IMG/VR virus record: IMGVR_UViG_3300035701_000040
Span: 1-54,272 of that record
Length of the DNA stretch: 54,272 nt
From: a virus
Reading direction: 5' to 3' (one strand)
Below the pieces are notes generated by a model. The model saw only the letters and a list, made by a program, of their open reading frames with translations, searched no databases and was not told where the DNA came from. A program made the position numbers and the translations under genes. The stretch's first letter is position 1, and every line of letters begins with the position of its first letter. Positions 1 to 54,272 of the stretch are shown here, piece by piece.

Positions 1-127
1 CTGTCTTACCTGCGAAGCCGTTGCCAAGGTGGTCGATGAGAGGTTGATGGAGTGCGGGCATCGACGGCTGGACTGGATTGTCTGTGATGGTTGCGGTGGA
101 GATGGTCGTGAATGCACAAAGTGCCAC
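1..127. repeat. Terminal copy of the circularising repeat
   Basis: These 127 bases are identical to the last 127 bases of the window. A gene reads through the join in one frame, so the molecule is circular or circularly permuted, with a unit length of 54,145 bp. A length of exactly 127 is a common largest assembler k-mer, so this is probably an assembly overlap and not a real terminal repeat. Confidence 0.95.
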
Positions 128-271
128 GGATTCAAGGGTTGGTGTCTCACCTGCGAAGCCGTCGCCAAGGCCCGCGAGGATGCGCTGGCTGAGGCACAGG
201 CGATAGTAGATCGTTGTGTCAGTCCCATAGACATTTCAGTAGAAATGCGCCGATTGCGAGGTGCGAAATGA
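2..271 (+). CDS. Cysteine-rich zinc-binding protein, 3' part of the gene that crosses the join
   Basis: This is the C-terminal portion of the gene that starts at 53898; the whole protein is about 172 aa. It has CDGCGGDG and CTKCHG knuckles and a second copy of the phrase CLTCEAVAK, which also occurs earlier in the same protein, so a short Cys motif has duplicated internally. The Cys pairs imply zinc binding. No enzyme domain is recognised. Its stop overlaps the start of the next gene as ATGA, so the two are probably translationally coupled. Confidence 0.8.
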   Translation, partial: CLTCEAVAKVVDERLMECGHRRLDWIVCDGCGGDGRECTKCHGFKGWCLTCEAVAKAREDALAEAQAIVDRCVSPIDISVEMRRLRGAK

Positions 272-792
272 CACCTAATATCTACACCGTAAATGGTCTT
301 AAGTATGTCTCGCTCGATGCCTACGAAGCCCTCAAGGCCGAGCGCGACCAGCTTCGCCGTGAGATGGATGAAGCCTGGGAGCAAATTACACTCGCAAACT
401 CTGACGCAGGCGATGAAGCACGTAGGGCAAATAAGGTCGAGCTTGATGATGCGCGACCGACTCTATCGGCGCTTCAAGACTTGGTTCGCAAATTTGAAAC
501 TGCGCTTGACCTCGCGCTGGCGAAGTGCGCGGAGATAGGCGAGGCCTTGCACTCCATGGAAGTTGATATGCGCCAACGACTTGCCCCACTCCGAGAGGAA
601 AGTCGCAACGAACAGCGTGCGGACGACTTGGAATATTTTGCAGACTACATCCGCAACATCGCCAATAAGGCGACGATTGGACGCCAACCCTTGCTCGACC
701 AACTCAAGGCGCAGCGGGAACGCATCGAGGCGCTGGAGGCGGAGCGGAAAGATGGCCGAGGAGATGGGCGTCGAATCTCACACAGAGATTGA
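268..792 (+). CDS. Coiled-coil hypothetical protein
   Basis: A 174-aa protein rich in Glu, Arg, Ala and Leu, with long predicted helices (YEALKAERDQLRREMDEAWE and a C-terminal LKAQRERIEALEAERK segment), so a coiled coil is likely. The ATG at 268 overlaps the preceding stop (ATGA). That makes it a better start than an upstream ATG at 214 that lies inside the neighbour. It resembles the early coiled-coil proteins common in phages. Function unknown. Confidence 0.75.
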   Translation: MTPNIYTVNGLKYVSLDAYEALKAERDQLRREMDEAWEQITLANSDAGDEARRANKVELDDARPTLSALQDLVRKFETALDLALAKCAEIGEALHSMEVDMRQRLAPLREESRNEQRADDLEYFADYIRNIANKATIGRQPLLDQLKAQRERIEALEAERKDGRGDGRRISHRD

Positions 793-856
793 CTGTGCGG
801 AAGAAGTCGAAAGGGTCCTCGCCGCGTGCGAGAAGGAGGCCAGCGATGCTAGGTGA
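752..856 (+). CDS. Small acidic protein (34 aa)
   Basis: A short reading frame with a purine-rich ribosome site (GGAG, about 12 bases upstream). It overlaps the end of the coiled-coil gene and the start of the next membrane-protein gene. The product is acidic (MAEEMGVESHTEID...). Tight overlaps are the local style, which supports it, but at this length it could be chance. Confidence 0.4.
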   Translation: MAEEMGVESHTEIDCAEEVERVLAACEKEASDAR

Positions 857-1034
857 TGGCGCTTGGCTATTTGTTTTGGGTTTGTCCGCCCTAGCGTTCG
901 AGAGTCTAATTATCGCTCTTTGGGCGGGCGCACCCTGGCCCATTCTATTCGGCCTTGCCATTTTAGGTTTGATATGGTTTCACATTAGTTGGGAATTTTG
1001 TGAGGAGGCCAGCGGGCCGGAGGTGAAGCCGTGA
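846..1034 (+). CDS. Small membrane protein, two TM segments
   Basis: A 62-aa protein with two hydrophobic stretches (about residues 6-25 and 28-45) joined by a short loop. The start is set by AAGGAGG five bases before the ATG. It is followed by another membrane-protein gene through a GTGA overlap. The two may act together at the host membrane; no family is recognised. Confidence 0.7.
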   Translation: MLGDGAWLFVLGLSALAFESLIIALWAGAPWPILFGLAILGLIWFHISWEFCEEASGPEVKP

Positions 1035-1258
1035 TAAGGTCAATCCACCAACTGTGCTGCTTGTGTCTAGGTCTGCTGCTATCAGCTAGTGTAGCACTAT
1101 TCAAAGAGCAGTGGACTTGGGCGCTGCTAGCGGTCTGCGTTCCGTGGGACAAGGTGTTCACCTACATGGACACTGTGCTCACTGAATGGTATGAGCATAG
1201 GAAGCAGAAGCGGGTCGAGCGACAAGAGCAGGCTATCTACACGAGGGGTGGCAACTAG
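1031..1258 (+). CDS. Small membrane protein with basic tail
   Basis: 75 aa, starting at a GTG that overlaps the preceding stop (GTGA) with GGAGGTG upstream. The N-terminal half is hydrophobic (residues about 7-45) and the C-terminus is a charged helix (WYEHRKQKRVERQEQA). The pattern is that of an inner-membrane anchor with a cytoplasmic tail. Function unknown. Confidence 0.65.
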   Translation: MIRSIHQLCCLCLGLLLSASVALFKEQWTWALLAVCVPWDKVFTYMDTVLTEWYEHRKQKRVERQEQAIYTRGGN

Positions 1259-1261
1259 CAG

Positions 1262-3208
1262 ATGCTCACCAACGCCAGCGAACACTGCCTCTCCTGTCCT
1301 CAACGCGAGGTCGGTCAGAGCCGCATCTTGCCAGACGGACTCGTGAGCAGCGGGGTTGTGCTAGTCGGCGACTCACCTTACAAGGACGAGATTCGCTTAG
1401 GCAGGAACTTCAGTGGAGCGGCTGGCTACCTACTTGAGCGCCTGATTCGAGCTGTGAGCCGGGAGCGCAGTGAGTTCGGCGTAGCTAATACCATGTGGTG
1501 CTGCCCGCCGAGCTTAGGGTGGACAGACAAGTTTGCTGCTGCCCCAGCCCTAAGCAGTTGCAGAGCACACCTTGACGACTATCTCGCCTCCGTCCGCCCG
1601 CGCTGCATCGTGCCTATGGGTAATGTGGCCCTGCGCCGCATCTGCGACATTACAGGCATCGAGGCTCATCATGGCTACGTGCATGAGACTCCCTATGGGC
1701 TGGCGGTGCCGACCTTCCACCCCGCCTACTTGATTCGCGGCACAAGTGAAGTTGAGGGCCAGAAGTCTCGCAACCTGCGCTACTTCCCCGTGGTGGTGTT
1801 CGCGTTGCAGCGGGCGCTGGAGGTTGCGAGCGGGCGGTTCCAGAAACAGCCCGTCGAATACCTACTCGACCCAAGGCTGGAGGATGCCAAGGCTTATGTC
1901 GAACGCTGCCGTGAGCGCCAACTCGCTGACACCAGCGGAATCTACAGCTTTAGCTGTAGTAATGTAGTATCAAGTGAACACAGCTCGGGAGGTGCGCACG
2001 TTGCACCGACCCTCAAGACGGGCGAAGGAGCAGCCAGGGGTGACGGCGCTCATAGTGAGGGGGGGAACTCTGACGTAAGCATCCCCCCCTTTGTGGCTAG
2101 CCCTGGGGAGAGGCACCTGCTGGTGCCGACGGTCGCTGGGTTGTCGATGAGGATAGACCCGACAATGCCGACGGTCGGCAAGATTATAGGCATAAGCTCT
2201 CGGAGCAGCCAGAAGGCTGCGGCCCTGAGCGCAACAGCTTGTGGGCCAGATGCCGCAACCCGTGAGGGCGCGGGGGCTTCTACGTTTCTCAGCCTTTCCC
2301 CATCTGGCCCCAACCCCTCGGGCGGCGCGGCCCTCCAAGCGCCAGCCCTTGAGAGCGGCGGTGCGGGCGAGGGTAATCTCTGCCAAGGGCTACCTCCTGC
2401 CCGCATCCCGCTTCTATTCCTCGACCTTGAAACGCCGGAATCCTCAGCCTTCGAGGGCCAAGAAGAGGAGCCTCCGCAGTTCGCAGGCCGCAGGCTGAAG
2501 CTAGCTGGCCCCATTATCCGCTGTTCGTTCTCGCTATGGCCGGGGACGGCAGTGAGTTTTCCGTGGCAAGAGCCATTCATTAGTTGGGCGAAAGAGGTGA
2601 TTCAACGTGCTGATACGATTGCAGCCTGGAACGGCTATGACGCTGACTTTCCGAAATTGGGCGCAGAAGGAGTCTTGGGTGCAGGCATCAGAGGACGTTT
2701 ATCTACCGCCGGAGTACAACCTGTGCTGCTTGACCCGATGTGGGCCTGGCATTTCCTGCAAAGTGACCTACCCAAAGCCCTCGGCTTCGTCGCCCCGTTC
2801 TTCTACGACGGCCCGGCGTGGAAGCACCAAAGCGCGTCCGACCCTGCGTACTATAACGCAGTTGACTCAGACGCGGGGCTTAGAGCGCTTATCGGAACTA
2901 AGCAAGCGCTAGAGCGCCAAGGCCGTTGGGCGCGCTTCATGCGCCACTGCACCCAGACTCAGCCTATCTTTGAGCGCATGGGGTTCATTCAAGTTGACCG
3001 CGAGCAGCAGTCGGCGTTCCAAGCTCGACTGAAGCTGGAGTATGATGTTGCTCACGCTACACTGCAAACCAAGGCACCAGAGAGCATCAAGCCTGTGAAG
3101 GTCTGGAAGCGCCCGCCGAAGGATATGGCAGGGGTGCGAGCCGTCAAGGTGCCGACTGGGGAGCACCAAGGGCTGCTGGAACTGGAGGTGCCGGATGAGA
3201 ATACTTGA
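1262..3208 (+). CDS. polA: Split DNA polymerase A, N-terminal half: uracil-DNA glycosylase-like plus 3'-5' exonuclease
   Basis: 648 aa in three parts. Residues 1-200 resemble family-4 uracil-DNA glycosylase: C9-x2-C12, GDSPYKDEI at 36-44, cysteines near 80 and 100 that could complete a 4Fe-4S site, and HPAYL at 153-157. Residues about 225-380 are a low-complexity Ser/Gly/Ala/Pro linker with no domain signal. Residues 380-550 are a proofreading exonuclease: FLDLET (Exo I, D388/E390), AAWNGYDADF (Exo II) and YYNAVD (Exo III, D535). The end (ERMGFIQVDRE, about 571 onward) is the start of a polymerase thumb. The rest of the enzyme is encoded at 3646-4830, after an interposed methyltransferase gene that overlaps this one by 14 bases. 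Roles are inferred: replication with proofreading, and possibly uracil scanning. Confidence 0.85.
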   Translation: MLTNASEHCLSCPQREVGQSRILPDGLVSSGVVLVGDSPYKDEIRLGRNFSGAAGYLLERLIRAVSRERSEFGVANTMWCCPPSLGWTDKFAAAPALSSCRAHLDDYLASVRPRCIVPMGNVALRRICDITGIEAHHGYVHETPYGLAVPTFHPAYLIRGTSEVEGQKSRNLRYFPVVVFALQRALEVASGRFQKQPVEYLLDPRLEDAKAYVERCRERQLADTSGIYSFSCSNVVSSEHSSGGAHVAPTLKTGEGAARGDGAHSEGGNSDVSIPPFVASPGERHLLVPTVAGLSMRIDPTMPTVGKIIGISSRSSQKAAALSATACGPDAATREGAGASTFLSLSPSGPNPSGGAALQAPALESGGAGEGNLCQGLPPARIPLLFLDLETPESSAFEGQEEEPPQFAGRRLKLAGPIIRCSFSLWPGTAVSFPWQEPFISWAKEVIQRADTIAAWNGYDADFPKLGAEGVLGAGIRGRLSTAGVQPVLLDPMWAWHFLQSDLPKALGFVAPFFYDGPAWKHQSASDPAYYNAVDSDAGLRALIGTKQALERQGRWARFMRHCTQTQPIFERMGFIQVDREQQSAFQARLKLEYDVAHATLQTKAPESIKPVKVWKRPPKDMAGVRAVKVPTGEHQGLLELEVPDENT

Positions 3209-3656
3209 TGTTTCCGCTGGCAAGAGGGCTGTCTGGTTCAACAAGCATCGTCCGATGGCTACCTACCTCGACATTCGTGCAGAGGTTGAGCCAGACATTG
3301 TGGCAGACAGCCGTAACATGCCACAATTTGTGGACTCGACCTATGACCTAGCTGTGTTTGACCCACCCCACGTTAACTTTAGTGCTAGCGCGGAGCTGTC
3401 ACGGACTTATGGGCACCATACTACAGCGGAGATTCGTGACATCATCTGCCCCACTGGTAAGGAGCTTAGTCGTGTTTTGCGCCCTGACGGGCTGCTAGCG
3501 CTAAAGTGGAATGACCACGACCAGAAGCTGAGCAGGATACTTGATTTGCTGCCCGACTTTGAGCCTCTATTCGGCCACAAGGTAGCTCAGCGCAATCTTA
3601 GAGTAAGCCAAACTTATTGGGTCATGCTCCGCAATCGGAAGTTCGATGCAAACTGA
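3195..3656 (+). CDS. Class I SAM-dependent methyltransferase-like protein
   Basis: 153 aa. It shows motif I (MRILDVSAGKR), an Asp-rich second strand (TYLDIRAEVEPDIVADSRN), motif IV (DLAVFDPPH) and LSRVLRPDGLLALKWN. This matches a phage family of short methyltransferases with DPPH, where N6-adenine enzymes usually have DPPY. It appears full length. Both ends overlap the two halves of the DNA polymerase gene (14 and 11 bases), so the three are probably translated as one coupled unit. The substrate is unknown; phage DNA is one possibility. Confidence 0.75.
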   Translation: MRILDVSAGKRAVWFNKHRPMATYLDIRAEVEPDIVADSRNMPQFVDSTYDLAVFDPPHVNFSASAELSRTYGHHTTAEIRDIICPTGKELSRVLRPDGLLALKWNDHDQKLSRILDLLPDFEPLFGHKVAQRNLRVSQTYWVMLRNRKFDAN

Positions 3657-4830
3657 ACCCGTCTACATCACGCATTGGGAGAAGCTACTCGACTTCAACC
3701 CTCACTCTTGGCAGCAAGTCGGTGCGCTCATCAAGCACTGCGGCCTCGCCATGCCCCGCAAGCGTGGAGAGGACCGTGCAACCACTGAGGCCAAATACCT
3801 GCGCCGGTTCTCCAAGAAGCATGAGGTGTTCAAGTGGGTGCTCGAATGCCGTGAGCGCAAGAAGATGTTGAGCACCTATATGTGGCAGTTGGATGCCGAA
3901 GGGAAGGTGCATACAACCTATGGCTACCATCCGAGTACATGGCGCAAATCGAGCCGCAACGCCAACCTCCAAAATATTCCAGAGCGAAGTGACCTTGCAG
4001 GGAGCTTCCGGCGAATGCTCGTGGCAAGTCAAGGTCGAGTTCTCATCGAAGCCGACTCCAGTGCAATTGAGGCTGTGCTTGTCGGATATGGCGCGGGCTC
4101 TGAGCGATACATTCGCCTCGCCAAAGCGGGGATTCATGGATGGCTAGCCTCCTACTGGCTCGGTTGCCCCATCCCCCTCGACCTACCCGATGGAGAGCTG
4201 GCGCGGCGCTGCAAGGAGATGAAGAAGCTCAACCCGCCCGTCTACGAAGCCTGCAAGCGCGGTGGGATTCACGGCCCTAACTACCTGCTCACCTCACATG
4301 GCACCTATGACGAGTACGCTGAGCTGTTCCCCAAAGGGCTCAAGCAGGTCAAGGAGCTGCATGAGCTGTACTTCTCCCTGCCTCCCGGCCAAGACGTGAA
4401 GCGCTGGCAGCAAGCGACAATGGAACGTGCTCATGCTCAGCACTACCTCGACAACCACTTTGGCTATCGCCACTACTTCTACGACGTGTTCACTTGGGAC
4501 AGGAAGCGCGAGGGCTGGGGATTGGGCACCGACGCCAAGCGAGCTGTGGCCTTTGTGCCGCAGTCGGATGCGAGCGCCATTCAGACGGAAATCCTGCTCA
4601 AGCTCGCTGATACTGCTGTAGCTCCTTGGATGAGGTTGATTGTACATGACTCCCTCATCTTAGAGGCGCCAGAGGAGCAGGTGGACGTGGCTGTGGCACT
4701 CACTCAGCAGGTGTTCACAAGCTCGTGGCCGGAGCTGGGTGGGCTCAGCATCGGCTGCGAAGTGAGCATGGGCCGCAACCTAGCCCCCTTCGACGCGGCC
4801 ACGAACCCAGATGGAATGAGGAGCATATGA
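3646..4830 (+). CDS. polA: Split DNA polymerase A, C-terminal half: polymerase domain
   Basis: 394 aa. It begins with the thumb-region signature FNPHSWQQVGALIKHCGL, then RERKKMLSTYM and SRNANLQNIPER. Next come motif A (LIEADSSAIEAVL, with the metal-binding Asp kept), a motif B-like O helix (YEACKRGGIHGPNYLLT) and motif C (LIVHDSLILEAP). The usual HDE of motif C is HDS here: the catalytic Asp is kept and the following Glu is replaced. Joined to the 1262-3208 product it rebuilds a full family-A polymerase with little obviously missing. The ATG overlaps the methyltransferase gene by 11 bases. Confidence 0.87.
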   Translation: MQTEPVYITHWEKLLDFNPHSWQQVGALIKHCGLAMPRKRGEDRATTEAKYLRRFSKKHEVFKWVLECRERKKMLSTYMWQLDAEGKVHTTYGYHPSTWRKSSRNANLQNIPERSDLAGSFRRMLVASQGRVLIEADSSAIEAVLVGYGAGSERYIRLAKAGIHGWLASYWLGCPIPLDLPDGELARRCKEMKKLNPPVYEACKRGGIHGPNYLLTSHGTYDEYAELFPKGLKQVKELHELYFSLPPGQDVKRWQQATMERAHAQHYLDNHFGYRHYFYDVFTWDRKREGWGLGTDAKRAVAFVPQSDASAIQTEILLKLADTAVAPWMRLIVHDSLILEAPEEQVDVAVALTQQVFTSSWPELGGLSIGCEVSMGRNLAPFDAATNPDGMRSI

Positions 4831-5042
4831 GCCGAGTAGCTATCCGGGCGAGGCACATCCAACCCTTTATGAACTTTAACTATTGGATTGAGCTGGACGG
4901 AGAGTTCATCTCAAATGAGCTTGACTTGTCTGAAGCAGAGCGTAAGGCCCAGAAGATTGCATCTGCTCTAGGGGAGCAGAAATTTGACCGATTGGACTTC
5001 TGGAGTGCGCCTTTGGAAGTCAAGTGTAACTTGATTGAATGA
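4827..5042 (+). CDS. Hypothetical small protein (71 aa)
   Basis: Starts at an ATG overlapping the polymerase stop (ATGA), with AGGAG upstream. The sequence (FNYWIELDGEFISNELDLSE) suggests a small alpha/beta fold. No family recognised; its position suggests co-expression with the replication genes. Confidence 0.6.
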   Translation: MSRVAIRARHIQPFMNFNYWIELDGEFISNELDLSEAERKAQKIASALGEQKFDRLDFWSAPLEVKCNLIE

Positions 5043-5052
5043 GAGGTGTGTG

Positions 5053-5256
5053 ATGGACTATGAGGAGCTGATGGGATGGTTGGAGAGCATCGACCCGGAG
5101 GTTGGCTTACTGTCGCTGTACGATACTTGGGACGGTGAGCGTGTAACAAAAGTGCAGTTAAAGGTTCGACAACTAGCACGTGAACTCAGACGTGAACACT
5201 ACCTATTCCCCAAGGAGGAACTATGTCACTCGTCGATGACATCAAGAAGTGGGTGA
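5053..5256 (+). CDS. Hypothetical acidic small protein (67 aa)
   Basis: The ATG at 5053 is preceded by AGAGG at good spacing. The N-terminus is acidic and helical (MDYEELMGWLESIDPEVGLL) and the middle is basic (KVRQLARELRREH). Its last 34 bases overlap the next gene, whose ribosome site lies inside it. Function unknown. Confidence 0.55.
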   Translation: MDYEELMGWLESIDPEVGLLSLYDTWDGERVTKVQLKVRQLARELRREHYLFPKEELCHSSMTSRSG

Positions 5257-5543
5257 ACATCTTCAGTCCGGCAATCGCTGCCATCCCCGGTGTAGGGCCA
5301 GCGATGCCCTACGTCAGCATGGCCTTCGTCGCCATCGGTGAAGCTGAGCTGGCTCTCGGCCCCGGTAAAGGCCCGGAGAAACTCCAGCACGCCGTCAACG
5401 CTGCTGCGGACGCCATCAACATCTACAATGCAGCGATGGGAAAGAACTTCAACACCAGCGACATGATGGCTGCGCTAACCGATATGGTCAACGCTGGCGT
5501 GCGGTTCTGTAATGCGGTGGGGGCGTTCAAGAAGTCTAGTTAG
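5223..5543 (+). CDS. Hydrophobic/amphipathic protein at the end of the plus-strand unit
   Basis: 106 aa, with AAGGAGG before the ATG. It is rich in Ala, Gly and Val (FSPAIAAIPGVGPAMPYVSM), then amphipathic helices (LQHAVNAAADAINIYNAAMG). It is the last plus-strand gene, and its stop overlaps the stop of the converging lysis gene. A holin-like or membrane-active role is conceivable but unproven. Confidence 0.6.
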   Translation: MSLVDDIKKWVNIFSPAIAAIPGVGPAMPYVSMAFVAIGEAELALGPGKGPEKLQHAVNAAADAINIYNAAMGKNFNTSDMMAALTDMVNAGVRFCNAVGAFKKSS

Positions 5544-5873
5544 GCGTCTACACCCTCAACCGGCTCCGGCGGGTTCTGGTAGTCCGCTACGACCTCAAGG
5601 AGCCTATGGCCCGATAGCCACACCCTCTCGCGGGTTGCTCGCGCCATGATGATGCAGCCGTGTGAGGCAGTGTCGGGCAGTTTTACGCTGTCGCCGTGCA
5701 TGAGGAAGCCGGAGCGTCCGAACATCTGGTTGGTGGGGGCGGGCTGTAGCTCCATTACAAATGGCCCGTGTGTAGGTGTGTCGTGTGGGGGGTGAATCGT
5801 GCCCTGCGTAGCCTGTGGCGGAGTGGAGCCCATTGTGGTAGAGTTTGCCTGTGCGCTGCTCACAGGTCCACAC
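5540..5873 (-). CDS. L,D-transpeptidase-like (DUF2778-type) cell-wall enzyme, apparently frameshifted
   Basis: Two frames together match one family. The GTG at 5873 follows an AGGAAGG ribosome site and gives WTCEQRTGKLYHNG and ATGYAG, the usual N-terminus. The catalytic part is in the neighbouring frame: THGPFVMELQPAP, FGRSGFLMHGD, then SHGCIIM with the presumed nucleophile Cys. The frame changes between about 5790 and 5805. The segment that normally joins the halves, of roughly 20 residues, is missing. An ATG at 5863 would give a 107-aa product in the catalytic frame alone. The gene sits in the lysis cassette, so cutting or remodelling host peptidoglycan is likely, if it still works. Confidence 0.65.
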
Positions 5874-5874
5874 G

Positions 5875-6174
5875 CTATACAGCCTTCCTCTCGTCAGCCC
5901 GCTCGTGACGACGGTCGATGGCGTCTAGGTGCTCCTTCATAGAATCCTGAATCGCCGTCAGTTGAATGGTAGCGCCCTCCACCAGCCGAATCCGCTCATC
6001 ATGCTGCCCAGAGATGACCTGCAACGACTCGATGCCCCGCTCAATCGCTTGGAGGAGGTAGTCGCGCTTCCCCTTCTGCCAAAGGTATACCGCGACCGCG
6101 ATGCAGAAGGCCATCGTCAGCACGTCACCAACGCTTACGTTGGCTTCCAGCCCCACAGCGAATGGAGGAGTCAT
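5875..6174 (-). CDS. Lysis-cassette membrane protein: one TM plus coiled coil
   Basis: 99 aa starting at an ATG that overlaps the preceding stop (ATGA), with GGAGGAGG upstream. It has a TM segment (VLTMAFCIAVAVYLW, about residues 18-34), then a long charged helix (LLQAIERGIESLQVISGQHD...). This resembles XhlA-like or i-spanin-like proteins. It lies between a small hydrophobic gene and the cell-wall enzyme, so it probably helps lysis. Confidence 0.65.
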   Translation of the reverse strand: MTPPFAVGLEANVSVGDVLTMAFCIAVAVYLWQKGKRDYLLQAIERGIESLQVISGQHDERIRLVEGATIQLTAIQDSMKEHLDAIDRRHERADERKAV

Positions 6175-6413
6175 GGGGTTGGACCTCCTCCAACGGGAGG
6201 CAGGGAGTTGCCGCCTCCTAGCAAACTGCGCACCGCTGGGATGCGGAAGGCGTTCCCCGCAACAAGCTGGCTGATGTCGTGTAGCCAGCCATAGAGAAAC
6301 GCATACCATGCCGCGCCCCCTGGCTGTGGAGACGGCAGCCTGCCTACCGCTGTTGAGAACAGGTAGAACAGTGACAGTGACAACAATCCGTGAGCGTTAA
6401 TCCAATCGAGCAT
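6171..6413 (-). CDS. Putative holin-like small membrane protein
   Basis: 80 aa with AGGAGG upstream. It has a hydrophobic segment at residues about 8-25 (LLSLSLFYLFSTAVG) and a second, weaker one at about 35-52 (WYAFLYGWLHDI), then a Gly/Pro-rich tail. Size, hydrophobicity and position at the head of the lysis cassette suggest a holin; sequence alone cannot prove it. Confidence 0.5.
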   Translation of the reverse strand: MLDWINAHGLLSLSLFYLFSTAVGRLPSPQPGGAAWYAFLYGWLHDISQLVAGNAFRIPAVRSLLGGGNSLPPVGGGPTP

Positions 6414-6714
6414 GTTTAGTTTCCTCCTCCTCAGATTCCTCTTCCTCTTTCTCGTGTGAGAGCAGCGGGAACTCCTCGCCGTCTGCCGTCCAGAACTTGC
6501 ACACCCAGTCCGCTTTGATGTCCTTGTCGCCTTCTAGCCTCACAATCTCACAGGTTGATGCAGGCCGCACAAGGTTCTCGAAGAAGTGAATGCACCTCCG
6601 GCAACGCTCCGGGCCACTGGCTTCTTCGTAGTCCACTTCCTCCGGGCCGAACTTGGTTGGTCGGTCTGCGAGCAGGTCTTGGTAGTCAGCAAATGATGCG
6701 GTGTCTTCAGCCAT
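6397..6714 (-). CDS. HiPIP-like four-cysteine protein
   Basis: 105 aa. The core has the spacing C-x2-C-HFF, then STCEIVRLEGD and DWVCKFW. This four-Cys layout, with an aromatic after the last Cys, is that of high-potential iron-sulfur-like proteins seen in many phages. The C-terminus is strongly acidic (a run of Glu). Its role in the virion or infected cell is unknown. It overlaps the next gene by 17 bases. Confidence 0.6.
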   Translation of the reverse strand: MAEDTASFADYQDLLADRPTKFGPEEVDYEEASGPERCRRCIHFFENLVRPASTCEIVRLEGDKDIKADWVCKFWTADGEEFPLLSHEKEEEESEEEETKHARLD

Positions 6715-6716
6715 AG

Positions 6717-7010
6717 TTACTCGTTGACCGTGATTGAGAACCGGCCTTGTGTCTCCTTACACACGACATCGAATTGGTAGTCGTTAGCGCGTAGCGGCGC
6801 GCCGGAGATAGTACCGTCCGACTTGATTCCGAGCCCGCCTGGGAGCATATACTTAACGTCTCTTGGGGCTGGGGGCTTGTTGGAGACGCGGCAGCCAGTC
6901 AAGTTGTCCCCAACTTTAGCTGAATAAACTCTGCCGACGGCTCCATCGGGCAGCGGGATGACTGCCTTCGGGCTGTGTGCTAGTGCAATCGCTAGAATCA
7001 GTGTGGTCAT
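6717..7010 (-). CDS. Short exported Ig-like protein
   Basis: 97 aa. A short hydrophobic start (MTTLILAIALAHSPKA) could be a signal peptide. The rest matches part of a putative immunoglobulin (He_PIG) repeat: GRVYSAKVG, PPAPRDVKYMLPGGLGIKSD, GTISGAPLRANDYQF. It is the last of six adjacent genes whose products carry an N-terminal hydrophobic export or anchor segment. Confidence 0.6.
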   Translation of the reverse strand: MTTLILAIALAHSPKAVIPLPDGAVGRVYSAKVGDNLTGCRVSNKPPAPRDVKYMLPGGLGIKSDGTISGAPLRANDYQFDVVCKETQGRFSITVNE

Positions 7011-7011
7011 A

Positions 7012-8496
7012 CTATGGCCCTACCTTTACTGTGCTTTCCATCTTGTAATAGCCGAAGTCAAGGGTCTTCGCGGCGGCGTTGAGAGCGGTAATGGAGAAGT
7101 ACCAGTTCAATGCATAGCCATCTGTGAAGGTTGCTGCCTTAGTTGCTACAGTTGCCCCGTCTATCCTCCAAGTGACTTGTGCATCGGCGGCGCTGTAGCT
7201 AGTCACGAACTTATGCCAGTTTGTGTCTGGGGCTACTCCTGTGTCTGCTAGCTGCAAGCTCCCATTATTAACTTGTAGAGCTGCCATCCAGTGTGTGTCC
7301 CCTGCTCCGCCAGTTCCACTGGAGTATCTCCACATTGCTATGTCTTGTGTGGAACCGATGGTCGGGTCGTCCTCCGTTTGAAATGAGACAGCTAGAACGT
7401 TAGTGCAACCAAGCCAGACACGCTCCTGCGTGGTCTGGTTAACTCTCACATACATCGTGCATGTCCATGTTGGTGCAGTGTCACCGACATACTCCTCCAG
7501 TAGTTGCTTTATCTCAGTGACGCTTGCGGCTGAGCCGTCCGTACCATATCTAACGTAGCAGTGGGAAGCCCCGGAAAGTGGTAGAGTTGCAAACACTTGA
7601 GTTGAGTAGCTGTCAAGTGGTGTGTCATCTGCTCCAAAGCCTTGAAACAACCAATTCTCGCAGAACGGTATGAACGTGTCTGTCTTATCAGGAGTCGCTG
7701 CTGCTACCCCGCCTCCACAAGTCGCGCAGCCATTGATGGTGTAGGTCACTCGATTGTTCGTAGGGTCGTCAGCAGCACTGACAGTGATGTTGTCCGGCCC
7801 CGCGATGATGTTGACTCCCAGCCTACCTACTGAGTTCACTGGTGTCGCTGAGTTCTGGTAGAAGTTGAAGTTCTGCCACGTTGGGAGCGTCGCCGCAGCG
7901 TTCATGGCAGGCAACTGGCTGGCTGCACCCTTGGCAAAGCGTTCCCAAGTCTGCGCTAGGCTGCCACGAATCAGGTCGCCAACTTCAGGCGGTGTGTAGG
8001 GGATGGTGTCAAGGTGAGTTGCTGATAGCAGGTTGTGAGACGTTGCTGCTATGCAAGGTGCCGCGTTGAGCTGCACTTGAAGTTGCGCTGTGATGTTCTT
8101 AGTCGGCCCGCTGGTAATGAACGTGATGTTGACCCAAGGTGAGCCGCTTGCGCCGATGGCCGTAGCTTGCTTAGTGCCAATGCTGAAAAACCACGAGGTT
8201 GAGGTCACGCTACCCGTAGAAATCTGCGCGTTGTCAGCGAGCACTATGCTCAAGTCGCCGTGAGCATCGGTGAGCTGTCCTACAACAACCCTCTGTGGCA
8301 CAATAGTTGTTGTCCCTGTGAAGGTCGGCTGAGTGCTAGCGTCAGCGGGCACAACCAAGCTGGCGTTATAGGGCACGTTGGCAAGCGGCTGACCACAAGC
8401 ATCGTTCAGCGCCGTAGCTGTGACCGTCGTGTACTGAGCTTGAGCACAAGCTGCTGCAAGTAGGATGAATACAATGCTGAGTAGTGCTCTCTTCAT
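7012..8496 (-). CDS. Exported tail-fibre-like protein with lectin-like C-terminus
   Basis: 494 aa from the ATG at 8496, which has GAGGTGAGC upstream; an ATG at 8529 is less suitable. Residues 1-20 form a clear Sec signal peptide (MKRALLSIVFILLAAACAQA, then Q). Residues about 21-160 resemble the N-terminal domain of the fibre at 23715-25310 (YTTVTATALND, PTFTG, then a DN-rich strand). The C-terminal 200 residues share a jelly-roll/LamG-like pattern (DDP, DTNWHKF, WRIDGATV) with two neighbours. Receptor or surface binding is inferred. Confidence 0.7.
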   Translation of the reverse strand: MKRALLSIVFILLAAACAQAQYTTVTATALNDACGQPLANVPYNASLVVPADASTQPTFTGTTTIVPQRVVVGQLTDAHGDLSIVLADNAQISTGSVTSTSWFFSIGTKQATAIGASGSPWVNITFITSGPTKNITAQLQVQLNAAPCIAATSHNLLSATHLDTIPYTPPEVGDLIRGSLAQTWERFAKGAASQLPAMNAAATLPTWQNFNFYQNSATPVNSVGRLGVNIIAGPDNITVSAADDPTNNRVTYTINGCATCGGGVAAATPDKTDTFIPFCENWLFQGFGADDTPLDSYSTQVFATLPLSGASHCYVRYGTDGSAASVTEIKQLLEEYVGDTAPTWTCTMYVRVNQTTQERVWLGCTNVLAVSFQTEDDPTIGSTQDIAMWRYSSGTGGAGDTHWMAALQVNNGSLQLADTGVAPDTNWHKFVTSYSAADAQVTWRIDGATVATKAATFTDGYALNWYFSITALNAAAKTLDFGYYKMESTVKVGP

Positions 8497-8503
8497 GCTC
8501 ACC

Positions 8504-9853
8504 TCATGGTCCGATATAGGCATCGTCAATCACGATGTCGTCCCAGTAACGCAATTCATCTACCGCCATGTAGTTGTAGCGGTTCGTCTGCCTGCCGTAA
8601 GAAAAGTACTGTACCGGAGCAGGGCAATTCCCGTTAACTTTGAAAGTCGTTGTGCTGTAGACCTGCACACCATCCACCCACAGCCGCACGATGCCGTTGT
8701 AGGGCGGCGAGGCGCTAGGTGTGTTGAGTTGTACTTCCAACTCCAGAGAGTACCAAGTATCAAAACTTAGATTGGCAAGATCATAGACAACTGCCTGTGA
8801 CCCGTAACAGGTCGCGCCCTGTCCAAGTATGGATAAATGTAATACCGTGGGAGTGTTAGTCCAAGAGTTCAAAACAAGTGAGTAAGTGCCCCCACCTCCC
8901 GCGCCGGAATCCGAAATCCAAATGAGTTTCCTCTGCGTGATGGAGGTATCAGGACTTGTTGGAGTTTTGACGCGCAGATAACCGCGTGTGAAAAAGTGTG
9001 TCTGTGTGGGAATAATGACCTCAACGGCGTACCGATTGAAGTCCTGCGAGTTCGCTCCACAGGCAGGATTCGTGCTGTCTCCACAGATGAAATACTGCTG
9101 TTGATAAGCGTAAGTGCCACTGCGTTTAATCGTTGATTGAACGGTTGGCGGATATGTCCCGTTGCCGGAACCAAGTCCGGTCCACGCCGAGAAATTTCCG
9201 CTCTCGAAGCCGTCTGAGAAGAGATATGTTCCTCCTGCCGCAATGGTCGCCGCAAGCGCCCGGTCAAACGTCTGCGCTGTGGCACTCGAATCTGTGACGC
9301 GGACCGTGAAGCTATAGATACCCGAAGCGGTGGGAGTGCCACTGGCAATACCAGTCGTAGGCATACTAATTCCAGGTGGAAGCGCCCCGCCCGGAATAGT
9401 CCAGGAATACGGTGCGGTGCCGCCCGTGGCTTGTAGGGTGGTGCTATAAGCGGACCCTACTACCCCGCTCGGCATACTGTTCGTGGTGATAGAGACAGAT
9501 GGTGTAGGAGCAGGTGCCGAACCCGAGATAACGATGTAGAGCCCTTGGTTGTCTACCGTAGGCGTACCCGCCGAGTCTACAATATGCACCACAAAGCTGT
9601 ATGTGCCATTAACTACAGAGGTGCCTGAAATGGCCCCGGTACTGGCGTTGATGACATTAAAGCCCGTAGGCAACGCCCCACTACCAATGCTCCATGTATA
9701 AGGTTTGGTGCCAAACTTTGCCTTGACAGTCGCGGAATACGCCACTCCATTCTGGCCCGCGACGAGACTCCGGGTATAGATGTCCACAGGCTTGACGGCC
9801 CAGGCAGGTAGCGCCAGTAGGATGATGCTGAACAGCAGGGTAAGTCGTTTCAT
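8504..9853 (-). CDS. Exported adhesin-like protein: two Ig-like repeats plus lectin-like domain
   Basis: 449 aa. Signal peptide MKRLTLLFSIILLALPAWA, residues 1-19. Two putative Ig (He_PIG) repeats follow at about 30-110 and 115-205: GTKPYTWSIGSGALPTGF and GTAPYSWTIPGGALPPGI, each ending in FVVHIVDS or FTVRVTDS. The C-terminal half looks like a concanavalin-type beta sandwich (FSDGFESGNFSAWTG, VRLWVDGVQVY). Such proteins bind cell-surface sugars. A Sec signal on what looks like a phage fibre is unusual. Confidence 0.75.
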   Translation of the reverse strand: MKRLTLLFSIILLALPAWAVKPVDIYTRSLVAGQNGVAYSATVKAKFGTKPYTWSIGSGALPTGFNVINASTGAISGTSVVNGTYSFVVHIVDSAGTPTVDNQGLYIVISGSAPAPTPSVSITTNSMPSGVVGSAYSTTLQATGGTAPYSWTIPGGALPPGISMPTTGIASGTPTASGIYSFTVRVTDSSATAQTFDRALAATIAAGGTYLFSDGFESGNFSAWTGLGSGNGTYPPTVQSTIKRSGTYAYQQQYFICGDSTNPACGANSQDFNRYAVEVIIPTQTHFFTRGYLRVKTPTSPDTSITQRKLIWISDSGAGGGGTYSLVLNSWTNTPTVLHLSILGQGATCYGSQAVVYDLANLSFDTWYSLELEVQLNTPSASPPYNGIVRLWVDGVQVYSTTTFKVNGNCPAPVQYFSYGRQTNRYNYMAVDELRYWDDIVIDDAYIGP

Positions 9854-9860
9854 AGTGCTC

Positions 9861-10826
9861 CTAGAAATTGCTTTCGATGTACATCCATGCCCGCTTGAAA
9901 TTCTGCGTCGTTGGAGTACAGACTACGCACGTCACAGTGCTGACATAACGCAAAGGCGTAGCGGTCGTAGGAAGGTTCACTATCGCTGTGCGCACCAGCA
10001 CTCCGTCAATGTAGAACAGGAAGCTAACCCCGGGATTCTCTAGAATCTCGAAGTAGTGCAAGCTAGTGTCCGCCGCAACTCCACTGCTCACCGAACTCTG
10101 GGTTGCGTTGTCCTTCGTGACACACATGAAATTCGCGCCAACCACCGATGAGTACAGGAACGCTGCGTAGTTTCCCGCAGGGTCATCTGCCGCTCCCATC
10201 GTCGCAACTGTTTGGTCTGAGAGTCCCCACCAATCGCGCCGCGTGGTAGTGGTTGAAAGGATTCGGTAATCCTGCCGATAGAGTGTGCGGCCAACTACGT
10301 AATTGAGATTCCCAGTCTCAGAGGCTACGTTGGCATTGGTGGTGGTTGTCGTGAACTGTGTAACCGATGGAGCGGTAGCCGATGCAGCAGCATTAGCAAT
10401 CGTTCCGCCTTGCGTGAATATGTCTCCCGTTCCAAGGGTGGTAGAGCCTGTAGCCTGAACCAGCGTCCAACGCCGCGTATTGGGAAGTGGGACGGCCCCC
10501 ATTGCGGAAGCGAAGGTCTTGAAGCTGGGGGCGGCGGCTGCACCAGATAAGGGTCCAGCAAATATATAGTTGGCGCTCGCCGTGGCCACACCTGTTCCAC
10601 CGTTCGCCACAGGGAGCAACCCCAAAACGTCTCTGGTAAGGTTCACCTGTGATACAGCAGCAATAGTCAGCATCGCCGCGAGCAGGACTCCAATTATAAA
10701 GAAGGTTATACTAAGCTTTGACCGTTTTCGTGACGTAGCCCTCCTTCTCCCAGGATTATAGGTGGAGTGAGGAGCGTTATCCTCCATTGAGTTTATTACG
10801 AAAAGTGAATTGTCTTCTTCTCTCAT
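9861..10826 (-). CDS. Membrane-anchored fibre-like protein
   Basis: 321 aa. An N-terminal basic stretch (GRRRATSRKRSK) precedes one TM segment (LSITFFIIGVLLAAMLTIAAV, residues about 38-58), giving a predicted N-in/C-out anchor. It is followed directly by the phage tail-fibre signature VLGLLPVANGGTG. The C-terminal domain is paralogous to the neighbours (DDP, SLHYFEI, FYIDGVLV). It is probably displayed outside the inner membrane. Confidence 0.65.
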   Translation of the reverse strand: MREEDNSLFVINSMEDNAPHSTYNPGRRRATSRKRSKLSITFFIIGVLLAAMLTIAAVSQVNLTRDVLGLLPVANGGTGVATASANYIFAGPLSGAAAAPSFKTFASAMGAVPLPNTRRWTLVQATGSTTLGTGDIFTQGGTIANAAASATAPSVTQFTTTTTNANVASETGNLNYVVGRTLYRQDYRILSTTTTRRDWWGLSDQTVATMGAADDPAGNYAAFLYSSVVGANFMCVTKDNATQSSVSSGVAADTSLHYFEILENPGVSFLFYIDGVLVRTAIVNLPTTATPLRYVSTVTCVVCTPTTQNFKRAWMYIESNF

Positions 10827-10830
10827 ATTC

Positions 10831-11733
10831 TCACCATGGCGCGAATGTCATCCCTCCCCAAGAATAGCGAAATGTTCCCCCGGTGCTTTGTGGACTGCAA
10901 GCGAATCCACCTACACTCAAGAGAGTCCCAGCCGCAGGAAGATTGTCAGACCGTGTGGCTACACTGACACCATCAATGTAGAAATCGAAGCCCGTACCGA
11001 TGTCCACGATTAAGAAAGTGTGGTTATTCGTGTCCACAGTTATTCCGGTGTCTGAGGTAGAGCCTCCGCCAGCAGTGTCATTCGTGTAGGCTTGCCAAGT
11101 GGTCAGGTCCGCTGAGCATCCTGCTCCTGCGCCGTCGTTGCAGTAGTGAAAGCACGCGATGGCTGTAGCAGCAGGGTCGTCAGAGTTCCTGAATCCGGTG
11201 TTGTCACACCCGAACCCAAACCATGCTCTTGTATCAGTGGTCTGCACAAGTGCCATGCGAGTGAAAAAAATGGCTGAAGTCTGCAATGTCTTAATCTTGG
11301 GATTGCTACTACCAAATGCCCAATGTCCAAAATCATTCGTACATGTCGTAGCTCCCCAAGTTTGAGCACAGTGCGTTCCTAGAGTGGCATTCGCTAATGT
11401 TTCAGTGCAGCCTCCTGCGGTAACGGCGGCATTAAAGCCAGTTCCATTTACAGTCGAGCCATCTGCTATGAGGAATGCAATGAGCCGTGTCTTGGGCGTT
11501 GCCAGATGCGCAGTCTCCAATATCTGCATAGGGACTCGGAAGCTGTAGGCTGCTGCTCCCCCGGAGGCTGGCCCTGCGAGCACCGTTCCTGCTGCTGCTG
11601 TAGCAGTCGCAGTCCCTGCGTTGGCGATGGGCAGGAGGCCCGTAGCCTGATTGGTCAAGTTAATCCGCGTCACTGCCGCAAGACTCAGCAGCGCCAGCAG
11701 GTAGATGCAAAGGATTGGGGTCGCCTTCTTCAT
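10831..11733 (-). CDS. Exported fibre-like protein with lectin-like domain
   Basis: 300 aa. The real start is the ATG at 11733: a longer open frame runs upstream, but it lies inside the previous gene. Residues 1-20 (MKKATPILCIYLLALLSLAA) look like a signal or anchor segment. The fibre motif ATGLLPIANAGTATA follows. The C-terminal domain (DDP, DTNNHTFLIVD, FYIDGVSVA) is homologous to those of the two next genes. Several Cys residues (CDNTGF, CFHYC, CSADL) suggest disulfides, in keeping with export. Confidence 0.65.
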   Translation of the reverse strand: MKKATPILCIYLLALLSLAAVTRINLTNQATGLLPIANAGTATATAAAGTVLAGPASGGAAAYSFRVPMQILETAHLATPKTRLIAFLIADGSTVNGTGFNAAVTAGGCTETLANATLGTHCAQTWGATTCTNDFGHWAFGSSNPKIKTLQTSAIFFTRMALVQTTDTRAWFGFGCDNTGFRNSDDPAATAIACFHYCNDGAGAGCSADLTTWQAYTNDTAGGGSTSDTGITVDTNNHTFLIVDIGTGFDFYIDGVSVATRSDNLPAAGTLLSVGGFACSPQSTGGTFRYSWGGMTFAPW

Positions 11734-11735
11734 GT

Positions 11736-13454
11736 TCAATACCTGTAGTCGCAGACCAGTCCCGTATCGCCTGTCTGAAAGGTTCCCACAGTTGTAACCG
11801 TGGCGAGGCTGAGGGTGTAGTCTGCTGTGAGTTTGAAGCGCAGACCGTTCCCATAGCAATGCAAGCCAGTCGATGGATTTGGAACCTGCGGTAGAACATA
11901 GGTCTGATTGGCGCTGTTGATGGCCCCAGTGGGCACGATACCGTCCGCAAACTGTGTTGTAGGTACGGCTGCTCCGTCTGCTGCCGCTTGCAAGAGCACG
12001 TTGTCGATGTAGAATCCGATGCTCGCTCCGCCACCTGAAACCGTAGCCTTGAAGGTTGTCACGAGATTCTGGCCGGTGTTGAACAGCGACAACGGGAGCA
12101 CTACAAGTTGATAGCTTCCTGTAGTAGAGGAGGTGAAGCCAAATGTCCCTGACTTCAACGATACCGGCAGACCAACCTGAGTTGTGCCATTGAGCCACGT
12201 CAGAGTCAGTCCTTTAGCAGCAGCCCAAGAAGCCTTGGAGCGAATGCGGAAGCCGATAGTTGCGTAACTCGCCAGATTCTCCGTAGCCGCTGCGGGCTTC
12301 GTGAACGTGACGTAGTTGGTTGCTACCGCCGTGGTTGCTTCGACATCCTTAGTTCCGGCGTAGGGATTGCTAGTTGAAGCAGCAGCAAAGTTGGCGGATA
12401 CCGCAGTCGTCCATTCCGTGTTTTCCAGATAGATATCGACCGTCGAGAAGTTTGAGGGCACAACCGCAGAAGTGTCCACGTAAGCAAAGCCCAGTTCAAC
12501 CTGCGATGTGGGGTCAATACTTGGCTTGGCGGCTGGAGTCGCTGCGGTTCCCTTGACTATAACAACCGCACCTGCGTCATTTGCCGCAAACACGTCTATA
12601 CGGGGGTTCGCGCCATTTGCGGCATCAAGTGTCAAGTCAGTCTGTGCTGAGGAGTAGGTGTTGCCCGCAACGTAATACTGAGCCACTGAGACGGTGAAGT
12701 TAAGAAGGCTTGTCCATACCACTCCCCCACCTGAGATGAGGCCGCTGCCAATAATTGTAGTCGTCCCGCCCGTTGGAGCATTAATGAACTCAAGAGCCGT
12801 TTCGCCTGGATTGACAGCAGTAATCTTCCCTGCCTGCCCAGAATAACTCGAAGGTGTATCAGTCAGTCCCAGAAACGTAGTCGTGCCAATAGGACCAGTC
12901 GCACTGCCGTCGTATGAGAAGCATGGCAACCCGGTCACGGGGTCAAATCCGAACAACCCCACATTCGCCTCGGAGGTTCCGCACGCCTCGCCTGTAATCT
13001 CAATCGGATGGTCAGTCGAGAAGTTTCCCGTCACATACAGGTCGTTGTCAATCAGGGTGCTTCCAAAGAGCGTCTTGTTGCCGCCGATGCCCTGTGCTCC
13101 AGTCGTCACCAGTCCTCTTGCCGTAGCGCTGGCATCAGGTATGTTGAGTGTCACACTACTGACATCAAGCAGCCAGTTAACATCGGTGCCGCTCGTGCCG
13201 GTGAGCAGGGTAGGAAGTGCGCTGGGATTGATGACACCACCACTGCCAATACCGATTGCCACATAGACGTTGCTCTGACAAGTATATACAACTCCTGTCC
13301 AAGCTGTGAACACGCTTGGTGCTGTGCAGCGAGTAGGCACTACGCGGCCAGCGATGTAGAGCCCGAAGTTCTGTTGGCTCGACGAGCCTCCAGGCTGCGC
13401 CCAGCTAAGCTGAGCTGCGAGCATTAGTGCTAAGAGCAGAATGAACTTCTTCAT
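11736..13454 (-). CDS. Large exported fibre-like protein
   Basis: 572 aa, with a textbook signal peptide (MKKFILLLALMLAAQLSWA, residues 1-19, then Q). The body is a Gly/Ser/Thr-rich beta protein with fibre-like phrases (FLGLTDTPSSYSGQAGKI, VNPGETALEFI) and a late beta-sandwich (TVSGGGASIGFYIDNVLL). It is the first of six adjacent genes encoding proteins with export signals. Surface binding is inferred. Confidence 0.7.
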   Translation of the reverse strand: MKKFILLLALMLAAQLSWAQPGGSSSQQNFGLYIAGRVVPTRCTAPSVFTAWTGVVYTCQSNVYVAIGIGSGGVINPSALPTLLTGTSGTDVNWLLDVSSVTLNIPDASATARGLVTTGAQGIGGNKTLFGSTLIDNDLYVTGNFSTDHPIEITGEACGTSEANVGLFGFDPVTGLPCFSYDGSATGPIGTTTFLGLTDTPSSYSGQAGKITAVNPGETALEFINAPTGGTTTIIGSGLISGGGVVWTSLLNFTVSVAQYYVAGNTYSSAQTDLTLDAANGANPRIDVFAANDAGAVVIVKGTAATPAAKPSIDPTSQVELGFAYVDTSAVVPSNFSTVDIYLENTEWTTAVSANFAAASTSNPYAGTKDVEATTAVATNYVTFTKPAAATENLASYATIGFRIRSKASWAAAKGLTLTWLNGTTQVGLPVSLKSGTFGFTSSTTGSYQLVVLPLSLFNTGQNLVTTFKATVSGGGASIGFYIDNVLLQAAADGAAVPTTQFADGIVPTGAINSANQTYVLPQVPNPSTGLHCYGNGLRFKLTADYTLSLATVTTVGTFQTGDTGLVCDYRY

Positions 13455-13458
13455 GTGT

Positions 13459-13857
13459 TCACCTTGTCAGCCTTGCTGTGAGTGCCACGTTGTTCGTCAG
13501 AGTAACGACCACCAGCCGGGTGAAGCGGCCCTTGATGGGCGACAGCTCCACACGAGCTGTGAAGTAGGTGCTATCTACCGCGTTGATGACCCCCGCTGCG
13601 GCAAGCGTCTGGTAGTAATTGTTAGTGTCGGTGTCTGCATCCTGAATGTCAATCTCGAAAGCACCGGGGGCGGCAGCGAATAGGACTTCAATGGAACAGG
13701 ATGGCGCGTTCGCTCCATAAGGCCCAGAGTTGGCGAGCCCGAACGGGATGCTAGCCACAGGCACAAGGGCGCTCAACCCCGTTTCAGCGTCGAAGAATAG
13801 CCCTTGCTGACCGGGGAATAGCGTTGTGGGGGGTACGGTGTTCGAGTAGACTGGCAT
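13459..13857 (-). CDS. Hypothetical virion-associated beta protein
   Basis: 132 aa after a GAGGAG ribosome site. No signal peptide, unlike its downstream neighbours. It is beta-rich (SIEVLFAAAPGAFEIDIQDA and RLVVVTLTNNVALTARL), like small structural or fibre-associated proteins. No family recognised. Confidence 0.55.
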   Translation of the reverse strand: MPVYSNTVPPTTLFPGQQGLFFDAETGLSALVPVASIPFGLANSGPYGANAPSCSIEVLFAAAPGAFEIDIQDADTDTNNYYQTLAAAGVINAVDSTYFTARVELSPIKGRFTRLVVVTLTNNVALTARLTR

Positions 13858-13869
13858 CTGAGTGCTCCT

Positions 13870-14049
13870 CTAATAGCGTAGCGCTACTCGCTTCGAGCGC
13901 TTCCGCCCTCTAACTGTACGCTTCTTACCACGTCGGCGGCCCTCTGTCAAGGCCGCTTTTGCCTCGTCAGCGGGGTACTCTACGCGAGGGTCGCCTCCGG
14001 GGGTGTCCACACGCTCATCTTGCTGGTCGCCCATTGCGGTGCCGCTCAT
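13870..14049 (-). CDS. Small protein with highly basic tail (59 aa)
   Basis: Strong AAGGAG six bases before the ATG, which overlaps the preceding stop (ATGA). The N-terminal half is acidic (MGDQQDERVDTPGGD) and the C-terminal half is Arg/Lys-rich (RRRGKKRTVRGRKRSK). The split charge suggests nucleic-acid binding or packaging with the virion. It directly follows another basic small protein in the internal-virion-protein cluster. Confidence 0.65.
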   Translation of the reverse strand: MSGTAMGDQQDERVDTPGGDPRVEYPADEAKAALTEGRRRGKKRTVRGRKRSKRVALRY

Positions 14050-14258
14050 TTGTGGCTCCTTCGGGTGCGGTGGCGCTGCTTGCGCTTGGTGCGCCTACCG
14101 ACCCGTCGGTAGGTTCCCCTTGACCCTAGGCGGCCCGAGCGCTCCATTCCATAAGCAGCACCGGCAGCTTCCTCAGCAGTCTTGCCCTCACGACGCAAGA
14201 GAGCAATCTTCGCGCTAACTCGCTTCTGAGCTTCACGGCCTAGCTTCTTGCGTTTCAT
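14046..14258 (-). CDS. Highly basic small protein (70 aa)
   Basis: The ATG overlaps the stop of the 1400-aa gene (ATGA). The product is Arg/Lys-rich at both ends (MKRKKLGREAQKR; RRVGRRTKRKQRHRTRRSHK), with a helical middle (AKIALLRREGKTAEEAAG). It probably binds DNA or RNA, and may be packaged or ejected with its neighbours. Confidence 0.65.
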   Translation of the reverse strand: MKRKKLGREAQKRVSAKIALLRREGKTAEEAAGAAYGMERSGRLGSRGTYRRVGRRTKRKQRHRTRRSHK

Positions 14259-17200
14259 TGTGGCACCTGCTGCTCGGTTTGAAGTTGACGTAGGGCTGGT
14301 GTCATCCCCGGCCCCTCCCGCTCAAACGCGTCAATCTGGCGAATCACGATGCGGGTGTGGGTGGGGACAGCCATGCTCCTCTTTAATGTTGGCTCTCCTG
14401 GGTCCATGTAGATATCAGCCGGTATAGACTTCTCCACACTCACCTTCTCCACTCTCCACCGCCCGAAGGTGAGAGCTTCCTGCTCCTCGAATGCTGACAT
14501 AGGAGCGACGTTGATGCGCTTCACGGGGCCGATAGTCTCGAAGACGAATTTGCCTTCAGCACTTCCAATGCTCATTCTCTTACCGCTAAAGGACTCCGCA
14601 ACCTGCTTTGCATCAGCAAAGCTCATCAGGCGGTCAAGCTCAATAATGTCGCCGGGCTTGAGGGCTTGAAGCTGCTGACGGCGCAACGAAGGGCCAGTTA
14701 TGCTAGATGTCTCTAGGAACTCCCCTCGATACACCCTCACCTGTTCAGGCACAGCAGTCTTGATGGCGTTGACCAGAGCTTGAGCACCCTTGGCGAACTC
14801 CTCGGGTGGGTGAATGCTCTCAGTGTGCCCATCAGCCATTAGCACCGGCCAGCCTTCGACGATGGTGCGACCACGGCGGTCGTAGATGGAGCTGCGGGCC
14901 GCTGCCAGCGCGTCGGCACCGCGCAGAATCTTGCTGGAGATGTCCTGCATAATGCCGAGTCCGGGGTCGCCATGAACATAGCGCCTCGCACCATCGAGGA
15001 GGTTGCGGACGGAGGGGAGGGAGCGATAGGCTTCAGCGAGCTTCGTGGACTGTTCCACTAATTGAGCAACACCGCGCTCTCCGAACTTGTTCTTGAGGGT
15101 TCCCTGCGTCAGCATAACGTCGGAGCTCTCCGCCCACGGCTTTCCCGGTTTGAAATTGACAGCGGCCGCTACTGGAGAGAACCCTAGCTTCAGCATAGAC
15201 TCAATGTTGTACAAAGTCTGTGTATGGGCGAAAGGCTTGCTCTCCTTGAGTTCAGAGAACATCTTGCGAGTAACCTCAGCAGGAATCCTATTCATCAACT
15301 CCGTCGCACTCCGCACCGCCATCTCCTCAGCTTGTGGGCTCAGCTTGCCACGGCTGGCTGCGAACGCCACAAGAGCCCCCAGCGCGATGCTCGCCTGCTT
15401 CACTTCGGGCTGGTCGAGGATTTGCAGCTCGGAGCGGGGCTTGCCTTCCACTGGCTCCGACTGCTCATACAACTCTCGAATCCGCTTGCGCAGTGGGAGT
15501 GGAGCTTTCCTTAGCTGTCGTTGCAATCTCTCCTGCTCACGACCCCGAGGAGCGGAAGGCCGTCCGCTCATATAGGGCTTGACCACGTACTCTTGCACAT
15601 AGCGGTAAAGGTCGCGTTCGCTGGCGATGCTCATGGGGGTCACACCAATGGCGTAGAGCACGCGGTCAGTTAGGGGGATGTTGCGCTGGATGACTGCTCC
15701 AGGGATGCGGTTCCCAGCGCGGTCGCGTCCAGGTACAGGGTCACGTAATATGCCTTGGCGCAGGTCGGTGAGGAACACCTCATGCAGCCTGCGGGCTTGC
15801 GGTGAGACGTTGCGCAGGAGGTTGACTCGCGCCTCGTCGCTGGGTCTGCCCTCCCCAGCCGTGAGGTAAGTAAGCGCATTGTTCAAATCGGAGATTACCG
15901 GAGACATGACATCGCGGGGTGAGATAAGCTGTGGCCCGAAGTATTCGGAGAATCCGATGTTGCGGGTGAGGTCAACCCCCGCGAGTCCTGTGACGCCCCG
16001 CACAGTCCGTGGGTAGCGAATCTTCAGCTCATCGAGCGGGCTGATGGCTGCTTTCATTAAACCAGCCCGCGCAAGCGCACCAGTACCAGCCTTGATGATG
16101 TCGTCCAAGAAGTCGATGCCTGGGAGCCCCACGAGACCGACCGTAGCGATTAGAGCTGTCCAAAAGCGAGCGGCTTCCTCACCCTTGAGCCCTAAGATGA
16201 ACTCCATCTGCTTGAAAGCAAAGGTCTTGAACTGCTTGAGGCTTGCTGGTAGCATCCTCAGAACATATGGGCTGTCCAACTTACCGTACAGGAAGTTGAC
16301 CCGTATATTGCCTTCAAGAGCGGCCCGGATTGCCCCCTCGCGTGATGCACCCTGCGCGAGTGCTCGCTCATAGAACCCTGTAGCTGCGATGCTGATGTTA
16401 GCGGCTTCTGTTCCACGGAACATGAACAGGCCAGAGTCTATTACTGCTTCCCCCGCAGCACCAGGGACTTCGCGCAGGGAGCGGGGCCGGTATCCACTCA
16501 CGTAATCTCGGAACGTGGACTCCTCAACCTTGGACGCCAACTCACGGACCCCTAAGTGCCGGAGTAGCCACTCATGCGTGCCCTTTACATATCCTCGATA
16601 CCCCTTTAGAGTCCACTCAGTCCCTAGCACCGACCATGTGTTGTATAGAGTCTGCGTATGGTTGACAGCAGCCGCTACGGGGCTGAAACCCAACTTCAGC
16701 ATAGACTCGATGACGACGATAGCTCGGTCAGCTCGTGCGAGCGTGTTTGGATTCCAGCCTTGGAGAGCGAAGTAGCGGCGCAGCGAGGCTTCGAGCTTGT
16801 TAGGACGGCCCTCAGCAACGTCAATGAAGTCGTCCAGTGCTCCCAGAATCTCCGCTCCCGTGCGGCGTGGCAAATCAGTGGTCTGCGCGGGCTTGTCACC
16901 TAAGCGCTTTGCTAGAGCATTGCGGTAGTTCTGTAGCTGCGGGCGCAGCTTCACCATCTGAATGGCCCGCTCCATACCGCGCACATAAAGGTTGAAGGCT
17001 TCAGGAGTCCGCAGCCAGCCAGGAAGGTTAGAGCGTCGAGGTTGAGTAGCACCAAAGAATCTGGCACCTGCTTTGGGAGGCCCATAGGCTGCTGCTCCAG
17101 CAGACCGCTTTAGAGCGTCAATAGCAGCTTCCAGTTCTGCTCCTTCCAACTTGGAAGCCTCCTGAATCTGCTTGGCAAGGCGGCGCAGTCTCCCTGTCCC

Positions 17201-18457
17201 ACCTCGACCAGCACTTAGTGTAAACCCAACTTCGTCGAGCATGACAACTACGTTGGCGGCTGGACTGGATGCCTTGTATTCTGCGGCTCGTTGCAAAGCC
17301 GCGCTCTCCGTCACTTGCCGCCAGCCAGTGTCGATGGGGATTAGCCTCCGCTTACCTTTAGCCGTGACCGTGCGGGTAAAAATAGCCCAATTCCCCTCGA
17401 ACGCATGGTGATAGTGCCCAAACTCCATTCCCCAGTCGTCAGGAGTGCGAATCTCGGCTTGCTCCGCTGTCCGCCCCGCGATTATGTCTCCTTCACGACT
17501 CGCTTTAATATACCTCAACCTGAGGTCATCATCCATTGCCCGCAGTTTCAAATAGCCATTGCGGGTTTCCTGGCGCAAGGTAGCTGGCAAGTTCTCTGGT
17601 GTCACCTTCGGGTCATCGAGCAGGCTTACGAGCTTCTGCCACTCTGTATTACTAATGCTTTGTGAAACCTGCCGTGTAATAGCTGCGTTGCGTTTTGTAC
17701 TTGTGTTAGCTAAGATGTCTGAGTAGATAGACTGGTACACAGCTTCATCAGCCTCAGAGGAAACCTTCTTGAACTGCTGTGACGGAGAGCCGAGGTAGCG
17801 AGCCAGTGGGCCGAGGTCTTTGCGAGGAGGAATAACAGTGACCCCGCCCTTGGCTGCCTTCACCTGCTCAGCAGTCGGCAACAGGTTGATGCGTGGGCCA
17901 CGAACTTCTCGCAGCTTAATCTCGCCTTTGGCCCCACCAAAAGCCTTGAACACTCGGCCCCAGATTTTATAGCCACTGAGAGTACCGCCGGTTGTGCCAA
18001 CGAACCCCGCAATGTCTCGTTCGGATACCTCCCGCGCCGCCTCGTGGATAGGGAACAAGGCTTCTCCGGCTCCGCCTAGCGTGCCTGCTACGCCCTCGCC
18101 CTTCCTGGCCGCTTCGGTGCCTCCGGCGTAGGCTCCGTAGGCCGCTAAGCCCGCTGGCAGTAACCAACCAGCGGGGTGCAGCTTCGTTGCAATTCCTATG
18201 GCCCCCATTACCGGCCACATCTTCGGGTCAGCAACCATCGGCATCATAGCTTCAGTCCACTTGCTCTCCAAGCGCTTGAGGATGTCAGGTTGCTTTGCCA
18301 ATCGAGCAGCATTCAAGCGACGAATCTCAGCTTCGACGGGGCCGAGTGATTTAGCGGTAGGCTTATCAGGCACAAAGTCGAAGTCCTGTGAAGCATCGGG
18401 ACTGAAGCCGAAGTTTTGTGGCGGGTCGGGTTTGAAGTCGAATTGTGCTTGAGGCAT
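14255..18457 (-). CDS. Giant internal virion/ejection protein with C-terminal ADP-ribosyltransferase domain
   Basis: 1400 aa. Early hydrophobic segments (MWPVMGAIGIATKL...GLAAYGAYAGG, about 78-112) and a central one (LIATVGLVGLPGIDFL, about 800) fit a membrane-penetrating ejection protein like those of podoviruses. The last 160 residues are an ADP-ribosyltransferase: VYRGE (R1244), LMSFAD (S1279) and FEEQEAL with the ExE pair at 1325/1327, in the R-S-E order of the family. A segment of 24 residues occurs twice in permuted order (about 592-617 and 1089-1120). Inference: the toxin-like domain is injected with the genome and modifies a host protein. ATG in a TAATG overlap with the preceding gene. 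Confidence 0.8.
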   Translation of the reverse strand: MPQAQFDFKPDPPQNFGFSPDASQDFDFVPDKPTAKSLGPVEAEIRRLNAARLAKQPDILKRLESKWTEAMMPMVADPKMWPVMGAIGIATKLHPAGWLLPAGLAAYGAYAGGTEAARKGEGVAGTLGGAGEALFPIHEAAREVSERDIAGFVGTTGGTLSGYKIWGRVFKAFGGAKGEIKLREVRGPRINLLPTAEQVKAAKGGVTVIPPRKDLGPLARYLGSPSQQFKKVSSEADEAVYQSIYSDILANTSTKRNAAITRQVSQSISNTEWQKLVSLLDDPKVTPENLPATLRQETRNGYLKLRAMDDDLRLRYIKASREGDIIAGRTAEQAEIRTPDDWGMEFGHYHHAFEGNWAIFTRTVTAKGKRRLIPIDTGWRQVTESAALQRAAEYKASSPAANVVVMLDEVGFTLSAGRGGTGRLRRLAKQIQEASKLEGAELEAAIDALKRSAGAAAYGPPKAGARFFGATQPRRSNLPGWLRTPEAFNLYVRGMERAIQMVKLRPQLQNYRNALAKRLGDKPAQTTDLPRRTGAEILGALDDFIDVAEGRPNKLEASLRRYFALQGWNPNTLARADRAIVVIESMLKLGFSPVAAAVNHTQTLYNTWSVLGTEWTLKGYRGYVKGTHEWLLRHLGVRELASKVEESTFRDYVSGYRPRSLREVPGAAGEAVIDSGLFMFRGTEAANISIAATGFYERALAQGASREGAIRAALEGNIRVNFLYGKLDSPYVLRMLPASLKQFKTFAFKQMEFILGLKGEEAARFWTALIATVGLVGLPGIDFLDDIIKAGTGALARAGLMKAAISPLDELKIRYPRTVRGVTGLAGVDLTRNIGFSEYFGPQLISPRDVMSPVISDLNNALTYLTAGEGRPSDEARVNLLRNVSPQARRLHEVFLTDLRQGILRDPVPGRDRAGNRIPGAVIQRNIPLTDRVLYAIGVTPMSIASERDLYRYVQEYVVKPYMSGRPSAPRGREQERLQRQLRKAPLPLRKRIRELYEQSEPVEGKPRSELQILDQPEVKQASIALGALVAFAASRGKLSPQAEEMAVRSATELMNRIPAEVTRKMFSELKESKPFAHTQTLYNIESMLKLGFSPVAAAVNFKPGKPWAESSDVMLTQGTLKNKFGERGVAQLVEQSTKLAEAYRSLPSVRNLLDGARRYVHGDPGLGIMQDISSKILRGADALAAARSSIYDRRGRTIVEGWPVLMADGHTESIHPPEEFAKGAQALVNAIKTAVPEQVRVYRGEFLETSSITGPSLRRQQLQALKPGDIIELDRLMSFADAKQVAESFSGKRMSIGSAEGKFVFETIGPVKRINVAPMSAFEEQEALTFGRWRVEKVSVEKSIPADIYMDPGEPTLKRSMAVPTHTRIVIRQIDAFEREGPGMTPALRQLQTEQQVPQ

Positions 18458-19479
18458 TATTCGGGCTTCCAGCCAGCCTTCAAAGCTGCGTCTACTTTGT
18501 TAGCAGGCATAGAACCATGAACCCCAGCCGGGCTAACCATTCTCACTTGGGGCTTCGAGGCACCAAACAAGTCCACTGGGCCTGCTGGAACCTGAGAAGC
18601 CGGAGGCAGCTTGGGCGGTGCCCCAGGTGGTTGCTGCGTAGCAGCTCCCAGCATGGAGTTCATCTCATCCTGAAGCTCAGACATCTGGTCGTAGAGCACT
18701 TGCTTCTGCTGCTCCATCTTAGTTTTAGCTTCAGGGGTCAAGAGGCCGGTAGTCATTGGATTAGCGTAGGTAGCATCAATAGAGGCCACCTTCTGCTGCA
18801 TCATCATGTAGCGCTGCTTGAGTGCAGTCACCTGAAATTTGACTTCCCAAGGAAGCGAACTTGCTCTCTTGGCGAATCGAGCGTCAATACGTGACTGCAT
18901 GAGCTTAGCTCGCTCCATACTGGCTTTAGTTGATTCCCGCAAACGCTCCAGTGCAGCGGTGTCCTTCTGCGTCTGTGTATCCTTCTTCGCTTGGATGTCT
19001 CGCTGCTGCCGCTCTAAGGCGTCTATAGCTCTCTGCTCCGCGAACGTCTCCCGTATAGTGGCCCGGACATCCTCGACAGCGACCTTGCCGAAGACTTGCT
19101 CCGCGTCCTTGAGGGCTTCGTCATAGTCGCCAGTAGCTTGAGCACGAGCTTTCACCATCTCTAACACCGGCTTCAGGTTGTCAGGAGCCTTAGCAAGTGC
19201 TGCGTCGAGTGCGGTCTTCATGGCCCCAACATCGGTGGTTGGCATCCCCGGAACTTCCGTTGCTGACAACTGACCTGATTGCGGGTCAAAGAAGATTTGA
19301 CGGTACTTGCCATCGGCTCCCATCACCGGCTGGCCGAGCGGCTGGCTGACTCGTGCCCGCTGCGCTGCCTCAGCTTGGTATTGCTCGCGGCGTTTGCGCT
19401 CACGGCCCACCATGAGCCCAGTCGCAATCTGGCTGCCTGTCTCACCGATGCCCGTTAAGATGCCTGTGAGATTAGCCAT
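18457..19479 (-). CDS. Internal virion protein, coiled coil
   Basis: 340 aa. A short hydrophobic N-terminus (ILTGIGETGSQIATGLMVG) is followed by long charged helices (IRETFAEQRAIDALERQQRD and MEQQKQVLYDQMSELQDEMN) and a Pro-rich tail. This layout and its place just before the giant ejection protein suggest a second ejected or internal virion protein. Specific function unknown. Confidence 0.6.
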   Translation of the reverse strand: MANLTGILTGIGETGSQIATGLMVGRERKRREQYQAEAAQRARVSQPLGQPVMGADGKYRQIFFDPQSGQLSATEVPGMPTTDVGAMKTALDAALAKAPDNLKPVLEMVKARAQATGDYDEALKDAEQVFGKVAVEDVRATIRETFAEQRAIDALERQQRDIQAKKDTQTQKDTAALERLRESTKASMERAKLMQSRIDARFAKRASSLPWEVKFQVTALKQRYMMMQQKVASIDATYANPMTTGLLTPEAKTKMEQQKQVLYDQMSELQDEMNSMLGAATQQPPGAPPKLPPASQVPAGPVDLFGASKPQVRMVSPAGVHGSMPANKVDAALKAGWKPE

Positions 19480-19488
19480 AGAAGATTC

Positions 19489-19980
19489 CTAGCCACCTAT
19501 CGGGAGGGCCATATCCCAGCCCCCTAAGCTGCCACTCGTTGAGCCGCCTCCACCGCCGCCCATGCCCCCGAGCATGTTGGCAATCCCCGAGAGGTCAGAC
19601 TTCGGTGCCCCCGGCATCCCCAACTGGAACGGCATTCCCAGAAGTTGCATCAAGTTCTGAGACGCGAGCGCTTGCTCATTGAACTCGTAAGGAGCAAGCC
19701 CTTGAGCAGTCGCCTCTGCCATCAGCCCAGGACTTCCACCTAACCCGCGCTCAGCCATCGTCGCCTGCACATGCTGGAGCACCACGTTCTCCAAGTTCTG
19801 AGACATAGGCTGTGAGAGCTGCTTCAACATCCCCGCTAGCTGCTGAGGGGTCATGTTGACAATCTTGCCGAGGTGCTTTTGCAGCAGGTCGAATATCTCC
19901 CCCTGTTTGCTGCTGCTCATTATGTTGCCGATGCCTCCTAGCACTGACGAGGCAATCATGGCGATTGTCAAAGGGTCCAT
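19489..19980 (-). CDS. Internal virion/ejection-type small protein
   Basis: 163 aa. The hydrophobic N-terminus (MDPLTIAMIASSVLGGIGNI) resembles small ejected proteins of podoviruses. Amphipathic helices follow, then a Gly-rich C-terminus with a run of six glycines. GGAG lies seven bases before the ATG. It forms a three-gene set with the next two internal-virion genes. Confidence 0.6.
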   Translation of the reverse strand: MDPLTIAMIASSVLGGIGNIMSSSKQGEIFDLLQKHLGKIVNMTPQQLAGMLKQLSQPMSQNLENVVLQHVQATMAERGLGGSPGLMAEATAQGLAPYEFNEQALASQNLMQLLGMPFQLGMPGAPKSDLSGIANMLGGMGGGGGGSTSGSLGGWDMALPIGG

Positions 19981-19990
19981 AAGTGCTCTC

Positions 19991-22450
19991 CTACTGCATG
20001 ATGCTCACTGGTACTTTACCAGCTTTGGGCACCAAATGCCATTCAAGACTGTCTACCTCAACTTGCCCACTGCCAGAGATAACAGCGCGGGCGGTGAGCC
20101 CAGTTACCCCAATTGGAATCTCCGCCTCGAAGCGGCCCCCCGAAAGTGCGAACTGTTTCACTGAGGACTGCGGCACCGCTGCACCTTCAACAGTCACGGT
20201 AGCAGCAAGCGTCACCGTCCCCGTAGCAATACCCCTTAGGAACACGCGCCGGAAATAGCTACGGTCGCTTGGTGACTGGCCGGATACGTCAGGAGTCTGG
20301 AAGCTCCAGTCTACTGCCCCAGTCGGCCAAGCTGCTGCACCTGATTGCCAACGCCGCGCAATACCATCTGTGAACCCATTGAGTTCCGATGACGAGGTAG
20401 AGTCATGTGCTACAGGCCGATAGCTCGTCATTGACAGCACCGGGAACGGCAAGTCCACTATCGCCCAAGTCTTGCTGATGAGGTCGAGAGTGAACAAGCG
20501 GCGGTGTTGACCACCCAAGGATATATCCTTCACCGGCAAGCTCGCTACATAGAGTGGCGGCGAGGTTGTCTGCATCGAATCGCTATAGGCTGCATAGCCC
20601 CAGTCCACAAACGAGATGCCAGAGACTTCATTGAACAAGTAGGGCCGGATGCCATCGCTGATGATGGTGTCGCGCACGCCGTCGAACAGCGCGAACCCCT
20701 TATGCGTCAGCCGTATGATTCCGAAGCCAGCAAGGAACTGGATGGTGCGTGGAGCGACGCAGCCAAGGTCGGTCTTGGCGCGCACGATGTAGAGGTTCGG
20801 GTCGCCAAAGACACCGTTGACCACATAGGTTGCGTGGTTCTTGAAGGCAACTAGTGAGAGCGTCGGAGCGATACCAGTCTCAGAGATAGCGAGCGTTGCC
20901 AGCCCCATACCCTCCGCGCCATCATCCTTGTCAAGGAAGGCTCGGTTGAGCGGGTTGTACGAGTTCGGGTTGTTGAGGTCGCTCATCACCAAGGCGGAAG
21001 GGCCATCAAGCTTGTCATCAGTGGTCACAGGATAGGTGTTGTAGAGCCACAGGAATCCTGCATGGACGATGCCATGCGCAGCTCCACGCGGCGGGATGAT
21101 GACGTTGACTCCAGATTCCTGCCAGATGGCCCCACCATCAGCAGCCGTTGCCCCCGGAGCCACAGGGAAGCTTGGCGTTGCAACTCCACTCACTCCATCC
21201 TGAATACAGCGATAGAGGTGCCCATTGTCGGGCGTGGCGTTGATGGCCGTGCCTACCACGTAAGGCGTGTTCGACTCCCAGATAGGGAATCCGCCTGTGA
21301 AGTTGTTCTCAAGCGAGGTGACGAGGCTACCTTTAGCGTACTGCTGTGGGGCATAGCCATTACCAAGAATAAGAATCAGCCGATTGCCAAAGCTAAGCAG
21401 TTGCGACTTGGCACTCAACCGACCGAGCACGCCGCCGTTTACGGAAGCTAACGTATTGAGGTTGCCCGCATCAATCCAAGCCGCTGCGCGGACGCTTGAG
21501 GCAGGTAGCTCATCCACAATGTCGGTATCGTCATAAGAAATGGGGCCAGATGCAAATGTCGCTGGGCCAGCTCCTCCACCACCTAGAGGGTCTACTACCG
21601 GAGGCGGATAGGATACCAGCACTGTAGCTTCAGCAGGCAGGGTCACCTCACGTAGCATGTAGCGGCTAGGAGGAGCTACTGTGGTAATTGGCACCACGCC
21701 AGTTGAGAAGAAGACTGCTACTGTTAGGTAGTCCACACCAGCAACGGCACCCGAACCGGGGTCTCCTGTGCATTGCACTTGGAAGCTCACGCCGAAGGCC
21801 GCGTTGTTCACGATAGCGGGGGTGAGCACTGTACCCCACTTGTCGTCACCGCCGCCATAGGCATCCCAATGCAGAGAGTCCACCCAAGCGTAGGGGTTAT
21901 ATTTACTAACGCTGCCTGCAACGCCGACCAGCTTGACTGCCGAGTCGTACACGGCGCTTGTGCCAGAAACCCGCTTCACTAATATCTTGACAATGACACC
22001 AAGGACGGTCGCGCTGCTAGGAACTGTAAACCCGAAGTTCGTAGCAAGCAGAGCATTCGACGGAGTGTTGGGCGGGATAGCGGGCGGGGAATTATACAAG
22101 GTGCAAGTTGTGAGATTCCCGTCCTCAACCTTGATGTTGTTCAGGTTTGCCCATACATCCCCGGTCGCACCGGACTGCGAGACCGTTCCAGCGGGCTTAT
22201 CGCCGCCGCTGGGTGGTGTATCGTCCGCGAGCTGAGCTAGAGCCGCAGCGAGGATGCCACCATCCCCGCGAGTCCAAGCTACTGAAGGCTGAGCCACAGT
22301 CGTCACGCCGTCACAGGTCTTCAGCCCACCTCGCCGCGTGTAGAGCATATTCGACAGGCGCGGGACGGAGCCCTCCGGCTGAGCAAGCTCCTGTACCACA
22401 GCAATCAGCCCCTTGTCGTACTTGCGCTGCGAGATGATTCTAGGTGCCAT
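19991..22450 (-). CDS. Tail hub / head-completion protein, P22 gp10-like
   Basis: 819 aa. The N-terminus (PEGSVPRLSNMLYTRRGGLK) matches the tail stabilisation proteins of podoviruses. The body has repeated WD-like blades (FALFDGVRDTIISDG, RRLFTLDLISKTWAIVDLPF), suggesting a beta-propeller. It would plug the tail under the adaptor and hold packaged DNA. It follows the adaptor gene by a few bases; no strong ribosome site is seen. Confidence 0.6.
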   Translation of the reverse strand: MAPRIISQRKYDKGLIAVVQELAQPEGSVPRLSNMLYTRRGGLKTCDGVTTVAQPSVAWTRGDGGILAAALAQLADDTPPSGGDKPAGTVSQSGATGDVWANLNNIKVEDGNLTTCTLYNSPPAIPPNTPSNALLATNFGFTVPSSATVLGVIVKILVKRVSGTSAVYDSAVKLVGVAGSVSKYNPYAWVDSLHWDAYGGGDDKWGTVLTPAIVNNAAFGVSFQVQCTGDPGSGAVAGVDYLTVAVFFSTGVVPITTVAPPSRYMLREVTLPAEATVLVSYPPPVVDPLGGGGAGPATFASGPISYDDTDIVDELPASSVRAAAWIDAGNLNTLASVNGGVLGRLSAKSQLLSFGNRLILILGNGYAPQQYAKGSLVTSLENNFTGGFPIWESNTPYVVGTAINATPDNGHLYRCIQDGVSGVATPSFPVAPGATAADGGAIWQESGVNVIIPPRGAAHGIVHAGFLWLYNTYPVTTDDKLDGPSALVMSDLNNPNSYNPLNRAFLDKDDGAEGMGLATLAISETGIAPTLSLVAFKNHATYVVNGVFGDPNLYIVRAKTDLGCVAPRTIQFLAGFGIIRLTHKGFALFDGVRDTIISDGIRPYLFNEVSGISFVDWGYAAYSDSMQTTSPPLYVASLPVKDISLGGQHRRLFTLDLISKTWAIVDLPFPVLSMTSYRPVAHDSTSSSELNGFTDGIARRWQSGAAAWPTGAVDWSFQTPDVSGQSPSDRSYFRRVFLRGIATGTVTLAATVTVEGAAVPQSSVKQFALSGGRFEAEIPIGVTGLTARAVISGSGQVEVDSLEWHLVPKAGKVPVSIMQ

Positions 22451-22455
22451 CAGTG

Positions 22456-23703
22456 TTAAGGTAAAAACCAGCCTCCACCGAGCCCGCTGCCATACGTCTC
22501 ACGGGCCACGCCGCCTACTTGCGTAGGCCCACTAAGCTGCCTATTCGACCGCGCAAACTTCAGAAGCTCCGCAAAGAACACATCCAGCAACCGCTTCGAT
22601 TCAGCCCCCTCCTGCTCAGCTTCACGGAACTTGTGCAGGAGGTAGGTAGTCAAGATGCTCTCTACACCATAAGGTACGTCGAGTGTCTTGTAGGCGTCAC
22701 CGAGCACGTTCTTGGTAGGCAGCCGTAAGCCTTGGATGCGCAGGTTCAACTCGGTCACGATAGTTCCAATAGGCCATGCCTGAGCTGCCGTCCCCCCTAT
22801 TCCTCGCACGAGGCCATTAAGCTGCCCGACGCCAGAAGGCCCGTACTCGCAGACCTCGGTGCCAATCTGCACGAGGCCGAGTGCGAGGAAGCCAGTCGAG
22901 GCAGTGATGAGCGCCTGCGTGCCAGTTGCCGATAGCGCACTCGAAAGCGTAGTGGTCGAGCCCGTGCGGTTCGCTTGAGGCCACACGGCGAGCACCAACC
23001 CAGTGTTCGTCACCTTGGTCACGTCTGCCATCCAGCTTATGCCAGTAGCGGTGTTGTGGTAGTAAAAGTTGATAGTGCTCTGACGGCTCATCAACCAGCC
23101 GTCGTACCACATCTCGTTAATCTTCGTCCAGCGGCCTGTGAGCAGGTAGCTACCAACACCGTTCACCATGCGCACGCCAGTTTGGTCGCGGACGCCTTTG
23201 GTCGCCAACCCCGACTTGTCGAAGGCTTCGTTGAGCCAGCGGTACATTGTGGCAGCGGAAACGAACTTGCCATCGGAATCGGGCAGGTAGGCACTAGAAA
23301 TGGCCGGGTGCATCCCAGGTTGCCCCTGTGCCGCGTCGATTGTGAAGGGCAGAGTTGTGCCATAGAAGAACCTGCCGTGGTCCCAACTAATTCCCGATGG
23401 AGAAAGCATAGCGGCTTGATAGACGCGGAATCCTGTTACCCCCAGAGGCAGGGTACCAGAAAGTGTAACTGTCATCCCGCTCAACACGGTAACAACGTGC
23501 TCTGGCCCTGAATAAGTCTCGCCCCAAGGATTGAGGTAGGTTATGCGGAAGTAGTTGCTGCCTACTGGCAGGGCTGTGTACCCTGCGGGGGTCGAGACAG
23601 CGCTCAGAGACAACTCAGTATTCAGCGGGACAGCAAGGACCCTACTAGGCAGGTCTGGCCCCAGCTCACGAGCCGACATTATAACATCACCGACCAATGC
23701 CAA
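22456..23703 (-). CDS. Putative head-tail adaptor / tail tubular protein
   Basis: 415 aa. The start is probably the TTG at 23703, which has AGAGG at proper spacing; an ATG at 23679 is the alternative. The N-terminal part is beta-rich (YFRITYLNPWGETYSGPEHV). The C-terminal helix (LLHKFREAEQEGAESKRLLD) resembles podovirus gp4/gp11-type connector proteins. The position directly before the tail hub supports a role at the neck. Confidence 0.5.
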   Translation of the reverse strand: MALVGDVIMSARELGPDLPSRVLAVPLNTELSLSAVSTPAGYTALPVGSNYFRITYLNPWGETYSGPEHVVTVLSGMTVTLSGTLPLGVTGFRVYQAAMLSPSGISWDHGRFFYGTTLPFTIDAAQGQPGMHPAISSAYLPDSDGKFVSAATMYRWLNEAFDKSGLATKGVRDQTGVRMVNGVGSYLLTGRWTKINEMWYDGWLMSRQSTINFYYHNTATGISWMADVTKVTNTGLVLAVWPQANRTGSTTTLSSALSATGTQALITASTGFLALGLVQIGTEVCEYGPSGVGQLNGLVRGIGGTAAQAWPIGTIVTELNLRIQGLRLPTKNVLGDAYKTLDVPYGVESILTTYLLHKFREAEQEGAESKRLLDVFFAELLKFARSNRQLSGPTQVGGVARETYGSGLGGGWFLP

Positions 23704-23714
23704 AGCTCACCTCT

Positions 23715-25310
23715 CTACGGCCAAGTAGTTGTAGTGTCTAATGTCCCGTCGTTCTTCAAGCGCACATAGCGGAGCGTGCCATCGGAATCCTTCGCAGCGA
23801 ACAGGCAGACATAGCTGGCGTTGCCAGCCGTTCCTGGTGTCTGCTTTAGGTCGGCAGCGTCTATGATGATTGCGGCTCCACGTTCATTCGATTCGGAGTC
23901 CAGCATAATCATAGACTTTAGGTTTTTGCCCCCACCACCCGCAGTCGCGGAATGGCGGACGTGCAACCCTGTGGCGATGCCTGAGAAGGTTTGAGTCGAG
24001 CCCGTTTGGACGACAATGTAGCCACCAGCAAGCTCCGTTCCAATAACTTCGGTGTCGTCACTATCAACGATTACCTCGAAGCCCCGCGCTACGTTGATGT
24101 CCTTGCCCTTCAGCAGAATGCCAGTGTAAAGTCCGCGTAGCGTTCCGCTAGGAGAGTCCTCATAGTTCGCAGCAAGCAGGTGGGCTCCTTCACACGCGCC
24201 CGTCATGGCAGCGACTTTGTTGTTGGACCTGCCGTTGAAGGCCACTTGGCTGCCCGTGAGCGCGTTGGTAAGAGACTCAAGCGTGATGCTGAGCTTGTTG
24301 ACTCCCCCTGCGGTAGTTTGCGCTGAGTCGTTGAGGCAGACGCTTCCGCCTGACACAGTAACTAGTTGTCCATTGGACAGCTTAATGTCAGCAGTCTTAA
24401 TGGAGGTGCCTGCCGTTCCGTACAAGTTGATGCCGTATGTGAAGCCCCCGCCCCCGCCCTCATCACTGACATAGAAAGCATTCGTGATGGCGTTCGTGGC
24501 ATGTTCGTTGTAGGCCCAGAACGCATGGCAGTTGGTCACGTTAGCAAGAGTGCCTGCCGTGAATCCAGGAGCCATATATGCGCGGACACCAACAAATGCC
24601 GTACCTGCATCAGCGAGCACAGCGCCGCTAGCCCGTGGGGAAGCGTCAACGCCGACTGAGGTGATGGCTGTGCCATTTAGCGTGTCGTCGATATAGGTAC
24701 GGAAATGCCCGCCCCGCAGAGTCGTCTCATCACCATCAGCTCGTGCTCGCGCAACGCCCTCGACTGCGGTGATAGCACAGACATTGGCACTCGATGAGGT
24801 CTTGTTGTTCTGAACGACCAGCGTTGTGCCGAGTGCGCCCACACCGGGAGCAGCAGAAGTGGTTTTGAGGACAGTGATGCCGTCCCACGTATCCGTGCCG
24901 GTGCTGGCGATGGTGACACCGCTTGGGAAGGTGATTGTGGTGGGACTGATAGCAGCAGTCGTTAAGCTCGCCGACACCGCTTGCAGGGCCGCAGTCACAC
25001 TCTGGCTGGTGCCAGTGATTGTCACCTGCGCTGTGAAGCCAATCAAGCCACTGGAGTTCAAGATGTTGAACTGCCACTTCGTTCCCGGCGGATTGATGTC
25101 GTTGTTGTCAGGAACGGAGAGCGTCGGCAGGTTGCCGCTCGCGTCCAATGCGCCGCCTGCGATGACGCCGGGAATCGGCCCTCCACCAATGAAAGTAGGG
25201 TAAGCTCCTATGCCCGTAGGCAGCACCAGTGTCAAGCTGAAGCTGCCATTAGCGTAGGCGAACCCCGAAGGGTCGAGCACTTGTCCTGTTACTGTGGTGT
25301 AGAATGCCAT
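23715..25310 (-). CDS. Tail fibre/spike protein
   Basis: 531 aa with GAGGAG before the ATG and no signal peptide. Residues 1-120 (MAFYTTVTGQVLDPSGFAYA, PTFIGGG, DNNDINPPGTKW) form a domain also found, after a signal peptide, in the 7012-8496 protein. The rest is a Gly/Thr-rich beta structure of two related blocks (AFWAYNEHATNAITNAFYV; GIATGLHVRHSATAGGG), typical of a beta-helix or fibre shaft. Host recognition is inferred. Confidence 0.65.
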   Translation of the reverse strand: MAFYTTVTGQVLDPSGFAYANGSFSLTLVLPTGIGAYPTFIGGGPIPGVIAGGALDASGNLPTLSVPDNNDINPPGTKWQFNILNSSGLIGFTAQVTITGTSQSVTAALQAVSASLTTAAISPTTITFPSGVTIASTGTDTWDGITVLKTTSAAPGVGALGTTLVVQNNKTSSSANVCAITAVEGVARARADGDETTLRGGHFRTYIDDTLNGTAITSVGVDASPRASGAVLADAGTAFVGVRAYMAPGFTAGTLANVTNCHAFWAYNEHATNAITNAFYVSDEGGGGGFTYGINLYGTAGTSIKTADIKLSNGQLVTVSGGSVCLNDSAQTTAGGVNKLSITLESLTNALTGSQVAFNGRSNNKVAAMTGACEGAHLLAANYEDSPSGTLRGLYTGILLKGKDINVARGFEVIVDSDDTEVIGTELAGGYIVVQTGSTQTFSGIATGLHVRHSATAGGGGKNLKSMIMLDSESNERGAAIIIDAADLKQTPGTAGNASYVCLFAAKDSDGTLRYVRLKNDGTLDTTTTWP

Positions 25311-25321
25311 AGTCTCCTCAC

Positions 25322-26443
25322 TTAGTAGCGTCTCCCGCGTCCAAGGTGGGAGCGTCGTAGATAAGCTAGCTGAGCATAAAGCTCTGCACGGTCGATTCTG
25401 CGCCCAAGCATGTGGGCAGTGTCGCTCGCTTCATGTGCAGATAAGGTAGCAATCCATGCGCCTGCCCCCGCAGCTCCAAGCAAGTCTCCTGCTTCAGTGA
25501 CCACCATGCTCCCCGTGATTGGTGGTACAGTGACTTGGCCTTGGAAGGCAGCGATGTCAGGCGACCCCGTAACTGTGAGGGTTCCAGTCCACTCAACTGT
25601 GCCCGAAGCAACCAAGAAGTCTGAAGACTCAACCGCAGCCAATGCGCCAACCCAAGCAACCGTCCCCGTAGCAGAGGCGCTATCCGCAGGCTCGGTTGCG
25701 GCCAAGTTGCCAGCCCACTCAACCACACCTGAAGATGCGAGTGTGTCGAAGGATTCTGTAGCTGCGAGGTTCCCAACCCATGCGACTGTGCCTGAAGCAG
25801 ACACAGAATCCGAAGGCTCAGTCGCCGCAAGTGTGCCAGCCCACTCAATCGTGCCGCCTGCGCTTGCTGCATCTTGGCTTTCCAACGCAGCCAAGTTGCC
25901 GACCCAAGCCACAACTCCGCTGCTTGCCACGGAGTCCGTAGCTTCTGTAGCAGAGAGATTCGCAATCCATGAGACTGTTCCAGAAAGCGCAGCAACGTCA
26001 GTGCCTTCTGTCGCAGCCAAATCGCCTGTGGTTTCCGTTGCACCAACGGTTCCAGAGAAGGCGGCAACGTCAGGCGCTTCTGACGCAGCCAAGTTACCAA
26101 TCCACTCAACTGTACCAGAAGAAGCTGCGGAGTCAGCTCCTTCAGTCGCCGCCAGAGTTGCAATCCACGCAATCGTTCCAGAGAATGCAGCGGCATCGGC
26201 GCTACCAGTTGCCGAGAGATTCCCAACCCAAGCGACAGTACCCGAAACTGAGGCAGTGTTAACGCTCTCAGTTGCCGCGAGCGTTCCAACCCAAGCCACT
26301 GTACCTGAGCTTGAGGCTGTGTTCGCTGCTTCTGTGGCAGCCAGCGTGCCGGTGATGTTCTCCAAGAGGAGAACGCCAGAGGAGTCCTCAAGCAAGTAGC
26401 CATCGGTCGCCGAGGATTCAAGAAGGTATCTACTGTCTGCCAC
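25322..26443 (-). CDS. Virion-type protein made of fifteen 21-residue repeats
   Basis: 373 aa from a GTG. From residue 32 to about 345 it is a tandem array with the consensus G-x-L-A-A-T-E-x-x-D-x-x-x-x-S-G-T-V-x-W-V (for example GNLAATESFDTLASSGVVEW). Each unit is 63 bp. The alternation of small and acidic residues suggests a regular beta structure, such as a solenoid. It lies among fibre and decoration genes and is probably structural. Two other frames are open across the same bases because of the repeat, and are rejected. Confidence 0.7.
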   Translation of the reverse strand: MADSRYLLESSATDGYLLEDSSGVLLLENITGTLAATEAANTASSSGTVAWVGTLAATESVNTASVSGTVAWVGNLSATGSADAAAFSGTIAWIATLAATEGADSAASSGTVEWIGNLAASEAPDVAAFSGTVGATETTGDLAATEGTDVAALSGTVSWIANLSATEATDSVASSGVVAWVGNLAALESQDAASAGGTIEWAGTLAATEPSDSVSASGTVAWVGNLAATESFDTLASSGVVEWAGNLAATEPADSASATGTVAWVGALAAVESSDFLVASGTVEWTGTLTVTGSPDIAAFQGQVTVPPITGSMVVTEAGDLLGAAGAGAWIATLSAHEASDTAHMLGRRIDRAELYAQLAYLRRSHLGRGRRY

Positions 26444-26456
26444 ATCACTCTGCCTA

Positions 26457-27086
26457 TTACGCCATCCGAATCAAGACCCCGCTACTTCCAGCCTTCACGG
26501 TAATTGTGGTAGCGACTTCGGCTCCTGCGTAGAGTTCCAAGTCTCCACCGTCTGACACCACCACCAGCGTCTCCACCATAATTCGATGGAACACGTTGAT
26601 GGTCGTGACGCCTACCCAAGGCCCAAGGTTAGGAGCTGTTGTCGTCTCTGTAGTTGAGTTTGCATACGCAAGGATTTGCCCAGTCGTCGCGTTCGCCACG
26701 TCGATTAACGTGCCCGTCGCTGCGTTGACGCCCGCTGAGGGGAACTGGGCCATGTTCATCATCCGTGTCACAGTGCCCGTGTAGTTCACTCCGAACTTGA
26801 AACTCGTTGTGGTCGTGTCAGAAGCCACAAACAGCGTCCAGCGAGCAAGGTAGGTTCCCGCGACCAAACTCGCAAACTTCAACCCCGTAACCGAAGTGCC
26901 TGTTGTCGTAGCGTTGGTGTAGTCTCCACTCAAAGACATTACAACAGGCAAGCCGCGTGTCCGAAGATAGGCTTCAATCTGCGTGATAGTCAGCTTCTTC
27001 GAGACGCCTGCCTCGTTGATGGCAAGCTCATTTGCCGCTGCCGCAGCAGAGGCAGCAGCCAACGCGCTAATCTTCGTGTCCGCCAT
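26457..27086 (-). CDS. Tail-fibre-like protein
   Basis: 209 aa. The N-terminus (MADTKISALAAASAAAAANE, then KKLTITQIEAYL) is the familiar attachment head of many phage fibres. A beta-sandwich follows (GTYLARWTLFVASDTTTT, GVTTINVFHRIMVETL). AGGAAAC precedes the ATG. A structural, receptor-binding role is inferred. Confidence 0.6.
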   Translation of the reverse strand: MADTKISALAAASAAAAANELAINEAGVSKKLTITQIEAYLRTRGLPVVMSLSGDYTNATTTGTSVTGLKFASLVAGTYLARWTLFVASDTTTTSFKFGVNYTGTVTRMMNMAQFPSAGVNAATGTLIDVANATTGQILAYANSTTETTTAPNLGPWVGVTTINVFHRIMVETLVVVSDGGDLELYAGAEVATTITVKAGSSGVLIRMA

Positions 27087-27091
27087 GTTTC

Positions 27092-27463
27092 CTAGCCGTG
27101 CGTAATAACCGCACTATTTATTGTGACCTGCTGCGTCTGAGTGATTGAAGTCGAGTTCAAGATGATGTCCGTAGCAGCCGTACCTACAGTCAGCCCCGTC
27201 ACCACGTCAACGTCCGCACCAGTACGGATGCGCGCTATAGCAGCAGCTCCCGTGTTGTCAGCAGAAGTGTCCGACCGTGGCATAGTGAGCGTCAAGACTC
27301 CACTACCAGCGGCCCCTGGAGCTATCGGATTGGCAAGTGTTATAGTCGCCAAAATCGACGCATAAGCAGCACTACAAATCTCTAACTTCGCTGCTGCTCC
27401 AGCGGCAGTCGTCACAGCATCCATCCGAATAATCTTGAGAGCATCTGAGTAAGTTACTGCCAT
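27092..27463 (-). CDS. Hypothetical virion protein
   Basis: 123 aa of Thr/Ala-rich beta sequence (AKLEICSAAYASILATITLA, VLTLTMPRSDTSADNTG). AGGGGGG precedes the ATG, and a terminator hairpin lies directly upstream, so it begins a new transcript or is made at a lower level than the capsid protein. No family recognised. Confidence 0.55.
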   Translation of the reverse strand: MAVTYSDALKIIRMDAVTTAAGAAAKLEICSAAYASILATITLANPIAPGAAGSGVLTLTMPRSDTSADNTGAAAIARIRTGADVDVVTGLTVGTAATDIILNSTSITQTQQVTINSAVITHG

Positions 27464-27472
27464 CGTACCCCC

Positions 27473-27519
27473 CTAAAGAAAAATGCCGGAGCCGCAGGTT
27501 TTGTGCCAGCGACCCCGGC
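27473..27519 (-). terminator. Rho-independent terminator after capsid and decoration genes
   Basis: On the minus strand, a GC-rich hairpin (arms GCCGG...CCGGC with extra inner pairs) is followed by ATTTTTCTTT. It sits between the decoration-like gene and the 123-aa gene. It would make capsid and decoration mRNAs more abundant than the tail mRNAs. Confidence 0.7.
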
Positions 27520-27563
27520 CTGTTCTGAGCGCCATCGAAGGAGAGCGCCTTCTGCTCAGCTCG

Positions 27564-28001
27564 TTACTGAATCCCGAAAACCTCTAAGTCGAGTGATGCC
27601 GTCTCACTCGCATCACCAGCCAGCGTGACCACCACGCTGAAGGTCGTGGCGTTGATGTCGAGGATGAACATGCCCGAAAGTTCGATGCCCGAACCCGCCG
27701 CGCTCGCGTTGGTGCAGGTGAACGCCGCCAGAGGCAACAGCACATCCAGCGTGCTCGTGCCATCCGAGAAGTAAGCCTTCACAATGAAGGTCGGGACGTG
27801 AGCAGCTGACTGGTTGTAGAGCTTAATCCTCCAGCGCCCTCGCGTCAGCGTCACGCTCGATGGGAACGTGAGGGTGACTGCGGCGTTGGCACCGTTTGTG
27901 AGCGCGTTGCCCACAGACTGCCACGAGGAAGCCCCCACACCTCCCAAGAACGGGTGTCCGAGAGTCGGGAACAAGGTCGAGATACTGTTGGTGATTGCCA
28001 T
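27564..28001 (-). CDS. Putative capsid decoration/stabilising protein
   Basis: 145 aa with AAGGAG before the ATG. It is a beta-rich protein (AVTLTFPSSVTLTRGRWRIK, TFSVVVTLAGDASETASLDL) encoded directly after the major capsid gene and before a terminator. That is the usual place for a head decoration protein. No specific family match can be claimed. Confidence 0.5.
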   Translation of the reverse strand: MAITNSISTLFPTLGHPFLGGVGASSWQSVGNALTNGANAAVTLTFPSSVTLTRGRWRIKLYNQSAAHVPTFIVKAYFSDGTSTLDVLLPLAAFTCTNASAAGSGIELSGMFILDINATTFSVVVTLAGDASETASLDLEVFGIQ

Positions 28002-28044
28002 TGCTGCTGCTCCTTAGTTGATGCTCAAAACTCCTGCTCGCTAG

Positions 28045-29052
28045 CTACGCGAGGTTCGCAATCATAACGTTCATACGCGGGCTGGGGCAGACAAGCTGCC
28101 ACGTCAAGTACATCGCGCTCACGACCACTCGCTGATTGCTCGGCTTAATGAACGGTTCCACGTTGAAGTAGTCCATCTCGTGAAACACCGGGAAGATGTA
28201 GCGGCTGTTCAGGATGTGCGCAGTGTTCGCTGGGGCGTTGCGGTCGGGAATCACGATGCAGTTGTTCCACAGGAAGTGGTAGCGGAAGCCCATCTGCACC
28301 GCTTCCTTGTCTTGGAACTCGTTGGTGAACCGGATGTTGGTGAAGAAGTTGTTCTTGAACCCAGCGTAGCGCACGTTGTCCATGATGAGCATGTCCGGCT
28401 CGTCGTAGCCATAGACAACAGTTTGGTAGGCGCTTTCGGCCACGGTCGTTGAGAGCGCCACTCCGCCTCCGGCGACGTTGGCCGGTGGCCTCCACCAAGC
28501 GTTCGCGGCGGTCGTGCGGTTGATGCCCGCGATAGTGTTAGTGGTCGAGTCCACCCATGCAACGATGTCGTCGATGTCGAGTGTGGTATTCTGAGGAGCG
28601 GTGTGCCAGAGAGCGCGCACCAGCTTTTGCAGGAAGCTGGCACTGGCAATCTGGAACTTGGTTTTGAGCACGTCGAGGGCGCTTGTGCCCCCACGGTTCA
28701 AAATCACGTCAGTCACGGGGATAGCGACAGTCTGGTAGTAGTGCCGCCACACCTGGTCGGCAGGCTGCACGCTGTCGATGACAGCAGTGTTGAGCAACTG
28801 GTCGCCCCAGTACGCACCGCCAGTCGTCTCTTCCAGTGTCATCAACGGGTAGACAAGCTCGCCGCCTCCGAACTTGCGCCCGAGACGGGTCATCCCCCAG
28901 AAGGTCGGTGATGGGACAAACACGTTGTCCCCAAGCACCGGCATGATGTACTTCTGCGTGATGGCATTGAGCGTGTTGACCAGTTGTGCTGGAGGGGTGT
29001 TGACGCCCGTGCCTTGGATTGTGTTGCTGGAACTCGCAGCTACGATTGCCAT
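28045..29052 (-). CDS. Major capsid protein, HK97 fold (predicted)
   Basis: 335 aa, GAGGAG upstream. Features fit phage capsid proteins: VWRHYYQTVAIPVTDVILN, then helices (TKFQIASASFLQKLVRALWH), the A-domain-like MDNVRYAGFKNNFFTNIRF and a C-terminal YLTWQLVCPSPRMNVMI. Length, single copy and location after the scaffold gene agree. It is expected to be the most abundant protein of the particle. Confidence 0.8.
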   Translation of the reverse strand: MAIVAASSSNTIQGTGVNTPPAQLVNTLNAITQKYIMPVLGDNVFVPSPTFWGMTRLGRKFGGGELVYPLMTLEETTGGAYWGDQLLNTAVIDSVQPADQVWRHYYQTVAIPVTDVILNRGGTSALDVLKTKFQIASASFLQKLVRALWHTAPQNTTLDIDDIVAWVDSTTNTIAGINRTTAANAWWRPPANVAGGGVALSTTVAESAYQTVVYGYDEPDMLIMDNVRYAGFKNNFFTNIRFTNEFQDKEAVQMGFRYHFLWNNCIVIPDRNAPANTAHILNSRYIFPVFHEMDYFNVEPFIKPSNQRVVVSAMYLTWQLVCPSPRMNVMIANLA

Positions 29053-29078
29053 GTCCGTGACTCCTCAGTTTGCCCACC

Positions 29079-29906
29079 TTACATGGGCAAGATTTGCAGA
29101 TTGGTGAGGCTTTGCTGCACTTCCGGGTCTTGCGCGGCAGCGTTCATAGCCTCATCGAGATTCTTGAACTCTTGCTTGACGTTAGCGCGGCTCCTGACAC
29201 CGGGCCGGGGAGCGAGAGCGGCGTTGCGCTCCTGCACGAGCTTGTCGGCACGCTCCTCCACCAGCTTGTCCACTTCCGTTTGCGAGTAGCGCAGCGGCTT
29301 CGCCAGCTCGTTGTGGATGGAAGCGATGTCGAACCGTCCGAACTGGTCGGTCTTGCGCTGAGCGGCGGCTTCCTTCACAGCGCGTTCGAGGTTGTAGCCT
29401 TCCGGCCAGTCGTTGAAGCCGTTGAAGACTGATACCAAGCGGTCGTTCTCGTAGAGGGTGCGGGAACCGGCCAGCTCCTTTTGCACCTTGGCGACGCCTT
29501 CGTTGAACGCCTTGACTTGGGCTTCGAGCGCCTTCACCTGCTTCATTACAGGGCCAACGTAGGTGTCTTTGTCGTAGTCGATGGGTTTGGTGTCGCCTGC
29601 GGGGGTAACACCGGCAGCGGGCTTTCCTTCAGCGAAGCGGAACTCTCCGCTGTCAGGGTCAACCGTGACCAGCCCTGCTTCAACCAGCTTCGAGAAGTTC
29701 TGGGCGAGGGTTTGCTGAGCGGCTGAGAGGGCTTCTTTCTCCTTGGTAAGCTCTGCGGTTGCATCGGAGATGCGCTTCTGCTCCACTTGAGATAGCCCTC
29801 GCAGGTCGCCGAGTGTGGTTTCGACCTCGCCCAGCGTGAACTTGGTGTCATCGGGGAAGGCTTTCGGGTCAGCCAGCACTTGCTGTAGAGTTTTGGCAGT
29901 TGGCAT
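29079..29906 (-). CDS. Capsid scaffolding protein
   Basis: 275 aa, acidic, Ala/Glu/Lys-rich and helical. Long coiled stretches (RISDATAELTKEKEALSAAQ; VKALEAQVKAFNEGVAKVQK) and no Cys fit a scaffold that guides prohead assembly. It lies directly before the major capsid gene in transcription order. AAGGAG precedes the ATG. Confidence 0.7.
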   Translation of the reverse strand: MPTAKTLQQVLADPKAFPDDTKFTLGEVETTLGDLRGLSQVEQKRISDATAELTKEKEALSAAQQTLAQNFSKLVEAGLVTVDPDSGEFRFAEGKPAAGVTPAGDTKPIDYDKDTYVGPVMKQVKALEAQVKAFNEGVAKVQKELAGSRTLYENDRLVSVFNGFNDWPEGYNLERAVKEAAAQRKTDQFGRFDIASIHNELAKPLRYSQTEVDKLVEERADKLVQERNAALAPRPGVRSRANVKQEFKNLDEAMNAAAQDPEVQQSLTNLQILPM

Positions 29907-29927
29907 GATAGACTCCTTTTTGCTCTC

Positions 29928-30365
29928 CTATGACGGGAACGCTGGGCCTTGCGGCGGTCCCATAGCTCCCGGTTGTGGCGCTGCGCCGCCCATAGTCGCG
30001 GGTGACGGGGCGGCGGAAGATTCGATTGGTCCGCCCGCTGCACTCATAGTCTGGGCGGCGTTCTGGATTTCCTTGAGACCGCGCTGCATAGCAGGCAAGG
30101 CACGAGCCAAAGCCTGTGCAGCGCCCGGAATCCTCAAGGCATACTGGTTGATGAGGGCGCTCAAGGTGGAAATCATCTCCTTGATTTTAGCCAGCCCTGC
30201 TTGGGGGTCAGCACCGCGAAGCTCGGACAACTGTTGAGCTACAGCGGGGCCAGCACCAGCTCCGGGTGGTGCGCCTACGGCTGCGCCGGGAGCACCACGA
30301 GCGCCTTGCTGACCTGCAAGGCGTTGCATGAGCTGCGCCATCATTGGGCCTTGTAGAGCACCCAT
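29928..30365 (-). CDS. Ala/Gly/Pro-rich helical protein
   Basis: 145 aa. Low-complexity ends (GAPGAAVGAPPGAGAG; PATMGGAAPQPGAMG) surround a helical core (LAKIKEMISTLSALINQYAL). It could be a minor scaffold or head-assembly factor, given its position between portal and scaffold genes. No family recognised. Confidence 0.5.
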   Translation of the reverse strand: MGALQGPMMAQLMQRLAGQQGARGAPGAAVGAPPGAGAGPAVAQQLSELRGADPQAGLAKIKEMISTLSALINQYALRIPGAAQALARALPAMQRGLKEIQNAAQTMSAAGGPIESSAAPSPATMGGAAPQPGAMGPPQGPAFPS

Positions 30366-30368
30366 CAG

Positions 30369-30554
30369 CTACTTCTTTCCGCCAGTGCCCCCTGGGATGT
30401 AGCCCAGCGGGTCTTTGGCTGTGACCAGCGGTGCGTTGGCGACATCGGGGCCGGGTTCGGCTCCCTGTCGCGGTGCGTTCAATGGACTCAGGAACTCGGG
30501 CGGATAGTTCGTGCCCAAGCCGCTGAGACCGCCTTTGCCTTTCTTCTTCGGCAT
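30369..30554 (-). CDS. Small head-region protein (61 aa)
   Basis: It starts MPKKKGKGGLSG and is Pro/Gly-rich. AGGGAG precedes the ATG. A basic N-terminus and disordered body suggest a small structural or assembly protein. Function unknown. Confidence 0.55.
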   Translation of the reverse strand: MPKKKGKGGLSGLGTNYPPEFLSPLNAPRQGAEPGPDVANAPLVTAKDPLGYIPGGTGGKK

Positions 30555-30648
30555 GACAATCTCCCTTCGATGTTGGTGCTCAGAGAGGGGCCGAGTGTAT
30601 CCCAGCCCCCTTGAGCTACCCGCTGCGGTTGGAAAGCGCTACCCGCAG

Positions 30649-30696
30649 TTATTTCTTGGAGTGCTTTTTGCCGCGCTTGCGGCCTCTGCGTGCCAT
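30649..30696 (-). CDS. Fifteen-residue basic micropeptide
   Basis: An ATG six bases after a strong GAGGAGG site encodes MARRGRKRGKKHSKK. Ten of 15 residues are Lys, Arg or His. It lies in the 150-base gap between the 61-aa gene and the next gene. The strong ribosome site and extreme charge suggest a real DNA- or RNA-binding micropeptide, but the size makes it uncertain. Confidence 0.45.
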   Translation of the reverse strand: MARRGRKRGKKHSKK

Positions 30697-30707
30697 ACGG
30701 CCTCCTC

Positions 30708-30950
30708 TCAGTTGGCTTCAGCAAACTGGCTGAAGTCTTTCGGTGTGCGGGCATCACCGTAGATGCCGATTAGCGCTACGGCTTGCCGGATGAGGTATTC
30801 AATCCAAGCGTTTTCGTCGCGGAAGTTGTCACGATACGCAGCCGGAACGTCGAACGGCACGCAGACAACGCCATTGACGGCAATCTGCACGCCGCTGTAG
30901 TAGCCAAACTTGCGTTCGGGGAAATTGACCAACTCCGCGTCGGCTCGCAT
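30708..30950 (-). CDS. Hypothetical head-region protein (80 aa)
   Basis: Starts at an ATG (MRADAELVNFPERKFGYYSG). A longer form could begin at a TTG at 30974. Mixed alpha/beta (VNGVVCVPFDVPAAYRDNF, AWIEYLIRQAVALIGIYG). No strong ribosome site is visible for either start. Function unknown. Confidence 0.5.
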   Translation of the reverse strand: MRADAELVNFPERKFGYYSGVQIAVNGVVCVPFDVPAAYRDNFRDENAWIEYLIRQAVALIGIYGDARTPKDFSQFAEAN

Positions 30951-31023
30951 ATCACGCTGCGAGCTTAGACACAAGATGTTGTGGATGTCAAGGAGGTGTA
31001 ATGCTATGTGTCCGCTACGTCCG

Positions 31024-31167
31024 CTAGTTTATGCTGCGCAGCCACCAGCGGCCCTTGGGGTCACGCCAGACTTGGAAGCCTATTTCACCTGCGAAGCCGG
31101 ACTCGCACCAACGGCGAATCGTGCGCTCAGTCTTGTGCCAGATGCGGGCTACGGTTCCGACACTCAT
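31024..31167 (-). CDS. Small helix-turn-helix protein (47 aa)
   Basis: MSVGTVARIWHKTERTIRRW followed by a short wing (GFQVWRDPKGRWWLRS) is the layout of MerR/excisionase-type DNA-binding domains. It lies between portal and head genes. It may be a small regulator or packaging factor. The ribosome site is weak. Confidence 0.55.
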   Translation of the reverse strand: MSVGTVARIWHKTERTIRRWCESGFAGEIGFQVWRDPKGRWWLRSIN

Positions 31168-31207
31168 CCAGTGGAGTTCGTTGAAGGCTCCAGGTGGGAA
31201 GGCCGCG

Positions 31208-32932
31208 CTACCGTTTCTTGGTGCGGGCGAGAGCTGCAAGCTGTTGCTCCTTTTCGACCTTCTCCGCGATGGCTTCAGCGTCAGGGATTTCCAAAATCTC
31301 AAGCGCACTTGGTGCGTCAATGAGCCCAGCACTGCGCAGACCCATCACGAGCTGGCGCATAGCGGCTTGCGATATGGGGCGGACGCTGCCAGGGTCGAGG
31401 TGGATTTGCATGTCGGCGCTGGCATCGAGAGGCTTCCATTCGCTGAAGCTGAACGCCTTATCCTCCTCCTCGCTAGTCGGGTTGAATGACGGGAAGTATC
31501 GACTATTGCGGTAGAAGCGGCACATCGAGAAGAAGCGGATTTCGGCGAGCTTCTGCACGGCTTCGGCAAGCAACATCGAACGCAGCCGTGTCAAGAACTG
31601 TGACTGGTAGAGGCTGGCGTCGAACAATCCAGCGCTCACGTTGCCTTTACCCGGCTGGCCTTCGCGGACTTGTGTGAAGCCCCAAAGTTCTTTCTGAAGC
31701 GCAAGGAGGATAGCGGGCATCTTGAGCATGTGCTCAGGCATGGGAGCGGGCCAGCGGATTTCAGGAATCCTAGACTGAGCGTTGATGATGCGGACTTCAC
31801 CCGGAAGCCCACCAAAGTCTTCAGCCTCAATCCCAGTAGCCTCATCAATGAACCAAATCCCGTTATTGAGTCGCACAGCGTTCTCAAAGGCTTGTGAGTA
31901 CATCCGGCCTGCCAGCTCTTGCAGGTCGAGCGAGAAGCGCGGTGGAGGTGGTGCCCAGAAACTTGTCAGATTGGGCAGTGCCCACAGCGGGATAACCGGG
32001 AACTTAACGCGGTCGGTGCGCGGGAAGGGGTTGTCACCATCGGCTAGAATCCGGCCTTCACATTCGACAATGAAGCGGCCATTAGGGTACTTACGGAGGT
32101 GCTTAGGCTTCACAGCAGCTTGCGTCGAGGCGAGGGCATTGAGCGCCTTGTCGATAGCTTTCTCTTTCACCTCTAGTAAGCTGTAGTCATCAGTGAACAG
32201 CACTCGCACCTTCAACCTGCCGTCCCAGGCTTGGCGGGAAGCGGGGGAACCGGGCATGGCGCTCAAGGGGCCAGGGGGCATCTCGAAGCTGTAACCGGCG
32301 CTTTCGCCAACGTTGACGAGGGTGGGAGAGCCACTAGCACGGCGAGGTTGGATGCCCGTGGCTGTCTCAGGCCAGAGCGCCTTCACCTCATCAGCGTACA
32401 AGCGTGACTCCAGAATCACGTAAGTCCAGTCCCGGTCGCTGCGCGCCGAGGGGTCAGGGTAGACAGTCTCAGGGTCAACCCAATCGGTCCAGACCTCACC
32501 ATCCCCCTGCCGCGCATTCGGGTCGTAGCCAACTTGCAGGAAGCTAGTGCCTGCATAGAGAGCCCAGAGTTCAGCGAACAGCAAGCGGTTATTGATACTC
32601 TGCGCTCGCCAATCATCTTGGAATGCCTTCTCTCGCTCCGCATCGCGCTCACGCTTCTTGGTGATGTAGACTTTCGGGGAAAGGCTGCTGAGGTCGGTAG
32701 CCTCACTGAAGGCTAGAAGTTGCATTTGAGGAATCAACACGGCGGGACGGAAGCTCGGACGCGACGCGGAGCCTTGCAAGAGGTTGTAGAGAATGCGGCA
32801 GGTGCGATACCAGTCCGGGCCGAGAAACTGGTTGCGGCGCTCGACACTTATCCTCTGAAGCTCGTCAATCTGACGCGAGCGCGGGTCAGCGGACTGCTCG
32901 GACTTGCGGCGAGTAATAGTCGTGAATGCCAT
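31208..32932 (-). CDS. Portal protein
   Basis: 574 aa from the ATG at 32932; an in-frame TTG 26 codons upstream is less likely. Typical portal features: ERRNQFLGPDWYRTCRILYN, DDWRAQSINNRLLFAELWAL, VDPETVYPDPSA, FPVIPLWALPNLTSFW and a helical C-terminus (MRQLVMGLRSAGLIDAPSAL). It would form the dodecameric DNA gate at one capsid vertex. It lies downstream of TerL and upstream of scaffold and capsid, as usual. Confidence 0.8.
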   Translation of the reverse strand: MAFTTITRRKSEQSADPRSRQIDELQRISVERRNQFLGPDWYRTCRILYNLLQGSASRPSFRPAVLIPQMQLLAFSEATDLSSLSPKVYITKKRERDAEREKAFQDDWRAQSINNRLLFAELWALYAGTSFLQVGYDPNARQGDGEVWTDWVDPETVYPDPSARSDRDWTYVILESRLYADEVKALWPETATGIQPRRASGSPTLVNVGESAGYSFEMPPGPLSAMPGSPASRQAWDGRLKVRVLFTDDYSLLEVKEKAIDKALNALASTQAAVKPKHLRKYPNGRFIVECEGRILADGDNPFPRTDRVKFPVIPLWALPNLTSFWAPPPPRFSLDLQELAGRMYSQAFENAVRLNNGIWFIDEATGIEAEDFGGLPGEVRIINAQSRIPEIRWPAPMPEHMLKMPAILLALQKELWGFTQVREGQPGKGNVSAGLFDASLYQSQFLTRLRSMLLAEAVQKLAEIRFFSMCRFYRNSRYFPSFNPTSEEEDKAFSFSEWKPLDASADMQIHLDPGSVRPISQAAMRQLVMGLRSAGLIDAPSALEILEIPDAEAIAEKVEKEQQLAALARTKKR

Positions 32933-32970
32933 AGGGAGCCACCAAGCTGAGCGGCGCTCTCCTTCGGTGC

Positions 32971-33159
32971 CTAGCGACTCACTACACAACCTCCAATCCA
33001 AACTCTCCAAGTGAGTCCAAAGTGGCGGCAGCTAGTCACGCAGCATCCTATGCGTCCCCAGAGAGTTCCGGGTATTGGCTCAACGCATGACATGCTCCCA
33101 CAGTCTCGACACATGTAGTTCCACGGACTTATTTGCGACAAGAACTTGGGGAGTCTCAC
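32971..33159 (-). CDS. Small cysteine-rich zinc-binding protein (62 aa)
   Basis: The GTG start overlaps the preceding stop (GTGA), with GGAGG seven bases upstream, which makes this a convincing gene. Cys pattern: CRDCG, then C, then GCCVTSC. A small zinc-finger fold is likely. Role unknown. Confidence 0.6.
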   Translation of the reverse strand: MRLPKFLSQISPWNYMCRDCGSMSCVEPIPGTLWGRIGCCVTSCRHFGLTWRVWIGGCVVSR

Positions 33160-33479
33160 TGCACGACCTCCACTTCAGCAGCGCTCTCCTCCACTGGTGA
33201 CTCAGGTTCGTTCAGCCAGCGGGCGAGGAACTCATTGGGAGTCTCACCTTGCTGGGAGACGGAACCTTTGAGGAATTTCTCTAGCTCAGTGGTCATGCTC
33301 AGGAAGTCTTTGAGCGGGATGACGACTGGCACCAGCACGTCAATCTTACTCATTAGGGCTTCCTGCAAGAAGCGATAGGCATCTGCGCTACGCTCGCGCT
33401 TCAGCTCATTGAAGCGCTCACCGATTTCATGGAGCACCTGAGATGCAGCAGTGAGGTTGAGGACTGGGGCATCGCTCAT
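33156..33479 (-). CDS. Hypothetical helical protein (107 aa)
   Basis: Mostly helical (ASQVLHEIGERFNELKRER, LKDFLSMTTELEKFLKG), with an acidic C-terminus (EESAAEVEVV). It overlaps its neighbours by four bases on both sides, so it belongs to a tightly coupled set between TerL and portal. No family recognised. Confidence 0.6.
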   Translation of the reverse strand: MSDAPVLNLTAASQVLHEIGERFNELKRERSADAYRFLQEALMSKIDVLVPVVIPLKDFLSMTTELEKFLKGSVSQQGETPNEFLARWLNEPESPVEESAAEVEVVQ

Positions 33480-33718
33480 GCTAGCTCCTCCGCAATCCTA
33501 TGCGCAGGGTCGAGATAGCCAACCTGCCCCTTCCGCCAGTACGAAGTGAACTGTGCAACATCCTCCACGGGGAACATCTGGCACAAGTCAAAGAAGTAAG
33601 CTGCTCGGAAGTCTTCGTGAGTCTTCCAAGAGTCCAAGTCAGAAAAGTGGCGCCTGCGAAGATACTCCGCAGCGTGTCGAAGGATGCGCCTGCAAGCTGT
33701 ACTTGAAGCATCACTCAT
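33476..33718 (-). CDS. Hypothetical protein (80 aa)
   Basis: GGAG seven bases before the ATG. Helical, with conserved-looking aromatics (AYFFDLCQMFPVEDVAQFTS). It shares the opening MSDA with the next gene, which may reflect local duplication or shared start context. Function unknown. Confidence 0.55.
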   Translation of the reverse strand: MSDASSTACRRILRHAAEYLRRRHFSDLDSWKTHEDFRAAYFFDLCQMFPVEDVAQFTSYWRKGQVGYLDPAHRIAEELA

Positions 33719-33805
33719 ATCTGCACTCCGTCATGCTAGTCTCCAGTAGCTACATGAATAGGCTAGGCGACCCCCTGCATGTGACCCAGCGAGGGCTGTG
33801 CTCAC

Positions 33806-34276
33806 TCATGCTGGCTCCTCTTTGGGTGCAGGCGCTTCACCCGCGTACCAAGGCACCCGCCCGGATTTGGCTACGGCTTCAGCACCTTGGTCGAGGCCCA
33901 TCTGCCGCACCGTTTGACGAGCCTTCTGCTTCTTCTCAGCTTGAGCTGTAGTAGCGTCGTCGAGCACCTTAGCCCGCTGAGGGTGCATGGCTTCTTCGAG
34001 CGCAGCTCGCGTCGGGGCAATCCAGCTTGAAGGTTCGTTCGCGCCCGCTGTCCCAACATGAGCTTCCCAGGCTTCGTCAGCGGCCTCAGTGCGTAGAATA
34101 ACACCGGACTTTGGAAAGCGCAAGAACAAACCATCGGAAGCGGAGGTTGCCAGAAGCTCAGCGCCGTCCACTTCAACTGTCCCACCCAGCTTGCGCACCA
34201 TGACGATGATGAGGCGGCGGTAGTATTCGACCGTTGAGAGCTTCATTGCTGCGGCTTGATAGGGTGATGCGGGCAT
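33806..34276 (-). CDS. Hypothetical protein (156 aa)
   Basis: AAGGAG eight bases before the ATG. The N-terminal half is an alpha/beta domain (MKLSTVEYYRRLIIVMVRKL, VEVDGAELLATSASDG); the C-terminus is charged and disordered. The gap after it (33719-33805) holds only a possible 19-codon frame. Confidence 0.55.
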   Translation of the reverse strand: MPASPYQAAAMKLSTVEYYRRLIIVMVRKLGGTVEVDGAELLATSASDGLFLRFPKSGVILRTEAADEAWEAHVGTAGANEPSSWIAPTRAALEEAMHPQRAKVLDDATTAQAEKKQKARQTVRQMGLDQGAEAVAKSGRVPWYAGEAPAPKEEPA

Positions 34277-34593
34277 TAACGATGCTCCTTAAGGCTGACT
34301 AGCTGCCACGGTGCAAGAGGCCACTTAAGCTGTGTCGAATAGCTGTCCCATCCTGGCAAAGCGCACTCCAAGTGGTCGAACATCTGCCAGCGATAAGGTG
34401 AACCGTACCACGCGAAGAATCTTCGCGGGTCATCCAGCAACCACAAGACAGCTAAAATGTCTCGATACAGCAGCTTCCTGTAAATCCATCGAGCGTAGAG
34501 CTGACGAGCACGTACCCACCATGCCTCTAAAGCCCACTGTGCTTTCCACAGATGCCAGCGCAGGTAACTTAGCATTGGGGTCATAGCTATCAC
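34276..34593 (-). CDS. Tryptophan-rich hypothetical protein (105 aa)
   Basis: GTG start overlapping the previous stop (GTGA). Very rich in Trp and Tyr (LRWHLWKAQWALEAWWVRAR, RFFAWYGSPYRWQM). An amphipathic, possibly membrane-surface protein. No family recognised. Confidence 0.55.
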   Translation of the reverse strand: MIAMTPMLSYLRWHLWKAQWALEAWWVRARQLYARWIYRKLLYRDILAVLWLLDDPRRFFAWYGSPYRWQMFDHLECALPGWDSYSTQLKWPLAPWQLVSLKEHR

Positions 34594-34835
34594 GCAGCCT
34601 CCTTAGACTTCTTAGCTTCGAGGTAGGCTTGCTCAAGAAGCTCAAAGCTCAACTGCTCGATGCCGCTCGGGGCGAACACGATTGGGGTGCGCAAGTTCTT
34701 AACATGCTCAGGCCATTTGGTCACGGAAAGCATCTCCATAACATTTGGGTCACGTACCACAAGTATGTCACCAGCTTGAAGGCGCAAGCGGGAGATTCGC
34801 AGCAGTAAGTTGGTCTTGAAAGCGTGTGGCCCCAT
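34590..34835 (-). CDS. Tandem paralogue B of a small protein
   Basis: 81 aa from the ATG at 34835, seven bases after AGGAG. It is homologous to the gene just upstream: both share AGDI/VI-LVS/VRDP, then KWPEHVKNLRTPIVFAPSGI versus EWPESIKKLRVPIVFAPEGL. A small alpha/beta protein, function unknown; clearly a local duplication. Confidence 0.65.
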   Translation of the reverse strand: MGPHAFKTNLLLRISRLRLQAGDILVVRDPNVMEMLSVTKWPEHVKNLRTPIVFAPSGIEQLSFELLEQAYLEAKKSKEAA

Positions 34836-34845
34836 CAAAGGTCTC

Positions 34846-35100
34846 CTACACAATTACTAGCTGCTTTGACGACTTCGCATCCTTGTAGACCTGCTCCAAC
34901 TGCTCAAAAGGAACCTTCTCTAAACCTTCAGGAGCAAAGACAATCGGGACACGAAGCTTCTTAATACTTTCGGGCCACTCAACTTCCATGAAATACTGCA
35001 TCAGGTCAGGATCGCTAACAAGGATGACATCGCCAGCCTCCAAGTGCAGCGATGTAACACGACGAATCAGCTCACGCCGAACCTCAACCTTACTGCTCAT
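34846..35100 (-). CDS. Tandem paralogue A of a small protein
   Basis: 84 aa (EAGDVILVSDPDLMQYFMEV, PIVFAPEGLEKVPFEQLEQV). It overlaps the TerL stop by four bases. Its copy follows directly downstream, with about half the residues matching. The pair may form a heteromer or have diverged in role. Confidence 0.65.
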   Translation of the reverse strand: MSSKVEVRRELIRRVTSLHLEAGDVILVSDPDLMQYFMEVEWPESIKKLRVPIVFAPEGLEKVPFEQLEQVYKDAKSSKQLVIV

Positions 35101-36830
35101 AAGTCTCCTACGCGCTCAGTGCGCTTCTTGCCAGACTCAGCCCGACTGATTCTGTCAAGATTGGTGTTAGCCATAAGCTGCTGAGCATACATGCCTCCCT
35201 CAGCATAAGTAAATGGCAGCTTGGGGTCTTCATCCGGCCCGCCAAAGGGCTTCTTCGAGCCGGGAGCACGAGGCGGTGGGGGGTACTGCTCACGGGCAAT
35301 CCACCCGAACAGGCCAGCCATGAACACATCGTCGTGCCCCTTGCGAACCTCGAAGTCAAAGACGTGGCCGGAGCGTTGCATGTTCTCAGCCTGCTGAATG
35401 AAGGTCTTGTCCATTGGGCAGCAACGCTTATGAGCAAGCGCACCACGAAACGTGGCGAAAGCCAGCTCGCGGCTGCGGTAGCTCGTTTCCCAGCCAAGCG
35501 AGGCGCGGCGGGCTTTACCAGGAGCGGCGTCATCGCGGGAGCCCCGCCAGAAGTAGAGATTGGGATAGTAATAGACATCACGAAGGCGCTTCTGTGTCAC
35601 GAGTCCGAGGTTCCCCGTCAGCTCGACATTGATGAGAGCACAATGGTTGCCTGCACGATAGTAGCGACCTGCGGCGTTGGCGAGGACGGTTAAAGTCTCT
35701 GGGTCAACCTTCTCGTCATAAACGGCAGCGCATTTGCCGGAGTGCCCATTCCAGATGAACATGCAAGCAAAGTCACCATACTCAGTGCCACGAGCGGCGT
35801 CAACACCGATGTAGTACCAACTCGCATCGTCAGGGTGCTCGTAGATGCGCCACCCGCCAGAGGCAGGCTCAAACTGGCTTCGGTCACGGTCAACCAGCTC
35901 GATGTGGCCTTTGGCAATAGGCTCAGCTTGAGTCTCACGCATGTAAGCGAGTTCGGCGCGGCTAAAGGAGGGGTCGCCCGACACCTGGAACGCGACACCT
36001 GGACACCACGGATACTGTTCCATGAACACGTCTTCGAGGCCGTGGCACTTTGACTCCATCGTATAGCGATACCAAGCGATTTGGGCTTTCGTTGCCTTAT
36101 ACGGCCTGCCCATCAGCTCCTTTTCGACATCGCCGCTAGGGGCATCGCTGGCCTCATCGGGGTTGCGCACACATGCAGGGTCTTCGAGCCAGCCTAAGAA
36201 CACCGGCAGATAGCCATTATCTCCATGACAAGCGGACTCCCAGTAGTTGTAGAACGCCTCACCATCATCGGTCTTGCCATTCGCCGTTGATTCGATGATG
36301 ATGATGGAGTTCGGGTCGTGGTCACTAACTGTGGGCAGTAAACTTGTGAAGCTGTCTTGACCAGGGTATCGCGCAGCTTCCGAAAGATGCAGACCAGAAA
36401 GTGTCAATCCATGCCCACTTATGACGTTACCCGCCGTGGCGATGCGAAGCTCACTTGCGCCTGCTGCGTGCGGGAAGTAGATTTTTCGTTGTGTTGGTTT
36501 AGGCAGCTCAAACGGCATGGAGCGAGCCCAAGTAAGCGGGTCTTTGAATAGGTCAATACTGGTGTTGAAGTCGTGTGCAACGATGAGAGCTTGAGCACCA
36601 GCTAGGGCATTGCAATGGGCAAACAGCATCCCATCGGAGAGCTTTGAGAACCCTACGCGGCGGCTCTTAACGCAGATGGCTCGAAGCGGGACGCCTGTGG
36701 CTCGCTGACGCTTGTAACCCTCAAGGGCTTTGCGCTGATTGAAGTTGAAGATGAATGGGGATTGGATGCCTAAGTCCCGATGGCGAATAGGCAGCTTAGC
36801 GAGGAACTTTTCAACGTGGTCTAAATTCAC
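35097..36830 (-). CDS. terL: Terminase large subunit (TerL)
   Basis: 577 aa. ATPase part: adenine/Walker A-like VKSRRVGFSKLSD (about 53-66) and a Walker B-like strand ending GLHLSEAARYP. Nuclease part: IGVDAARGTEYGD (first acidic residue), INVELTGNLG and GHDDVFMAGLFGW (GHDD motif). It pumps and cuts DNA at the portal. Upstream genes encode small DNA- or zinc-binding proteins that may include the small subunit. Confidence 0.9.
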   Translation of the reverse strand: MNLDHVEKFLAKLPIRHRDLGIQSPFIFNFNQRKALEGYKRQRATGVPLRAICVKSRRVGFSKLSDGMLFAHCNALAGAQALIVAHDFNTSIDLFKDPLTWARSMPFELPKPTQRKIYFPHAAGASELRIATAGNVISGHGLTLSGLHLSEAARYPGQDSFTSLLPTVSDHDPNSIIIIESTANGKTDDGEAFYNYWESACHGDNGYLPVFLGWLEDPACVRNPDEASDAPSGDVEKELMGRPYKATKAQIAWYRYTMESKCHGLEDVFMEQYPWCPGVAFQVSGDPSFSRAELAYMRETQAEPIAKGHIELVDRDRSQFEPASGGWRIYEHPDDASWYYIGVDAARGTEYGDFACMFIWNGHSGKCAAVYDEKVDPETLTVLANAAGRYYRAGNHCALINVELTGNLGLVTQKRLRDVYYYPNLYFWRGSRDDAAPGKARRASLGWETSYRSRELAFATFRGALAHKRCCPMDKTFIQQAENMQRSGHVFDFEVRKGHDDVFMAGLFGWIAREQYPPPPRAPGSKKPFGGPDEDPKLPFTYAEGGMYAQQLMANTNLDRISRAESGKKRTERVGDL

Positions 36831-36833
36831 AAC

Positions 36834-37574
36834 CTATCCCTTCGCAGCAGCGGGCGCGAACTGTCCCGCGCTAATACCTGCTGTGTAGCAACGAGCTGAG
36901 CACCACACATCGTTGGTGATAATCTGCGTCACTGGGTCACGGCGAGCCTGAATCATCTTGGCTTGGCGGAGGTCAGGAATCGGACGGCCACACTGGACGC
37001 AGGTGTAGTTACCTTCCTCAGCGGCACTGACGCGAGATTGCAGCTTACGAGCGCCCTCCTCAAGCAGCGCATGAGCAGCATCGAGAGTGTCTTGGCCTTC
37101 TCGCAGGTCGCAAGTATCCCAGTTGGGGAGCACTACCATAGTACTGCCAGCAGGCCAGCTCTTAACGTCGGGGCTATCTTCAATGACGACCTCAGCAGGG
37201 GCAACTCCCCTTGCATGGAAGGGCAGCTCACTCTCCTTGCGAACGACGCGGCGCGGAGCTTGAGTTGGGGCTGGCTCTAGGCCCACAACGTCAGGAGCAA
37301 GCGGACGGCCTTGAACTGCGGGGTCGTTCTCTCCTAGACCTCCAATGCTGTGTCGAGCGGGGTCAATCGCGCCTCCTGAGCCAGCTTCGGGGAGCCTACC
37401 ATAGTTCGGAGGAGGGTCAGGTGGAGCTTCACCACGAGGGGCTTTGGGCTCCACAGCAGCAGCTTGGCGATTAGCGAGCCGAGTGGCAGCAGACTTCTGT
37501 TGAGCTGCACGGCGAGCTTCAGGCGTCATCGCAGCGAAGCCTCGCGGGACCTTCACAACGGGTGTGTCAGACAT
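36834..37574 (-). CDS. Zinc-finger protein upstream of TerL
   Basis: 246 aa, GGAG seven bases before the ATG. The N-terminus is basic and disordered (MTPEARRAAQQKSAATRLAN). The C-terminus has CVQCGRPIPD and then VWCSARC, a two-pair zinc site. Location suggests a packaging role, perhaps the small terminase, but no classic HTH is seen. Confidence 0.5.
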   Translation of the reverse strand: MSDTPVVKVPRGFAAMTPEARRAAQQKSAATRLANRQAAAVEPKAPRGEAPPDPPPNYGRLPEAGSGGAIDPARHSIGGLGENDPAVQGRPLAPDVVGLEPAPTQAPRRVVRKESELPFHARGVAPAEVVIEDSPDVKSWPAGSTMVVLPNWDTCDLREGQDTLDAAHALLEEGARKLQSRVSAAEEGNYTCVQCGRPIPDLRQAKMIQARRDPVTQIITNDVWCSARCYTAGISAGQFAPAAAKG

Positions 37575-37584
37575 GAGCGCTCTC

Positions 37585-37791
37585 CTATTGGGTCGATGGG
37601 ACTAGTGGTGGCTCCGGAGGCGGCATGGCTTCGACGGGGGTGACCCGCTGTGCCATCATGGGCCGAATCTTCTGCACCATCATCAATTCGCGGAAGTATT
37701 CAACGAGGCCCAGCACCAGAACCATGTTGCTTGGGTGCTGCACCTGAATGTCTCCGGTTGCTTCATCGAACTCGATTACGATTCGCTGCAT
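37585..37791 (-). CDS. Hypothetical protein (68 aa)
   Basis: AAGGAG precedes the ATG at 37791. The beginning (MQRIVIEFDEATGDIQVQ) is a beta hairpin, followed by a helix (LVEYFRELMMVQKI) and a Pro-rich tail. Common phage small-protein style; function unknown. Confidence 0.6.
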   Translation of the reverse strand: MQRIVIEFDEATGDIQVQHPSNMVLVLGLVEYFRELMMVQKIRPMMAQRVTPVEAMPPPEPPLVPSTQ

Positions 37792-37802
37792 GGTGTTCTC
37801 CT

Positions 37803-37943
37803 TCACCTGTTCAACACTGGATTATAGGACGGAGGCATCGAAGGCCAGCAGGGAAGCGGTTGTGGCACCGATGACCACCCGCAGTACGGACACGCTTTCG
37901 GACTCGGTACGTCAATCAGGGTGTGACATTGCGGACAGTGCAT
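37803..37943 (-). CDS. Zinc-ribbon micro-protein (46 aa)
   Basis: AAGGAG lies seven bases before the ATG. MHCPQCHTLID and KACPYCGW give two CxxC knuckles 14 residues apart, a classic zinc ribbon. Its size hides it from most gene callers. It sits among other small zinc proteins before TerL. Confidence 0.65.
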   Translation of the reverse strand: MHCPQCHTLIDVPSPKACPYCGWSSVPQPLPCWPSMPPSYNPVLNR

Positions 37944-37954
37944 CGACAGCTCCT

Positions 37955-38179
37955 TCAAGTGGAATGCAATCTCTTGGGCCGCAACCGTTGCTGAGCAGCG
38001 TGTTGACGAAGCTGAGCGTCTCGCCGCTGCTGCTGAGCTGCATAGGCTTTAGTGACGACCCGGATGCTCTTACAATTCCTGCAACCAAATATCCAATGGT
38101 CATCAGCTTCACCAAGCACGACGATTTGAGAGCGTTCGCACTCGCCCTTCTCGAAGGCTGCACACAGTGGCAGCTCCAT
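37955..38179 (-). CDS. Small phage protein with CxxC (74 aa)
   Basis: The ATG overlaps the preceding stop (ATGA). Contains ADDHWIFGCRNCKSIRVVTK, then a Gln/Arg-rich helix (AYAAQQQRRDAQLRQHAAQQ). The CxxC and the C near residue 14 could bind zinc. Similar proteins recur in environmental phages, without known function. Confidence 0.6.
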   Translation of the reverse strand: MELPLCAAFEKGECERSQIVVLGEADDHWIFGCRNCKSIRVVTKAYAAQQQRRDAQLRQHAAQQRLRPKRLHST

Positions 38180-38682
38180 CAGAGTACCCCCAATGTCGAG
38201 CTGCTTCGTGCTCCCTGGCTCAAGTCACGGTGCTTCTTGAATCCCTGCCCGCGCGCCGGAGGCCAAGTTCCGCGCCGGATTCGAGAGCGCATAGCGAAGA
38301 TACGCTGCCCACGAACCCCCAATCTACGAGCCACTTCTGGACAAGCGCCGATGGCAGAGGTGTACCCAGCTTCGATGCCGCAGATGATTTTGGCGTAGAG
38401 CCATTCACCGGGCTGAGGCCGCTTGCCACGGACTTGCTCCCAGTGGTCGAGGCGGAGCTTCAGGCGCTCCAGCATCCGAGCGCGGAGTTCGGGAGGTTGA
38501 CCCTCGAACAGCATTCGGCGCGGGTGCCGCTTGAGCTTGCGCTCAAAGCTGAAGTCCTCACCAAGTAGGCGCAGGTTGCGGAGCTTCTCCTTGTGAGGCA
38601 TGAAGCCAGATGGGTTCTCCCCTTCCGGCATGATGATAGGGTGCTTGCGGAAGCTGGTGCCGTCGATGAAGGTCGAGGACAT
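38179..38682 (-). CDS. Candidate DNA-binding protein upstream of TerL (167 aa)
   Basis: The ATG at 38682 is about eight bases after a promoter -10 (38691-38696), so the message is probably near-leaderless. Basic and helical, with a possible HTH (CGIEAGYTSAIGACPEVARR then LGVRGQRIFAMRSRIRR). Small terminase or regulator are options; neither is proven. Confidence 0.55.
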   Translation of the reverse strand: MSSTFIDGTSFRKHPIIMPEGENPSGFMPHKEKLRNLRLLGEDFSFERKLKRHPRRMLFEGQPPELRARMLERLKLRLDHWEQVRGKRPQPGEWLYAKIICGIEAGYTSAIGACPEVARRLGVRGQRIFAMRSRIRRGTWPPARGQGFKKHRDLSQGARSSSTLGVL

Positions 38683-38690
38683 CGCGGACA

Positions 38691-38719
38691 GGGTTAGCAC
38701 AAGTTGCATGGCCTGTCAA
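38691..38719 (-). promoter_or_regulatory. Sigma70-like promoter, near-leaderless
   Basis: TTGACA (38714-38719), 17-base spacer ending TTGTGC, then TAACCC as a weak -10 (38691-38696). The ATG of the 167-aa gene lies eight bases downstream. The TGA stop of the preceding gene is embedded in the TTGACA. Confidence 0.55.
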
Positions 38720-38907
38720 GCTATTTCTGTGGGAGCTGCCGTAACTGGTTGATTCTGTGGCTGCTGTGGGCGATGCGGCCACCGCTTCTCCCTCGCCTTC
38801 CGCATGTTCTCACGGGTAGCAGCGAGCTTCTTCGGGGTGCGAATCCTACCTAGCTGGCTAAGGTATTCGCGGGCTTCAGGGGTCAATGTCGGCTTCTGGT
38901 TGTCCAT
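38716..38907 (-). CDS. Small basic protein (63 aa)
   Basis: ATG at 38907, six bases after a -10 element, with no ribosome site, so it is probably translated from a leaderless message. Sequence: LTPEAREYLSQLGRIRTPKK, then KLAATRENMRKAREKRW, an Arg/Lys-rich helix that may bind nucleic acid. Its stop codon lies within the -35 of the next promoter. Confidence 0.6.
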   Translation of the reverse strand: MDNQKPTLTPEAREYLSQLGRIRTPKKLAATRENMRKAREKRWPHRPQQPQNQPVTAAPTEIA

Positions 38908-38913
38908 GACCAC

Positions 38914-38943
38914 AGCCTACCACAACCCACCCCGGCTTGTCAA
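38914..38943 (-). promoter_or_regulatory. Sigma70-like promoter, leaderless
   Basis: AACCGCTTGACA (-35 at 38938-38943), 18-base spacer ending TTGTGG, TAGGCT (-10 at 38914-38919), then ATG six bases on. The stop codon of the 109-aa ORF is the TGA within TTGACA. Confidence 0.6.
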
Positions 38944-39260
38944 GCGGTTTGTGAGTCGGACGCATCTTTCGCTTCCTCCATGACAAGCCTCGAAACCCTC
39001 TCTGCGATAGTATCTCGTGCTTTAGCTATCTCATCAAACCAGCCATCGTATAGGACTGTGAAGTAGCGGCCCGTCAGCCCGCCGTGCTTGTGCTTCTCCA
39101 TGAACTCATCGAAGGCCTTGCCTAAGCCGGGGTTGGTACACCACCCAGAGCTGGGGTAGTACTTTCCGAGGTAGAACTTGGCCTTATCTATATCGAACTG
39201 ACCATCTGGTGAGTCATTGAGACACTTGACACACAGGAGATACATTCTCTGGTTTGCCAT
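38940..39260 (-). CDS. Hypothetical early-type protein (106 aa)
   Basis: First gene of the minus strand. The ATG at 39260 is seven bases after a good -10 and lacks a ribosome site, so a leaderless message is likely. Contains MYLLCVKCLNDSPDG (CxxC), then FYLGKYYPSSGW and an acidic helical C-terminus. No family recognised. Confidence 0.6.
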   Translation of the reverse strand: MANQRMYLLCVKCLNDSPDGQFDIDKAKFYLGKYYPSSGWCTNPGLGKAFDEFMEKHKHGGLTGRYFTVLYDGWFDEIAKARDTIAERVSRLVMEEAKDASDSQTA

Positions 39261-39267
39261 GATGGAC

Positions 39268-39297
39268 ACTATACCACACTTACCAACCTCCTGTCAA
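39268..39297 (-). promoter_or_regulatory. Strong sigma70-like promoter, leaderless
   Basis: AACCGCTTGACA (-35 at 39292-39297), 18-base spacer ending TGTGG, TATAGT (-10 at 39268-39273). The ATG begins seven bases after the -10, at the expected start of transcription. This is the best of the minus-strand set and the entry to the left-going unit. Confidence 0.7.
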
Positions 39298-39570
39298 GCG
39301 GTTATCGCATACGAGCTATAGATTTCGCTAGCCTCTCACCCACCACCCGTTATTGTGTTCACCAGCGGATTGTGTATAGAGACTAGGGCTATACAACGCC
39401 TCGCGTCTCGTGAGCGCGCGCGCCTGGGCTCGCAAGCGCGGCTGACGCGCCTCGCGCGCGAGGAGGCTCCACACGGGCGAGCGCGCGGGCCAGCGTGGGC
39501 GGGCGCGTCGCGGGCGGACCGCCCTGGGGTGCGCCAGATTGCGCCGGTCGGACAATTTGTCGCAACGGAT

Positions 39571-39582
39571 ATGGAATTCCAT
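39571..39582. repeat. Perfect 12-bp palindrome
   Basis: ATGGAATTCCAT, flanked on both sides by copies of AACGGATAT. A dimeric protein could bind here. It lies at the sharp change from GC-rich to AT-richer DNA. Confidence 0.6.
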
Positions 39583-39931
39583 TTATCATATACCAAATAA
39601 CGGATATTGCCCCGTCAGTTGCAAACCCAGTTGTCGCCGATTGTTTGTTCTCAACAAGTTACAACAGCAACGGTTTTTGGCACGGCGATTGCAAGGTTGT
39701 TTGGCGACAATCGAACGTGAGCGGCCAATCGGGACACCCAATCCCGACGGGCGACGGGGAGCAAGCCTTCCCCACGGGTTCAGCCTAAGAACTGGGCCTG
39801 CATGAGTCCCGCTAGGCGCTGCCAAGCGCGCAAGTGCCGCACTCGTAAGGCGTGGAACTATGCGGGCGATTGTCGGGCACCGAGCGTATCGAAACGGCGC
39901 ATACCGATAAGGCCGGAACATTAGTCGCCAT

Positions 39932-39961
39932 GCCGGTATGCATATTCTACCGGCCTTTCCT
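39932..39961 (+). terminator. Hairpin with pyrimidine tail
   Basis: GCCGGTA and TACCGGC pair perfectly (7 bp, 9-base loop) and are followed by CTTTCCTT on the plus strand. It may stop transcription from upstream, or be a 5' hairpin before the first plus-strand gene. Confidence 0.4.
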
Positions 39962-40017
39962 TGCGCATCCCGCTGTAAAGCTGAGGTGTGCTAATTCAAC
40001 CTAGCGTGGAGGAAATT

Positions 40018-40242
40018 GTGCAAAACCAGACTCTCACAGTGACATTCTCGCAGTTCGACGACAAGAAACATTCCGTCCGCTATCGGGCGGATTCCAACGG
40101 CAAGGCAGCGATCGCCTTGCGTGACATCTACGTGGACAAGCTTGCGCTCGCGGAGAAGGGGCTGCCCCAGCACAACAAGCTCAAGGTCACCATCGAAGTG
40201 CTGCCCGAAGCAGCAACCGAACGGCCAGCGAAGGTCGAGTAA
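40018..40242 (+). CDS. Conserved-type small phage protein (74 aa)
   Basis: GTG start five bases after GGAGG. Beta-rich (TLTVTFSQFDDKKHSVRY), then ALRDIYVDKLAL and KLKVTIEV. First gene of the plus-strand unit. The fold looks like a small beta protein; function unknown. Confidence 0.65.
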   Translation: MQNQTLTVTFSQFDDKKHSVRYRADSNGKAAIALRDIYVDKLALAEKGLPQHNKLKVTIEVLPEAATERPAKVE

Positions 40243-40302
40243 CAGTCCAGAGTGGTCTACTGTTTAGGCCACTCCCAGCGCATCTAGCGCAAGGAGTACA
40301 GC

Positions 40303-40365
40303 GTGCCGTGGGATGCGGTGTTCATGCTGGCGGTGAAGGCGTCGATGCAGGAGGTGCAACAATGA
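40303..40365 (+). CDS. Possible 20-residue leader peptide
   Basis: AAGGAG six bases before a GTG; reads VPWDAVFMLAVKASMQEVQQ and ends in an ATGA overlap with the next gene. It contains that gene's ribosome site. Could be a coupling leader; too short to be sure. Confidence 0.35.
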   Translation: MPWDAVFMLAVKASMQEVQQ

Positions 40366-40721
40366 AAGCGGCATTCGACTTCGATATAGCGGTAAGCTAC
40401 GACTACGTATCGAAGAGGAAATACCACTTAGTGTCCAAGAGCCAGCTTAGGAAGTTAGCGCAAGCTCTAGGGCTGAAAGCTGGCGAGTTTGACCTGCGTT
40501 CCAACATGGGTGGTGACGCAGTATCGGGTGAAGTAACACTCCACACGGACAACTTATATGTTCAAGTAAGCCAACCATTTGCAGACCTGCTAGGCATCCT
40601 ACTTCGCACATGCAAAGGCAGGAAGGACTATTGCGGAGGGCCAAACCACTTCGCGCCAGCTAACCTGCTAAACTCGCCACAACTACTCGCGGAGCACATC
40701 AGAAAAGCTCTTGGCGTATAG
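40362..40721 (+). CDS. Hypothetical protein (119 aa)
   Basis: GGAGGTGC before the ATG. Mixed alpha/beta (KYHLVSKSQLRKLAQALGL, NLYVQVSQPFADLLGILLRT). No family recognised. It belongs to the first plus-strand gene group. Confidence 0.6.
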   Translation: MKAAFDFDIAVSYDYVSKRKYHLVSKSQLRKLAQALGLKAGEFDLRSNMGGDAVSGEVTLHTDNLYVQVSQPFADLLGILLRTCKGRKDYCGGPNHFAPANLLNSPQLLAEHIRKALGV

Positions 40722-40743
40722 CAGGAGTGGCATCAAAAACCGC

Positions 40744-40772
40744 TTGACAGACTGTGCGAGAGGGTGTATAAG
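40744..40772 (+). promoter_or_regulatory. Sigma70-like promoter
   Basis: AACCGCTTGACA (-35 at 40744-40749), 17-base spacer ending GGGTG, TATAAG (-10 at 40767-40772). It shares a 12-mer around -35 with two minus-strand promoters at 38.9 and 39.3 kb. It lies upstream of the small genes that lead into the ubiquitin-like cluster. Confidence 0.65.
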
Positions 40773-40796
40773 GTCGAGGAAAGTTGGAGGTGCCAA

Positions 40797-41009
40797 GTGT
40801 ACAAGATGAACTTCTACTGCACAAAAGAGGCCGACGGCAGCATCCATGTTCAGAATGCCGTCATGGGCCACTTGGGGCAGCATCACGTCCACACGCTAGA
40901 GGACTTCGAGCAGTGGGGCAAAGGTGTTGACCTAGCCCATATCGTTATGCTTAAGGACTGCGCACCTTGCTCTTGCGGACTTAAGGCGGGTGAGGTCAAA
41001 GACGGTTGA
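40797..41009 (+). CDS. Hypothetical protein (70 aa)
   Basis: GTG start six bases after GGAGG; an ATG three codons on is an alternative with poorer spacing. Contains YCTKEADGSIHVQNAVMGHL and DCAPCSCG, with His and Cys groups that could hold metal. Function unknown. Confidence 0.55.
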   Translation: MYKMNFYCTKEADGSIHVQNAVMGHLGQHHVHTLEDFEQWGKGVDLAHIVMLKDCAPCSCGLKAGEVKDG

Positions 41010-41056
41010 TGCGTAGTGAGAGTCTAGTTTTGCACACCTTTAATCGGAGGTGCAAC

Positions 41057-41206
41057 ATGCTGAGACTGGTCGAACCTGAGCCGCTGCCGATGGAGTTCGA
41101 GCTTGTTGACAACGCGGTATTCGAGCTTGAACCCGCAGGGCTCGGGCTGTTCAAGCCTGTGTACCGATGGACGTTGGAGGAAATTGAGACGAGGCTGCAA
41201 AACTAG
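41057..41206 (+). CDS. Small conserved-type protein (49 aa)
   Basis: GGAGGTGC before the ATG. Reads MLRLVEPEPLPMEFELVDN, then PVYRWTLEEIETRL. Acidic alpha/beta mini-protein; function unknown. Confidence 0.55.
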   Translation: MLRLVEPEPLPMEFELVDNAVFELEPAGLGLFKPVYRWTLEEIETRLQN

Positions 41207-41242
41207 CGTGAGTAGCATTGAGCATTAGCTGGTAGCTAGCTA

Positions 41243-41260
41243 GTGCTCACTGGTGCTCAC
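41243..41260. repeat. Two 10-bp direct repeats GTGCTCACTx
   Basis: GTGCTCACTG GTGCTCACTA, in a gap just before the 83-aa gene. One helical turn per unit; the same unit recurs four times at 43761-43800. Confidence 0.55.
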
Positions 41261-41281
41261 TAGCACCAATGAAGGTGCGAT

Positions 41282-41533
41282 ATGTCGAGTGGGCCTGTAC
41301 CACCTGAATACTCTGCTGCGGTTAAGGTAGTCGTCAAGCGGTACTGCACGAAGCAAGAGCTGTGTAGGGCCATCAGCAAACACATTGAGGGTAGGTTCAC
41401 AGTGTTTAATCCTATGCTGACGCGCCATGTACAGCCAGCGGAGATAATCAAGCCGGGCCAGTATATAGCTGCCTCTAGCTACACGCTGGGGGAGTGGCCT
41501 ATCAAGGTTCTGGCTGTCGAGGTTATCGGGTAG
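41282..41533 (+). CDS. Hypothetical protein (83 aa)
   Basis: AAGGTGC before the ATG. Contains VKVVVKRYCTKQELCRAISK and ITAAS-type strands ending KVLAVEVIG. It is just upstream of the Ubl gene and may be co-expressed with it. No family recognised. Confidence 0.55.
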   Translation: MSSGPVPPEYSAAVKVVVKRYCTKQELCRAISKHIEGRFTVFNPMLTRHVQPAEIIKPGQYIAASSYTLGEWPIKVLAVEVIG

Positions 41534-41592
41534 CGGTGAGATACCTTACCGCCTCTCGCTGCATTCGGCAGCAACCTGAATGGAGGTGCCCT

Positions 41593-41877
41593 ATGGCAAC
41601 CAAAAAGAAGGCTGCCAAGAAGCGCGAGCCGGGTCAGGAAGTATGGGAACCGGCTGGAGCTGTCTCGACCGTCCGCGTGGTCATCAACGGTGAGCAAGCG
41701 GGTGAGGCGGGACAGCATGAGACTATCGGTGACGTGGCGAAGCGGTTCGCTCAGGCCCACGGCTTGCGGCGATTCTCTGTTGTCACTGATGGTCAGAAGC
41801 GCACAACGGCGGCTGGCGATACCTTGCTTACTAGAGTCCGCACTCTAGAGCTGGTAGCCAAAGACGCGCAGGGGTAG
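41593..41877 (+). CDS. Ubiquitin-like (beta-grasp) protein ending in Gly
   Basis: 94 aa. A Lys/Arg-rich N-terminal tail (MATKKKAAKKREPG) precedes a ubiquitin-like pattern: strands VSTVRVVING, helix TIGDVAKRFAQAHGL, strand FSVVTDGQKR, and a final strand TLELVAKDAQG. The last residue is Gly, as needed for activation by an E1. GGAGGTGCC precedes the ATG. It is followed by E2-like, E1 and JAMM genes, which strongly supports the call. Targets unknown. A sulfur-carrier role is the main alternative. Confidence 0.7.
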   Translation: MATKKKAAKKREPGQEVWEPAGAVSTVRVVINGEQAGEAGQHETIGDVAKRFAQAHGLRRFSVVTDGQKRTTAAGDTLLTRVRTLELVAKDAQG

Positions 41878-42002
41878 CGCCCTGTGCTCACTGCGGCTAG
41901 CCTCAGTGGGCCGAGCGAGTGCCAATCGCGGCATGGTTCGGCTCACTTTGGGTAGGCACAGGAGACGGCTTACCGATTCTGCTCAGAGAGGAGGTGAATG
42001 CT

Positions 42003-43121
42003 ATGCAAAGAGCTAGAGTTAATTTGAGGCGGGATGCTGGGGGAGAGCTGGTGCTCACTATCACTGGAGCACTAGAGCCCTCCACAAGCGCTGTGCTGGC
42101 GAAGCTGCCAAAGACGGCGTTTAGGGGAATGGATAGATGGAGGCGCAGTAGGCTGAGCAGGCAGCCAATGCGGGAAGTGGTGTCCGAAGCTATCAGCTAC
42201 GGCACCTCCATCGAAACCGTGTCCAATGCCATCGCTGCTGCTATTCTGGAAACCCAGATAGCCAACGGCGAAGGCTTCACGTCTGAGGCTCCACTAGGGT
42301 TGGAAGGCCAGGACTTGCTGGTAGCGGGCTCGCCTGCGCTGCTAGCGGTCGGCACGGGGCTATTCCAGCTCACACCCATCGGGGTGATAGACGGTGCCAA
42401 AGGACTCAAGACGCTCCGGGAGAAGGCGCGGAGGCAAGTCGCGGCTGAGGCGGCTGCTCTCAAGGCCAATGCTGAGCAGGAAGCTGCTCGCATCGTCCAA
42501 CGGGCGGCTGAAATCGAGCACCGGGCGAGGGAATCAGCGCAAGAGTTGGTTCGCTCACCACTGGGCCGGGTGCCTACGGACATCATGGCGCATTACCCGC
42601 TACGCAGTAACCCGCTGTCGGTGGGGGTACACCTAGACGTGGTAGTGACAGAGTTCGTGAAGACTTTAGAGGGGCAAGTAAAACACTGGGCTGCTAGTGA
42701 GGCGCTGAGTGCAACAACTCTGCTCTGGGTGCCATTCGACCCAGCAACGGGCACGCTGAATGTCAGGAACTCTAGGGTTGACGCTGGGGCATACCAGCTT
42801 CCGCACGCCTCGCACGGGGGCACTTGTGTTGACTTGGCACGGGAGCCGAGGCCGTTTACGAGCTGCGCCAGTGTGGAGTGGCTCCAGCAGCAGTTGCAGG
42901 GTGCGTTCCGGGTAGTCAACCTGTCGTCGCTGCTGCTCTGGCCGAGGCATGGCTGGCATCCGGTTATCAAGAGCGTGTGCCCACCGGATGTGCTGAAGGC
43001 AGCGGACGAGAGGGTTCCTTGGGGCCAAGTTACGACCCGCCCGACTTCCGTTGAGCTAGTTGGCGCGGAGGCGGAGGGTGACGAGGAGTGGCAGGTCGCC
43101 CGAGTAGAAGGGGAGAGGTGA
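42003..43121 (+). CDS. Candidate E2-like conjugating protein
   Basis: 373 aa from the ATG after GAGGAGGTG. Residues 1-135 have no recognised domain. 136-186 is a coiled coil (EKARRQVAAEAAALKANAEQ). The C-terminal domain has VLWVPFDPATGTLNVR-type strands, then LPHASHGGTCVDL (267-279). The His-x4-Gly-x-Cys layout resembles the active-site region of prokaryotic E2-like proteins, with C275 as the candidate catalytic Cys. It lies between Ubl and E1 genes. The assignment is an inference from motif and context. Confidence 0.5.
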   Translation: MQRARVNLRRDAGGELVLTITGALEPSTSAVLAKLPKTAFRGMDRWRRSRLSRQPMREVVSEAISYGTSIETVSNAIAAAILETQIANGEGFTSEAPLGLEGQDLLVAGSPALLAVGTGLFQLTPIGVIDGAKGLKTLREKARRQVAAEAAALKANAEQEAARIVQRAAEIEHRARESAQELVRSPLGRVPTDIMAHYPLRSNPLSVGVHLDVVVTEFVKTLEGQVKHWAASEALSATTLLWVPFDPATGTLNVRNSRVDAGAYQLPHASHGGTCVDLAREPRPFTSCASVEWLQQQLQGAFRVVNLSSLLLWPRHGWHPVIKSVCPPDVLKAADERVPWGQVTTRPTSVELVGAEAEGDEEWQVARVEGER

Positions 43122-43124
43122 ACA

Positions 43125-43757
43125 ATGTCCTTTGAGCGGCAAGAAACGCTTGGCATCAAGCAGGAGCAGTCCGTCGCGGTCATCGGCTGTGGCGGGGTAG
43201 GAAGCTGGGTTGCCCTCTACCTCGCAATGGCTGGCGTCGAGCGGATTGACTTGTTCGATGGGGATACAGTTGACGGAACGAACCTCAACCGGCTGCCCGT
43301 GCCCAGGGCCTCTATAGGGCAGCTAAAGACAGATGCGTTGGCCGAAGTCCTCCAGTATCTACGGCCAGAGCAATCAGAGAGCCTGTTCTTGCACGGGAAG
43401 TTCGTTCCTAGGCTGGCTGAGGCTATGGGCATAGGGTGGGATTGGTTGGTTGTCACGACCGACACACTCAGTTCGCGGAAAGAAGCGTACAAGTACAGTC
43501 AGAAACATAGCATCAGCTACATAGAAGCTGCGGCGAACGGGCTGGCTGGCAGCGTAGCAGCGAGTCCGGCTGAGTGGGATTTGGAGGAAGGCGACCCGGC
43601 TGGCTATCGCACGGTGCCGGTGTTCGTCGGGCCGTGTGCGGCAGCGGCAGCGATGGCGAGCTACTATGTACTGCGCAACACTCCGATTGCCGAGGCGCAC
43701 CGAGTTGACTGGTACGACCTTAACGGGTTGAAGCTCACGGAAGCAAGCGATGAGTAG
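43125..43757 (+). CDS. E1-like ThiF-family adenylyltransferase
   Basis: 210 aa. ATP site VAVIGCGGVGSW (18-28), IDLFDGDTVDGTNLNRL (acidic strand end, then the N-x-x-R of the family), IGQLKTDAL (K68) and VVTTDTLSSRKEAY (D113). A single late Cys (VFVGPC, C171) is a candidate thioester residue. There is no CxxC zinc pair. Shorter than MoeB/ThiF (about 250 aa), as in minimal E1s of Ubl operons. It would adenylate the Gly end of the neighbouring Ubl and pass it on. Confidence 0.85.
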   Translation: MSFERQETLGIKQEQSVAVIGCGGVGSWVALYLAMAGVERIDLFDGDTVDGTNLNRLPVPRASIGQLKTDALAEVLQYLRPEQSESLFLHGKFVPRLAEAMGIGWDWLVVTTDTLSSRKEAYKYSQKHSISYIEAAANGLAGSVAASPAEWDLEEGDPAGYRTVPVFVGPCAAAAAMASYYVLRNTPIAEAHRVDWYDLNGLKLTEASDE

Positions 43758-43760
43758 CAG

Positions 43761-43800
43761 GTGAGCACAGGTGTTCACCAGTGTTCACTTGTGCTCAACT
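43761..43800. repeat. Four tandem 10-bp repeats GTGnTCACnn
   Basis: GTGAGCACAG, GTGTTCACCA, GTGTTCACTT, GTGCTCAACT in perfect 10-bp register between the E1 and JAMM genes. It may be an operator facing one side of the helix. Related to 41243-41260. Confidence 0.6.
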
Positions 43801-43816
43801 CTAATGGAGGTGCAGT

Positions 43817-44656
43817 ATGGGGAAGCGTGAACGCAGGTTCCGCAGCTGGAGTGATGTGAGGCGGGAGTTCCTGAGAGGCTTCAAAGAAGAGGAGCGCTCA
43901 GGCTCTAGGCCGGACCTCATTCAGCGTCTAGGCCTTGACACGCTTGCCAAGCCTACCGAACCAAAGGCTGAGGAGACGTGGGAATGTGCAGTCGGTGATG
44001 TGCGTGGTTGCCCGATTGTGCAGGCTCCAAAGATTCTCGTGCCTTGGGCGCTCTATCGCACTTGGGTTGAGCTGGCATTCCAGGTTGATACGGAATGGAT
44101 GGCTTACCTCACGGGCGAAGCAACAGAGCGTGGGTTTGAGGTGCGGAAGACGTACTTTCCTGCTCAGGTTGCGCGGCCAGCGCATGTGGAAGCGGTAGGT
44201 GAGCTTACCGCTGTCCGACCGGGCACCATCGGGAAGGTACACTCGCATGCTACGATGGCAGCATTCCATTCTGATGAGGACGAAGCGCATCAGAACTGGC
44301 CTGTGGAAATCGTGGTCAACTCCAAGGGGGAGACTGACTCGACTGTACGGGTCAAGCTGGAATGTGGCAGGTGGTCGAGAGTGAAATCGCGCATCATGCT
44401 CACTGGCACGGCGCAGTCGGAAGGCGCGCTGACTGAGCTGAGAGCGGCAATTGAGCAGGGAGAGGAGTTCGACAAGAAGCGGGCTCCGGCTCCGATGCTC
44501 TATGGCGAGGGCATACGGGCTGAGGTTGTGTCTCCCAGCGTGGGAGCTATCAGCGGTAGCGGGGAGCCGACTGAGGTTGACAAGGCTTATCAGGACTGGA
44601 TTGACCATCTGAATGGCGCTCGCAGCCGAGCACGAGAGTTCAACTTCGGGGTGTGA
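43817..44656 (+). CDS. JAMM/MPN metallopeptidase (deubiquitinase-like)
   Basis: 279 aa. The zinc motif is complete: E93 (DTEWMAYLTGEA), then GKVHSHATMAAFHSDED, giving H142-x-H144-x7-S152-x2-D155. The N-terminal 50 residues are basic and helical. The C-terminal 80 lack a known domain. GGAGGTGC precedes the ATG. Beside Ubl, E2-like and E1 genes, its likely job is to remove or recycle the Ubl from targets. The Ubl already ends in Gly, so it does not need trimming. Confidence 0.82.
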   Translation: MGKRERRFRSWSDVRREFLRGFKEEERSGSRPDLIQRLGLDTLAKPTEPKAEETWECAVGDVRGCPIVQAPKILVPWALYRTWVELAFQVDTEWMAYLTGEATERGFEVRKTYFPAQVARPAHVEAVGELTAVRPGTIGKVHSHATMAAFHSDEDEAHQNWPVEIVVNSKGETDSTVRVKLECGRWSRVKSRIMLTGTAQSEGALTELRAAIEQGEEFDKKRAPAPMLYGEGIRAEVVSPSVGAISGSGEPTEVDKAYQDWIDHLNGARSRAREFNFGV

Positions 44657-44670
44657 GGGAGGTGAGTGAA

Positions 44671-44895
44671 ATGGCGCAGATGTTCAGCAAGAGGCATTAT
44701 GAGGCAGTGGCTCGGGAGATTTCAGCAGCGGTGCGGTACTATGCTGAGCGCGATTGCCCCGGCGGTTATGACCGCTCTGTTGAGGGGCGGGGAATTAGGC
44801 GGGTAGCGGAGAACCTGTCTGCTCGCTTCGTCGAGGATAGCCCCCAATTTAACCGTGAGCGCTTCTTAGCAGCTTGCGGGGTGGAGGAGCGATGA
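44671..44895 (+). CDS. Conserved-type small phage protein (74 aa)
   Basis: GGGAGGTG before the ATG. FSKRHYEAVAREISAAVRYY and FNRERFLAACGVEER are phrases often seen in small phage proteins of unknown function. Overlaps the next gene by four bases. Confidence 0.6.
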   Translation: MAQMFSKRHYEAVAREISAAVRYYAERDCPGGYDRSVEGRGIRRVAENLSARFVEDSPQFNRERFLAACGVEER

Positions 44896-45098
44896 TGCAG
44901 CACTGGCGGGTCAAACTACATTACCCGCGAAGGATTGGCAACGTAGAATACTTCGCAATCGTGGCACGGACGCGGGTTGAAGCTATCGCGGACGTGCTGC
45001 GCGACGAGGATATTCCACGCATCAAATCGGAGCGTGGACAGTGGCTCAAGGTAACGGCAAGGCGAGACCGGAATCCCTATTACGGGGAGGACACCTAA
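44892..45098 (+). CDS. Hypothetical protein (68 aa)
   Basis: ATGA overlap with the preceding gene and GAGGAG upstream. A beta strand, helix, strand pattern (WRVKLHYPRRIGNVEYFAIV, RVEAIADVLRDEDI). Function unknown. Confidence 0.55.
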   Translation: MMQHWRVKLHYPRRIGNVEYFAIVARTRVEAIADVLRDEDIPRIKSERGQWLKVTARRDRNPYYGEDT

Positions 45099-45184
45099 TG
45101 TGGCGCAAAGCAGCAATCGCCCTTGTGTGGCTGGTGATCATTGGCGTGGCATTGATGGTCAGAATCTTCGAGCGGAGGAGGTGA
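45098..45184 (+). CDS. Single-TM micro-protein (28 aa)
   Basis: TAATG overlap with the previous gene and GGGGAGG upstream. One TM helix (AAIALVWLVIIGVALMV), then a basic end (RIFERRR). Too small for most gene callers. Confidence 0.5.
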   Translation: MWRKAAIALVWLVIIGVALMVRIFERRR

Positions 45185-45187
45185 GCA

Positions 45188-45385
45188 ATGGAGCACGTTC
45201 TATACGAGTGCGGCATCTGTAGCTGTTACCATCCGTGGGATTGGGACGGCGACTGCCGCGACGACTACAACCGCTGGGGTAGCCCTGAAGAGTATGCCCG
45301 AGCCAAAGGCGTCAGCGCTGACGAGGTTGAGGTTCGCAGCATGGACGACCGCGTAGCTGCTGACGAAGGGGACCAACATGCCTGA
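45188..45385 (+). CDS. Acidic Cys-containing protein (65 aa)
   Basis: GAGGAGGTGAG before the ATG. Three Cys near the start (YECGICSCYHPWDWDGDCRD) suggest a metal site; the rest is acidic. Function unknown. Confidence 0.55.
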   Translation: MEHVLYECGICSCYHPWDWDGDCRDDYNRWGSPEEYARAKGVSADEVEVRSMDDRVAADEGDQHA

Positions 45386-45545
45386 AATCTTTGGGGTAGC
45401 GTTCATAGCAGCGGTCGCTATCGGGCTTGTGCATACCGCTTGGGCATTCTGGCGTAGGCGACTGTACGCTCTCGGGCTCCTCGCGGGACTTGTAGGAGCG
45501 GGGTTGGCGGGGCTCCTATGGATCGCTATCACGTCGCCGGGATAG
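45378..45545 (+). CDS. Small membrane protein, two TMs (55 aa)
   Basis: Overlaps the preceding stop by eight bases. Two TM segments (FGVAFIAAVAIGLVHTAWAF; LGLLAGLVGAGLAGLLWIAI) joined by a basic loop (WRRRLY). No family recognised. Confidence 0.55.
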   Translation: MPEIFGVAFIAAVAIGLVHTAWAFWRRRLYALGLLAGLVGAGLAGLLWIAITSPG

Positions 45546-45575
45546 CGGTAGGGTGAGCCCCTTCACGGCCTTGGC

Positions 45576-45667
45576 CCCAGGCTTCCGCTGGGTGCCCTCC
45601 CTCCCGAGTCCGAGTGCCGGAGGCTGAGCCACTCCAAACCGGAGGCAGCCCGACTGGGGCTCGGGAG
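45576..45667 (+). other. Structured intergenic region (possible RNA element)
   Basis: Within the 144-base gap 45546-45689 there are three nested stems: CCCAG/CTGGG (45576-45592), GAGTG/CACTC (45612-45634), and an outer CTCCCGAG/CTCGGGAG (45601-45608 with 45660-45667). No gene is visible. It could be a small RNA or a 5' element for the next gene. Confidence 0.4.
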
Positions 45668-45689
45668 AGAGCGCACAAGGAGGTGCAAA

Positions 45690-45908
45690 GTGTCAAAGCA
45701 GGTAAGAGTCCAGGACTTGCAAGACCAGATTGGCTACAATGGGCCGCGCGCCATTCTGCGCTGTTCTGTGTGTGGCTCGGAGGCGAGTGCCAACAGGGGG
45801 GACTACTTCATGCTACCGGGAAACCACGTATTCCGGTGCTGTGACCTCCCTATGGCGAAGGTCGTCAAGAGCACAGTGTTCAAGCATGTTGGCCCCGACC
45901 ACGTTTGA
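45690..45908 (+). CDS. Zinc-binding small protein (72 aa)
   Basis: GTG start after AAGGAGGTGC. LRCSVCGSEASAN, then HVFRCCDLPM gives a four-Cys site. Similar proteins are frequent in phages of unknown function. Confidence 0.6.
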   Translation: MSKQVRVQDLQDQIGYNGPRAILRCSVCGSEASANRGDYFMLPGNHVFRCCDLPMAKVVKSTVFKHVGPDHV

Positions 45909-45917
45909 GGTAGCGTT

Positions 45918-46052
45918 ATGGAAGTAGCTGAGAACGTTCGTCTAGCAGTCGCCTACCTCATCGGCGTGGTGAAGTATACGCTGTTTGTGGGGGCGGTGCT
46001 GGTGGTGGTGTTCAATGTGTGGAACCTGCTGAGGAGGAAGCACAATGGCTGA
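45918..46052 (+). CDS. Single-TM small protein (44 aa)
   Basis: TM helix (YTLFVGAVLVVVFNVWNLL), then RRKHNG. Overlaps the next gene by eight bases; the GAGGAGG for that gene lies in its end. Confidence 0.5.
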   Translation: MEVAENVRLAVAYLIGVVKYTLFVGAVLVVVFNVWNLLRRKHNG

Positions 46053-46194
46053 GAATTGCAAAGTCTGCCCCTGCTGCGGGCTGGTGCTCATTCCGCTCAC
46101 TGAAGTCGCTTGCGAAGTTTGCATCGACTATCTAAGTGAGAAAGATGAGCTACTAGCAGTGGGGGAGAATGAGGAGGGGAAACGATATGGCTAA
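46045..46194 (+). CDS. Zinc-ribbon micro-protein (49 aa)
   Basis: GAGGAGG before the ATG. NCKVCPCCGLVL and VACEVCIDYL form two CxxC pairs. Acidic C-terminus. Overlaps both neighbours. Confidence 0.6.
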   Translation: MAENCKVCPCCGLVLIPLTEVACEVCIDYLSEKDELLAVGENEEGKRYG

Positions 46195-46369
46195 AGCTAG
46201 AGCTGAGTATTACGTCAGCGTGTGCCCTGAGACCAAGCAGGTGTTCATCTGCAAGGTCGGGGTTGACAACAACCTCTGTATGGTGTTCGACCACGGCAAG
46301 CGCTCCGACACGGAAAACGCGAGGAAGATTGTAGACACTCTGAACCGAGGAGGCAAGAAGCATGGCTAG
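46187..46369 (+). CDS. Hypothetical protein (60 aa)
   Basis: The ATG overlaps the preceding gene by eight bases. Compact alpha/beta (AEYYVSVCPETKQVFICKVG, DTENARKIVDTLNR). Function unknown. Confidence 0.55.
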   Translation: MAKARAEYYVSVCPETKQVFICKVGVDNNLCMVFDHGKRSDTENARKIVDTLNRGGKKHG

Positions 46370-46529
46370 CAATCAGGGCATCCCAGCCTGCCCCATTTGT
46401 GGTGGGGGGAATACAAATACTCTTACGTTGCTCGGTTGCCAAATGATTGTCTGCCACGACTGCGGAGTTTGTGGAACCGTAGCAGAACTTGAAGCTATGA
46501 AACCTGAAGTCGATGAGGAGTGGGGATAA
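46362..46529 (+). CDS. Lar-like zinc-ribbon protein (55 aa)
   Basis: CPICGGGNTNTLTLLGC, then IVCHDCGVCGTVAELEAM resembles the zinc ribbon of Lar restriction-alleviation proteins. If so it would dampen host type I restriction, but the match is only at motif level. Confidence 0.45.
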   Translation: MASNQGIPACPICGGGNTNTLTLLGCQMIVCHDCGVCGTVAELEAMKPEVDEEWG

Positions 46530-46532
46530 GCC

Positions 46533-46745
46533 ATGCCTAAAGCTGAATGCAGGTTGAACGAGCACAGCATCGAGTGCCGGGGTCGCCACACTTGCGGCCT
46601 CAAAATGCGCTGCCGTGAGTGTGCTTGGGTCGGGCCGTTGCGGGATGCCTTGCACGAGTACCGGCCTACGGACTTTGGGCAGGATGTCGAGCCGTGGGAT
46701 TATTGTCCTGATTGCCAGTCTGGGGAGTTGCAGCCAGCAGCATAG
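46533..46745 (+). CDS. Cys-rich zinc-binding protein (70 aa)
   Basis: Two Cys groups: TCGLKMRCRECAWVG and WDYCPDCQSGE. Probably a zinc ribbon. Last plus-strand gene before the iteron-like array. Confidence 0.55.
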   Translation: MPKAECRLNEHSIECRGRHTCGLKMRCRECAWVGPLRDALHEYRPTDFGQDVEPWDYCPDCQSGELQPAA

Positions 46746-46770
46746 CCGTGCTCCCTTACGGGGGTAAAAC

Positions 46771-47019
46771 GTGAGACTGGGGGTGTATGTAGTTGAATCT
46801 GCTACGCATTATAGAGTCTCATGCCCTCTACGCACAGTGAGACTCCCCTTATTTTACAGTCTCACCGCCCCCACAGCGAGTGAGACTCTTATCTATCTGA
46901 TTCTTAGGGAGTTAGGCTACCAGTCTCACGGTTTCCCCCCTGTTATAGAGGGCGCTCAATGGAATCAGCAACTTATGGCGTTTAAGCTCTGCGCCTGCGC
47001 CGGTAGATTCCAGTCTCAC
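46771..47019. repeat. Iteron-like array of GTGAGACT / AGTCTCAC
   Basis: Seven copies (six perfect 8-mers, one 7-mer): plus sense at 46771, 46837, 46880; inverse at 46815, 46858, 46922, 47012. Most centres are 21-22 bp or twice that apart (two helical turns) and alternate in orientation. AT-richer stretches lie between. It ends inside the 3' end of the helicase gene. Replication origin or operator is likely. Confidence 0.7.
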
Positions 47020-47854
47020 GACGCTCTAATTCGCCCGATTCGATAGCGTCGGTGAACCATCGGAACAAGGAGGCGCGGGAGATTGACTTCTCGGATGCGA
47101 AGTCGCGGAAGGTTTCGATGAAGATGTCTTGGTCGAACACGAGCGACTTTAGGAAGTTGTAGAGTAGGAAGTAGCTGGTTTCGTTGGTGGTCTCAACGAA
47201 GCAGCCCTTGTCGTCGATGCGGAAGTCGAAGCGTTCCTCGCGGGCGTTGCGGGGGAGCAGGTGCATGATGCGGCGGTTGTCGTACACGTCTTGGGGCTTG
47301 ACGCGCTCGATGAGGATGACGGTTTCTGTGTAAGCTGCCCACGCTGCGGAGCCCGAAACCCGCTGGCGCAGGTCGAGGTAGCCTTCATTCTCCTTGGTCT
47401 TGGGAGTGTGAGCACTGCCAATGAGGGTGAGCTTCTCGCGCTCCACGGTGAGCGCTACGCCTAGCAGGAACTTGGAGGTCATAGCGTAGAGCTTACCGCC
47501 CTCACTAGCTGGAGCCATCGACTGAAAGCCTTCCACGAAAAGGACTTCCACGCCAGGGATGTGAGTGCGGGCGAGGGCAATGATGTCAACTATCGGGTGT
47601 CCTCTACCGTCGATGGTGGGCATGGTAGCGGGGTCGATGTCCAAGCGAGCTAGCGTAGCCTCAATGCTAGCACGGCCACGGTCACAGCTCACGTAGGCGT
47701 ATGGCTTGGGGTGCGTAGAATAACCCAGTACGCGCTTGCCTTCGCGCCAATCGCAAATCATACGCAGCAGCCATGTGGTTTTTCCCACACCGCTAGCGCC
47801 TGCGACCAAGTGAATTTGCTCACTTGGGAATATCTGGTCGATAACGAATGGCAT
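46982..47854 (-). CDS. RecA-like/RepA-type replicative ATPase (helicase)
   Basis: 290 aa from the ATG at 47854 (GGAG five bases upstream). Walker A AGASGVGKTTW (residues 18-28), Walker B-like VEVLFVEGF, GSAHTPK and QRVSGSAAWAAYTETVILI are typical of RepA/RadA-like hexameric helicases. A C-terminal helical part (SISRASLFRWFTDAIESGEL) looks like a winged helix. It is the only minus-strand gene in the plus-strand half and lies next to the iteron-like array, as in replication modules. Confidence 0.75.
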   Translation of the reverse strand: MPFVIDQIFPSEQIHLVAGASGVGKTTWLLRMICDWREGKRVLGYSTHPKPYAYVSCDRGRASIEATLARLDIDPATMPTIDGRGHPIVDIIALARTHIPGVEVLFVEGFQSMAPASEGGKLYAMTSKFLLGVALTVEREKLTLIGSAHTPKTKENEGYLDLRQRVSGSAAWAAYTETVILIERVKPQDVYDNRRIMHLLPRNAREERFDFRIDDKGCFVETTNETSYFLLYNFLKSLVFDQDIFIETFRDFASEKSISRASLFRWFTDAIESGELERRETGIYRRRRRA

Positions 47855-47935
47855 ATAGACTCCACTCGACGGAGATGAGGAGGCTGATGGTCGAGTCACC
47901 AACCTCCTCGAAGACTGCCCGGCGGGGGCAGTGAA

Positions 47936-47955
47936 CCGGAGGTGCCCGGTTTTTG
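47936..47955. other. Hairpin in the helicase leader
   Basis: ACCGG/CCGGT with a short loop; a second possible stem CTGCCC/GGGCAG lies at about 47915-47931. On the minus strand both fall in the roughly 95-base untranslated leader of the helicase message. They could regulate its translation. Confidence 0.35.
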
Positions 47956-47957
47956 GA

Positions 47958-47986
47958 AAGGTAGCACGGGCGGCATCAAAAGTCAA
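47958..47986 (-). promoter_or_regulatory. Promoter for the helicase gene
   Basis: GCTTGACT (-35, 47981-47986), 17-base spacer ending CGTGC, TACCTT (-10, 47958-47963). Divergent from the promoter at 48021. Confidence 0.55.
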
Positions 47987-48020
47987 GCGCAAAATTCTTG
48001 GGGGCACGTAACGATTTAGC

Positions 48021-48049
48021 TTGACACGAACACGAATCGGGTGTATGGT
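48021..48049 (+). promoter_or_regulatory. Promoter for the recombination module
   Basis: GCTTGACA (-35, 48021-48026), 17-base spacer ending GGGTG, TATGGT (-10, 48044-48049). The ATG of the zinc protein lies 27 bases downstream, with GGAGAG between. Confidence 0.65.
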
Positions 48050-48076
48050 CGTAACGAATTGGAGAGCGCCGTCGAG

Positions 48077-48274
48077 ATGGCAAACCACAAGTTGCTGAAA
48101 CCAAACAAGTTCTGTCGGCTATGCGGGAAGCGGCTGCGCGGCCAGCGCCGGAAGTTCTGCTGCAATCGGCATGGGACGCTGGCGAGGGTGCGTAAGTGGC
48201 GTGGCCTCAAGAGGGTCGAGTCCGGCTACGCGAAGGTAATGGTCGGTCAGGAGCGTGTATGTCCAACGTCATAG
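48077..48274 (+). CDS. Zinc-finger basic protein (65 aa)
   Basis: FCRLCGKRLRGQRRKFCCNR, then HGTLARVRKWR gives a treble-clef-like site with a basic helix, as in small phage DNA-binding proteins. It overlaps the nuclease gene by 16 bases. Confidence 0.65.
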   Translation: MANHKLLKPNKFCRLCGKRLRGQRRKFCCNRHGTLARVRKWRGLKRVESGYAKVMVGQERVCPTS

Positions 48275-49488
48275 TAGTTGACCGCTCTCGAATCGAAGCT
48301 CACGAGCACTGCCGCCGCAGGCGCTATTGGCAGTACGAATGGCAAGGCCGTGGCTTGGAGTCCACGCGGCCCAGCGCGGCGTTGGAGATTGGGAAGGCTG
48401 TGCATACGGGGCTCGCGGGCCTGCTGGCCGACATCAGCATCGTCGATGAAGCCGTGGGCCTTGCTCTCCATGAATTCAGGCAGAATACCGCCATCTACAA
48501 CATCCAAGGGCAGCCCGAGGACACCGGGGAGGCAGCGGCGCTGGTCGAAGCCTTAGTCCGGGCTTGGGCGGCTGTCAGGCTCCCTGCATGGCTCGACGAG
48601 TACGACGTGCTCAATGTTGAGCGCGAGGAGTTGCTGCCGCTCGATGTGGGCATGGTTCTGCTAACGAGGGCTGACGCGCTGGTTCGGCGCAAGGGTGATG
48701 GCTCCCTGTTCCTCGTCAACTTCAAGACTGCCAAGCAGATTGACGTGGTGTGGCGAGAGCAGTGGCGGCTGGATATGCAGACGCTCTCCGAAGTGCTGCC
48801 GGTTGAGGCGAGGCTGTGTATGGAACACCCGTTTGTAGCAGCCGAGAAGCTCGCTGGTGTCATTATCGAGGGGCTAGTCAAAGGCGGGAAGTCGAAGGAC
48901 GGAAGCATCTCCTACCAGTCTCCCCTAACCTGGCCTTGGGCACAGCAGGCGATTCCGGGCGCTATCTACAAGGGCCGCTATGAGTGGGAGAGCATTGACC
49001 TCGACGGCAGCAGGCGGAACCGGAGGCTTGGCCGCGACTGGAAGCGAGTGCCCATATGGAAGGAGTCGGGCGGGGTCAAGGGCTGGATTGAGGAGCTGCT
49101 GCGCACCGACCGGGCGCTAGTCGAGGAGCAGTTCGTGACGCTACCTCCCATCCTGCGTAGCGAGTGGGAAATTGAAGAGTGGAAACGGGCGACGGTGGTG
49201 AGTGAGCAGAGCATTCGAGGCTGCACCATTCAGCTTGAGACTGACCCTGAGCTGCTGCCTGTGCTGTTCCAGAGGCACACGAGTCATGGCAACTGCCTGC
49301 GCCCGAGCAAGTGTGCTTGCTACGAGCTGTGCTGGGGCACAGCGGCTGCTGACCCAGTGGGCAGCGGACTCTATCGACTGCGAACCCCGAATCATGAGTA
49401 TGAACGTAATCTGCTGAGTGAGCAGACGCTAACTGAAGACGTGCTCAAGGCTGCTCACGAGACTTATGATGGTGAGCACAATCATTGA
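48259..49488 (+). CDS. PD-(D/E)XK nuclease, Cas4/RecB-like, with Cys cluster
   Basis: 409 aa from an ATG after AGGAG. HEHCRRRRYWQYEW and GKAVHTGL at the N-terminus, VEREELLPLD, then RADAL (D139) and FLVNFKTAK (154-156), where Asn replaces the usual acidic residue of the ExK motif. C-terminal NCLRPSKCACYELCWG with the N-terminal Cys could hold a 4Fe-4S cluster. It would resect DNA ends for recombination with the next genes. Confidence 0.75.
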   Translation: MSNVIVVDRSRIEAHEHCRRRRYWQYEWQGRGLESTRPSAALEIGKAVHTGLAGLLADISIVDEAVGLALHEFRQNTAIYNIQGQPEDTGEAAALVEALVRAWAAVRLPAWLDEYDVLNVEREELLPLDVGMVLLTRADALVRRKGDGSLFLVNFKTAKQIDVVWREQWRLDMQTLSEVLPVEARLCMEHPFVAAEKLAGVIIEGLVKGGKSKDGSISYQSPLTWPWAQQAIPGAIYKGRYEWESIDLDGSRRNRRLGRDWKRVPIWKESGGVKGWIEELLRTDRALVEEQFVTLPPILRSEWEIEEWKRATVVSEQSIRGCTIQLETDPELLPVLFQRHTSHGNCLRPSKCACYELCWGTAAADPVGSGLYRLRTPNHEYERNLLSEQTLTEDVLKAAHETYDGEHNH

Positions 49489-49500
49489 AAGGAAACTGTT

Positions 49501-49725
49501 ATGCAAATCTGTCCCAAGTGCCGTCGGATAGCCAGTAGTGGAGCAGCGTTCTGCTCACTAGACGGCGCGAAGATGGTCAACGTGGAGTGTCCGAATTGCA
49601 GGTACGTAGCCGTCTCACCCCACGAGAAGTTCTGTGAGCGCTGTGGACGGGAAATCGAGGGGCTGTTTGAAGCAGCGCTTCGAGCCCGTGACGAGGAGGT
49701 AGCAAGTGCAACCAATGGCACCTAA
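49501..49725 (+). CDS. Double zinc-ribbon protein (74 aa)
   Basis: MQICPKCRRIASSGAAFCSLDG, then VECPNCRYVAVSPHEKFCER gives two zinc ribbons. Overlaps the next gene by 20 bases. It may recruit partners or DNA in the recombination module. Confidence 0.65.
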   Translation: MQICPKCRRIASSGAAFCSLDGAKMVNVECPNCRYVAVSPHEKFCERCGREIEGLFEAALRARDEEVASATNGT

Positions 49726-50626
49726 AGCTGACCTGGTTTATGCGGCAACCGGGCTGCGGAAGACCAGTAACATCGGCCTCGCTGCTCTCTACTTTTGGAA
49801 CAAGCTGCACAAGCGCACCCGCTTAGTGAGCGCCGATGGTGGAGGGTGGGAGCCGGTTCAATCGCTCGTTGATGAGGGCATCATTGTCCCGTGGCAGGTT
49901 GCCCTGCACCGCTTCCCGCTTACCGCCATGCAGCAAGCCTGCCAGGGTCACTGGCCGGTGGATGTGAACGACCCAGCTACCCAGCTCAAGCCCTTGACTA
50001 AGGAGGAGTGGGAAGGCATCGCGCTCGTTGCCTACGAGGGGCTCACCAGCTTTGGCGACCTGATGCTGCAATGGTTTCGCCGTACCGGGCAGAAGCTCTC
50101 ACAGGATGCGAGCTATAGCTACGACGATGGCGGAGGCATTAGCTGGTTCGGCTCCAACATGAGCCAGTATGGAGAAGTCCAGAACCGCATCTATGACTAC
50201 GTGATGAGCACCAACCGGCTGCCTTGTGACAAGGTGTTGTGGACAGCACTCGAAGGCAAGGGTGAGGAGGAAGGCTCGAAGGCTCCTATCTATGGGCCTG
50301 CTATTGCTGGCAAGAAAGCTGTGGGCAAAGCTGGGCAGTGGTTTGGGAACATGCTGCACATTGAGGCTGCTGTGATTGAGGGTGCTGTTGACAAGGACAC
50401 TAAGCAAATCCCCCTTGTCGTGAAGCCCACGATGTACCTTCGTCCTCATGCTGACCCAGTGAGTAAGATTCCGTTTCACGCGAAGACTCGCGCACCTTTT
50501 CAGTTTGCGGCAGAACTGCCGGAGAAGTTAGAGCCACCGGATATAGCCGCTTTGTACAAGCTGCTGGATGCTTTGAACGAGAAAGCACGAGCTTCTCTCA
50601 AGCAGACTGCCGCAACTAAACCATAA
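49706..50626 (+). CDS. Sak4/RecA-like NTPase with degenerate P-loop
   Basis: 306 aa from a GTG after GAGGAGG. DLVYAATGLRKTSNIGLAAL is a P-loop in which Arg replaces the Gly before Lys-Thr. Later LVSADGGGWEPVQSLVDEGI and EGIALVAYEGLTSFGDLM fit a RecA-like core. It lies between a nuclease and an SSB-like gene, so a single-strand annealing or recombinase role is likely. Confidence 0.55.
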   Translation: MQPMAPKADLVYAATGLRKTSNIGLAALYFWNKLHKRTRLVSADGGGWEPVQSLVDEGIIVPWQVALHRFPLTAMQQACQGHWPVDVNDPATQLKPLTKEEWEGIALVAYEGLTSFGDLMLQWFRRTGQKLSQDASYSYDDGGGISWFGSNMSQYGEVQNRIYDYVMSTNRLPCDKVLWTALEGKGEEEGSKAPIYGPAIAGKKAVGKAGQWFGNMLHIEAAVIEGAVDKDTKQIPLVVKPTMYLRPHADPVSKIPFHAKTRAPFQFAAELPEKLEPPDIAALYKLLDALNEKARASLKQTAATKP

Positions 50627-50638
50627 GGAGGATGACCT

Positions 50639-51265
50639 GTGCCAGATATCAGTGAACTTAACCTGCCAGATGAGGCAATACCGGATATTGATTACAACGC
50701 ACCGGAGCCTGGGAGCTTCCCACCGCAAATCGCTCCCGGTGTCTACGAGTTCATGTTCCACTTGCCGGAGAAGGGAAGCGACTGCTTCGACAAGCAGACC
50801 GTTGAAGGTAAAGACCATGCGGTGTTTGTTCACGAAGCCGAGGCCCTCCGCAACTCTAAGGGTGAGGCCGTTACCGCCAACGCCGATGGCAAGCAGCCCT
50901 TGCTGCGCTTCCAGCGAGCCTCAACCTACAAGCACGTCAAGATGCCAAACTCGATGCTTGGGGACTTGCTGCGCTCACTCAACGTTCACATCGACGGGCC
51001 GCTGACGCTGCACGCCGTAGCTGATGCGCTAGCGGCCATCGACGGTCGAGCAACCTACAAAGGTGAAGTCGGCTGGCGGAGCTACTGTAAGTCCTGCGAC
51101 CAAACGGTGAGCACCCACCCCCGCAAGAAGAAGGGTGATGCTGCTTGGCCGCGCACGGCAGAGGGGCAGTACGAGCTGACAGCGACTTGCCCCAAGTGCG
51201 GTAACAAGTCATATGGAAATGCGGAGATTGTGCGCTACAGGTTGCCAGAGCGCGAACGCAGCTAG
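50639..51265 (+). CDS. SSB-like protein with zinc site
   Basis: 208 aa from a GTG after AAGGAGG. An acidic N-terminus, beta-rich centre (GVYEFMFHLPEKGSDCFDKQ) and C-terminal zinc site (YCKSCDQTV; ATCPKCGNKS). Such proteins follow Sak4-like ATPases in phages and bind single-stranded DNA. The fold is inferred from context. Confidence 0.5.
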   Translation: MPDISELNLPDEAIPDIDYNAPEPGSFPPQIAPGVYEFMFHLPEKGSDCFDKQTVEGKDHAVFVHEAEALRNSKGEAVTANADGKQPLLRFQRASTYKHVKMPNSMLGDLLRSLNVHIDGPLTLHAVADALAAIDGRATYKGEVGWRSYCKSCDQTVSTHPRKKKGDAAWPRTAEGQYELTATCPKCGNKSYGNAEIVRYRLPERERS

Positions 51266-51319
51266 TAGCACAACTCTCCTACTCATCTTGGGTTCTGAGC
51301 GCCCAGAAAGGAGGACACC

Positions 51320-51565
51320 ATGCCAGAGAGCAAAGCAGCGAGAGTGTTGAACTACTTTGAGACAGCGCCGGTTGAGACAGCCGAGTTGGTACTCGACCTA
51401 GCGCGGTCGAAGATGCGGGCACGCAAGGCTTTCTCACAGGTTCGGTCAGCAGCGGCGCGTAAGCGGTTCGCTAAGACTGCGGCCCCGAAAGCTGGGCGGC
51501 CCCGTAAGACCTATCCAGCTTCAGCATCACAGGAAGCGGGGCAGGACGCGGCAGCGCCAGTCTAG
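51320..51565 (+). CDS. Basic small protein (81 aa)
   Basis: GAGGAC near the ATG, with AAAGGAGG upstream. ARSKMRARKAFSQVRSAAAR and KAGRPRKTYPA (an AT-hook-like GRPRK) suggest DNA binding. Function unknown. Confidence 0.55.
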   Translation: MPESKAARVLNYFETAPVETAELVLDLARSKMRARKAFSQVRSAAARKRFAKTAAPKAGRPRKTYPASASQEAGQDAAAPV

Positions 51566-51570
51566 CTGCC

Positions 51571-51847
51571 TGTGAGCACCATCGCGTGCTCACAAGGGGG
51601 ATGACTAGAGGGGCTCTGGGCACCTTACCACGCAGGCGTCCGGTTGCAGCGTCTAACCTCTGGAACCCCCCTTGTGAGTGCGTGAGAGCACATAAGCTAT
51701 GCTGCCAGGAAGGTTACTAGCATCGAGTAACGAGGCTCCACATCGGGCTTGGTGGAAAGGATGGCAGCATTCAACCTTGAGGGCGTGCGGCGTGGAAGGA
51801 CACGCGAATGGTGTACATGGGAACGGGGGCAACCCAGTTAGCCTGGG
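51571..51847 (+). ncRNA. Candidate structured RNA region
   Basis: The gap 51566-52011 has no convincing gene but many perfect stems. TGTGAGCAC/GTGCTCACA (51571-51594) competes with CTCACAAGGGGG/CCCCCTTGTGAG (51589-51600 with 51667-51678); the latter continues as AGAGG/CCTCT inside. ATGCTGCCA/TGGCAGCAT (51699-51770) encloses GTTACT/AGTAAC and TCCAC/GTGGA. GCGTG/CACGC and CCCAG/CTGGG follow. This looks like an ornate phage RNA or switch. Confidence 0.5.
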
Positions 51848-52011
51848 CATCCGATACCCTTCCGGTGCGGAGAAACCGTTTGAGGCAGACGGCCACTGCT
51901 AGAGAGTATCCGCAAATGCAATCGGAGCCGGAGCAATCCCATGATCCGGTATCAAGTCCGGCCACGCCCTCAGCAGATTGCGTGTCGCGGGGGTCTGAAT
52001 AGGAGGCTAGC

Positions 52012-52134
52012 ATGGAAGCAATGGCAACGATACTGGTGGTAACGATACTGGCCGTGGGATTTCTTCTCTACTACGGTCTTTATCTTATTGACAAAACGCT
52101 GAGTCAGATTCGTGACGCCCTTAAGAAGCAATGA
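52012..52134 (+). CDS. Single-TM small protein (40 aa)
   Basis: AGGAGG five bases before the ATG. TM helix (TILVVTILAVGFLLYYGLYL), then IDKTLSQIRDALKKQ. First gene after the structured region. Confidence 0.55.
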   Translation: MEAMATILVVTILAVGFLLYYGLYLIDKTLSQIRDALKKQ

Positions 52135-52292
52135 CCAGCACGCACAAGTTCGCGCCCCGGCCACGGGGTCAAACGGCCGGTCGTCGGATACTGGGGACTA
52201 TCAGTAATGGCGATGCCAGCGAACTTGGCTGGCGGGTCGGGGCACGATTTATAAGGAGGAACGATGGTAGACACGATTTGTTGGCTAATTGA
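52131..52292 (+). CDS. Possible small basic protein (53 aa)
   Basis: ATGA overlap with the TM gene. Arg-rich start (THKFAPRPRGQTAGRR). No ribosome site of its own, and it overlaps the next gene by 29 bases. Weakly supported. Confidence 0.3.
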   Translation: MTSTHKFAPRPRGQTAGRRILGTISNGDASELGWRVGARFIRRNDGRHDLLAN

Positions 52293-52482
52293 AGTTGGCA
52301 AAGGTCCATATTACCTTGGCGGTTTTGACAAGGCCACAGGAAAGCCCATAGCAACCGCACAAGTTAGTAAGGCTACGCAATTCGTCTCTAAGCGGGACGC
52401 GGACGAGTGCCTTCGAGCTAATGAACTTAGGAACTCGGCCGGAGGTAAGGCTGTGGCGCGCGCGCATGGATTTGCAGACTAA
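52264..52482 (+). CDS. Hypothetical protein (72 aa)
   Basis: AAGGAGG before the ATG. Contains ICWLIEVGKGPYYLGGFDKA and ATQFVSKRDADECLRANEL. This resembles small phage proteins that describe a W-x-I...Y..G strand pair. Function unknown. Confidence 0.6.
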   Translation: MVDTICWLIEVGKGPYYLGGFDKATGKPIATAQVSKATQFVSKRDADECLRANELRNSAGGKAVARAHGFAD

Positions 52483-52509
52483 CCAGACACGATTTACAGG
52501 AGGCGGAGA

Positions 52510-52911
52510 ATGGGCGACGCTTACGAAGCAATAGCGAAAAATGCGGCCTTGCAACTCGAAGGCTTTAACAGATGGTCGTGGCAATCGCAAATCACCGTTG
52601 TCCGTGAAACAGTAAACGCCGCCCGCCACGAAGCCCTGGTGGAGAAGTTGCCCTGTGGACATCCTGCCTCGTGCCTCATCCATAACAGCTTGGATGCACG
52701 GTCTATATGGTGTGTTTGGTGTGCCGACCGCAAGGCCGTGGCGGAGGCGGCGAGGGAGGCGGGCCGGCAACGGGTCTATGACTTTATGAGTCTGACCCAA
52801 GAAAAATTCACCGCGAAATACGGAACTTCGGTCTTGGAGAACGCTGTTGCCAATCTCGACCTCTCCAAGATTCTCGGGCAAGGCGCAACCAGCGCGAAGG
52901 GAGTGAGATGA
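52510..52911 (+). CDS. Zinc-motif helical protein (133 aa)
   Basis: AGGAGG upstream. Helical ends with a central KLPCGHPASCLIHN and IWCVWCADRKA zinc site, a layout frequent in phage small proteins. Function unknown. Confidence 0.6.
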   Translation: MGDAYEAIAKNAALQLEGFNRWSWQSQITVVRETVNAARHEALVEKLPCGHPASCLIHNSLDARSIWCVWCADRKAVAEAAREAGRQRVYDFMSLTQEKFTAKYGTSVLENAVANLDLSKILGQGATSAKGVR

Positions 52912-53036
52912 ATATTACCAAATTGTATCCACTCAAAGCCGTGGCCGCAGTTCTACTAGTTGTACTGTCAATCTGGGCACCCATTCCGTGGTGGTATAAA
53001 CTTGGCGCGTGGATATGGTTTCTTGGGACCGAGTAG
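52908..53036 (+). CDS. Small membrane protein (42 aa)
   Basis: ATGA overlap with the preceding gene. Hydrophobic stretch (AVAAVLLVVLSIWAPIPWWY), then LGAWIWFLG. One or two TM segments. No family recognised. Confidence 0.5.
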   Translation: MNITKLYPLKAVAAVLLVVLSIWAPIPWWYKLGAWIWFLGTE

Positions 53037-53074
53037 GCCGCGACCGACAGGGGTGAGTGAGCACTGGGTAAATT

Positions 53075-53422
53075 GTGGCAGTCTACGTGGACAACATGAA
53101 AGCCAAGTTCGGTCGGATGCAGATGTGCCACATGATAGCTGACACGTCCAAAGAACTTCTTGAGATGGCGGACAAGATTGAGGTCAGCCGCCGATGGATT
53201 CAGAAACCGGGTACGGCACAAGAACACTTCGATATCTGCAAGAGAAGGCAGGTGCTGGCGGTGGCTTATGGAGCAGTCGAGATTGGCAGTGTCGAACTCA
53301 GTAGGAAGTTGAAGCGCAAGTCCACCACCTGTGAATTTTGTGGAGGGATAGGTTTGGTGCCTCCATACACAATCTGCCAAGCCTGTCTTGGCACAGGCAA
53401 GCGCCCAAAGGAGAAACGATGA
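53075..53422 (+). CDS. DUF4031 protein fused to a DnaJ-type zinc ribbon
   Basis: 115 aa from a GTG. AVYVDNMKAKFGRMQMCHMI, then VSRRWIQKPGTAQEHFDICK and VLAVAYGAVEI is the DUF4031 signature. The C-terminus adds CEFCGGIGLVPPYTICQAC and LGTGK, a zinc ribbon like that of DnaJ. Biochemical role unknown. Confidence 0.75.
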   Translation: MAVYVDNMKAKFGRMQMCHMIADTSKELLEMADKIEVSRRWIQKPGTAQEHFDICKRRQVLAVAYGAVEIGSVELSRKLKRKSTTCEFCGGIGLVPPYTICQACLGTGKRPKEKR

Positions 53423-53568
53423 AGCGCACGGCGAAGCGTCCCACGAGAGAAGATAAGTTCTGGGATTTCGTAGAGCGTAACCACCAAGAGGTTTCTAAAT
53501 GGCCGCAGTGGATGAAGGGTGGAAATCCAGTCCCCGAAGGCCGACGCCCAGGAGGGAAACGTGCGTAA
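53419..53568 (+). CDS. Basic small protein (49 aa)
   Basis: ATGA overlap with the DUF4031 gene. KRTAKRPTREDKFWDFVERN, then KWPQWMKGG. Probably real, given the chain of overlaps; function unknown. Confidence 0.5.
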   Translation: MKRTAKRPTREDKFWDFVERNHQEVSKWPQWMKGGNPVPEGRRPGGKRA

Positions 53569-53704
53569 ACCAACCAGGGCGCAAGCCGCTGCGAGGCGTT
53601 ACATTAGGAAACACGAATTAGACATCCGGCTTCACGCACTCGCAACGTTGGGGTGGCTGTTATGCCCTCCTGCCGCCAAGCCGGGGCCGAGGAGGAAGAA
53701 ATGA
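53561..53704 (+). CDS. Basic small protein (47 aa)
   Basis: GTG start after AGGAGGG. Basic helix (KPTRAQAAARRYIRKHELDI), then a hydrophobic patch and KPGPRRKK. Overlaps both neighbours. Confidence 0.5.
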   Translation: MRKPTRAQAAARRYIRKHELDIRLHALATLGWLLCPPAAKPGPRRKK

Positions 53705-53901
53705 GCGAAGCGTTTGAGAAAGCGTTCGCAAAATTCTTTGGCACTAAATACGACGAGCTAACCGTTGACCCCGAGTATAAGTTTCGTAGTGGCTGGGACG
53801 CCGCCATGCTCCACGAGCACGATAGAGCAACGAGGTACTTCCAAAAGTTGACTTGGAACGAGCGGGACATTCGAGCGTTCTTGGATTGGAGAGGACGATG
53901 A
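53701..53901 (+). CDS. Hypothetical protein (66 aa)
   Basis: ATGA overlap with the preceding gene. SEAFEKAFAKFFGTKYDELT, then FRSGWDAAMLHEHDRATRYF. The GWDAA phrase is common in small phage proteins. Function unknown. Confidence 0.6.
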   Translation: MSEAFEKAFAKFFGTKYDELTVDPEYKFRSGWDAAMLHEHDRATRYFQKLTWNERDIRAFLDWRGR

Positions 53902-54272
53902 GCGAAGAAACTATTAAGCAAGCATGGCGAGATAGCCATTTTGCGGACGACTATCCAATCGGTAAGCGGTTCGAGGAATTCAAATCTGGCTACGCCTGTG
54001 CTGCTTGTGTCTTGGTCCACTGCACCGCCATCGCCCACGGGCGGGAGTTAAACCCCAAGTGCGGGCATCTGATGGCGAATGTTGTAAGAAGGGCGCATAA
54101 GCACACGGAACATTGCCCCGGAGATTGTGAAGTCTACATTGAAGGCTGTCTTACCTGCGAAGCCGTTGCCAAGGTGGTCGATGAGAGGTTGATGGAGTGC
54201 GGGCATCGACGGCTGGACTGGATTGTCTGTGATGGTTGCGGTGGAGATGGTCGTGAATGCACAAAGTGCCAC
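53898..54272 (+). CDS. Cysteine-rich zinc-binding protein, 5' part of the join-crossing gene
   Basis: ATGA overlap with the preceding gene. ACAACVLVHC, then HCPGDCEVYIEGCLTCEAVA show many Cys. The frame continues unbroken at base 2 of the window, to the stop at 271. See the entry at 2-271 for the rest. Confidence 0.8.
   Translation, partial: MSEETIKQAWRDSHFADDYPIGKRFEEFKSGYACAACVLVHCTAIAHGRELNPKCGHLMANVVRRAHKHTEHCPGDCEVYIEGCLTCEAVAKVVDERLMECGHRRLDWIVCDGCGGDGRECTKCH
54146..54272. repeat. Second copy of the circularising repeat
   Basis: Identical to bases 1-127. Bases 54146 onward should be dropped when the genome is circularised. Confidence 0.95.

Follow-up and report, generated by a model that had tools for sequence, protein, structure and literature searches.

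A four-gene phage operon that probably encodes a reversible ubiquitin-like conjugation pathway

Ubiquitin-like (Ubl) conjugation in bacteria has been studied mainly as anti-phage defence; here, a set of such genes is carried by a phage. The window analysed here is the whole 54,272-nucleotide viral record IMGVR_UViG_3300035701_000040, which can be assigned to a tailed phage because genes for terminase, portal and major capsid protein were all found. At positions 41593-44656, four neighbouring genes on the + strand encode a Ubl, an E2-like protein, an E1 and a JAB protease, and a Shine-Dalgarno-like GGAGG or GAGAGG precedes every one of the four ORFs. An earlier note on this DNA had proposed a phage-owned Ubl-conjugation operon of four same-strand genes here, and all four ORFs were confirmed in place. 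The structural genes lie apart from the operon, on the opposite strand. Our analysis indicates that these genes probably form a phage-owned system for reversible Ubl conjugation, whatever its substrates. Sequence, predicted structure and the conservation of active sites and of synteny all give this reading good support.

The first gene (41593..41877, + strand) encodes a predicted beta-grasp Ubl of 94 amino acids. Its AlphaFold (AF2) model has the ubiquitin fold, with an overall pLDDT of 86 that rises to 92-95 across residues 31-90, and the top Foldseek matches of the model are ubiquitin, SUMO and ISG15 (probability 1.0). The family profile also matched SUMO in the PDB (E=0.002). The protein ends in VAKDAQG, and the Gly94 codon (41872-41874) is followed directly by the gene's own stop codon, leaving no precursor tail. 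A C-terminal Gly is present in 33 of 36 aligned Ubls and missing in three (L062, L079 and L118). The beta-grasp Ubl with a terminal Gly that the earlier note had described is thus what the AF2 model and the sequence both give, and the outcome that it had named as fatal, a 94-aa protein with some other fold, did not arise in the model.

The enzymes at the two ends of the putative pathway were likewise as anticipated, a ThiF/E1 with intact ATP and N-x-x-R motifs and a JAMM peptidase with an intact E/HxH/SxxD site. The 210-aa E1 (43125..43757, + strand; PF00899, 4e-25) is a single minimal adenylation domain in which both a catalytic-Cys domain and a rhodanese are absent. All of its motif residues are present (G21-C-G-G-V-G26, D45/D47, N53-L-N-R56, K68 and D113), its nucleotide-site residues are ~98-100% conserved in relatives, and a profile built without the window recovers it with E=1e-35. 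PDB relatives include TcdA, MoeB, ThiF, UBA1, UBA5, Cap2 and BubCD. Within the window E1 clade, no Cys is conserved except C22 of the GCGG loop. The 279-aa JAB/JAMM metalloprotease (43817..44656, + strand; PF14464, Prok-JAB, 1.5e-5), a predicted Ubl isopeptidase, retains E93, H142-S-H144, S152 and D155, every one of them kept in 98-99% of 108 relatives, and the corresponding leave-window-out profile finds it at the first pass (5.5e-13).

Identification of the second gene product as E2-like, for which the earlier note had offered a candidate, draws on a predicted model together with motif and family conservation, and is our best reading. Although the longest ORF starts at GTG 41919, ATG 42003 is the likely start, judging from relatives and from a strong Shine-Dalgarno sequence (GAGAGGAGGTGAATGCTATG), and this gives a 372-aa protein (42003..43121, + strand). 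The protein comprises an N-terminal part, a coiled coil and a UBC-like core with L266-P-H268 and Cys275; the stretch from H268 to C275, within LPHASHGGTC, lies at 42804..42827 on the + strand. The AF2 model predicts an alpha-beta4-alpha UBC-like core with the His and putative catalytic Cys, and across the alignments C275 is found in 32/32 sequences, S309 in 32/32 and H268 in 31/32. Foldseek returned E2s for all of the top 16 matches, but with non-significant E-values (0.27 and up). A family member, L123, has the motif HPNV...VCLG; nearly all of the phmmer matches listed for it in the PDB are E2s (best E=0.0019), and it matches Pfam UQ_con at E=0.0038, below the family cut-off. HHalign linked the window clade to L008-type E2s (93%, E=3e-7), although a leave-window-out profile made without the closer clade did not recover the window protein. 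The E2s of crAss-like and marine phages were assigned from position and the H...C motif only, and comparing profiles established no link between them and the window clade. A profile of the E2 alignment matched mainly coiled-coil proteins in the PDB and so decides neither for nor against E2.

Taken at face value, these components suggest a simple cycle, although we infer conjugation, the transfer route and the isopeptidase role from the parts. In the first step, the E1 would adenylate the Ubl at its C-terminal Gly. The E2-like protein would then accept the Ubl on Cys275 and pass it to amino groups on target proteins, from which the JAB protease would later release it. Because the E1 has no Cys domain and no clade-conserved Cys besides that of the GCGG loop, the Ubl may pass straight from its adenylate to the E2 Cys. 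Since the window Ubl is made without a C-terminal tail and the JAB site is intact, the protease is likelier to be a deconjugase than a mere maturation enzyme.

How does this operon relate to known systems? The comparison with Bil, CBASS and ThiF-JAB operons that the earlier note had proposed found the same enzyme classes but different defining hallmarks or partner genes, and on these grounds the operon is not Bil, CBASS or PRTRC. Bil (BilABCD) also encodes a Ubl, E2, JAB deconjugase and E1 together, but it is a bacterial set directed against phages, whereas the set in the window is phage-encoded. Its hallmarks are a Ubl (BilA) of two domains, an E1 that joins an inactive and an active adenylation domain to a Cys domain, and a CEHH motif around the E2 catalytic Cys (PMC11354881). 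In contrast, the phage has a single 94-aa beta-grasp protein, a 210-aa E1 with one ThiF domain and an E2 with an upstream LPH and Cys; C275 is followed by VDLARE with no His pair after it, and CEHH is also absent from the clade alignment. Type II CBASS and Bub likewise combine a bacterial ThiF-family E1 with E2 and JAB partners, and the phage E1 profile matches Cap2 and BubCD. Type II CBASS, however, has a CD-NTase, an E1-E2 fusion and a JAB, whereas the phage E1 and E2 are separate and accompanied by their own Ubl (Bub was compared in less detail), and no CD-NTase or nucleotidyltransferase match was found among the neighbouring window ORFs scanned.

Membership in PRTRC was first considered because of weak PRTRC matches and then rejected on scores, ParB and the E2 His pattern. 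The PRTRC cassette, which by our own reading is operon type 6d of Iyer, Burroughs and Aravind (PMC1779556), resembles the phage operon in having separate genes for a small Ubl with a C-terminal Gly, an E2-like protein, a JAB and an E1. The phage JAB profile matches PRTRC_A (2.9e-7) and the E1 profile matches PRTRC ThiF, while the phage Ubl and E2 profiles did not match PRTRC_C and PRTRC_B. NCBIfam scores were 17 bits for PRTRC_ThiF (cut-off 144.75) and 12.6 bits for PRTRC_A (cut-off 101.8), with no match of the window proteins to PRTRC_B or PRTRC_C. PRTRC control loci do have a ParB-like gene, whereas none was matched among the window ORFs scanned, and PRTRC_B has only a downstream His (FFNVWSQGKVCVG...THPN), whereas 31/32 phage E2s have an upstream one (LPH, HYH or HPN). 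A novel alpha-helical fifth protein also belongs to this type; the small ORFs near the phage operon had no convincing family match, although a fast-evolving protein could escape such a search. The phage set shares the logic of the eukaryotic ubiquitin/SUMO cascade in its Ubl, E1, E2 (HPN...C in L123) and JAMM protease, but with a minimal E1, no recognized E3 and an E2 core fused to a coiled coil and other domains.

The survey of related phages that had been suggested shows that this gene set is widespread. The order Ubl-E2-E1-JAB is kept in 32 distinct loci, window included, and E1 occurs together with JAB in 109, although these counts are not independent samples because the loci were collected by similarity. 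In two cases (L062 and L104), the operon lies in records whose terminase is unrelated to that of the window. In relatives, the four families have dN/dS ratios of ~0.10-0.24 (the E2 value comes from a single pair) and so are under purifying selection; together with the recurring gene order, this argues that the operon is more than a chance arrangement. Relatives emerged from alignment-based searches; single-protein scans of viral contigs gave no matches, and phage and plasmid collections searched by tblastn with JAB and E2 yielded no genuine relative. The one weak plasmid match to JAB (Rhizobium, E=0.8) was rejected, since an ordinary response-regulator gene runs across it on the opposite strand. 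In direct alignment, the window and crAss proteins are too distant to be informative beyond the motifs. In the cultured phages crAss001 and DAC15, the operon genes are annotated just as hypothetical, 'ThiF' or 'metalloprotease', and literature searches, made largely outside subscription papers and preprints, found no paper describing phage Ubl-E2-E1-JAB operons.

The genes around these operons gave the one contextual signal on function. A clamp, loader, primase, helicase, Sak4 or exonuclease gene lies in the flank examined at 70 of 101 viral operon loci, and the linked gene types in relatives include sliding clamp, clamp loader, primase, helicase and recombinase. In one branch, 17 of 18 records have a single sliding-clamp gene, which shares the strand of E1 and lies ~1.3-3 kb upstream of it, and crAss001 has the order primase-Ubl-E2-JAB-E1-gp75-UDG (uracil-DNA glycosylase). 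In the window itself, the nearest gene of replication or recombination type is AAA/helicase-like and lies ~2.3 kb from the operon on the opposite strand, followed by the exonuclease gene at ~3.5 kb; this exonuclease-like gene (48196..49488, phrog_1218) and a Sak4-like ssDNA annealing protein (49706..50626, phrog_124) are on the + strand, and no sliding clamp was identified. Because family operons sit in the replication blocks of different phages, proteins of replication and recombination, whether of the phage or of the host, are the likeliest substrates, and this siting suggests that ubiquitin-like tagging serves the phages' own ends. That the targets are replisome proteins is nonetheless speculative, and we hold it at somewhat less than even chances; such tagging might resemble the modification of PCNA in eukaryotes, which undergoes both ubiquitination and SUMOylation (PMC7403780).

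Several other roles have to be weighed. The earlier note had suggested modification of host-defence or structural proteins, or a block on host Ubl systems; none of these gained specific support, and linkage in relatives points to replication and recombination. A counter-defence role, in which the Ubl, E1 or JAB would disrupt host Bil or type II CBASS Cap2/Cap3, for instance through a decoy Ubl or a JAB that strips off host conjugates, would fit the intact JAB site and the existence of host systems of the same enzyme classes that act against phages (PMC10097602; PMC11354881). Yet a decoy or stand-alone protease has no need of its own E1 and E2, the four components stay together with intact active sites and low dN/dS, the linked genes in relatives are replication genes, and no known anti-defence genes were recognized near the operon, so we regard this role as unlikely. 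Rather less likely still is superinfection exclusion, with the phage tagging proteins of its rivals as Bil does phage tail proteins: the components equal those of Bil (PMC11354881), and the marine and crAss order Ubl-E2-JAB-E1 resembles BilABCD, but the Bil hallmarks are absent, including the IAD (inactive adenylation domain) and Cys domain of the E1, and relatives' operons sit in core replication blocks, not in an evident accessory-gene region.

ThiF and MoeB are nearest to the E1 in size, and sulfur pathways include JAB-E1-ThiS sets (PMC1779556, rows 4a-4e); on this view the Ubl and E1 would make a thiocarboxylate used to thiolate nucleobases, tRNA or cofactors, the JAB serving as maturation protease. 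We consider this improbable. The E2-like partner has an invariant Cys in the homologues, the JAB is retained though this phage's Ubl needs no maturation, no rhodanese, desulfurase, SirA/TusA or thiouridylase was found among the window ORFs scanned, and Pfam scans of the same ORFs showed no ThiS/MoaD-pathway, sulfurtransferase or cofactor genes; homologues serving purely as sulfur carrier or cofactor genes, which the earlier note had thought would overturn its proposal, did not appear. Least probable of all is a part in tail or virion assembly. Phage tail modules such as lambda TAPI/TAPK do pair a phage-encoded Ubl domain with a JAB protease (PMC1779556), but they lack E1 and E2 and belong to a tail-assembly context, whereas the window operon is apart from the structural genes and its relatives lie among replication genes.

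The window also contains possible regulatory sites. Upstream of the operon (41243..41260, + strand), a pair of GTGNNCAC palindromes with a spacing of 10 bp is a possible operator, and four palindromes of this type, 10 bp apart, three exact and one mismatched, fill the E1-JAB gap (43761..43798, + strand), where they could be an operator or a second promoter for JAB. The window holds three exact double sites of this type against 0.01 expected. Such palindromes were not found in relatives, and scans for sigma-70 promoters and terminators gave nothing above chance.

In summary, the complete Ubl-E2-E1-JAB operons described here are phage-owned, selectively maintained in relatives and located within replication blocks of different lineages. 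More broadly, and more doubtfully than any of the readings favoured above, many tailed phages, including crAss-like ones, might run their own reversible Ubl pathway to modify the replisome (for example, the sliding clamp), as a counterpart of PCNA tagging in which a minimal E1 passes Ubl-adenylate straight to E2. Cultured phages such as crAss001 and DAC15 already make it possible to address the question. If the system is active, protein tagging would be part of ordinary phage biology, and a minimal relay from E1 to E2 that dispenses with an E1 Cys domain would be at hand for studying how the ubiquitin cascade arose.

The virus record of 54,272 bases carries genes for terminase, portal and the major capsid protein on its minus strand and, on the plus strand at 41593-44656, four consecutive ORFs, in agreement with the four adjacent same-strand genes of the earlier note. 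The first (41593-41877) encodes a 94-aa Ubl with the C-terminal end KDAQG. The second, the E2 candidate, opens at GTG 41919, and its start was placed at ATG 42003 (ending at 43121) because of a strong Shine-Dalgarno sequence and the alignment of relatives. The third (43125-43757) is a ThiF protein, the E1 (PF00899, 4e-25), and the fourth (43817-44656) a Prok-JAB protein (PF14464, 1.5e-5). The motifs that the earlier note had called intact are also those that relatives retain: E1 residues D45, D47, N53, K68 and D113, together with G21 and G23, are conserved at 98-100% (n = 109), and the JAMM residues E93, H142, H144, S152 and D155 of the JAB at 98-99% (n = 108). Median dN/dS values were 0.15 for E1, 0.14 for JAB and 0.10 for the Ubl, with 0.24 for a single E2 pair.

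The proposed beta-grasp fold with a final Gly is likewise supported. The Ubl model (pLDDT 86) has the order beta-beta-alpha-beta-beta-alpha-beta; in PDB it best matches ubiquitin, ISG15 and SUMO, and a bacterial Ubl-deubiquitinase complex ranks sixth. Gly occupies the C-terminal position in 33/36 aligned Ubls, of which 21 stop exactly there and 12 continue for one to six residues; crAss-like Ubls have a long extension past KSG or RSG. An acidic-Trp short motif, a pattern picked after viewing the sequences, occurs at 18/43 Ubl N-termini and 21/35 E2 C-termini, compared with 16/376 and 26/376 for other ORFs (approximately EVWE in the window Ubl and DEEWQ in the window E2; also at loci L008, L009, L059, L060 and L097), and is maybe a docking peptide common to both.

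In the E2-like protein, C275 (32/32), H268 (31/32) and S309 (32/32) are conserved, and the model (pLDDT 76) runs from a long coiled coil through a helix and four strands to an LPH...C stretch and further helices; UBC enzymes fill its first 16 PDB ranks, although none of its matches is significant individually. With the window excluded from the seeds, profiles found its E1 directly (1e-35), its JAB directly (5e-13, then 1e-35) and its Ubl after iteration (2e-8), but not its E2. The link to E2s of the L008 type was made independently by HHalign, which joined the window clade to them (93%, E = 3e-7) in an alignment that matches H268 and C275. A family member at L123, containing HPNVNDDGMVCLG, matched nearly only E2s in a plain phmmer search (best E = 0.0019) and Pfam UQ_con at 0.0038.

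Related loci (L008-L181) came from scanning viral contigs twice with an E1 alignment and once with a JAB alignment, and genome contigs once with an E1 alignment, with ORFs labelled by profiles from four seeds. This survey, which the earlier note had suggested, recovered the order Ubl-E2-E1-JAB on one strand in 32 distinct loci, the window included. Another 11 were labelled Ubl-E1-JAB, and a window-type E2 lies between Ubl and E1-JAB in all four inspected (L061, L062, L096, L104). JAB precedes E1 in 53 loci, and 109 in total hold both. Locus L014 (6604-8437) has a tandem pair of JAB genes behind E1, and in a Thermoplasmata-binned contig (L153, 1331-5809) a ParB-like gene, assigned by eye, precedes Ubl, a larger ORF, E1 and JAB.

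Clear relatives of the window terminase (43-47%) and capsid (62-65%) occur only in the L059, L060 and L061 records, with a remote terminase match in that of L010. Since the L062 and L104 records have a different terminase, the operon is common to phages with different packaging genes. Its neighbours in different phage groups are replication and recombination genes: a T4-type sliding clamp with both clamp-loader subunits (24 loci), a DnaB-like helicase/primase with Sak4, or, in crAss-like phages, primase, exonuclease and UDG. Such a gene lies within the fetched flank at 70/101 viral loci. The clamp gives exactly one match in 17 of 18 L008-branch records (16 to 189 kb), and in each of the 17 that match lies a short way 5' of E1 and on its strand. 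Within the window, the closest gene of this type is AAA/helicase-like and lies about 2.3 kb 3' of the operon on the opposite strand, followed by an exonuclease (about 3.5 kb) and Sak4 (about 5 kb). At 1262-3205 and 3646-4827, a 648-aa protein with a UDG-like N-terminal part (a UDG Pfam match among the scanned ORFs, placed on this ORF by eye) adjoins a DNA polymerase-matching gene.

Ubl-E2-JAB-E1 blocks also occur in the cultured Bacteroides phage crAss001 (L189), DAC15 (L191) and Flavobacterium phage FpV4 (L190), where the genes are annotated as hypothetical, ThiF or metalloprotease. The crAss001 block, to which the other two are related, reads gp80 primase, gp79 Ubl, gp78 E2-like, gp77 JAB, gp76 ThiF, gp75 and gp74 UDG.

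Palindrome arrays of GTGNNCAC with 10-bp phasing lie 5' of the operon (41243-41260) and in the E1-JAB gap (43761-43798); exact double sites number 3, against 0.01 expected. The arrays, not found in relatives, may be bound by a phage regulator. At 46760-46940, adjoining the strand switch, lie direct and inverted repeats with cores AGTCTCAC/GTGAGACT, a possible origin or regulatory element.

Bil has the same parts list, but its two-domain Ubl, E1 architecture and E2 motif are missing here (PMC11354881). Type 6d/PRTRC shares the architecture (PMC1779556), with detectable JAB and E1 homology, whereas its ParB and E2 histidine arrangement are not matched. Given these likenesses and differences, we call the operon a predicted, phage-owned Ubl conjugation system, a variant apart from both, which may have been described earlier. 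The window Ubl is encoded without a tail and the JAB is intact, which favours deconjugation over maturation as the JAB's role. Because the window E1 lacks both a Cys domain and the Cys near position 162 found in about half of its relatives, we infer that the E2 Cys would attack the Ubl-adenylate directly. The linkage to replication genes may alternatively stem from shared early expression; from that linkage only, we hypothesize that the substrates are replisome proteins.
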